A stretch of DNA of 29,297 nt from a virus, in IMG/VR virus record IMGVR_UViG_3300036828_000582, positions 1 to 29,297 of that record; one strand, given 5' to 3'. The position numbers and the translations under genes are program-made. Positions 1-29,297 of the stretch are shown piece after piece. Numbering within the stretch: the stretch's first letter is position 1; each line of letters starts with the position of its first letter. The notes under the pieces were generated by a model. It saw only the letters and a list, made by a program, of their open reading frames with translations, was not told where the DNA came from and did not search any database.

Positions 1-95
1 CCTGGGAGGGCGGTACCCATGTGAAATTTTTCGGGTCCCCCCTGGATATAGCTTTTTTGTCAATGATATCAGAGCCTTACCCCACACAATGTACA

Positions 96-124
96 TTGAT
101 AAAACAGAAAAAGAAAAGAGAATA
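96..124 (-). promoter_or_regulatory. Possible weak leftward promoter
   Basis: Read on the minus strand, TATTCT, a 17-base pyrimidine-rich spacer (CTTTTCTTTTTC then TGTTT) and TATCAA resemble the promoter family seen with better boxes at 9203, 24896, 25384, 26301, 26693 and 28564. It would drive transcription out of the left edge. Both boxes are poor. No gene is visible in bases 1-194 on either strand. Confidence 0.3.
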
Positions 125-194
125 ATATTTTTTTACTGTGAAATTGTGGTGTTATTGTGCCTGTTTATTGTGCGTTGAGGCCTTGCGTCTGGTA

Positions 195-217
195 CTCTCG
201 CTATCCGGCGAGCCGGG
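195..217 (-). repeat. Hairpin repeat copy forming the end of the HNH gene
   Basis: Minus-strand copy of the 27-bp family, shortened to 23 bp: CCCGGCTCGCCGG runs directly into ATAGCGAGAG, losing four bases of the linker. Its first half codes for the last residues of the HNH protein (TRLAG) and its TAG is the stop codon, so the repeat has been absorbed into the reading frame. Confidence 0.85.
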
Positions 218-545
218 TGTTACGACGCCATCCACCATACACTGGATGGTTGGGGTCTATCGGCATACCGTCCAGGCCAATGCCCTTCACGAAGCCACGG
301 CGCTCCTCAAACTTTTTGTCACTATTGTGGCAGTGTATACACAGCGATTGTAGCTCACCTGTCCGGAAGGCTTCCCAGTTGCCTCTATGCGGAACAATAT
401 GGTCTGCTATCTCAGCTGCTACATACTGCTTGCGCCTAGCACAGAAGCGGCAAAAAGGCTCCATACGCAGATGGTGCTCCACTCTGTGCTTCCAGGGCCG
501 CAGCCCATACCACTCACTTGGAGGTTGCTTGGAACGTACAGCCAT
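201..545 (-). CDS. HNH endonuclease
   Basis: A 114-residue protein with an HNH/zinc-finger layout: CxxC at residues 32-35 (CRFC), the beta-beta-alpha core ADHIVPH at 47-53 with H49 as the likely general base, and a second CxxC at 69-72 followed by HNSDKK. HNH proteins of this size are common in phages, as free-standing homing nucleases or as packaging partners beside terminases; no terminase is visible here. ATG at 545 has GAAGG about seven bases upstream. The C-terminus is supplied by a hairpin repeat, so the original end may have been replaced. The gene upstream in transcription ends 49 bases away and may share its message. The family assignment is firm; the biological role is open. Confidence 0.85.
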   Translation of the reverse strand: MAVRSKQPPSEWYGLRPWKHRVEHHLRMEPFCRFCARRKQYVAAEIADHIVPHRGNWEAFRTGELQSLCIHCHNSDKKFEERRGFVKGIGLDGMPIDPNHPVYGGWRRNTRLAG

Positions 546-594
546 CAGTCACCTTCACCAACCATTCTTCTTCCAGCGCGCCGGTCATAGCTCA

Positions 595-990
595 TCACAC
601 ATGAAACAATCGACGCAGTCGCTCGATCGCCTCGTCCGCGCGCTCGCCATGTGCCTCGTCGAAGCTCGCCGGCCGGGCGTACTGCGCTCGATAGCCGCGC
701 GCGCAGTTGATGCACACCCCCCACAACACCACCGTTCCCCGAACCACGCCATCCCAGCGAGCCTCCGGGGGCGAACAATCACGATAACGAAGAAGGCCAG
801 ACAGATCCCAAAAGCCCCGGCGCAAAGCAGCGAGCGACATAAAGGCATGAATCCCATGTTCCATCTTGCGCTCGTTGTCTATGTTCGGTTCCTTGTCCGA
901 CCGATACCATGCATAGTTCGGCCAAATACGATCATCTCCCAAGCAGAAAGACATCAGCGCTAGCGGAGGCCCTAATCGGTAGCGCCACAC
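595..990 (-). CDS. Conserved hypothetical protein (GIHAF / LWG..GYRA type)
   Basis: About 131 residues. The order of motifs GIHAF, GTVVLWG, GYRAQYARP and a C-terminal ERLRRLF matches a small protein family I recall from phages and actinobacterial or proteobacterial genomes, with no known function. Tryptophans near the N-terminus (WRYR, IWPNYAW) fit the same family. The start is uncertain: GTG at 990 has no clear Shine-Dalgarno, and the open frame continues upstream (ESVDWTTVKAGD) without a canonical start, so a non-standard codon further upstream is possible. It sits between the small 1062-1265 ORF and the HNH gene on the same strand, probably in one operon. Confidence 0.7.
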   Translation of the reverse strand: MWRYRLGPPLALMSFCLGDDRIWPNYAWYRSDKEPNIDNERKMEHGIHAFMSLAALRRGFWDLSGLLRYRDCSPPEARWDGVVRGTVVLWGVCINCARGYRAQYARPASFDEAHGERADEAIERLRRLFHV

Positions 991-1061
991 GCGATGACCA
1001 ATGATAGATGGCTCAATCGGATCACCCGCTTTGACGGTGGTCCAGTCAACGCTCTCGATCC

Positions 1062-1265
1062 TCAGGGCACTTTCTCCGGCTCGCGCTCGTCGGGTGCCTT
1101 CGCGGGCTCACGCTTGGGTTCCGGCCGATAAACCGGAGTCTCCGGTTCAGTGCGGACGACTCGTCGCGCCGGCTCGCCAACAGCAGCCATCTTGTTCACC
1201 TCATTGCGCCGGCACTCGCGCCGGATGACGATGGCAGCTTTCATCTGTTTCCAATGTGCACGCAC
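1062..1265 (-). CDS. Small hypothetical protein with Pro/Glu/Arg-rich tail
   Basis: Up to 67 residues from GTG 1265; an ATG at 1244 would give 60. The N-terminal part is basic and the last 30 residues are a repetitive Glu-Pro-Arg-Lys stretch (RPEPKREPAKAPDE), probably disordered. The stop lies next to the upstream extension of the following ORF, which suggests coupling. No family is recognised. Low-complexity composition makes a chance ORF possible, but its position in a continuous leftward gene string favours a real gene. Confidence 0.4.
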   Translation of the reverse strand: MRAHWKQMKAAIVIRRECRRNEVNKMAAVGEPARRVVRTEPETPVYRPEPKREPAKAPDEREPEKVP

Positions 1266-1410
1266 CGAAAACCGGATCGCCCCTCATGGACCATTGGTCC
1301 CGCGGCTGATTCAACACAGGCCTTGTTAGTCAAAAAGTAAGCAGCCCGTCGAATTTCGCAGTGATCGGGTTCGGTGCATAGGTACAGTAGGAGAAGCCAT
1401 TTCATGCCAC

Positions 1411-1433
1411 GTCTGCGAGCCGAGAAACTAACA
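1411..1433 (-). repeat. Remnant hairpin repeat (5' half)
   Basis: On the minus strand GTTAGTTT is followed by CTCGGCTCGC and then decays (AGAC). The same GTTAGTTT leader precedes the complete copy at 1517-1543, so the two share a longer 5' context. The 287-base gap 1266-1552 otherwise holds no gene that I can support. Confidence 0.55.
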
Positions 1434-1516
1434 ACTTTTCAAGCCTTCGGCCAATTTGCACGTGTTCTAAAGAACAGCGCAAATCATTGAAATCACAAGG
1501 CAATTTGGTCAGCGCT

Positions 1517-1543
1517 CTCTCGCTATCGTCTCGGCGAGCCGAA
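1517..1543 (-). repeat. Hairpin repeat copy downstream of the NusG-like gene
   Basis: Minus-strand copy: TTCGGCTCGCCGAG followed by ACGATAGCGAGAG. The stem has changed on both sides (CGG to TCGG, CCGG to CCGA) and keeps pairing apart from the outermost base. It lies just past the stop of the NusG-like gene and is flanked by an 11-base inverted match: GGCAATTTGGT at 1499-1509 and ACCAAATTGCC at about 1566-1576. It could act as a 3' end structure or as a repeat-guide unit. Confidence 0.85.
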
Positions 1544-1552
1544 AACTAACCA

Positions 1553-2014
1553 TCAAATTTCCGCAACCAAATTGCCATATGGCACACTCACAGTTCCAAG
1601 CGCCAGTCGTACCAGCTCAACGTTGCGGCGCTTGAGCCCTTGATACGTTCCGACTTGACCCGTCAACGCTCCCAGCGTAATGCGGACGCGCTGACCTCGT
1701 TGGAAGCGCGGCTTAGTCGGGAGCTGAATGAAACCGTCCTTGTCCTCGTGCTGGCGTATATGTGATAGCTGATCGTCAGGGACCATCGCTGGTTGCTCTT
1801 CGTCACAGGAGCGTAACAGCTTGCTCACACCGTAGACCCTGCGAAGGTGGTGCCATAGCTCGCCCGGAGCGGCGAACACATAGCGCGGGAAAAGCAACGT
1901 ACGCGGATTACGCAGCCGCGGGAGATAGACCTCAAACCCGTTTTGCTGGAGCGCTCGCTCAACGCGTCGTTCATAATTCGGCCAAGTCACGGCCACGGCC
2001 CAACAATCTGCCAT
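1553..2014 (-). CDS. NusG-like transcription elongation/antitermination protein
   Basis: A 153-residue protein. Residues 5-60 resemble the NusG N-terminal domain: an opening WAVAVTWPNYERR strand-helix, then VYLPR and LLFPRYVFA, the usual 'lFPgYvFv' signature. Residues about 100-140 read like a KOW domain (FQRGQRVRITLGALTGQVGTY). NusG paralogues (RfaH, LoaP, phage homologues) bind RNA polymerase and control termination of specific operons. ATG at 2014 lacks a strong Shine-Dalgarno. Its leftward orientation places it ahead of the HNH gene string. A hairpin repeat immediately follows it. Confidence in the fold is high; its targets are unknown. Confidence 0.8.
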   Translation of the reverse strand: MADCWAVAVTWPNYERRVERALQQNGFEVYLPRLRNPRTLLFPRYVFAAPGELWHHLRRVYGVSKLLRSCDEEQPAMVPDDQLSHIRQHEDKDGFIQLPTKPRFQRGQRVRITLGALTGQVGTYQGLKRRNVELVRLALGTVSVPYGNLVAEI

Positions 2015-2036
2015 GTTATGAGGTTATCGCTCCAAA

Positions 2037-2147
2037 TCGGGTCAAAAGTAAATCCCCTAATTTGCTCCCAGCCAAAAAAAACAGGGCGAAAGGACCAAAG
2101 CTTGAGTCGGGTCAAAAGTAAATCCCCTAATTCGCTCCAGCCAAAAA
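2037..2147. repeat. Two 41-42 bp direct repeats in the gap upstream of the NusG-like gene
   Basis: The block beginning TCGGGTCAAAAGTAAATCCC at 2037-2078 recurs at 2107-2147 with one substitution and one single-base indel (TTTGCTCCCAGCC versus TTCGCTCCAGCC), both ending in an A-tract. The gap 2015-2342 also has a double AATAGGGTC / GATAGGGTC motif near 2224-2250 and a tandem CACATCCGATTT at about 2331-2355 against the end of the helicase gene. No coding sequence is supported here. On the minus strand this is the leader of the NusG-like gene, so the repeats may be operators or a duplicated promoter region. Confidence 0.75.
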
Positions 2148-2342
2148 ATCAAGACGGGAAGACCTAACTTTTTACCATGTTGATAAAACCCCAGTAAAAT
2201 ATGAAAGTCCATAGCTCCAAACAATAGGGTCAATAGCGACGATAGGGTCACCTAAAGCTACGCGTACTAGGTTGTCATTCTTAGTAGTATATAGGTTTTT
2301 AGGCCCTATTTTCCATATTGATCCAATCTTCACATCCGATTT

Positions 2343-4256
2343 TCACATCCGATTTGTTGGAGCAATATGCGGTGGTCCAGCCAGGACAAATTTCTTGGTA
2401 GAGGTTTTGAGCTTTAGCAACTTGATCTGCCAGCCGTCCTTGATCTGGTCTCTGAGGTTCATCAATGTACGACCAAAATATTGCCCATCAATCCGGCCGC
2501 GATTAGTCAGCAAGTCCCGTAGCTCTGGATTTTTATAGCGTGGGCCGTATTGGGTGCCCTCTTGTTCTTCAGCCAGCTTAACACAAAGCGCCACATCAAA
2601 CCTTTCATCCGTTGAAAAGTATTTCTTCAAAACTTCAATCACTTGGCCTATTTGTTCCTGTTGTGGATCCATGCCAATCATGTCTTCCATCGAGCCGAAT
2701 GGGTCTGACATGTCGAGCCATATCAAGGGTTGTTGGATCAGCTTTGACCATTGCTCGAAGCCTGCCACCCGTTTCATTTCATCTGACATCGGTAGCGGAG
2801 AGCCCGCGTACTTGAACGCGCGGATGATGGTGAAGACCGCGGCAATGTACTCACCACGATTGGCTCGTACGCGCTCTAGCGGATTGTAGTTGAACTTCCG
2901 CTCCTCTGGCCTCTCAGTTTGGGTATTGAGCCTGCACGTTGCCGCCCGGAATACAAGGTCAGAGCTGAGCAAGATATTGTTTCCATTCACGAAGACGGTT
3001 GTCGCCCGGCAATCGCACAATACCTCTTCGTGCTTGCCCAGCTTACGCACATGCATGATACCTTCAGTGCTCACTTCTGCTAGCCGCTCGCTATCAATCA
3101 CCATACCATTCGGAAGATTATTGAAATGCATGATGGAGCGTCCAGTCATAGCGGAAGCTTCCACGCGTTTTTCAAATTCTTCCTTCTTGAAAGAGCCGCT
3201 GGTTGGAACAGGAATATGGCCTGTGGCAATTACACCGATGGTATTGACAAGAAAGCTTTTCCCTGTACGGGCCTTGTTTGCTGATACAACAAATAGCGGT
3301 ACTGCACTTTGAAAAGCACCACGCGCTACCGTCGTCATTATCGCAGCCAAAGCAACCGAGCGCGAGACAGAGCGCCGCGATTGTCTCACCTCCGCCATCT
3401 CATTCCAATCTACTGGCATTTCATTATCAAAGGGAAATTCCTGCAACAGGTCATTCAGCTTAGCTAATGCGCTCAGCGCATCATCCTTGTCTGGATTGTT
3501 TGGTATCGCAGGCAACTTGATATTATCTGAAGGCCTGTACCAAAGCTGTGTTTGTGGATCATATCCCGGCTCAGTTAGCAATGAGCCGTCCGGTCGCATT
3601 GTTGGGCTTGTAATAATGCCGATGATTGAAGGCAGGAGATAGTGATGCGCGCCCAACAATCCTTTGACAATCGGCGGAGGCGGATCGATATTGCGCCAGT
3701 CTCTTGCCCTGGCATCATATCTCTGGAATATTACAGCATTGTGAGCGATCATATCAGCAAGCTGGCCCTCGCTAAAATGCTCTAGCTCTGAAACCAGCAC
3801 ATTTCGCTCATCAGCCTTCTGCCAGTGCCATATTGGCTGCACCAACCGCGTTCCGCGCACATACACTGGACTATTCTTCTCGATGAGAGAGCGCTCTGTT
3901 TCCCGCCAATACTTATCAGTGTCTGCTCCAAAGTTTACAATCTGGATAGTGCGGCGCGTCACTTGTGGTGATGTGTTGACGGTAGTTATTATAAATTGTT
4001 TGATGTATGGTTCTCCGCCATTAGCCTGTACGTGTTTGAAGATAGCGCAATTGTTGAAATTTTGATCAATGCAAATCTTGATCATAACATCTTCATCAAC
4101 ATTCCTTTGCAGCGCAGTTTTAATAAACGCAACAAATAGCACACTAGAGGCTTCGCCTTTCAATTTGATTAGCCCCAAGACCTCTTCTGGTAGGGAGCGG
4201 ACGGCCTGTTGCCAGTTCAAGTTGATGATGTTATCACCTTCATCAGTCATCTTCAT
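2343..4256 (-). CDS. Phage replicative helicase/ATPase (primase-helicase partner)
   Basis: A 637-residue protein. Residues 322-337 carry a P-loop-like SANKARTGKS (K333), and the ATP-binding region continues with IMHFNNLPNG near 375-384 as a Walker B-like strand and TVFVNGNNI at 420-428 as a sensor-1-like Asn strand. This matches the C-terminal ATPase of phage and plasmid primase-helicases, here separated from its primase. The N-terminal 300 residues are not recognised; they include the poorly conserved zone that links primase and helicase in related proteins. It overlaps the primase-polymerase gene by 14 bases, which implies translational coupling and a joint function at the replication fork. 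The assignment as ATPase is good; direct helicase activity is inferred. Confidence 0.75.
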   Translation of the reverse strand: MKMTDEGDNIINLNWQQAVRSLPEEVLGLIKLKGEASSVLFVAFIKTALQRNVDEDVMIKICIDQNFNNCAIFKHVQANGGEPYIKQFIITTVNTSPQVTRRTIQIVNFGADTDKYWRETERSLIEKNSPVYVRGTRLVQPIWHWQKADERNVLVSELEHFSEGQLADMIAHNAVIFQRYDARARDWRNIDPPPPIVKGLLGAHHYLLPSIIGIITSPTMRPDGSLLTEPGYDPQTQLWYRPSDNIKLPAIPNNPDKDDALSALAKLNDLLQEFPFDNEMPVDWNEMAEVRQSRRSVSRSVALAAIMTTVARGAFQSAVPLFVVSANKARTGKSFLVNTIGVIATGHIPVPTSGSFKKEEFEKRVEASAMTGRSIMHFNNLPNGMVIDSERLAEVSTEGIMHVRKLGKHEEVLCDCRATTVFVNGNNILLSSDLVFRAATCRLNTQTERPEERKFNYNPLERVRANRGEYIAAVFTIIRAFKYAGSPLPMSDEMKRVAGFEQWSKLIQQPLIWLDMSDPFGSMEDMIGMDPQQEQIGQVIEVLKKYFSTDERFDVALCVKLAEEQEGTQYGPRYKNPELRDLLTNRGRIDGQYFGRTLMNLRDQIKDGWQIKLLKLKTSTKKFVLAGPPHIAPTNRM

Positions 4257-5172
4257 ACTCCGTGTTTTGATAGTTTTGTTCCATCCTTGCTATCAGCTTG
4301 CGGTCTAGCTCACTCAACCACTCTGGGCTATTCCTCATTGCGAGATGGTGGAGGGTGCCATATCCAATATTGCTAGGCGGCGAGCTGCGCATCTTGCGCC
4401 AGCGCTGCCGCGTCGCGTTCACACTATACTTACCACTGCGCTGCAGCCACTTATCCCATATAGCAAATCCGCGTGAGGATCCATTTGTGGCTGTGAAGAT
4501 TGCCATGCCAACATTGTTGCGGCTGTGCCAATCTAATGCGGTTGGGATAGCTTCAACAGTCGCCGCGACATAATCTTCATTTAGCACCCCGAAGTCATCA
4601 TTCACAGAGTTGCGTCTTGCACGCCTCACCTCGCTGGACACAAGATGGATCAACCAATATGGCGCCTTTGCCGGAGGTTCATTAACAACCCACCTATAGC
4701 TCCCATCGCTCCTGATCGATGGCGGAGCGATCACCATCCCACCTTCGCCGCGGATATCTACGCCAGCGCCGAGTATTTTCCCAGTATCATTCTTCACCTC
4801 TAATCCACTAGGCGGATACGCGAAATAATAGTGCCGCGATCCACTGGGCGATATTGCTTGCCGCGTCAAAGGGAATTCGCCTTGCTGCGATGTCCAAGCC
4901 CTCAACGTTGCCTCACCATCCACGCCGTGGGCCGCGGTATCAGTCTCCACGACAAAGATCTTGTTATCGCGGCCGGTGGGCAAGCCAATGTTGGCGTCGG
5001 GCCAGCGCGTCCAATCGCCTCTTATCTCAGCCTCGTCGCGTGTCGCACCCCAGCGCACACCGCCATAGTTGCGTGCGGCCTTGTACGACATCTTGGATCC
5101 TGGTGGAGCGGGGAACACCGCCAGCCCAGCACGCGCATAGGCGAGAGCCGCCGCCAGCATCGCGATCATCAC
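4243..5172 (-). CDS. Bifunctional primase-polymerase (Prim-Pol, AEP superfamily)
   Basis: A 309-residue protein matching the N-terminal primase-polymerase domain. It opens with the LAYARAGLAVFP helix-strand (10-21), then NIGLPTG (61-67), an acidic motif VVETD at 74-78 (usual form DxD), SGSRHYYF at 110-117 with catalytic-type H114, and VDIRGEGGMVIAPPS at 138-152 with D139. Such enzymes make primers and extend DNA. The residues after 190 are the poorly conserved connector. GTG 5172 is used as start in the open frame, with ATG one codon later. It is followed by the helicase-like gene with a 14-base overlap; together they correspond to a split primase-helicase. The first acidic position is Glu rather than Asp, a permitted variation. 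Confidence 0.85.
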   Translation of the reverse strand: MMIAMLAAALAYARAGLAVFPAPPGSKMSYKAARNYGGVRWGATRDEAEIRGDWTRWPDANIGLPTGRDNKIFVVETDTAAHGVDGEATLRAWTSQQGEFPLTRQAISPSGSRHYYFAYPPSGLEVKNDTGKILGAGVDIRGEGGMVIAPPSIRSDGSYRWVVNEPPAKAPYWLIHLVSSEVRRARRNSVNDDFGVLNEDYVAATVEAIPTALDWHSRNNVGMAIFTATNGSSRGFAIWDKWLQRSGKYSVNATRQRWRKMRSSPPSNIGYGTLHHLAMRNSPEWLSELDRKLIARMEQNYQNTEYEDD

Positions 5173-5299
5173 GTGCGGCCTTTTTGGATTTGGGAGCTTT
5201 GAACGTTAATCGCAGATTGTGAAGCGAGGCTAGCGCCCTAACCATCGACAAGTAAAGTACCAAATCCGGCCGCAGCGGTAACCCTTCACCTTGTATCAT
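5027..5299 (-). CDS. Doubtful small ORF before the primase
   Basis: The first 43 residues from ATG 5299 (opening MIQGEGLPLRPDLVLYLSM) have protein-like composition and occupy the otherwise empty 127 bases upstream of the primase gene. The rest overlaps the primase in another frame, is Cys/Arg-rich, and looks like out-of-frame translation. It may be a short real leader gene with a long overlapping tail, or chance. No family is recognised. Confidence 0.25.
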   Translation of the reverse strand: MIQGEGLPLRPDLVLYLSMVRALASLHNLRLTFKAPKSKKAARDDRDAGGGSRLCACWAGGVPRSTRIQDVVQGRTQLWRCALGCDTRRG

Positions 5300-5350
5300 A
5301 AAACATTAGTGAGATCAAGCACTTATTCACAGCTAAAAAAAATCGGTTGA

Positions 5351-5378
5351 GCGAAAAACTTTTCGCTTTCTTTTTTTC
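5351..5378 (+). terminator. Hairpin plus T-tract between divergent gene blocks
   Basis: GCGAAAA, a two-base loop, TTTTCGC and then TTTCTTTTTTTC form a short intrinsic-terminator shape for + transcripts. On the minus strand the hairpin is followed after a few bases by a run of eight T. It is followed by GGGAGTATCGG, which resembles the downstream end of the window's promoter family (T-tract, GGGAG, TAT box), so it could also be a degraded promoter. It lies between leftward (primase) and rightward (5650 onward) genes. Confidence 0.45.
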
Positions 5379-5439
5379 TCGATTGGGAGTATCGGTCGAT
5401 TTGGCCTTGTTCACGAGTCGCAATCGCAAGGTCAACTAA

Positions 5440-5500
5440 GGAGGCTGGACCCTTCAGGTTGTGTACTCTGTTCGAGTATAGGTCCAGCCTCCACTTTTTC
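5440..5500. ncRNA. Strong 12-bp stem-loop with inner hairpin and T-run
   Basis: GGAGGCTGGACC at 5440-5451 pairs perfectly with GGTCCAGCCTCC at 5481-5492. The 29-base loop contains a second hairpin (TACTC, five bases, GAGTA). ACTTTTTCCC follows, so on the + strand it has the form of an intrinsic terminator with an unusually long stem. The 53-base span and 7-bp acceptor-like ends recall a tRNA at first sight, but D and anticodon arms are absent. It lies in the gene-free stretch 5300-5649, which also holds two hairpin repeats. Terminator, attenuator or small structured RNA are all possible. Confidence 0.6.
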
Positions 5501-5514
5501 CCTTGAGTTCAATA

Positions 5515-5543
5515 CTCGGCTCGCCGAGAAAGATAAGCGAGAG
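5515..5543 (+). repeat. Hairpin repeat copy with compensatory stem change
   Basis: CTCGGCTCGCCGAG followed by AAAGATAAGCGAGAG, 29 bp because the linker is two bases longer. The second stem position is T:A instead of C:G, so both arms changed together. The bases that follow (from 5544) include AGTTGGCCTTGCGAT, which is the near-perfect reverse complement of 5423-5437. Confidence 0.85.
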
Positions 5544-5573
5544 CGTAAGTTGGCCTTGCGATGAGAGCAATAC

Positions 5574-5600
5574 CCCGGCTCGCCGGGACAACAGCGAGAG
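5574..5600 (+). repeat. Hairpin repeat copy (consensus)
   Basis: Exact consensus: CCCGGCTCGCCGGG then ACAACAGCGAGAG. It is 30 bases after the previous copy and 49 bases ahead of the start of the 5650 gene, so it lies in that gene's leader. Confidence 0.95.
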
Positions 5601-5649
5601 GGAGTGGCAACGGCGCACCGTGACATGCCGTGGCCCTGGGCTGACCCGA

Positions 5650-6225
5650 ATGGATGAGAGCGATACAATCCAAACAGCAGCGCGCGAGCGTGTCGATCTG
5701 TTACGCCAGACGGCCGTGGAGCTACGCGACCTAGACATAACGATCAAAGACCTAGAGGAACGGCTAGGGCTAGCAAAGAGACAAATGCGTGAGCTTCAAT
5801 TTGAGACGCTCCCAAACATGATGGATAACATCGGCATGGACCGCATAGGCCTTCCGGCGAAGGACAATATGCCGGCTTATGATCTTATCCTGGAGCCTTA
5901 TATCCACGCTAACATCTCGGCCAATTGGCCGCCTGAAAAGCGCGCAGCGGCGTTCGCTGCGCTGGAAGCCTCCGGCAATGGCGACCTGATCAAGACCCAG
6001 CTGCGTATCAACCTGGCGCGCGGCGAGCACGAGCTGGCCGCCGCCATCGTAGACTTTTTGCGGTTACAGTATCAGATCAATCCTGAGGTAACGGAGACCG
6101 TCCATCACCAGACGCTGACTGCTTGGTTGAGAGAGCAATTTGAGAATGGCAAGCCGGTACCAGACCTTGAAACTATCGGCGCGCGCGTGGGGCGCATCGC
6201 TGAGCTCAAGCCACGCAAGGATTGA
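5650..6225 (+). CDS. Conserved phage protein with N-terminal coiled coil
   Basis: A 191-residue protein from ATG 5650. The open frame extends upstream to 5503, but that part only translates the repeats, so the later start is preferred. Residues about 10-50 form a heptad-rich helix (LRQTAVELRDLDITIKDLEE). The middle carries AAAFAALEASGNGDLIKTQL and the C-terminus HHQTLTAWLREQFENGKPVP, followed by IGARVGRIAELK. A similar arrangement (coiled coil, 'lik..l...f.rge', 'TLkAwvreqle.g.piP') is found, as I recall, in phage proteins encoded beside single-strand-binding or annealing proteins. The function is unknown. It is the first gene of the rightward block. Confidence 0.75.
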   Translation: MDESDTIQTAARERVDLLRQTAVELRDLDITIKDLEERLGLAKRQMRELQFETLPNMMDNIGMDRIGLPAKDNMPAYDLILEPYIHANISANWPPEKRAAAFAALEASGNGDLIKTQLRINLARGEHELAAAIVDFLRLQYQINPEVTETVHHQTLTAWLREQFENGKPVPDLETIGARVGRIAELKPRKD

Positions 6226-6411
6226 CGACATATGCGTAACTATGGACTACAATTGTGTGACAGAGAAAGGGTGGGTGTATCTCACCTGCAGCCGCGATGG
6301 CAACGGGCAAGTGTTCGAGGCACTACAAGGCTAGGCTTGGCTCCCACCCTTGCTCGCTGGACAAGGCGGGTTTTAGCATTGGCCATGAAACCTGGCAAGC
6401 CATCACTTAAA

Positions 6412-6438
6412 CCCGGCTCGCCGGGACAATAGCGAGAG
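6412..6438 (+). repeat. Hairpin repeat copy (CAATAG variant)
   Basis: CCCGGCTCGCCGGG then ACAATAGCGAGAG. The C-to-T change in the linker creates a TAG stop in the frame that reads Pro-Gly-Ser-Pro-Gly-Gln. The bases that follow (AGTTGGTTGTTC) share their opening with the spacers after the repeats at 8880 and 5515. Confidence 0.95.
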
Positions 6439-6671
6439 AGTTGGTTGTTCTTTGGTTCCGCATCAAAGATCTTGGCAAAATGATCGAGTATTTGTTAGTG
6501 CTCCACATCTGTAACAACTACGACGGCGATTGCGTCTGGCGCAGTGCTGGACGCTATCGCTCTGAGCGGGCCTGTGTTCTACAAGGTCTAGCCACGGAAC
6601 CGCCTGGCAGTCAGTTTCGTTGTGAGCTACAATCACCAGATCTAGTTCCATTGCCACGTCCAAGACCAATA

Positions 6672-6698
6672 CTCGGCTCGCCGAGGCAATAGCGAGAG
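6672..6698 (+). repeat. Hairpin repeat copy with compensatory stem change
   Basis: CTCGGCTCGCCGAG then GCAATAGCGAGAG. As in the copy at 5515, C:G has become T:A on both stem arms. It sits inside the loop of the 6643/6734 inverted pair, so the two structures would nest. Confidence 0.9.
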
Positions 6699-6751
6699 GG
6701 CTCTACTACGCTGCACGAGCGGCTCAGCCATAACGCGGCAATGGAACTAAG

Positions 6752-7000
6752 ATGATGAAACAACAACAAGAAGAAAAATTGAGCAGCCTGATTTTGAAGG
6801 TGTCCAAATTTATTGATGGCGAAGATTTGCTAGATATCGCGACGGTATGTGCTCGTATAATGGTCTTTGCCATAAATGAGGCATATGATAGTGAAGAGAA
6901 AAAGTTCGAGACACTAGGTGTGCTGATCAAGTTCATGCGTAATGACCTGCAAATGTTCTGTGAAGGAGAGCCAAATGGCCAAAGCCAAAGAACAAATTAA
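6752..7000 (+). CDS. Small helical hypothetical protein
   Basis: 82 residues, acidic to neutral and predicted mostly helical (KLSSLILKVSKFIDGEDLLD, then a second helix around ARIMVFAINEAY). It overlaps the start of the next gene by 26 bases, which suggests coupled translation. Two adjacent ATG codons lie behind GGAACTAAG, a weak Shine-Dalgarno that is also one arm of the 6643/6734 inverted repeat. The family is unknown. Confidence 0.6.
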   Translation: MMKQQQEEKLSSLILKVSKFIDGEDLLDIATVCARIMVFAINEAYDSEEKKFETLGVLIKFMRNDLQMFCEGEPNGQSQRTN

Positions 7001-7817
7001 AGAAGAGAACCAGCAAGAGCTAGTGCTCGCCAACGCCAATCTTCCGGCTGATGACCAACCGGTGGATATGGAGGAGCTGGAAAAGTATGCCGACCAGGGC
7101 CTGAGCAAGTCGGCCGCGGATAATCTTGTACCGCTGATCTACATCCTGCAAAAAGGCTCGCCCCAGGTGGATGAGGATAGCCAGAGCTACATTGATGGAG
7201 CGAAGGCGGGCAATATCTGGCTACGCAATGCGCCTAATCCGCTTATCACAAGTGACGAGGGGCTATTGTTCCAGCCGTGCTATTTTGAGATCAGCTGGCT
7301 GGAGTGGATCCCACGCGAGCGCGGAGGCGGCTTTGTCGCGCGCCATCCAAACCTGCCCAAGGCGGAAAAATGCCCGGTGGCGGACGTTATTACCAGCGTT
7401 GATCCGCGCAATCCAAACAAGATCAAATACACTAGACCAAACGGCAATGAGCTAATTATGAACCGCAACCACATTGGCTACGCTCTGAATAACGGTATGG
7501 CGCTGCCGTACGTCATACCTATGAGCGGAACGGGGCACACTACCTCGCGCACCTGGATGATGGTTATGAACCAGAGGCTAACCGCCTCCGGTAAGAGCGT
7601 CCCCAGCTGGGACGGTATCTACCGGATGCGCACCCGCTCGCGCACCAACCAGATGGGCACCTGGCACATGTGGGAGATCACTTTTGAGCGGCGCGCGAAT
7701 AAGGCAGAGTTCATTCGCGGAAGAACCCTGCACGAGGCCTTCGTCAGCGGCGCTCAGGCGGCTGAAACGCCGCCCAGCTCTGAAGACCATACCGCAGGCG
7801 CCGACAGCCCGATGTAA
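6975..7817 (+). CDS. Conserved phage protein, possibly nucleic-acid binding
   Basis: 280 residues from ATG 6975, with GGAGAG eight bases upstream. The N-terminal 45 residues are charged and probably disordered. The body is beta-rich with Trp and aromatic clusters (YFEISWLEWIPRERGGGF, TSRTWMMVMNQ, WHMWEITFERR). The C-terminal 25 residues are acidic and Ser/Pro-rich, the kind of tail seen on phage single-strand-binding proteins. Architecture and position beside the coiled-coil protein and ahead of replication genes fit a DNA-binding or annealing accessory role, but this is inference; I see no decisive motif. It is followed 27 bases later by the FAD-type gene. Confidence 0.7.
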   Translation: MAKAKEQIKEENQQELVLANANLPADDQPVDMEELEKYADQGLSKSAADNLVPLIYILQKGSPQVDEDSQSYIDGAKAGNIWLRNAPNPLITSDEGLLFQPCYFEISWLEWIPRERGGGFVARHPNLPKAEKCPVADVITSVDPRNPNKIKYTRPNGNELIMNRNHIGYALNNGMALPYVIPMSGTGHTTSRTWMMVMNQRLTASGKSVPSWDGIYRMRTRSRTNQMGTWHMWEITFERRANKAEFIRGRTLHEAFVSGAQAAETPPSSEDHTAGADSPM

Positions 7818-7844
7818 AAAAAACAAAAAAAATGGAGCTAACGC

Positions 7845-8747
7845 ATGCTTTCAATTGTCGGGGCTGGAATGGCTGGGCTGCTCGCGGCGAATATGCTCCA
7901 CAGGATGGAGCCGGTGGTCTTTGAGCGGCAAGCAACACTACCAAATAATCACACCGCGGTCTTGCGCTTCCGTAGCACCAAGGTGGCGGACGTTCTTGGC
8001 ATACCGTTCCGCAAGGTGACGATGATCAAGTCGGCAGTAAGCTGGAACAATCCGATTGCGGACGCTTTGGCCTATTCCTTCAAGGCGACTGGCCAGTACC
8101 GGAGCGATCGCAGTATCGTCTCTGGCACTGTAGTTGACACCCGCTACGTGGCGCCAGCCGACTTGATTATGCGCATGGCCAGGCAAATCCCTTCGGATGC
8201 TATCCTACTCAATCGCGAGTTTGACTATGATGATGATGGCGACTTGTCGCAACCAATTATCTCAACTATCCCAATGCCGCGGTTGATGGAGATCCTGGGA
8301 TACAGAGGGCCGCAATTCCGCCATCACAGCGGCCGCAACATCCACGCACAAATAGCGGACTGCGACGCCTACGTCTCGCTGCTGGTTCCAGACCCGGCCA
8401 ATCCGATAACCCGCATTAGCATAACCGGCAGCGAGGCAATTATCGAGAGCGGTGAGAGCGATTGGAGCAACGTAGGTATCATCACCAGCGCTGGCGCGTT
8501 GCTAGGGATCCCAGAGGATAAGTTTAGCTCCATCACCGTTCACCAGCAGCCCTACGCGAAAATTCAACCAATCGATGATAACATCAGGAAGGATTTTATG
8601 TACTGGGCCACCGACCGCCACGGTATCTTCTCGCTGGGCCGCTTTGCGACCTGGAGACCTGGGCTATTGGCGGACGACATGGTACAAGACGTGACGCGGA
8701 TATCTGGTTGGATCAACGACCGCTATAGTATGGCGAAAGCGCGATGA
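7845..8747 (+). CDS. FAD/NAD(P)-binding oxidoreductase-like protein
   Basis: A 300-residue protein that begins with a Rossmann dinucleotide-binding signature, IVGAGMAGLLAANML (residues 4-18; G6, G8, G11), and an acidic/charged residue after the second strand (VVFERQ), typical of FAD-dependent monooxygenase or lycopene-cyclase-like folds. The rest lacks catalytic motifs that I recognise. GLFS-like GIFSLGRFATWRP near residue 265 resembles the C-terminal FAD-contact segment. Clear GGAG seven bases ahead of ATG 7845. Phage-encoded enzymes of this type have been linked to base modification or tRNA metabolism elsewhere, but nothing here fixes the substrate. Its 3' end is followed immediately by the first repeat array. 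Confidence 0.75.
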   Translation: MLSIVGAGMAGLLAANMLHRMEPVVFERQATLPNNHTAVLRFRSTKVADVLGIPFRKVTMIKSAVSWNNPIADALAYSFKATGQYRSDRSIVSGTVVDTRYVAPADLIMRMARQIPSDAILLNREFDYDDDGDLSQPIISTIPMPRLMEILGYRGPQFRHHSGRNIHAQIADCDAYVSLLVPDPANPITRISITGSEAIIESGESDWSNVGIITSAGALLGIPEDKFSSITVHQQPYAKIQPIDDNIRKDFMYWATDRHGIFSLGRFATWRPGLLADDMVQDVTRISGWINDRYSMAKAR

Positions 8748-8762
8748 GATTACAATCACCAA

Positions 8763-9509
8763 CCCGGCTCGCCGGGACAACAGCGAGAGGGGGCCGCCGT
8801 TCGGGTCATGCCTGGGGCAGCAACCACCAACCCGGCTCGCCGGGACAACAGCGAGAGAGCAGCGCACCATTAGTAACAACCCAGCTCGCCGGGACAATAG
8901 CGAGAGAGTTGGCTGTTGCGCGAAACAGCAACCACAAACCCCGGCTCGCCGGGACAACAGCGAGAGCAATGCCGTTAACCCTGATAGCCCGGCTCGCCGG
9001 GACAACAGCGAGAGGCCTTGTCGCGTCCGACGCGCCCGGCTCGCCGGGACAACAGCGAGAGAACGATGCGCCGCGCCGCGCCGAAGCAAGCGATGGGTAG
9101 CGCGTGATGAAGTGCTTTGATACCCGGCTCGCCGGGACAACAGCGAGAGGTCCTCGCGCCAGACCATTCGACGTGGCGGCGCATTATCAAGGAAAAAAAG
9201 ACTAGCGTTTTCCTTTTTCAGAGATTATAATAATACAACCAAACCCGGCTCGCCGGGACAACAGCGAGAGCAGAGAATATAAGAGAGAGTTGGGTAACCC
9301 GGCTCGCCGGGACAACAGCGAGAGGGCATTGTGCCGCACTTTGATACCCGGCTCGCCGGGACAACAGCGAGAGGGCATTGTACCAAGTTGGGTAACCCGG
9401 CTCGCCGGGACAACAGCGAGAGTGCTGCGCGGAGCAAGTCGCAACAACCATGAGAAACAAATGTTTAGACAGCAACCAACAACCCGGCTCGCCGGGACAA
9501 CAGCGAGAG
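8763..9509 (+). repeat. Repeat array 1: twelve 27-bp hairpin repeats
   Basis: Copies start at 8763, 8831, 8880, 8940, 8988, 9035, 9123, 9244, 9298, 9347, 9396 and 9483, all on the + strand. Unit: CCCGGCTCGCCGGG, able to form a 5-bp stem with a CTCG loop, then ACAACAGCGAGAG. Spacers are 41, 22, 33, 21, 20, 61, 94 (holding a promoter), 27, 22, 22 and 60 bases. Lengths of 20-22 dominate and several others are near multiples, but the spacing is not uniform as in a classical CRISPR array. Some spacers share ends (GGCATTGT at 9325 and 9374; GTTGGGTAA before 9298 and 9396; CTTTGATA before 9123 and 9347), so they are not all independent. The last copy lies inside the TnpB-like reading frame. Confidence 0.9.
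9203..9231 (+). promoter_or_regulatory. Promoter firing into the repeat array and TnpB-like gene
   Basis: TAGCGT, a 17-base spacer (TTTCCTTTTTCAGAGAT) and a perfect TATAAT. Predicted transcription start is near 9238, about five bases before the repeat at 9244, so the transcript would open with a repeat and run through five repeats into the TnpB-like gene. The upstream A-tract (GGAAAAAAAGAC) resembles an UP element. GGAAAA and TTTTCC followed by T5 could also form a weak terminator for transcripts arriving from the first seven repeats. Confidence 0.7.
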
Positions 9510-10754
9510 GACAGCCCCGTCGGCAGCCGCAACATCACTGTCTTCCGCCGGTACATATTTCAAATCTATCCGAGCGAAGAGCAAAAGCGCCAGCTGCATA
9601 TCCAACGCCGCATGATGGCGCAGTTGTGGAACGCATTCCTGCAACGCCATGAGGACATCTGGCGGCGCACAAAGGGTCAACGCGGCGTCCTCCACAGCGA
9701 GGACAAGGCGAGCTATTCATTCTTTGACATGACCAACGAGGTTACCCAGCTACGGCACGAGTGTCCGGAGTGGGCTGCGCTCTCGGTCTGGTCGCCTCAC
9801 CGTATTGCCAAATCGATGGATGAGGCCTTTAGCGCTTTCTACCGCCGCGCGCGGGCTGGCGCTGGAGCGCGCGCAGGCTATCCGCGCTACCAACGCAGCG
9901 AGGACGGCCGACGCATACCCCACGTACACAATCCAATTGCGATCCAAGGCGTCAAAAAAAGTAGCAGCGGCAGTGGCTGCCGGTTGGAGCCGGTTTCCGA
10001 ACGCAAGCGAACGCAGAATTGGCGGTTAACGCTAAAGGGCGTAAGCGGATTAATCCACGCACGCGGACGGTTGCCGCTTGATAATGTTATTTGCAAAAAC
10101 GCAGACGTTCTTTGGCGCGACAACAAGTGGTGGTTCTCAATTTGCGTAGAGATGCCACCACGTAGAGAGCCCGGCACCGAGAAGCTAACAGTAGAGCTTG
10201 ACGGTCTGGATTGTCTCGCGCGCGTAGCGGGTGAGCCGGAAACACCAGAGGGCCTGTTACGTGCTCACGATTTGACTGAGATAATTGATGAGCTCAAGTC
10301 AGAGCGCGACCAACGCTGGCCGCGTCGCAGCCCACGCGATCCGGATTGGGTTGAGGCCAACCAGGAGATCAATAGCCTATCGGCGCGCAGCGCGCGGATC
10401 CGGCGCGACGCCCTCCACGTGTGGAGTACTAGGCTCGCCAGCCGCGCCAGGGATCTGACCATAATAACGCCAAGGGTCAGCGATCACGTTGTCTCTCCAC
10501 ATGGCGACGAAAAGCAATGGGGAGCGGCTACGGACACAGTATCAAAGATCAACCGTAATGTTTTATCTATGGCGCCTGCTGCTGCTGTTGCGATGTTGAC
10601 CTACAAGGCAGAGGAGGCAGGCATCCGGTGCGACATTGTTGAGGACGAAGCACCGGCTATCGCAATCGGCTCTGTATTAGTTGACGCAGGCCGTAAGTTG
10701 CGCAATACCGCGCGCAAGATACGCAAGGCCAACCCAGGCTCGCCTGGACAATAG
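9450..10754 (+). CDS. TnpB-like RNA-guided effector, probably nuclease-dead
   Basis: 434 residues. The TnpB/OrfB hallmarks are clear: FQIYPSEEQKRQL (37-49), MAQLWNAFLQR (56-66), HRIAKSMDEAFSAFYRR (117-133) followed by GYPRYQ (143-148), LPLDN and WFSICVEMPP (227-237). RuvC-I survives as VELDGLDCLA (D251). At RuvC-II, where TnpB reads I-V-x-E-D-L, this protein has IITPRV (338-343), so the catalytic Glu is gone. TYKAEEAGIRC (384-394) aligns with the conserved YKA..aG strand, but the CxxC zinc ribbon that should follow is absent; D412 might be a RuvC-III Asp. Such loss is typical of TldR-type repressors. Residues 11-20 are encoded by a repeat and the TAG stop lies within another, as TnpB guide-RNA scaffolds overlap the tnpB 3' end. 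ATG 9450 has a weak ribosome site; no later start precedes the conserved region. Confidence 0.8.
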   Translation: MRNKCLDSNQQPGSPGQQREDSPVGSRNITVFRRYIFQIYPSEEQKRQLHIQRRMMAQLWNAFLQRHEDIWRRTKGQRGVLHSEDKASYSFFDMTNEVTQLRHECPEWAALSVWSPHRIAKSMDEAFSAFYRRARAGAGARAGYPRYQRSEDGRRIPHVHNPIAIQGVKKSSSGSGCRLEPVSERKRTQNWRLTLKGVSGLIHARGRLPLDNVICKNADVLWRDNKWWFSICVEMPPRREPGTEKLTVELDGLDCLARVAGEPETPEGLLRAHDLTEIIDELKSERDQRWPRRSPRDPDWVEANQEINSLSARSARIRRDALHVWSTRLASRARDLTIITPRVSDHVVSPHGDEKQWGAATDTVSKINRNVLSMAPAAAVAMLTYKAEEAGIRCDIVEDEAPAIAIGSVLVDAGRKLRNTARKIRKANPGSPGQ

Positions 10755-10760
10755 CGAGAG
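10734..10760 (+). repeat. Hairpin repeat overlapping the TnpB-like gene end, compensated stem
   Basis: CCAGGCTCGCCTGG then ACAATAGCGAGAG. The middle stem pair changed from C:G to A:T on both arms. The TAG of the linker is the stop codon of the TnpB-like gene. Its location corresponds to where IS200/IS605 elements place the 3' scaffold of the omega RNA. Confidence 0.95.
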
Positions 10761-10765
10761 CTTTC

Positions 10766-10784
10766 CTCTCGCTGTTGTGGCGAG
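10766..10784 (-). repeat. Partial inverted repeat copy
   Basis: On the minus strand CTCGCCACAACAGCGAGAG, i.e. the 3' two thirds of the unit without the left stem arm. On the + strand it makes its own hairpin (TCTCGC, seven-base loop, GCGAGA) between the two direct copies at 10734 and 10799. Confidence 0.75.
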
Positions 10785-10798
10785 AAAGAAAGGCCAAG

Positions 10799-10825
10799 CC
10801 AGGCTCGCCTGGACAACAGCGAGAG
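10799..10825 (+). repeat. Hairpin repeat with compensated stem
   Basis: CCAGGCTCGCCTGG then ACAACAGCGAGAG. It shares the C:G to A:T stem change with the copy at 10734. The following bases (GAAAGGGA near 10831) serve as ribosome-binding site for the small gene at 10846. Confidence 0.95.
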
Positions 10826-10845
10826 CGAGAGAAAGGGAATAGCTA

Positions 10846-11115
10846 ATGACGATATCCAAGAGCCAAGTCGCATTGATCCATCCCACGATCAAGAGTGAGA
10901 TGGATTTGCTAGATCGATCAGTCGCGATGGCAGAGGCCGCTTTTGATGCTATAACAACCGGCGCGGCCGAAGCCAAGAATTGCAATGTAATGCTGGGCGC
11001 GGGGCGAGTTCTGCAGGGCGCTGCTCGGCAACGCTTAACGCAACGCTTGGCAGCCGGAAGGCTAATTCTTTTGGAGGCCAGAATTGTTGGCGGTGAGGCT
11101 GCTGATGTAACCTAA
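10846..11115 (+). CDS. Small hypothetical protein between the arrays
   Basis: 89 residues from ATG 10846, with AAAGGGA nine bases upstream. Predicted entirely helical, with Ala-rich amphipathic segments (MAEAAFDAITTGAAEAKN, GRVLQGAARQRLTQRL). No family is recognised. It directly follows the TnpB-like gene and could be co-transcribed with it. An accessory role cannot be shown from sequence. Confidence 0.55.
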   Translation: MTISKSQVALIHPTIKSEMDLLDRSVAMAEAAFDAITTGAAEAKNCNVMLGAGRVLQGAARQRLTQRLAAGRLILLEARIVGGEAADVT

Positions 11116-11118
11116 TTG

Positions 11119-11997
11119 CCCGGCTCGCCGGGATAACAGCGAGAGCAGAAGGATCAACCTTCCATCCGGCTCGCCGGGACAAAAGCGAAAGCGGCAGATG
11201 GCTAGCGAGGGACCATCAGCATAACTACCCGGCTCGCCGGGACAACAGCGAGAGCGGATGCCGTCCGGTGCGATGAAACTACCCGGCTCGCCGGGACAAC
11301 AGCGAGAGAGAACGGCTTCTCGTCACAACTACCCGGCTCGCCGGAATAACAGCGAGAGAAACGAGGGAGCTTGTGAACGCCCACGGGTCTTTCTCGGCAG
11401 TCGAGTGAGGAGTATGATGAAACTAACCCGGCTCGCCGGGACAACAGCGAGAGGTTCAAGGATTGGGCGCGACTACATGAAACTACCCGGCTCGCCGGGA
11501 CAAAAGCGAGAGAGATCTAGTTTCAGGGATTGGGACCTACTACCCGGCTCGCCGGGACAACAGCGAGAGGGACCACATCACCAGTGGATGTGAAAGAAGA
11601 CGGCACATGAAAGCACTATCTGATCAAGGCCCAATCAGCTATGAGGTTCACTGGCGCTTCACAGGCTGGAGTAGGGTAAGAGTGTCTCAGGTGCGGGCTC
11701 TAGATCAGCGCTGCGCAAAGGATCAGGTGTGGTTGCATCACGTCGAAGCGTCGCGACTAAGTGACCAAATAGAATTTTTGGAGATCAAGGAGATGATGGG
11801 TTAAATGAGTAACCCGGCTCGCCGGGATAACAGCGAGAGTAGTAGCCAGCGGTGCTCCGGTGGTTATGTGCGTGAGATGAAACTACCCGGCTCGCCGGGA
11901 CAAAAGCGAGAGTAGCTCAAGTGCGAGATCTAGATCAACTACCCGGCTCGCCGGGTCAAAAGCGAGAGTGACCTGAATACAAGGACAAAAGCGAGAT
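11119..11997 (+). repeat. Repeat array 2: eleven hairpin repeats plus remnants
   Basis: Copies start at 11119, 11165, 11228, 11282, 11332, 11427, 11486, 11543, 11813, 11886 and 11942. A half copy (GGACAAAAGCGAGAT) lies at 11983-11997 and a trace (ATGAAACAACCCG) near 12024-12036. Spacers within the two blocks are 19, 36, 27, 23, 68, 32, 30 and, after the 11607 ORF, 46 and 29 bases. Unlike array 1, most copies are preceded by ATGAAACTA or a variant (ACAACTA, CCTACTA, ATCAACTA). Linker variants include ACAAAAGCGAGAG and ATAACAGCGAGAG, and the outer stem bases start to decay (11165, 11332), so this array looks older or less constrained. The gap 11116-11606 holds nothing else that I can support. 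Confidence 0.9.
11607..11804 (+). CDS. Small ORF inside array 2
   Basis: 65 residues from ATG 11607, with AAAGAAGA ten bases upstream. Charged, with two Trp-rich strands (YEVHWRFTGWSRVRVS). No family is recognised. Bases 11686-11709 match the spacer after the repeat at 11886 in 20 of 24 positions, so part of this ORF is duplicated in the array. It could be a genuine small gene or a long spacer that happens to be open. Confidence 0.35.
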   Translation: MKALSDQGPISYEVHWRFTGWSRVRVSQVRALDQRCAKDQVWLHHVEASRLSDQIEFLEIKEMMG

Positions 11998-12092
11998 GGC
12001 CGCGCTGGGTCATGCGGCGTGAGATGAAACAACCCGTGCCTGTGATCTATACATCATGAACTAACACCACACACTTACAAAGGAGCTGTTCT

Positions 12093-12518
12093 ATGTCTAT
12101 GACAGGAAGAATGTCGAATAAGCGAACCGACTTAACCATTCTCGACAAAAAGCTTTGGGAATGGACAGGCCAGAATAAGGAACGCGGCTGGTATCCTAAT
12201 CATATCGCCCACAACCTGTTCTCCAAGGAGAGCCTGATCAACATTCAGCGTAAAAGCGAAACCAGCCATTGGGCGCTGAATGCCAAAGCCTTGCACGATG
12301 CCCTAGCTGCGGAGCGCGATGGAAGGGTGATACAGACCTATGTTCGATTGGCAAATCCAGATGGGTCTTTTGTGGCGCAGGAGACCTCGCAGAACGTCTG
12401 GCGACGGCTGCAAAATACGCCAACGCATCAAGGCCAGTATGGCGCGTATTGGTGGATCGATCAGGACTTCAATCCTCACGATACCATCAATCCGCTTGAA
12501 AGTCAATTTCCATTCTGA
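12093..12518 (+). CDS. Hypothetical protein
   Basis: 141 residues. A clear AAAGGAG lies eight bases before ATG 12093, so the start is well supported. The sequence is basic and Trp/Asn-rich (LWEWTGQNKERGWYPNHIAHN near 22-42) with a C-terminal QYGAYWWIDQDFNP. I recognise no family. It is separated by 13 bases from the AT-rich GIY-YIG-like gene and probably forms a unit with it. The stretch 11969-12092 before it contains only decayed repeat fragments. Confidence 0.6.
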   Translation: MSMTGRMSNKRTDLTILDKKLWEWTGQNKERGWYPNHIAHNLFSKESLINIQRKSETSHWALNAKALHDALAAERDGRVIQTYVRLANPDGSFVAQETSQNVWRRLQNTPTHQGQYGAYWWIDQDFNPHDTINPLESQFPF

Positions 12519-12531
12519 GAGGGAGGGCGAG

Positions 12532-13473
12532 ATGCAAAAAAAGCAATGGAAAGACGATCCAATCTTGGGGTTTGCAAAAGCAGCAATTGCCTATATATCA
12601 GCGCAATATATACATGAAGGGTTGTCATTCAGTGAAATTCATACACGCAGCAGGTTTAGAAAAAAGAATATAGTCATGACTCGTTTGGGAGATCAATTGC
12701 CTGACTTTGTACCGACACTTCTTTCAGGCGATAGCGAAACAGTCACTCGCCCTAACGGTAGCCGGAACGGCGTTCGTCTCTATGCTACATTTGATAATGC
12801 ATCAAATCTGGTTGCTAGTCGCATTAATGCTGTATTGAACACTAAGGAGCTGGATGATTTTTTTCGCCCTGAATTTTCACATATGAATGATGTTTTACTT
12901 AAACTTCTTGACAACCCAATGAAAACGATAACCAATCACGAAATTTACCATATACATGAGAAAAAGTTGCTGGCTAAATATGGAAACGGACCGGGCTTGT
13001 ATGGGCGCTTCGATCCTGAAAATGAAATTGGAGGCTATGCAGGAGAATCAAAAAATATAACTAACCGCAATGGTGGTCACAGCAATGCAGGGACTAGAAT
13101 TTTTTACATAAAAGCGACAATCACTAAATCAGCAGCTAAAGATGCTGAGAAAAGATTTTTTGCACTTCTTACTGAAAGGTACAAGGATAAAGTGTATTAC
13201 CCTCCTGGCACAAAAGGCTGTGTCAAGATGAAAAATGGTATGCCATTCCAAATTGCGTTCCACAGCATCATGAATGATTATGAAAAAGAGATATTTGGCA
13301 GTAATATAGACCTTCGCGATGATGCGCCTAAACTTGCTAATTTCAAATATCGTCCTTTTATGGACCTGTTGCGAAAGCCAAAGCCGTCGCTGATCCTGCC
13401 ATCACAACAAGAGCTGATCCTGCCATCACAACAAGAGCTGATCCTGCCATCGCAAGAGATCTGTGGACTTTGA
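12532..13473 (+). CDS. GIY-YIG-like nuclease candidate, AT-rich
   Basis: 313 residues from ATG 12532, behind a GAGGGAGGGCGAG ribosome site. Residues 153-180 read GPGLYGRFD ... GGYAGESKNITNR, which fits the GIY-YIG pattern (GLY, about ten residues, YAGES.N...R), with a following helix DAEKRFFALLTE that could supply the catalytic Glu. The N-terminal 150 residues are unrecognised and may be the DNA-recognition part. The C-terminus carries three tandem copies of LILPSQQE (bases 13390-13458). Base composition is clearly richer in A+T than the flanking genes, suggesting recent import, as expected of a homing-type nuclease. The Tyr-Ile-Gly block is variant, so catalytic activity is uncertain. Confidence 0.6.
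   Translation: MQKKQWKDDPILGFAKAAIAYISAQYIHEGLSFSEIHTRSRFRKKNIVMTRLGDQLPDFVPTLLSGDSETVTRPNGSRNGVRLYATFDNASNLVASRINAVLNTKELDDFFRPEFSHMNDVLLKLLDNPMKTITNHEIYHIHEKKLLAKYGNGPGLYGRFDPENEIGGYAGESKNITNRNGGHSNAGTRIFYIKATITKSAAKDAEKRFFALLTERYKDKVYYPPGTKGCVKMKNGMPFQIAFHSIMNDYEKEIFGSNIDLRDDAPKLANFKYRPFMDLLRKPKPSLILPSQQELILPSQQELILPSQEICGL
13390..13458 (+). repeat. Three 24-bp tandem repeats in coding sequence
   Basis: CTGATCCTGCCATCACAACA plus AGAG is repeated at 13390 and 13414, with a third shortened copy from 13438. It encodes LILPSQQE units at the C-terminus of the GIY-YIG-like protein. Copy number could vary by slippage. Confidence 0.9.
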
Positions 13474-13487
13474 AGGGGAGGCGAGCC

Positions 13488-14240
13488 TTGAAGGTAACAC
13501 TACTCGACTACACAGGCGCAGGAACCAAGAGTCCATCCGACTACGCCGCGCGGCTATTGATCTACGCCAAGTCCACCCGGCTAACGCAGGGCAGCGTCCT
13601 GCGCTCCATCATTGAGGTCATGCCCAAGACCGAGATTGATCGTGAGCTAGAGGCTATCTCGCGAACCATCCGCTCATCGTGGGAGTTCATCAGCTACACT
13701 TGGCAGATCACAGGCGTGACACGCGCCTTCACCCACCAATTTGTTAGATCACGCCACGCGAGCTTCGCGCAACAGGCAATGCGGGTTGCGGATATGAGCG
13801 ATTTTGATACTCTGGTTCCAATCGCTGTCAAGGCGGCTGGTAAGGAGAAGCTGTGGGAGCTGACGATGGGAGTGATCGCGGAGAGCTACAAGGAGCTGCG
13901 CAAGGCTAGGGTCCCGGCGCAGGACGCGCGTGGTCTCCTGCCAACCAACATCTTGACTAACATCGTAGCTAGCTTCAACTTAAGAGCGTTCGCGGACCTG
14001 TGCGGTAAGCGCGACAACCCGCGGGCCCAGGACGAATATTCTGAGGTAGTAAGAGCTATGAAGGCGGAAGTGTTGGCGGTACATCCCTGGACCAATATCT
14101 TCCTTAATCCGCCGCGGACGGAGACGCCACACCTGGACAAGCTATTGCGCGACGCCCTGGGCAACCGCAGCCCGGTGGACGCTCCGGAGATCAACGATGC
14201 GCTCAAGGACGTAGACAAGCTGAAGGCGACTTGGGGGTGA
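13488..14240 (+). CDS. thyX: Flavin-dependent thymidylate synthase ThyX
   Basis: A 250-residue protein that makes dTMP from dUMP using FAD, NADPH and methylene-tetrahydrofolate. It opens with KVTLLDYTGAGTKS and KSTRL (28-32). The ThyX signature appears at 84-99 as QFVRSRHASFAQQAMR, a recognised variant of RHRxxSxNxxSxR, preceded by ITGVTRAFTHQ. ARGLLPTNILTN near 145-156 is the conserved 'aR.lLP.n..T' dUMP/FAD contact. TTG 13488 is chosen as start because AAGGGGAGG ends seven bases earlier; an upstream TTG at 13470 would bury that site. The phage thus has its own dTMP supply alongside MazG and DNA polymerase. The next gene overlaps or abuts the stop. Confidence 0.92.
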   Translation: MKVTLLDYTGAGTKSPSDYAARLLIYAKSTRLTQGSVLRSIIEVMPKTEIDRELEAISRTIRSSWEFISYTWQITGVTRAFTHQFVRSRHASFAQQAMRVADMSDFDTLVPIAVKAAGKEKLWELTMGVIAESYKELRKARVPAQDARGLLPTNILTNIVASFNLRAFADLCGKRDNPRAQDEYSEVVRAMKAEVLAVHPWTNIFLNPPRTETPHLDKLLRDALGNRSPVDAPEINDALKDVDKLKATWG

Positions 14241-14251
14241 ATCAATTCAAA

Positions 14252-14431
14252 ATGAACAAGGATCAAAATCTGTTTGATGTCGCCGTAGAGGTTGTTGGCG
14301 AGACAGAGAAGGCCTGGCGGATCTTCGACGGCAAAAATATGGTATGGGTCCCCAAGTCGCAAGTCGAGAACAACGAAGATGGAACATTCACTATGCCAGA
14401 GTGGTTGGCCAAAGAAAAAGGGTTCATCTAA
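14252..14431 (+). CDS. Small conserved hypothetical protein
   Basis: 59 residues from ATG 14252; GTG 14237, overlapping the thyX stop, would add five. The central WRIFDGKNMVWVPKSQVE and the final TMPEWLAKEKGFI match a small protein that I recall as common in phages and bacteria ('alk.. d..vWvPkSq.e .. .mpeWlA..kgl'), with no known function. It is the first of four short, tightly packed genes between thyX and the HAD phosphatase. Confidence 0.65.
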   Translation: MNKDQNLFDVAVEVVGETEKAWRIFDGKNMVWVPKSQVENNEDGTFTMPEWLAKEKGFI

Positions 14432-14449
14432 TATGATGTGGGGATAGCA

Positions 14450-14761
14450 ATGAGAAAGAGTAATCGTTTGATCTTGGAGTATTGCCAACTCGCAAAAGCG
14501 CTTTATGGTGTGGACCCTAGTGTGTGTGTGAATAAAGCTAATGATATTGAGCTGAGCGCCAAAGGGCGCTGGTATGGCACGATTGATGCGCGTCACTTTG
14601 AGCATTTTTGGATACGTCCATTGCGGATCGAAGCAGACAAGACGCACCTGTGGTACAAGCCTGGCAAAATTGACGAATGTTGTCGCGTTTGCGGACAGAT
14701 AAGGCGCGATGACCGAGCGAATGGAATTTGCTTATGCAATACGTCTTTCACACACACATAG
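14450..14761 (+). CDS. Hypothetical protein with C-terminal zinc ribbon
   Basis: 103 residues from ATG 14450. The C-terminal part has CCRVCGQIRRDD and then CLC (around 80-97), a likely zinc-binding Cys cluster. An aromatic stretch (HFEHFWIRPLRIEADKTHLWY) precedes it. No enzymatic motif is visible. It overlaps the next gene by 28 bases. Confidence 0.55.
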   Translation: MRKSNRLILEYCQLAKALYGVDPSVCVNKANDIELSAKGRWYGTIDARHFEHFWIRPLRIEADKTHLWYKPGKIDECCRVCGQIRRDDRANGICLCNTSFTHT

Positions 14762-14952
14762 TCAAGCTGGAGCAAAAGAGCAAGCTGCTCCGCTCAATCA
14801 AGGTCAAGGATGACGAGATCCACAGCGAGTATGAAGGTATGGGATGGTATGTGCTGCTGGACGGGATGCTAGATAGCGTCTGGATCTCAATGGAGAAGCC
14901 GGACCTGGAGATCAACCAGAAAGTCAAGTTGATCATAAGCACTGAACCATGA
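14734..14952 (+). CDS. Small hypothetical protein
   Basis: 72 residues from ATG 14734, beta-rich (WYVLLDGMLDSVWISM) with a lysine-rich middle. Its TGA stop overlaps the ATG of the HAD phosphatase (ATGA), which supports it being translated. An ATG two codons earlier (14728) is an alternative start. The family is unknown. Confidence 0.55.
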   Translation: MQYVFHTHIVKLEQKSKLLRSIKVKDDEIHSEYEGMGWYVLLDGMLDSVWISMEKPDLEINQKVKLIISTEP

Positions 14953-15365
14953 TCATCATTATCACAGATATTGACGGGACGCTCGCGCAGTCCAGCTGGC
15001 GCGATAACCTGAAAGAGAACTGGGAGGAGTATCACGCCGCCAGCAAGGACGACAAGATTAATGTGCCAATGGCTGCGCTACTTAATGAGCTATCGGAATT
15101 TTGCCGCATTGTTTGTATCACAACACGACCGGAGCGGTGGCGTAAGCTTACTAACCAGTGGCTAATTAGGCACTGGGTAAGGATCCCGGAGCTGATTATG
15201 CGGCCCAACGATGACTTTCGCCCTTCGCCAGCCTTGAAAGTGGCCTTGGCTGAAGCTTATCATTTATCCAGCAAGGACCAAAAGGTATTGGCCTTTGATG
15301 ACCGGGCGGACGTTCGTGCGGCATATCGCGCGTTAGGCTTCTTCACTGTTGAGCTGCCATGGTGA
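14949..15365 (+). CDS. HAD-superfamily phosphatase (polynucleotide 3'-phosphatase-like)
   Basis: 138 residues. HAD motif I is ITDIDGTLA (5-13; nucleophile D7, D9). Motif II is the Thr in VCITTRP (54-60). LIMRPNDDFRP (77-87) resembles the MR..dD.R loop of T4 PseT-type 3'-phosphatases. Motif IV is LAFDDRADV (108-116). No cap domain is present. Phage HAD proteins of this size remove 3'-phosphates from nicked DNA or RNA, or act as nucleotidases; the MR-DD-R loop favours the former. It is coupled to the preceding gene by ATGA overlap. Confidence 0.8.
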   Translation: MIIIITDIDGTLAQSSWRDNLKENWEEYHAASKDDKINVPMAALLNELSEFCRIVCITTRPERWRKLTNQWLIRHWVRIPELIMRPNDDFRPSPALKVALAEAYHLSSKDQKVLAFDDRADVRAAYRALGFFTVELPW

Positions 15366-15369
15366 AATT

Positions 15370-16083
15370 ATGCAACAAAAAGGATGGTTGCAATTATCTG
15401 TTAATAGTCCGATGACTTCAATTGCCCAGCAAATCGAGGAGGTGGAGCGTGAAATCAAATTGTGTGAGAATAGAATGCTTCATGGTGTTCGTCAGAAATT
15501 GATTGATATGATGAAGTCCAAAAAAGCAACAATTGCCAAAAAAGCAACCATTGCCAAAGGGCATGGTCGTCCCTTGTTAGCTATACCGCTGGATAAATCA
15601 GTAATAGCCGAGGTGGAAGAGGCTATGAAGGTTTTTCCTCATAGAGTTGAAGCTGCAATGGCGATTGGTATGCATGGTGAAAATTATAGCTTTATTCGTA
15701 AGCTAATCATTCTTCGTGACCGATCAATCCTCTCTCAAAAAGAGCGAGATATCGTAAACGAGTGTTTAAAGGCAATAGAAAAAGATAGACAAGTGCGCAA
15801 GGATATCAGATTGCTAGCTGCTGATGTTATTGCCAACTGCTTTAGCAAAAGAAAGGAGAGGGGACATGTCAGCAATCATCGCATGAAAAGGTTTGAACAA
15901 ACTATCTTGTCAATTAAAGAAAGTTGTGAAAGCACAAGTGAGATGATTATTCCGCATGATATTGATAGTAGAACTGTAACTGCGGCTATAGCTTCACTAT
16001 CAAGCAGTGTAGAGCTGCTAGGCATTCTTCTCCAACGACTAGTCGGAGAAAAAACAAGGGGTAATGAAGATGGAGAGATATAA
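15370..16083 (+). CDS. Hypothetical helical protein, AT-rich
   Basis: 237 residues from ATG 15370. Predicted almost entirely helical: a coiled-coil N-terminal part (IAQQIEEVEREIKLCENRM), a basic segment with a direct duplication (KKATIAKKATIAKGHGRP), and later helices rich in Ile/Leu/Lys. Its composition is more A+T-rich than most neighbours, similar to the GIY-YIG-like gene. It overlaps the ParB-like gene by 14 bases, so the two are probably translated together. The Lys/Gly-His-Gly-Arg segment could bind DNA, but no family is recognised. Confidence 0.55.
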   Translation: MQQKGWLQLSVNSPMTSIAQQIEEVEREIKLCENRMLHGVRQKLIDMMKSKKATIAKKATIAKGHGRPLLAIPLDKSVIAEVEEAMKVFPHRVEAAMAIGMHGENYSFIRKLIILRDRSILSQKERDIVNECLKAIEKDRQVRKDIRLLAADVIANCFSKRKERGHVSNHRMKRFEQTILSIKESCESTSEMIIPHDIDSRTVTAAIASLSSSVELLGILLQRLVGEKTRGNEDGEI

Positions 16084-16882
16084 GATAGAGTGGATCGCTG
16101 TGAAGCACTTATCCGTGGTTTGGGTTCAAGCTCAGCGGCCTTACGACGAGAAATGGGCACGTGCTATAGCTGATGATCTTGACCCAGATAAGTTTGATCC
16201 AATCATTGTGACCCAACCTAATGGTCAAGGAATATATCACATCATTGAAGGCCAACATCGCAGGCATGCTCTTGAGATATATGCTGAGAAGGTTGGGGGA
16301 GGAGGCACTGCCCAAAATGAACAGGCCCCATGCAGAATCATTGATGAGGTTGATCCCGCCCGTGCTGCTGAGATCTGGCTTGGCATCAATGCAGGCCGTA
16401 AAGCTGTGAAGCCGATTACAGCATTCTTGGTCGCCGTGGCGGCACAGCGCGACATTGAGACTGCTATAAATAAAGTGCTTCATCGCCTCAATTATAAGGT
16501 ATCGCCTGCTAAGATGCCATTTCACATTTCAGCAGTCAGCGCTCTCAGAACCATATATAATCGCCATGGCCTTATCACCATAGAAAAGACTGTCAGGATG
16601 TTGTCATTGATGTGGGGCGGCGATCCTCAAGCAGTATCTTCGGCCCTCTTGCGCGGCACCGCCATATTTCTACATGAGTTTGGAGATCATGTGAATGCAA
16701 AGCGACTACGGCAGCAAGTTGGCGAAAGGTTTAGCCCATGGAAATTCAAGGAGGCTGCTGAAGCGCGTAAGCATAGCACTCTTGAAAATCTTGATGAAGC
16801 CATTTCTGAGCTATTGATCAGAGAATATAACAAAGGGTTGAAGGAAGCGAACAAGCTCCATCATAAGGCAATGCACAAATGA
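16070..16882 (+). CDS. ParB/Srx-fold protein
   Basis: 270 residues. The N-terminal 100 residues carry the ParB-type nuclease/CTPase fold. YDEKWARAIADDLDPDKFDPI (25-45) is followed by YHIIEGQHRRHALEIY (56-71), the box II-like E/DGQHR.A motif, and DEVDPARAAEIWLGINAGRK, with the invariant 'N..rk' helix. The C-terminal helices (HISAVSALRTIYNRHG onward) correspond to the domain usual in the phage version. ATG 16070 is preferred over 16064 because AAGGGG lies eight bases before it. Phage proteins of this type are of unknown role; no parA neighbour or parS-like sites are seen, so plasmid-style partitioning is not implied. Confidence 0.8.
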   Translation: MERYKIEWIAVKHLSVVWVQAQRPYDEKWARAIADDLDPDKFDPIIVTQPNGQGIYHIIEGQHRRHALEIYAEKVGGGGTAQNEQAPCRIIDEVDPARAAEIWLGINAGRKAVKPITAFLVAVAAQRDIETAINKVLHRLNYKVSPAKMPFHISAVSALRTIYNRHGLITIEKTVRMLSLMWGGDPQAVSSALLRGTAIFLHEFGDHVNAKRLRQQVGERFSPWKFKEAAEARKHSTLENLDEAISELLIREYNKGLKEANKLHHKAMHK

Positions 16883-16898
16883 GGAATGAGCTGTACAT

Positions 16899-17579
16899 AT
16901 GAGCAAGGTTGTTATAACAGGGACTACCTCAGGGCTTGGCAGAGCCCTTGTCAGGGCTATGGAAAAGGACCATGAAATATTTGAATGGTCTAAACCGGAC
17001 GTTGATATAGCTAGTTTTGACTCTATCGAAGAGGCAGCGGATAAGCTACCAGAGCTTATTGACATAGTGATCAACTGCGCTGGCGTCAACTTCATCAACT
17101 ATCTTCCGAATGTGACAGAGCAAGCTTGGAACAATGTAATGGATGTCAATGCCAGGAGTATCTTCCTAACAACCAAGCTGCTACTTCCCAAGCTACACGG
17201 TGGAACGGTACTCAACATAGTCTCTAACGCTAGCCGCATTCCGATGACCGCCTCGCTCGCCTACAACGCCTCCAAGGCTGCGGCGCTGATGATGACCAAA
17301 CAGCTTGCGCGCGAGCTAATCAAGACCCACAACATAACTGTGTTCTCTGTCTCACCCAATAAGCTCAGCGGCACGTTCATGTCGAGCTATATCGAGAAGC
17401 GGGTGATGGAGCTACGCGGCTGGACAGCAGAGCAAGCGAGCAAGTATCAGCTTGACGCGCTGCCAGCGGGCGAGGAGACTGACTCAGACACGCTGGCAGA
17501 ATTCATCGCCTTTCTTTTGTCGAGTAAGCAACGGCACAAATACCTAGCTGGTTGCGATATTCAATATGGAGGACCTTGA
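16899..17579 (+). CDS. Short-chain dehydrogenase/reductase (SDR)
   Basis: 226 residues of a complete classical SDR: cofactor loop TGTTSGLG (7-14), NCAG (59-62), NARS (84-87), the catalytic Ser region NIVSNAS (106-112), YNASK (Y122, K126) and SPNKLSGTF, equivalent to the PG motif. Asp after strand beta2 (PDVDIASF) leaves NAD versus NADP preference unclear. Such enzymes are rare in phages; the substrate might be a nucleotide sugar or a modified base precursor, given the glycosyltransferase 3 kb away, but that link is only by proximity. Fourteen bases separate it from the ParB-like gene. Confidence 0.85.
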   Translation: MSKVVITGTTSGLGRALVRAMEKDHEIFEWSKPDVDIASFDSIEEAADKLPELIDIVINCAGVNFINYLPNVTEQAWNNVMDVNARSIFLTTKLLLPKLHGGTVLNIVSNASRIPMTASLAYNASKAAALMMTKQLARELIKTHNITVFSVSPNKLSGTFMSSYIEKRVMELRGWTAEQASKYQLDALPAGEETDSDTLAEFIAFLLSSKQRHKYLAGCDIQYGGP

Positions 17580-17580
17580 G

Positions 17581-18090
17581 ATGCGCATTGATCAGGTAAG
17601 CTACTATTGTGCTACGCCAAAGAGTGCGGACCTTTTGAAGGAAGATATAAAAATTCCAGATGACCGTTGGATTAAGGATATGGTAACCGCAACCTCCCGC
17701 GTCGCGCTCAACGGCATAATCAAGCACGATATCAATGTTGCAGAGCTGCAGTTCGCCTATGATCTAGGTATGGAGATAGAGATTATCCGCTATATTAGCG
17801 GGCCTCACTGGCATCAGGACAACAAAAACTACAATTCCAGCCTGCCATTCCTAAGCCACATAGGCGCGCATCTGGACGATGGCGAGAACTTTCCGGATAT
17901 GCGCCACTGGCAATTGGTACAAGAGACTGTGACCGCCTCTCACACTTCAAAGTTCTTGACAGATCCGGTCAGCGCGGGCTATGGCCGCCGCTACCACTAC
18001 CGGGTCTATCAAATAGGTCCAGGCAACTACTTCAAATTCATCCGCCGTCTACATTTCGTCAAACAGCAAGAACCAAAATGGGCGTTGTGA
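17581..18090 (+). CDS. VOC/glyoxalase-like phage protein
   Basis: 169 residues from ATG 17581, with GGAGGACC about nine bases upstream, partly inside the SDR stop region. PFLSHIGAHLDDGENF (89-104) resembles the metal-binding His strand of vicinal-oxygen-chelate folds ('SHiGfhvdd'), preceded by GPHWHQD (74-80). The C-terminal HTSKFLTDP and YHYRVYQIGPGNYFKFIRRLHF are a conserved phage-protein ending as I recall it. Other metal ligands are not obvious, so enzymatic function is unproven. Read in one unit with the SDR. Confidence 0.6.
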   Translation: MRIDQVSYYCATPKSADLLKEDIKIPDDRWIKDMVTATSRVALNGIIKHDINVAELQFAYDLGMEIEIIRYISGPHWHQDNKNYNSSLPFLSHIGAHLDDGENFPDMRHWQLVQETVTASHTSKFLTDPVSAGYGRRYHYRVYQIGPGNYFKFIRRLHFVKQQEPKWAL

Positions 18091-18091
18091 G

Positions 18092-18259
18092 ATGATCCCA
18101 GCTTACGGCCCAAAATGGCGTACTACAATCCCCAAGTGGTCGCCATTCTATTGGCACGTTATGTCGATCCACGATCCACATTGGAAAAAGATCCGAGTGG
18201 CACCGTGGAACCGGAAGCGGATACCAATCAGGAAAAAATGCCGCAATGCCCGTCGCTAG
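18092..18259 (+). CDS. Very small basic, Trp-rich protein
   Basis: 55 residues from ATG 18092, three bases after the stop of the VOC-like gene, ending 14 bases inside the next gene. Composition is strikingly basic and aromatic (MIPAYGPKWRTTIPKW at the start, then FYWHVMSIHDPHWKK, and IRKKCRNARR at the end), quite unlike random translation, and it tiles exactly between its neighbours. The family is unknown. RNA or membrane binding are guesses only. Confidence 0.5.
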   Translation: MIPAYGPKWRTTIPKWSPFYWHVMSIHDPHWKKIRVAPWNRKRIPIRKKCRNARR

Positions 18260-18566
18260 TGTTGAAGATGTCTTGCGCGAGGCCGCGACAATATTCGCGG
18301 AGCGCTCCGCGACCTACCGCGACAACCACGAGCGGCTAGCGAAGATGCTGGCCGCGCTATTTCCAGACGGTATCGCCCTGAAAACCGCAGAGGATCATGC
18401 CCGTTTCCTTTTGCTGGCTTTGGAGCTAGTCAAGTTGACCCGATACGCGGTACAATGGGATAGTGGCCACAATGACTCTCTCCAGGACGCAATTGTATAT
18501 CTTGCAATGCTTGCAGTCCGAGATGGTGCGAGAGCTGACCTCGCTGATCGAGATCCGAATGGATGA
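18246..18566 (+). CDS. Phage MazG-like protein (DUF6378 type)
   Basis: 106 residues. The pattern RSATYRDNHERLAKM (20-34), followed by ARFLLLALELVKLTRYAV and DSLQDAIVYLAMLA, matches the small all-alpha family in which 'R...YGd....f' precedes 'llmlklaRl' and 'D...D..gY', distantly related to MazG pyrophosphohydrolases. Asp/His positions suited to metal are partly present. A role in nucleotide-pool cleaning is inferred from the resemblance and from nearby DnaQ and MazG. The gene overlaps both neighbours. Confidence 0.65.
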   Translation: MPVASVEDVLREAATIFAERSATYRDNHERLAKMLAALFPDGIALKTAEDHARFLLLALELVKLTRYAVQWDSGHNDSLQDAIVYLAMLAVRDGARADLADRDPNG

Positions 18567-18699
18567 GATGGTCTTCAACGGCGTAGCCATACCACGACCG
18601 AACAACGTTGGCCGCGGCGCTTGGATGCGTTTTTGGGAAACTATAATTGAGCTAGGGCATGTACTTGATGAAATCGAGGAGTATGGTGATGACACCTAA
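18523..18699 (+). CDS. Small hypothetical protein
   Basis: 58 residues from ATG 18523; ATG 18559, which abuts the upstream stop as ATGGATGA, would give 46. IPRPNNVGRGAWMRFWETIIELGHVLDEIEEYG is a Trp-containing helix with an acidic end. It overlaps both the previous and next genes slightly. The family is unknown. Confidence 0.45.
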   Translation: MVRELTSLIEIRMDEMVFNGVAIPRPNNVGRGAWMRFWETIIELGHVLDEIEEYGDDT

Positions 18700-19063
18700 G
18701 CAAAGATTAGAGCTGAACGAGCTGGCTTATAACAACGCTGCACTATATGCGCTGCTCCAGGTGTTAGATCATGGCAAGATGCCCGAACATGAGTGGTGGC
18801 ACTTTGCCGTAGTTAAGCTGACCGATGCGCTCAACGCTATGATCAGGGCTGCGATCGAGGCGGAAAAGCGAGTGCAACCGCGGCCATTCATTCTCACATT
18901 GCCGCCCAAGCCTTCGCCTGCTTCGCCAGCCTCGGCTGAGCCTCGCTGTCGCTGGCGCGACGGCGTAGACTTGAGCAAGGATATCCCGATTTATCTGGAG
19001 CTGCTGGCCAAGTGCTTCGACATCAAAGGCCACTCTCGCTATTGTCCCGGCGAGGCCGAGTAA
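18689..19063 (+). CDS. Chimeric ORF: unknown protein, mazG fragment and a repeat
   Basis: 124 residues from ATG 18689, with GAGGAG eight bases upstream. Residues 1-80 are an unrecognised helical protein (LNELAYNNAALYALLQVL, then HEWWHFAVVKLTDAL) with a Pro/Ala-rich linker. Residues about 88-114 repeat the MazG protein at 19891-20367: WRDGVDLSK then IYLELLAKCF, with a seven-codon in-frame loss that deletes the metal-binding EELAD. The last residues (SRYCPGEAE) and the stop are read from an inverted hairpin repeat. The natural C-terminus has thus been replaced by a broken duplicate. The first part may still function. Confidence 0.6.
   Translation: MTPKQRLELNELAYNNAALYALLQVLDHGKMPEHEWWHFAVVKLTDALNAMIRAAIEAEKRVQPRPFILTLPPKPSPASPASAEPRCRWRDGVDLSKDIPIYLELLAKCFDIKGHSRYCPGEAE
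18951..19032 (+). pseudogene. mazG fragment duplicated next to a repeat
   Basis: Bases 18951-19032 match mazG 20021-20123 closely (GCTGGCGYGAYGGCGTAGAC and GGCCAAGTGCTT shared) with one internal deletion of about 21 bases. Homology runs to GGCCA and stops exactly where the inverted repeat CTCTCGCT begins. It cannot encode a functional MazG. Confidence 0.85.
19033..19059 (-). repeat. Hairpin repeat abutting the mazG fragment
   Basis: Minus-strand copy, CTCGGCCTCGCCGGG then ACAATAGCGAGAG with one extra C in the loop side. In minus orientation the bases that follow it (TGGCCTTTGATGTCGAAGCA) are antisense to the mazG fragment and match antisense mazG in about 20 of 25 positions. A further 5'-half trace (CAACCCGGCT) lies at 19078-19087 on the + strand. 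Confidence 0.85.
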
Positions 19064-19130
19064 GTGAATTTTACCCTCAACCCGGCTGCTGTTAAGTAAA
19101 GCAAAGAAACAAAGCAAATAGGCAAAGAAC

Positions 19131-19358
19131 ATGGAAAAGAAGATACATGAGCTCCGGGCTGAAGACTTCACTATGGGCGAGTGGAATGCTATGGATAGCT
19201 TTCCCAAGGATGGTTCCTTAGTGGAGGTGCGCGAGCGTGTAGGCGGACCTATCACTACAGCGCGCTGGAATAAGACATTAAAAAAGATCGATGTTGTCAA
19301 AGGCATCCCCATAACTTCATCATTAACTAATTTTGCCGAATGGCGATTGCCAAGATAA
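19131..19358 (+). CDS. Small DUF551-like protein
   Basis: 75 residues from ATG 19131. NAMDSFPKDGSLVEVRERVGG, followed by TARWN and finally FAEWRLPR, fits the DUF551-type pattern 'W..m...PkDG..v.v....g....a.W......W.p' found in many phages. The function is unknown. It follows an A-rich stretch with AAAGC repeats rather than a clear ribosome site. Confidence 0.6.
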   Translation: MEKKIHELRAEDFTMGEWNAMDSFPKDGSLVEVRERVGGPITTARWNKTLKKIDVVKGIPITSSLTNFAEWRLPR

Positions 19359-19360
19359 GT

Positions 19361-19894
19361 ATGATCGCCCTAGTCCTTGACACTGAGACTACCGCGCTAG
19401 TCGCTAACCGCTCTATGGCAGATAGCTGGTTGCCGGAGATTATTGAGATCTACGCCGAGATGGTTGATCTTGCTAATGAGACTAGCTTTACCTACCTCCA
19501 TCATTTCATAAAGCCAGCTAGGCCTATCTCAGAAGAGATCACAAAGATCACCGGCATAGACAATGCGATGGTCGCCAATCAACCAACCTTTGGAGTAATC
19601 GCTCCGATCATTATCGAGCTAATCGAGAAGGCCCCAGCGGTCATCGCCCACAACGCGCATTTCGACCGCGAGTGCCTGGACATCGAGATGCAACGTGTTG
19701 GGCTGGAGATCAAATGGCCGCGCACAATCTGTACTGTAGAGCAAACCGTTCATCTTACCGGAAGGCGGCTGACCCTGAGCGCATTGCACGAGCACCTATT
19801 TGGTGAGAGGTTCGCGGACGCTCATCGCGCCAGCACTGACTGTAAAGCGTTGATCCGCTGTTGCCGCGAGCTATTCAAGCGAGGTGAGCTATGA
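19361..19894 (+). CDS. DnaQ-like 3'-5' exonuclease (DEDDh)
   Basis: 177 residues from ATG 19361, two bases after the previous stop. ExoI motif LVLDTET (4-10; D7, E9), ExoII AHNAHFDRE (97-104, D102) and ExoIII HRASTD (155-160; H155, D160) are all intact, as is TGID (64-67). This is the epsilon-type proofreading fold. The partner polymerase is probably the DnaE encoded 1.7 kb downstream, whose own PHP domain looks inactive. Proofreading by a separate epsilon subunit would fit that pairing. It overlaps mazG by four bases. Confidence 0.9.
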   Translation: MIALVLDTETTALVANRSMADSWLPEIIEIYAEMVDLANETSFTYLHHFIKPARPISEEITKITGIDNAMVANQPTFGVIAPIIIELIEKAPAVIAHNAHFDRECLDIEMQRVGLEIKWPRTICTVEQTVHLTGRRLTLSALHEHLFGERFADAHRASTDCKALIRCCRELFKRGEL

Positions 19895-20367
19895 ACATAT
19901 TTGAGCTACACGAGAAGATGACCGCTCATCTGTTTCCCGCCTATAGCAGTACTGATGAGCGCTTTCTCGCGCTCGCGCTGTGCGGGGAGGCGGGCGAGCT
20001 GGCCAACATGATCAAGAAGCGCTGGCGTGATGGCGTAGACTTGAGCAAAGAGATCCGTGAAGAGCTTGCCGATATCCAGATCTATCTGGAGCTACTGGCC
20101 AAGTGCTTTGGTATTGAAGGCCAGAAGCTAGATGAAGCGGTGCAGCAAAAGCTAGCCAAGGTCGCTATAATGAAAGCAGCTATAAAGCCTGTGTCCAAAA
20201 GCCCTATTGAATATTCCGGTATGAGCTACGAACAAGCTAGCCGTGAAGCTGAGAGGTTAATTGCGAAAGGCTGGTACCAGAATTTTGACCGCTTAATGGC
20301 ATTGTATCAGATAATGGCAGATGGCGACCCAAGGGCGGGACGTATCCAATATAGGAAAGGCAAGTGA
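19891..20367 (+). CDS. mazG: MazG-like nucleotide pyrophosphohydrolase
   Basis: 158 residues. Helical MazG fold with GEAGEL (32-37; E33, E36) and EELADIQIYLELLA (57-70; E57/E58, D61) forming the EExxE-type metal site. These enzymes hydrolyse (d)NTPs to monophosphates and PPi; in phages they can also lower ppGpp or remove non-canonical nucleotides. The C-terminal 60 residues (from about 100) form an extra region with SYEQASREAERLI, possibly a separate helical domain. Starts within the dnaQ stop (ATGA) and ends within the GT2 start. A defective duplicate of bases 20021-20123 lies 1 kb upstream. Confidence 0.85.
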   Translation: MNIFELHEKMTAHLFPAYSSTDERFLALALCGEAGELANMIKKRWRDGVDLSKEIREELADIQIYLELLAKCFGIEGQKLDEAVQQKLAKVAIMKAAIKPVSKSPIEYSGMSYEQASREAERLIAKGWYQNFDRLMALYQIMADGDPRAGRIQYRKGK

Positions 20368-21251
20368 ACGTGCATCTCGCTTCCGTAGCCCCCAAGCTAG
20401 TTTGTGGCATAACAACATTCAACCGTCCGGACTGGCTGCGGTTGTGCTTGATGAATTACGTTCGCAATTGTACCATCCCAACCCAGTTCATAATCTATCA
20501 GGATGGCAGTGACCGGCCCATACCTACAGAAGAGATAACGCAGCTGATCGAGAACGCTTTTCACGATCATTCAAAGCGCATCTTGAAAAAATGGAAAGAT
20601 GGAGTAGGATTTTCATCCACTCCTTCGCCACATTCGCTGTTACAAAATATCATTGTAAAGGGAAACTATGGCATAGCTCACGGACGGGCGCAATGTGTAA
20701 ATACATTTCTTACTAGGACCAGCGTTGACTTGTTTCTCAATCTGGATGATGATGCGTTGGTGAAACGCAATGGCATTGAGCTCTTGACGAGGGTGATCCG
20801 CTCCAATCCCAGATTTGGATTAGTTGGAGCTTCAAATTTCTTTCGCGAGGTTCCAGCTGGTGTTGTTGCTTATGCTCGTGTGGCGGGATTTTGCTGGCTT
20901 GTGGAGCGGCAGGTGTTCGAGAAGATAGGCAATTTTGATGCGAAGGCCTTCTTGAAGGATGATCACGAATTCTATCTCAGGGCCTGGACGAGCGGCTATA
21001 CTCCAGTTTGTACCAAGGCGAATGTAGCTCACAAGCGAGAGCCGCGCGCCGTTGGTCATCGCCAACACCTCTTATCTAAAGAGGAGACGCGATGCGCGCA
21101 ATACATTCAAGAGCGCTATCGCGGATGGGTCAAGATCGCCTCCAACAACGCTATCAGGTGGACACCGGAGTTGCGCAAAAAAAGACCCGATCACCATTTC
21201 CGAATGACAGAAAAGAAATTGATCAAGGTCGCAGGAAGGCCTTCAATATGA
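20364..21251 (+). CDS. Family 2 glycosyltransferase
   Basis: 295 residues with a GT-A fold. VCGITTFNRPDWLRLCL (13-29) is the nucleotide-sugar strand and loop; IIYQDGSD (43-50) is the second; NYGIAHGRAQCVN (101-113) is typical; LNLDDDALV (125-133) carries the metal-binding DxD; FDAKAFLKDDHEFYLRAW contains the acceptor-side ED-type motif as DDHEF. GTG 20364 overlaps the mazG stop. Phage GT2 enzymes often glycosylate modified DNA bases or virion proteins; no base-hydroxylating partner is visible here, so the acceptor is unknown. Confidence 0.85.
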   Translation: MNVHLASVAPKLVCGITTFNRPDWLRLCLMNYVRNCTIPTQFIIYQDGSDRPIPTEEITQLIENAFHDHSKRILKKWKDGVGFSSTPSPHSLLQNIIVKGNYGIAHGRAQCVNTFLTRTSVDLFLNLDDDALVKRNGIELLTRVIRSNPRFGLVGASNFFREVPAGVVAYARVAGFCWLVERQVFEKIGNFDAKAFLKDDHEFYLRAWTSGYTPVCTKANVAHKREPRAVGHRQHLLSKEETRCAQYIQERYRGWVKIASNNAIRWTPELRKKRPDHHFRMTEKKLIKVAGRPSI

Positions 21252-21544
21252 ATTGTCCAAAATGTGGTGGTAAGGAGTGCCAGCGCGATAGTGTGGATGT
21301 TGGCGTTGGCATCATCCACGGTCCATATGGCTGTCCGAGCTGTGGCTGGTCGGAAGATAGTGAATATGATCTATCAGAAGGCAAGGACCCAGTAGACGAA
21401 AAAGGCGGAGCTGTTGATCAATACGGCGGCTACCACCCTCCAGGATCATCAATGGCACTCGCCTATCGCTTGGCGCGTCGCGCAAAGTGTCCGATCTGCG
21501 ATGGGGTTAGCGAGCATAAATGGAATTGTACGCTCAACAAATAG
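21248..21544 (+). CDS. Small phage zinc-ribbon protein
   Basis: 98 residues from ATG 21248, overlapping the GT2 stop (ATGA). CPKCGG (3-8) and CPSCGWSEDSEYD (31-43) form a zinc ribbon around VDVGVGIIHGPYG; DQYGGYHPPG follows and a further CPIC pair lies near the C-terminus. This arrangement is a recurrent small phage protein as I recall it, with no assigned function. Its stop is followed directly by GGAGG, the ribosome site of dnaE. Confidence 0.75.
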   Translation: MNCPKCGGKECQRDSVDVGVGIIHGPYGCPSCGWSEDSEYDLSEGKDPVDEKGGAVDQYGGYHPPGSSMALAYRLARRAKCPICDGVSEHKWNCTLNK

Positions 21545-21553
21545 GAGGCGGCT

Positions 21554-23845
21554 ATACGCATTCGAACCGGATATAGCTTCCGCACCGCCATAGGTAGCAT
21601 CCCCAACGTGATCGCGCGGCTGCAGGCGATTGGCTGGAGCCATGCGCCCATCTCTGACCGGCTATCAACCTTTGGCTTTACCCGGTGGACCAAGGCGGCC
21701 AAGAAGGCGGGGCTACACCCTATCTATGGGGTGGAGCTGCCTGTAGGCGAGGGTGATCACTGGACCTTTTTCGCCCTCCGGGAATTAAGGCCTTTGCACG
21801 ACCTGATCTATGCAGCTACAGACCCAGAGAACCGCCATCCGGGGCTTACCTATGAGCAGGCGATAGACGGTCCTGGGGTAGTCAAGATAACTGGCCACCG
21901 GGCCAACCTAGCAAGTATCCCGCCGCGACCGGACCTATACATCCCGCTAACGCCCTCCCTGCCCATAGGCCTAGCGCGGAAGGCGCTGGCCGGTGGCTAC
22001 CAGTTCATCGCTAGCTCCGACAACGCCTATACCCGCGAAGAGGATAAGGAGCTATACCGCGTCGCCCTAGGCAAGCGGGCGGATACCCAGACCTATCCTC
22101 AGCATATCCTATCGGATGGCGAGTGGGCGGCCTCAGTAGCCCACCTCGCAGACCTTGATACCATAGCCGCAGCACTCGACAACCGCAACGCAGTTATGGA
22201 GAGTTGCCACGCGCAGATGAAGAGCGCTACGCTGCTCAAGCCGCAGACCAACAAGACGCTCCGGCAGCTTTGTGAAGAGGGCGCGATACGCACCGGCACT
22301 AATCTCAACGACCCAGTTTACCGGGCGCGGCTGGAGCGCGAGCTGGAGCTAATTGAGACAAAAAAATTCGCAGATTATTTTTTTATTCTTGCTGACCTGA
22401 TGGCGTTCGCGAAGGAGGTTATGATCTGTGGACCGGCGCGTGGGTCCTCCTGCGGTTCGCTCGTTTGCTATTTGCTCAACATAACGACAGTTGACCCTAT
22501 TCCCTTCGGGCTGCTGTTCGAGCGCTTCATTGATATCAATCGCAGTGACCTTCCGGACATCGATATTGATCTCAGCGATGAGCGGCGGCATCTGATGTTC
22601 CAATATGCGGAACAAAAGTATGGTCGTGACCGGGTGGCGCGGCTCGGCACTGTCCTGCTATTTCGGCCACGCTCCATCCTCAACCAAACCGGTGCCGCGT
22701 TGCGCATCCCGAAATGGGAGATTGAAAAAGTAGTTGATACACTCTTGGAGCGCAGCGGTGGCGACGCTCGCGCGCTACAGACCTTGGAGGATAGCTTCAC
22801 CGACACCGAGACCGGTCGCAACTTTATTGAGGCTCATCCGGCCGCGCGGATTATGGTACCAATGGAAGGCCATCCAGTAGTGGCGGGTCAGCACGCCGCA
22901 GGTATCATCATCACCAACGAGCCAATAGCGGAATATGTCGCTATGGACGGGCGCACAGGCGCAGTTATGTGCGATAAGAAGGACAGCGAGGATCTTGGCC
23001 TACTCAAGATCGATGCGCTTGGGCTAACGCAGCTCTCCATCTTTGAGCGGTGCTTGGAGCTAATGGGCGAGCAATCCAAGTCAGGCTGGCTAGAGAAATT
23101 GCCGCTGGACGATAAAGCCGCATTTGATGTTCTTAACCATGGGCACTTTGCTGGCATATTCCAGTTCAATGGACAGGTATTGCAGAGCGTCACAAAGCAG
23201 GTCGCCGCTAGCGCCTATCCAGTCTCCCACCTTAACGACATCGTCCAGATAACTGCCCTTTCGCGTCCAGGTCCAGCCGCCAGCGGCGGTACACTCGCCT
23301 GGATTAGACGGCGCACAGGATTAGATCCAGTAACCACCATCCATCCGCTCTTGACGGAGCTGACAAAGGACACTTATGGCGTGGTGATCTTCCAAGAGAC
23401 CTGTATGCGGGTGGTGCGTGAGATTGGTAACCTATCCTGGGAGGACACCAGCTCCATCAGGAAGGCTATGTCCGGGCGGCTGGGCGACGAATATTTTTCT
23501 CAGTTCTGGGGCAAGTTTCTGTCCGGAGCGCTCGCCAACGGCATTGAAGAGAAGACGGCCAAGGCGATATGGGATCAAATATGCACACTGGGTTCATGGG
23601 CTTTTAATATGGCACACGCCGTGGCCTACGGCATAATCAGCTATTATTGCGCTTATCTCAAAGCCCATTATCCAATCGAGTTTGCCGCCGCTACGCTGGA
23701 TGCTGAGAACCTTCCAGACCGGCAAATTGCGCTGCTGCGCGAGCTGAAGGAGGAAGGCATAGACTATAAGTCATTCGATCCCGATCACTCCACAGATAGG
23801 TGGCAGCCGCTCAAGCGCGAGAATGGTAGCACCATATTGATATGA
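21554..23845 (+). CDS. dnaE: DNA polymerase III alpha (DnaE), N-terminal part up to in-frame TGA
   Basis: Replicative C-family polymerase, about 763 residues up to the TGA. The first canonical start is GTG 21608, but homology begins earlier (IRIRTGYSFRTAIGS), and GGAGG at 21544-21548 sits five bases before ATA 21554 and eleven before ATT 21560, so a rare start is likely. The PHP part keeps its frame but lost metal ligands (HTEYS to RTGYS; DHGN to DRLS). GPARGSSCGSLVCYLL, LFERFIDINRSDLPDIDIDLSDERR (palm Asp pair) and EDLGLLKIDALGL (third Asp) show an intact active site. FNMAHAVAYGIISYYCAYLKAHYP marks the fingers end. The frame stops at TGA 23843-23845 and continues in the same frame. Confidence 0.88.
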   Translation: MRIRTGYSFRTAIGSIPNVIARLQAIGWSHAPISDRLSTFGFTRWTKAAKKAGLHPIYGVELPVGEGDHWTFFALRELRPLHDLIYAATDPENRHPGLTYEQAIDGPGVVKITGHRANLASIPPRPDLYIPLTPSLPIGLARKALAGGYQFIASSDNAYTREEDKELYRVALGKRADTQTYPQHILSDGEWAASVAHLADLDTIAAALDNRNAVMESCHAQMKSATLLKPQTNKTLRQLCEEGAIRTGTNLNDPVYRARLERELELIETKKFADYFFILADLMAFAKEVMICGPARGSSCGSLVCYLLNITTVDPIPFGLLFERFIDINRSDLPDIDIDLSDERRHLMFQYAEQKYGRDRVARLGTVLLFRPRSILNQTGAALRIPKWEIEKVVDTLLERSGGDARALQTLEDSFTDTETGRNFIEAHPAARIMVPMEGHPVVAGQHAAGIIITNEPIAEYVAMDGRTGAVMCDKKDSEDLGLLKIDALGLTQLSIFERCLELMGEQSKSGWLEKLPLDDKAAFDVLNHGHFAGIFQFNGQVLQSVTKQVAASAYPVSHLNDIVQITALSRPGPAASGGTLAWIRRRTGLDPVTTIHPLLTELTKDTYGVVIFQETCMRVVREIGNLSWEDTSSIRKAMSGRLGDEYFSQFWGKFLSGALANGIEEKTAKAIWDQICTLGSWAFNMAHAVAYGIISYYCAYLKAHYPIEFAAATLDAENLPDRQIALLRELKEEGIDYKSFDPDHSTDRWQPLKRENGSTILI

Positions 23846-24460
23846 CCGTTGACCTCTATCAAGGGCATAGGCCCAGCCTTTGTCCAAGAGATCATGAAAA
23901 CACGCGCCAACGGCTGCGAGCTAAGGCCTGTGCTCCGGAAGAAGCTGGAGGAGGGCAAGACTGAGATTGATTCAATCTATCCAATCCGCGACGCAATCAA
24001 CCGGCTGCATCCTTCGCTCCCAGAAATAAATATCGTATCAACGCCAGTGCCTTGTTGCGACGTGCAAAGCGGCATTGACAAGGAGATATTGGTTCTGGGG
24101 CTGGCGGAGCGGCTTGATCAATTTGATATGAATGAGCCTATTCGCATTATGCGCCGCGGCGGGCGGATCTGCGGTCCGCCTACCGCCGCACTCAATATCT
24201 TCTTGCGCGACGATAGCGACCGGCTATTGTGCCGGATCGATCGCTACCGCTTCCCGGACATAGGCCAGAAGATCATGGAGCACGGCCGTCCGGGTAAAGC
24301 GCTGTACGCGCTCAAGGGCTATGTGCTCGCCAACTTTAGAATGCTGATGGTACAGCGGGTCAAATTCCTGGGTGACATAGATCACCCAATCGCGCTGGAG
24401 CGCGGCGGAACAACTATTAAGCTGCACGCAGGCGAGCAGGTTAATGTACTACCGCCTTGA
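23846..24460 (+). CDS. dnaE: DnaE C-terminal part after the in-frame TGA
   Basis: Same reading frame as the upstream DnaE part; reads Pro-Leu-Thr-Ser-Ile-Lys-Gly-Ile-Gly-Pro directly after the TGA. SIKGIGPAFVQEIMKTR is the helix-hairpin-helix that follows 'GL..IkGvG' in DnaE. The remaining 180 residues cover the OB-fold region (LVLGLAERLDQFD; RYRFPDIGQKI). TTG 23849 could start it, but no ribosome site precedes it. It may be joined by UGA readthrough (UGA followed by C is a leaky context), made separately as a split subunit, or lost through a nonsense mutation or sequencing error. Combined length from 21554 is about 969 codons, near the expected size without extra C-terminal domains. Confidence 0.75.
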   Translation, partial: PLTSIKGIGPAFVQEIMKTRANGCELRPVLRKKLEEGKTEIDSIYPIRDAINRLHPSLPEINIVSTPVPCCDVQSGIDKEILVLGLAERLDQFDMNEPIRIMRRGGRICGPPTAALNIFLRDDSDRLLCRIDRYRFPDIGQKIMEHGRPGKALYALKGYVLANFRMLMVQRVKFLGDIDHPIALERGGTTIKLHAGEQVNVLPP

Positions 24461-24476
24461 GGAAAGAGTTATTGAA

Positions 24477-24665
24477 ATGAAATTGGAGAATGAAACCTAT
24501 CTGGGTGATGGTCTATATGCTTCCTTTGATGGTTTTATGATTGCGCTAAGGGCACCACGTGATGACGGCGACCATTGGGTCGGTATTGAACCTTTGGTGC
24601 TCTCGGAGCTATTAGATTTTGCCAAAAAAGTTGGCATGCTGACCTTCACATCCAAGATAAAATGA
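24477..24665 (+). CDS. Small conserved hypothetical protein
   Basis: 62 residues from ATG 24477, with GAGGAAAGAG upstream. ETYLGDGLYASFDGFMIALRAPR, followed by DHWVGIEPLVLSELLDFAKK, matches a short protein that I recall as widespread in phages and bacteria ('yLGDGvya.fdg..i.L...r......i.Lep.v...L..f'). The function is unknown. It overlaps the next start by four bases (ATGA). Confidence 0.7.
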   Translation: MKLENETYLGDGLYASFDGFMIALRAPRDDGDHWVGIEPLVLSELLDFAKKVGMLTFTSKIK

Positions 24666-24844
24666 CAAAGCAATTTGTGTTAGTGTTGATAGTTTGCGGA
24701 GCGTTTGATTGCCATCCCGAACCGTCTGCGCTCCGGTATCCGACTATGATCGCGTGTCTCGAAGCAGGCTTTACACTAATGGAGCAACAGCCTGAGCTAG
24801 CCAAAGGCTGGCATTGCACGAGAGGATTTGAGAACGCACGTTAA
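24662..24844 (+). CDS. Small protein with hydrophobic N-terminus
   Basis: 60 residues. Lys plus a short hydrophobic run (QFVLVLIVCGAF) resembles a weak signal or membrane-anchor sequence. Three Cys residues (CGAFDCH, and CLEAG) and a final HCTRGF suggest an exported disulfide-containing peptide. The pattern 'yps..aCl.a......' is common in short periplasmic phage proteins. The start overlaps the preceding stop. Downstream is a duplicated copy of the next gene's start and a minus-strand repeat unit. Confidence 0.5.
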   Translation: MTKQFVLVLIVCGAFDCHPEPSALRYPTMIACLEAGFTLMEQQPELAKGWHCTRGFENAR

Positions 24845-24862
24845 GATGGATGGTGGATTAAG

Positions 24863-24889
24863 CTCTCGCTGTTGTCCCGGCGAGCCGGG
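24863..24889 (-). repeat. Stand-alone hairpin repeat on the minus strand
   Basis: Exact consensus on the minus strand: CCCGGCTCGCCGGG then ACAACAGCGAGAG. A promoter (24896-24924) would start its transcript within two bases of the repeat. The 17 bases that follow (minus strand CTTAATCCACCATCCAT) match antisense to the first codons of the nuclease gene at 24964 (CTTAAACCACCGTCCAT) in 15 positions. It is the cleanest single repeat-guide unit of the window. Confidence 0.95.
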
Positions 24890-24895
24890 TTAAAG

Positions 24896-24924
24896 AATAT
24901 ACTCCCTAGAAAAAGGAAAAGCTA
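24896..24924 (-). promoter_or_regulatory. Leftward promoter for the single repeat unit
   Basis: Minus strand: TAGCTT, 17-base spacer (TTCCTTTTTCTAGGGAG), TATATT, then CTTTAA and the repeat. Boxes, spacing and the pyrimidine-rich spacer match the family at 9203, 25384, 26301, 26693 and 28564. It lies between converging repeats: a full copy on the minus strand and a remnant at 24942 on the plus strand. Confidence 0.7.
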
Positions 24925-24941
24925 GTCGGATTTTGAAATTA

Positions 24942-24960
24942 CCAGGCTCGCCGGGCACAA
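24942..24960 (+). repeat. Truncated hairpin repeat before the nuclease gene
   Basis: CCAGGCTCGCCGGG followed by CACAA; the GCGAGAG end is missing and the stem has one mismatch (A opposite G). It lies in the short leader of the gene at 24964 and would put a hairpin next to its start codon. Confidence 0.6.
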
Positions 24961-24963
24961 AAT

Positions 24964-25386
24964 ATGGACGGTGGTTTAAGGCAACTCTTCAAGAAGCACC
25001 TGCCAGAGGTTCACTGGCAAGCGATAGAGACCTTTATTACAGGCTCTGGAGTGCCGGATATCAACGGCTGTCTCGATGGTATTGAATTTTGGATTGAGAA
25101 TAAGTTTGCGAAGGGCAAGAAGCGCGCTCGCGTAACCTTTAGCCCAGCCCAAGTCGGGTGGATCGAGCAAAGGGTACGGCATGGCGGCAGGGTATTCATC
25201 GCGGTTCGCCACACCACAGCGCAAGCGGATATGCTGTATCTTCTACGCGGCGCAGTTGTGCGCGAGCTGACAGTTGGCGAAGAGACCACAGGGGCTCTAG
25301 CGATTGGGGCCTGGGACGGCGGACCGGCGCGCTGGGATTGGGACACTGTTAAATGGCTGTTATGCAAGCAAAGTAAAAAAGACTAG
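24964..25386 (+). CDS. VRR-NUC-type PD-(D/E)XK nuclease
   Basis: 140 residues. GSGVPDINGCLDGIEFWIENK (27-47) gives the PD (31-32) and ExK (E45, K47) active site, and VTFSPAQVGWIEQRVRHGGRVFIAVR (58-83) is the Q-x-x-W plus GG-R-V-F core of the VRR-NUC/Holliday-resolvase-like family. In phages these act on branched or flapped DNA in replication or recombination. The first codons (ATGGACGGTGGTTTAAG) are duplicated at 24846-24862, next to the minus-strand repeat. The leader holds a truncated repeat instead of a good ribosome site. Its stop codon overlaps the next promoter. Confidence 0.8.
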   Translation: MDGGLRQLFKKHLPEVHWQAIETFITGSGVPDINGCLDGIEFWIENKFAKGKKRARVTFSPAQVGWIEQRVRHGGRVFIAVRHTTAQADMLYLLRGAVVRELTVGEETTGALAIGAWDGGPARWDWDTVKWLLCKQSKKD

Positions 25387-25412
25387 CGTTTTCCTTTTTC
25401 ATAGGGTATATA
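25384..25412 (+). promoter_or_regulatory. Rightward promoter ahead of the 25419 gene
   Basis: TAGCGT, 17-base spacer (TTTCCTTTTTCATAGGG), TATATA. Preceded by AAAAAAGAC. The expected start of transcription coincides with the ATG at 25419, so the message would be leaderless or nearly so. Confidence 0.65.
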
Positions 25413-25418
25413 ACATAA

Positions 25419-26294
25419 ATGCTCTGCGACCAAATAGTCCGCGACAAGTTTTTGCCAATACAATATGTTGGTTTCAACCGCCTACAAGGTAAGATTGACG
25501 CAGCGCAAAAATTCATTCTCAGTCCAGATTTCACTGCGGCCGCAGATGGCTTGGTGGACAACATCCAGGAGCTAACCCGCATTGCTCCATTTTGCCGGTT
25601 GCCATTCCCGCTGACCTGGATAGAGTTTGCGCAAAACGATAGACCGAAATTTTGTAACGCAGAGATGAAATTTCCGGAGTTTCAATTTAAGCCGTCTCGT
25701 ATCGGCTTTCTAATGGAAGCGGAAGACAATACGATGGCGTGCTGGCATACATGGCTGCTCTGGAATATCAAGCATGGAGGCTTAGAAGATAACAACGTCA
25801 GCTTGCTTACTGTTGGCTATAACACCGCCAATGATAGCAAAAAGCTAGAGGATGTAATCACTACTCTTGGCATGGTTGATTTTGCTGACAGCGTAATTAG
25901 ACAATTCCCGGACAAGGATATCTGGGAGACTATGGCAAACCTGATGCGCTCCGATTGGGCCGGTGAGATCCGCTATCTGATTTCTGTACTTGGCTTGCTC
26001 AACGCGCGCAACGTAGCGATGCGCGAGCCAGTAGATAAAACCGCGCACAATGCGAAACGGTTCAAGGCTCGCCAGCTCCCGCTATTCTCGCACACAATAT
26101 TGAAGCTACGGCCGGCTCATAAGCCTACAATGGTCCGCGGCGCGAGCGGCGACCTTCGCGCAGAGGTTCGCTCGCACTTTGTTAGTGGACATTTCAAGGC
26201 GCGCCGAACCGGCCTGTTCTTTTGGGGTCCGCATATGCGCGGTAGGGCGCAAGCGGGCTTTGTCGAGAAGGATTATCTTGTAGAGGCTAAATAA
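25419..26294 (+). CDS. Conserved phage protein, possibly leaderless
   Basis: 291 residues. The C-terminal part, with ILKLRP (228-233) and then EVRSHFVSGHFKARRTGLFFWGPHMRG, is a conserved block that I recall from many phage and prophage proteins (H..V.GHfK.R..GlffW.Ph.RG); its function has not been assigned. The N-terminal 200 residues are helical with Trp-rich MACWHTWLLWNIKHGG. No ribosome site precedes ATG 25419, which lies seven bases after the promoter's TATATA. The stop is followed by the next promoter of the same family, so the gene is a single transcription unit. Confidence 0.65.
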   Translation: MLCDQIVRDKFLPIQYVGFNRLQGKIDAAQKFILSPDFTAAADGLVDNIQELTRIAPFCRLPFPLTWIEFAQNDRPKFCNAEMKFPEFQFKPSRIGFLMEAEDNTMACWHTWLLWNIKHGGLEDNNVSLLTVGYNTANDSKKLEDVITTLGMVDFADSVIRQFPDKDIWETMANLMRSDWAGEIRYLISVLGLLNARNVAMREPVDKTAHNAKRFKARQLPLFSHTILKLRPAHKPTMVRGASGDLRAEVRSHFVSGHFKARRTGLFFWGPHMRGRAQAGFVEKDYLVEAK

Positions 26295-26300
26295 AAATAC

Positions 26301-26329
26301 TTTACTTTTTCTTTTTTAACATTTATCTT
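26301..26329 (+). promoter_or_regulatory. Rightward promoter ahead of the 26373 gene
   Basis: TTTACT, 17 bases (TTTTCTTTTTTAACATT), TATCTT, after an A-rich CTAAATAAAAATAC. It fits the family, with a weaker -10. Transcription would begin near 26336, giving a leader that holds AAGGAAAAGGGA. Confidence 0.6.
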
Positions 26330-26372
26330 TCAAGAAGGAAAAGGGACGTGGTATCCTTGTGAAAATTCAGGA

Positions 26373-26660
26373 ATGGATAAGATGAGCATCGAGCACGACT
26401 TCACCGGCTCTCAGGAGGATTGGGAAGACCGGGTATTCATAGCCGCCTCTAGAGCCGGTCACTTCAATGTCGTTGCGGCGCGCGATAAGACGACGCAGGC
26501 TTACGCTTGCTTTTCCGATGCGGCGGTGGCCGCTTGGGATAATCTGAATCTTCTTGTGTACGCCGTCGCGCCTTCCGGCCGCTTTGTGTGTTGTATCCGG
26601 AAGCGCTGGAAACACTACCTAGATTTGCAAAAGGCTATTGAGAAGACCGTAAATGGTTGA
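26373..26660 (+). CDS. Hypothetical protein
   Basis: 95 residues from ATG 26373; ATG 26382, with AGGA nine bases upstream, may be the true start (92 residues). Mixed alpha/beta, with EDWEDRVFIAASRAGHFN and a basic end KRWKHYLDLQKAIEKTV. The family is not recognised. It is flanked by two copies of the pyrimidine-spacer promoter, so it is probably expressed alone. Confidence 0.55.
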   Translation: MDKMSIEHDFTGSQEDWEDRVFIAASRAGHFNVVAARDKTTQAYACFSDAAVAAWDNLNLLVYAVAPSGRFVCCIRKRWKHYLDLQKAIEKTVNG

Positions 26661-26692
26661 TTTTACTGCCGAATAAAAAAATAAAAAAAGGC

Positions 26693-26721
26693 TTTACTTT
26701 TCCTTTTTCTAGGCCTATATT
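26693..26721 (+). promoter_or_regulatory. Rightward promoter ahead of the 26823 gene
   Basis: TTTACT, 17 bases (TTTCCTTTTTCTAGGCC), TATATT. The preceding stretch (TTTTACTGCCGAATAAAA and further A) is shared with the 28564 promoter, so the two form a dispersed repeat of about 65 bp. Confidence 0.7.
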
Positions 26722-26740
26722 GAGATTGTTGAGAAGGAGC

Positions 26741-26772
26741 ACCGGTCCCGCCCTCGACCGGAATAGCGAGAC
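26741..26772 (+). repeat. Diverged hairpin repeat in a gene leader
   Basis: ACCGGTC, eight loop bases, GACCGG then AATAGCGAGAC. The stem sequence is different but perfect (6 bp), and the tail keeps AATAGCGAGA in the same place as the family. It begins about 13 bases after the expected transcription start of the promoter at 26693, in the leader of the gene at 26823. Confidence 0.55.
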
Positions 26773-26822
26773 TAGGGGCAATTTAGACCGAACCCCTTAA
26801 CCCAGTAAAAGGACCCGAAAAA

Positions 26823-27026
26823 ATGACTAACGCCACCCTTTCCCAGTTCCGCGCTCTCGCCGAAGCGATGAATTCCGAGCCGACTAACTGGCTCTGGATT
26901 GGCCCGCATATGAGCCAGCGGATGTTCGGCATCACCGAAGCGCGCGCCAAAGCCTACGCCGCCCGTCACGGTGGCACCGCCGAAGAGATGCCGCGCTACA
27001 CCGAGCCATCCAAGTATGGCCTTTGA
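26823..27026 (+). CDS. Small hypothetical protein
   Basis: 67 residues. AAAAGGA ends about 12 bases before ATG 26823. Contains LSQFRALAEAMNSEPTNWLW and a helix FGITEARAKAYAARHGG, a possible helix-turn-helix-like pair, though too short to claim. It is the first gene of a run of small, regularly spaced genes, each with its own ribosome site. Confidence 0.6.
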   Translation: MTNATLSQFRALAEAMNSEPTNWLWIGPHMSQRMFGITEARAKAYAARHGGTAEEMPRYTEPSKYGL

Positions 27027-27064
27027 GCGGCAATCTCGCCCTTTTAATCATAGGAGTGACTGAA

Positions 27065-27352
27065 ATGTCAAGATCAAATAAGTTCCAGCGCCAAGGCGGT
27101 GGCGTTTACAAGTGCTGCTGCTGCGACCGGATGACCCGTAAGACTGGGCAGCAGGGCGATAGCCCCACCTGCCCGGAGTGTTGGGAGTTGGCCGGCATCG
27201 AGAATGCCTTCAGTGACGGTCCTGAGGAGGCGCGCGCTAGCTATGATCGCGAGATCAAGCGGCTTGTGGCCAAGGCGCGCAAACAAGGTTCGAATGCCGA
27301 CACGATGCGCAAGTCGTTCCCCTTCCTTACCGATGCCGACATGGTAGGCTGA
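27065..27352 (+). CDS. Small zinc-ribbon phage protein
   Basis: 95 residues from ATG 27065, with AGGAG eleven bases upstream. CCCC at 17-20 and CPEC at 36-39 form a zinc ribbon around RMTRKTGQQGDSPT, followed by ELAGIENAFSDG (42-53). This 'C.CC.R.TR.t......lCp.C...ag.eN...Dg' protein is, as I recall, widespread in phages and of unknown function. The C-terminal region is basic and helical. Its 3' end (GCCGACATGGTAGGCTGA) is duplicated at 27587-27604. Confidence 0.7.
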   Translation: MSRSNKFQRQGGGVYKCCCCDRMTRKTGQQGDSPTCPECWELAGIENAFSDGPEEARASYDREIKRLVAKARKQGSNADTMRKSFPFLTDADMVG

Positions 27353-27373
27353 CGATAGTCCAGATAAGGAGAA

Positions 27374-27568
27374 ATGAAAATGTCAAAAATGCAGCTGTAC
27401 GCAGAGAACATCGGTACACAGATATTTTTACGCGCCTCTCCCGGCGTTTTAGTGTTGCCGATTGCGCTGTCAGTCGATGAAGCGCGCCAGCTAAGTCAGC
27501 AGCTCTTAACCGCGGTAGCTGCCAATCTTGCGGCGACCGGGTTCGCGAGCCGGAAGGCCACCACCTAA
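27374..27568 (+). CDS. Small hypothetical protein with a duplicated tail
   Basis: 64 residues from ATG 27374, behind AAGGAGAA. LYAENIGTQIFLRASPGVLVLPIALSVDEARQL is beta-alpha. The last 12 residues (AATGFASRKATT) are encoded by a segment (27531 onward) that also occurs in the gene at 28331 in another frame, so the C-terminus appears to be borrowed. No family is recognised. Confidence 0.55.
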   Translation: MKMSKMQLYAENIGTQIFLRASPGVLVLPIALSVDEARQLSQQLLTAVAANLAATGFASRKATT

Positions 27569-27586
27569 GGTACCGTCATAGCCCAG
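27531..27586 (+). repeat. Duplicated ~56-bp segment, copy 1
   Basis: Starts TGCGGCGACCGGGTTCGCGA and ends TACCGTCATAGCCCA. Copy 2 is at 28362-28416 with a single-base difference (CCTAAGGTACC here, CCTAGGTACC there). Copy 2 is in frame inside the 28331 gene; copy 1 closes the 27374 gene in another frame. Confidence 0.85.
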
Positions 27587-27616
27587 CCGACATGGTAGGC
27601 TGAATAGTCCAGGAGA

Positions 27617-28252
27617 ATGAAAATGTTTACTAACGAAACAGAACTGATGGCCGAACGCGCCGCTGCTGCAGTGGCTGAGAAGGCTGAGCAAGAGCGACTG
27701 CGCAAGATCGAGAGCCGAGAAGCAGCAGCCAAGTGGCAAGAGACCCAGCGTGCCGCACAGGCGATTGAGCTTCAAAATGAGCTCAAGCATCTGCGCGCCA
27801 TCGCAGCTCAGATCGTAGGCATGAAAGTCACGCTTAATGAAGAGAGAGGGTATCTCTTCGTTGACGACATTCGCGCATCAATCTACTTTGATAGCTACTC
27901 ACGCAGCCGCACAATGCGAGTGGACGCGGGCGGCTTCAAAAATGAAGTACGATTGCCCATGAAGAAAGACGGGACATATTCGTACAAAAAGGCAGCGGAC
28001 GCGGTGCGCAGCTACGTCATGCGTGAGATCGCGCACACCGCTGCCTCACGTAATGTTGAGCAAAACAAAGAACTCACAGCCAAGGTAAAGGCTCAGTTGA
28101 AATTGGCTACGTATTGCTCGGTGATTGAGCCAAGCACAATGTTGGAGAACCCAATCCGCGTTCACATCGACCTGAAGACAGCGACAACCGCTGAGAAGGC
28201 GGTGCAGTTGGTCGAGGCCATTCGCGCCCTTGGCTTCACTGTTGGCTATTGA
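27617..28252 (+). CDS. Hypothetical protein with N-terminal coiled coil
   Basis: 211 residues from ATG 27617 (second ATG at 27623), with AGGAG six bases upstream. Residues 8-65 are a long Ala/Glu/Lys coiled coil. The middle is beta-rich (KVTLNEERGYLFVDDIRASIYF, and later MRVDAGGFKNEVRLPM) and the C-terminus is a mixed domain ending EAIRALGFTVGY. No catalytic motif or family is recognised. The leader (GACATGGTAGGCTGA then ATAGTCCAG) is a duplicate of that before 27374. Confidence 0.6.
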   Translation: MKMFTNETELMAERAAAAVAEKAEQERLRKIESREAAAKWQETQRAAQAIELQNELKHLRAIAAQIVGMKVTLNEERGYLFVDDIRASIYFDSYSRSRTMRVDAGGFKNEVRLPMKKDGTYSYKKAADAVRSYVMREIAHTAASRNVEQNKELTAKVKAQLKLATYCSVIEPSTMLENPIRVHIDLKTATTAEKAVQLVEAIRALGFTVGY

Positions 28253-28258
28253 ATCAGC

Positions 28259-28293
28259 GCAGCACCCGTCTCAGACGGCGGGTGTCACGCTGC
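28259..28293 (+). terminator. Hairpin after the 27617 gene
   Basis: GCAGC and CACCCG pair with CGGGTG and GCTGC around a loop that holds GTCTCAGAC. It lies seven bases after the stop codon. There is no T-run, so it may be a 3' stabiliser rather than an intrinsic terminator. Confidence 0.5.
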
Positions 28294-28330
28294 ACTACTC
28301 ATCTATACGCAGCACAAGCAGAAATACAAT

Positions 28331-28501
28331 ATGACCCGCGGGCTCCAACTCCAATTTTCTTGCGGCGACCGGGTTCGCGAGCCGGAAGGCCACCACCTAG
28401 GTACCGTCATAGCCCAATGGGGCTGGACGGTCCGCGTTGCCTGGGACGGCTCCAACTGGAAGCAGGATCTGGAGCCGGATCAGCTGGAACTTGTTGATTA
28501 A
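28331..28501 (+). CDS. Very small protein with SH3-like (KOW-type) sequence
   Basis: 56 residues from ATG 28331. DRVREPEGHHLGTVIAQWGWTVRVAWDGSNW, followed by LEPDQLELVD, is the classic pattern of a small beta-barrel ('G..V....g..GtV....g...v.Wd......l.p..L'), also seen in short phage proteins. It lies in a stretch with no longer ORF. Its codons 11-29 are the source or copy of the 56-bp duplication at 27531. No strong ribosome site is seen. Confidence 0.65.
   Translation: MTRGLQLQFSCGDRVREPEGHHLGTVIAQWGWTVRVAWDGSNWKQDLEPDQLELVD
28362..28416 (+). repeat. Duplicated ~56-bp segment, copy 2
   Basis: The in-frame copy inside the 28331 gene, encoding CGDRVREPEGHHLGTVIAQ. Because it forms an integral part of the barrel pattern, this copy is more likely the original and the 27531 copy the derived one. 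Confidence 0.8.
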
Positions 28502-28563
28502 GCTTGGGCGTCCTCCTGGGTTAAGTTGCTGATTTTACTACCGAAAAAAAAAATAAAAAAGAC

Positions 28564-28592
28564 TTTACTTTTTCTTTTTCTGGGGGTATATT
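28564..28592 (+). promoter_or_regulatory. Rightward promoter ahead of the 28620 gene
   Basis: TTTACT, 17 bases (TTTTCTTTTTCTGGGGG), TATATT, behind a long A-tract. The best member of the family after 9203. Expected transcription start near 28599 gives a leader of about 20 bases with GAGGAG. Confidence 0.7.
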
Positions 28593-28619
28593 CTACCTAT
28601 GGAAACGAGGAGAAACAAG

Positions 28620-28799
28620 ATGAACCGCTTGAAAATGGTAACCGTAACCCTAATGGCTCCAGACGCGACGATTAAGATCTTTGTGGTTGGAGAACCGGCT
28701 ATTATCAAACACGGCAACAGAAAATATGTACGCGACGATATTGCATTTCCCAAGACAGGCGGTTTTGGTCGCAAGGTCTATACGCTGGAAACCGAGTAA
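28620..28799 (+). CDS. Small hypothetical protein
   Basis: 59 residues from ATG 28620, with GAGGAG nine bases upstream; the in-frame ATG at 28599 lies at the expected transcription start and is less likely. Beta-rich (MVTVTLMAPDATIKIFVVGE, then RKYVRDDIAFPK). The family is not recognised. It ends six bases before the helicase gene and is probably co-transcribed with it. Confidence 0.6.
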   Translation: MNRLKMVTVTLMAPDATIKIFVVGEPAIIKHGNRKYVRDDIAFPKTGGFGRKVYTLETE

Positions 28800-28804
28800 C
28801 GACT

Positions 28805-29297
28805 ATGCGACGCACCGAACAACAGCAGAACTTCATCGCCGCCATCCTAGCTGCGGCGCGCGACGGCGGAGGTAAGCATTTCGCCCTCCGCGCTCGCGCA
28901 GGCACCGGTAAGACCAGCACGCTGATGGAGCTGATTGACGACTATCGCCCCGCTTTCCCGAAGCACGAGATTGCGCTGTGCGCCTTCAACAACGCCGCGG
29001 CGAAGGAGCTGAAGGCCAAGCTGGAGGAGCACGGCCACACCGACTGGCGGCTGACGCAAGCCTCCACAATCCACAGCCTTGGCTTCGGGCTGCTCAAGTA
29101 TCCCTTCAAGTCGAAGGTGGAGGAGCACAAGGTTCGCAACCTTATCGACGCGCAAAACGGCGACACTTACCGCGAGCACTCGGTCAATATCGCGCGGCTA
29201 GTCTCCTTCGCCAAGCTGGAAGGCTTTGGCTTCTTCCCAGACGTAGCGATAGGCGATACCGCGGCTTGGTACCGCTTGGCGGAGCACTACGACATCA
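28805..29297 (+). CDS. UvrD/Rep-like superfamily 1 helicase, N-terminal part
   Basis: Open to the right edge, 164 residues visible. RTEQQQNFIAAIL (3-15) is the Q-motif region, LRARAGTGKTSTLMELI (29-45) Walker A, IALCAFNNAAAKELKAKL (56-73) motif Ia, and ASTIHSLGFGLL (84-95) motif Ib, the TxH signature of UvrD-like enzymes. It would unwind DNA during replication or repair. ATG 28805 lacks a strong ribosome site, but the Q-motif follows at once, so the start is right. The remaining motifs lie outside the window. Confidence 0.88.
   Translation, partial: MRRTEQQQNFIAAILAAARDGGGKHFALRARAGTGKTSTLMELIDDYRPAFPKHEIALCAFNNAAAKELKAKLEEHGHTDWRLTQASTIHSLGFGLLKYPFKSKVEEHKVRNLIDAQNGDTYREHSVNIARLVSFAKLEGFGFFPDVAIGDTAAWYRLAEHYDI

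What the first reader, a model, noticed from the sequence alone, without database searches (positions are those of the whole stretch)
24846..24980. Promoter-driven single repeat whose 'guide' matches the start of the nuclease gene
On the minus strand a promoter (24924-24896) starts at a consensus repeat (24889-24863), and the next 17 bases, CTTAATCCACCATCCAT, are a 15/17 match to the antisense of the first codons of the VRR-NUC gene (24964-24980). The homology ends precisely at the repeat boundary. This is what a repeat-guide RNA aimed at a neighbouring gene start would look like. Alternative: the repeat/promoter block inserted into the gene start with a 17-bp target duplication.
Basis: partly seen in the sequence, partly recalled or inferred. 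Interest (0 to 1): 0.82.

Follow-up and report, generated by a model that had tools for sequence, protein, structure and literature searches.

The report
Solitary phage CRISPR-type repeat beside duplicated gene start
A phage that carries a cleavage-dead, CRISPR-like RNA-guided protein has a single CRISPR-type repeat with its own promoter, and the short sequence after that repeat copies the start of the next gene; comparison with related phages suggests the copy is a by-product of how these repeats move and duplicate DNA rather than a guide kept to control that gene.

Summary
On the minus strand a perfect copy of the phage's 27-nt repeat (24889-24863) follows a promoter-like module whose -10 box ends 6 nt before it. 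The next 17 nt match the start of the gene at 24964 at 15 of 17 positions. The repeats are CRISPR-type: stem and loop-tail pseudoknot covary, and distant relatives carry regular arrays beside the same TnpB/Cas12f-like protein, whose RuvC catalytic positions are not conserved. So a minimal crRNA gene is plausible.

The claim that its guide is aimed at the neighbouring gene is not supported. In the close relative (contig 838) a solitary repeat sits at the same place, but its 3' flank does not match the gene. Four other solitary repeats upstream of genes give no comparable match. Self-matches are as common beside the 5' flank as the 3' flank (11/125 against 12/121). Two clean filled/empty site pairs show repeats entering with decaying 16-25-nt direct duplications, one with this exact architecture. 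I therefore favour an insertion or recombination duplication, with the RNA possibly still made. No RNA or binding data exist here. The wider system (cleavage-dead TnpB-like protein, CRISPR arrays and scattered repeats in phages) is more interesting than the 17-bp match.

The parts
24863..24889 (-). solitary CRISPR-type repeat (crRNA handle): 5-bp stem, CTCG loop, tail CGAG that can pair with the loop
   Evidence: exact copy of the 27-nt family; stem and pseudoknot covariation in 34 variants
24896..24927 (-). promoter-like module GACTAGCTTTTCCTTTTTCTAGGGAGTATATT; -10 TATATT at 24901-24896; predicted start at about the first base of the repeat
   Evidence: recurs at 9200, 25381, 26690 and 28561 (+) and in relative L011; generic scan negative
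24846..24862 (-). 3' flank of the repeat ('guide'), CTTAATCCACCATCCAT
   Evidence: 15/17 match to 24980-24964
24964..24980 (+). matched segment: first codons of the downstream gene
   Evidence: sequence; conserved in L011
   Evidence: phrog_2165 1.3e-20, phrog_93 0.003, phrog_5702 0.032; no VRR-NUC hit in Pfam
24942..24960 (+). degenerate, truncated repeat (CCAGGCTCGCCGGGCACAA), second end of the 101-bp block
   Evidence: direct repeat family D7 copy at 24934-24955
9450..10754 (+). TnpB / Cas12f-like protein with RuvC catalytic positions not conserved (start codon uncertain; ORF begins inside the array)
8763..9509 (+). repeat array 1 (irregular, 47-121 nt spacing)
11119..11968 (+). repeat array 2 (units often begin GATGAAACTA)
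24444..24844 (+). two small ORFs between the polymerase gene and the block; absent in relative L011
   Evidence: no relative of the second ORF found

Best explanation
The locus is a solitary repeat of a phage-encoded CRISPR-type system whose single effector is a TnpB/Cas12f-like protein predicted to have lost nuclease activity. A phage promoter very likely starts transcription at about the first base of the repeat and makes a minimal crRNA (27-nt handle plus downstream sequence); inferred. The handle folds into a hairpin plus loop-tail pseudoknot; shown by covariation. It is probably bound by the effector; inferred. The 15/17 match to the start of the next gene is a short direct duplication made when the repeat-promoter block arrived, or by illegitimate recombination at the repeat; it was not kept as a guide. 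This is inferred from parallel events elsewhere. The RNA may bind the duplicated site weakly, but no evidence says that this is what it is for.
For: Two repeats in contig 838 (L009) lie at sites empty in the window. L009 8356(-) is flanked by a 25-nt direct duplication; L009 7485(-) by a 16-21-nt duplication whose second copy starts exactly at the repeat's 3' border, the architecture seen at 24889/24846; copies have decayed. More local copies abut repeats: L009 7816 (23/24 to a site about 90 nt away), L005 9341 and 8265, L008 7315-7447, and in the window 19033 with a 53-nt copy of 20071-20123. Self-matches are equally common on 3' and 5' flanks: 12/121 against 11/125 (Fisher p = 0.83), random 75/1500. 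Relative L011 has a solitary repeat at the same site with an unrelated 3' flank. RNA nature: 97.7% of cells paired, 23 double changes, none of 500 shuffles as high, including pseudoknot changes CUCG/CGAG to CCCG/CGGG and CUGG/CCAG. CRISPR nature: regular arrays of about 72-77 nt in L022 and most of L023, and about 74 nt in L014, beside the same protein.
Against: No relative shows the empty site for this exact insertion: L011 already has a solitary repeat here, with a different upstream sequence. The duplicated length is variable and I know of no integrase here that would leave 16-25-nt duplications. The homology starts at guide position 1 and its length (17) fits the short spacers of the arrays (about 17-22 nt after the GATGAAACTA part), as a real guide would. 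Self-matches beside repeats are about twice as common as at random positions (3' side p = 0.03).
Confidence: 0.6

Rival explanations
1. Guide RNA for local repression: the solitary crRNA leads the cleavage-dead effector to the start of the 24964 gene and blocks its transcription, as CreA/CreR-type RNAs, scaRNA or TldR guides do.
For: Own promoter-like module; crRNA-type handle; apparently cleavage-dead effector in the same genome; 15/17 match placed at the gene start, about 90 nt behind the repeat; length fits array spacers.
Against: Match absent in the close relative with a solitary repeat at the same place; four other solitary repeats upstream of genes have no strong match; mismatch at guide position 6, inside a typical seed; no excess of matches on the 3' side over the 5' side.
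Confidence: 0.2
2. RNA decoy: the solitary repeat RNA occupies an effector (its own, or that of a competing phage or the host) like the RNA anti-CRISPRs (Racrs); the sequence after the repeat does not matter.
For: Solitary repeats of this family also occur in contigs where no effector was seen (L004, L006, L007, L010, L012, L015); Racrs are solitary promoter-driven repeats in viral genomes (PMC10651486). Explains why the handle is conserved but the 3' flank is not.
Against: The window phage encodes the matching effector itself; the contigs without an effector were read only in part and may be fragments; no host system with this repeat was found, though the host was not identified.
Confidence: 0.12
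3. Recombination junction: the upstream copy is the start of a second, divergent allele of the gene, left where two phage genomes were joined, so no insertion event duplicated it.
For: Both mismatches are synonymous; the 400-nt region with two small ORFs upstream is absent in L011.
Against: No phage with the second allele next to these ORFs was found.
Confidence: 0.08

Closest known systems
Racr solitary repeat units in phages (PMC10651486)
   Same: single CRISPR-type repeat in a viral genome directly behind a predicted promoter
   Different: Racrs are not tied to cas genes and act on host systems; here the phage encodes the matching effector
CreA / CreR crRNA-like regulators (PMC9458426, PMC12737573)
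   Same: ectopic repeat outside an array, partial match of its spacer to a nearby gene region, effector in the same genome
   Different: those work with complete CRISPR effectors of the host; here the effector is a single dead TnpB-like phage protein and the match is not kept in the relative
TldR, phage-encoded nuclease-dead TnpB repressors (PMC13418256)
   Same: nuclease-dead TnpB-like protein in phages that could repress by binding
   Different: as far as I know TldR uses one guide next to its gene; here there are CRISPR arrays and scattered repeats
Cas12m / subtype V-M (PMC11013384, PMC11656645)
   Same: cleavage-dead type V effector with CRISPR arrays on mobile elements
   Different: structural match (8hhl_A, 2.3e-9) but about 600 aa against about 400; no family-level sequence hit
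Phage TnpB-CRISPR loci: cyanophage CL131 V-U2 (PMC6293099), Thermus Lalka phages (PMC11437467)
   Same: TnpB-like gene beside a CRISPR array, no cas1/cas2 reported beside it
   Different: different repeats in the Lalka phages; solitary repeats scattered through genes are not described in the passages read

Membership tests
type V CRISPR-type system (TnpB/Cas12-like effector plus array) | single TnpB/Cas12-like effector | tested here: met
   guided_TnpB E 4.8e-23 but 82 bits, below its cutoff of 100; Cas12f models to 1.7e-20 in relatives; fold match to Cas12f and TnpB (model pLDDT 66.5)
type V CRISPR-type system (TnpB/Cas12-like effector plus array) | adjacent array of regular repeats with unique spacers | tested here: met
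   met in relatives L022, L023 and L014; irregular in the window
type V CRISPR-type system (TnpB/Cas12-like effector plus array) | spacers match foreign DNA beside a PAM | tested here: inconclusive
   no phage match for the spacers of L022, L023 and L014; two L022 spacers resemble its own genes weakly
nuclease-dead TnpB (TldR-like / Cas12m-like) | RuvC catalytic D-E-D lost | tested here: met
   against three phage TnpBs: first position E/E/D/D/A/T, Glu position I/I/H/R/I/V, third Asp and zinc ribbon absent; an invariant Asp two residues after the first position leaves some doubt there
CreA / CreR-type regulatory crRNA | solitary repeat with its own promoter | tested here: inconclusive
   recurring phage module, generic scan negative, no RNA data
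CreA / CreR-type regulatory crRNA | guide matches the regulated gene region and the pairing is kept in relatives | tested here: not met
   match present in the window only; the L011 guide does not match
CreA / CreR-type regulatory crRNA | represses the target | not testable with these tools
   needs expression data
Racr | repeat unit not associated with cas genes | tested here: not met
   effector at 9450-10754 in the same genome
insertion with target duplication | direct duplication flanking the inserted block | tested here: met
   15/17 direct copies at 24846 and 24964
insertion with target duplication | empty site in a relative | tested here: inconclusive
   met for two other insertions, not available for this one

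The most novel reading that the evidence does not exclude
A mobile crRNA repeat that makes its own guide: on insertion it duplicates about 17-25 nt of target, so the sequence behind the repeat automatically matches the neighbouring gene (and the empty site in sister phages), and the cleavage-dead effector then represses that gene.
Probability: 0.1. Interest if true: 0.88.

Novelty: new variant of a known kind. Interest (0 to 1): 0.5.

Why it matters
The 17-bp match alone is probably a relic. The setting is worth attention: phages with a compact, apparently cleavage-dead TnpB/Cas12-like protein, CRISPR arrays without cas1/cas2 (none was noticed; no dedicated search was made), and repeats that also sit inside genes. 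It would bear on how dead TnpB proteins and CRISPR arrays come together, and on how phages gain guides without the usual adaptation genes.

Tried and rejected
Chance match: rejected. Enrichment of neighbour matches on the guide side: not found. Guide-to-neighbour matches at four other solitary repeats upstream of genes: none strong (L008 12/17 belongs to a longer degenerate gene copy). Known RNA family: none in Rfam. Close relatives of the effector in bacterial genomes, or of the 24964 region or the effector in named phages: none; a distant relative of the effector (24% identity) is in Thermus phage phiLo. Array targets in named phages: none. More relatives of the gene start, the small ORF and the solitary-repeat module: nothing new. 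PAM inference: five target sites gave no consensus by eye. Effector-proximal repeats were looked at but not tested for autoregulation.

Full report
The window is a 29,297-nt virus record with phage genes: C-family DNA polymerase, primase-polymerase, thymidylate synthase, ParB-like, HNH endonuclease and Pam3-like proteins. It holds about 31 copies of a 27-nt repeat, most in two irregular arrays around a TnpB-like gene and some scattered.

What was claimed is present. The minus-strand repeat at 24889-24863 is exact; the next 17 nt match the antisense of 24964-24980 at 15 positions; the only other place with up to 3 mismatches is that one. The -10 box TATATT ends 6 nt before the repeat. The promoter claim rests on a module that recurs at four other places in the window and four times in the relative L011; one of each also precedes repeats. 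A generic scan found nothing.

The repeat is an RNA element. In 34 variants the stem and the loop-tail pairing are kept with changes on both sides far beyond shuffles and slid controls. In distant relatives L022 and L023 (47 and 45% identical effector) and in L014 it forms mostly regular arrays next to the effector. It is therefore a CRISPR-type direct repeat. The effector resembles TnpB, Cas12f and Cas12m in sequence and fold, though the model is of moderate confidence. Aligned with three phage TnpBs, the catalytic positions are not conserved and the zinc ribbon is missing, so it should bind without cutting; this is inference.

Does the guide aim at the gene? If so, the pairing should last. 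In the close relative (contig 838; pieces L009, L011) a solitary minus-strand repeat stands at the same place in front of the same gene, but its 3' flank runs into the end of the polymerase gene and does not resemble the gene start. I tested five solitary repeats placed upstream of a divergent gene against the 260 nt upstream of each repeat: only the window case stands out; L008 reaches 12/17 because of a longer degenerate copy of the gene. Over all repeats in 14 contig sets, flanking 20-mers match elsewhere in the contig about equally on both sides (12/121 and 11/125; p = 0.83), against 75/1500 at random positions. A guide function would predict an excess on the 3' side only.

Where does the copy come from? 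Compared with the window, contig 838 has two further repeats at sites that are empty in the window. One is flanked by a 25-nt direct duplication and carries 31 nt that match another place in the same contig at 30 of 31 positions; the other is flanked by a 16-21-nt duplication whose second copy begins exactly at the repeat's 3' border. Several other repeats abut local copies. The window case fits this series. I cannot say which enzyme or process does it, and the empty site for this very insertion was not found.

My reading: a minimal, probably transcribed crRNA gene whose 3' flank is a by-product of duplication. A guide role, a decoy role like Racrs (PMC10651486) and a recombination junction remain possible and are listed with confidences. 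Literature compared: TldR (PMC13418256), CreA/CreR (PMC9458426, PMC12737573), Cas12m (PMC11013384, PMC11656645), phage TnpB-CRISPR loci (PMC6293099, PMC11437467). Of these only PMC10651486, PMC6293099, PMC11656645 and PMC11437467 were opened (passages); the others were seen as titles and abstracts.

Noticed in passing
window 18980-19059: A minus-strand repeat ends a gene fragment that copies 53 nt (85%) of the MazG-like gene at 20071-20123; the homology stops exactly at the repeat.
   Followed up: partly
L009 7390-7485; L003 2866-2892: Repeats sit inside open genes without breaking the frame (Pam3 gp34-like gene; the effector gene itself in L003).
   Followed up: partly
L022 11613-12253; L023 11526-12601; L014 12654-12974: Mostly regular CRISPR arrays beside a TnpB-like protein in viral contigs, related to the window system; possibly an undescribed type V-like group.
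   Followed up: partly
L023 9840-9866, 12609-12635; L014 10840: Repeat variants with compensatory changes in loop and tail (CCCG/CGGG, CTGG/CCAG), good evidence for the pseudoknot.
   Followed up: yes
L011 4721(+), L008 7447(-), L006 2283(+): A second kind of solitary-repeat module: shared upstream TTTACTTTGTTTGTAGTTTCAAGATA...TTCA and a repeat with a short linker, divergent from a gene.
   Followed up: partly
window 27526-27567 and 28358-28399: Perfect 42-nt direct repeat 832 nt apart, unrelated to the repeat family.
   Followed up: no
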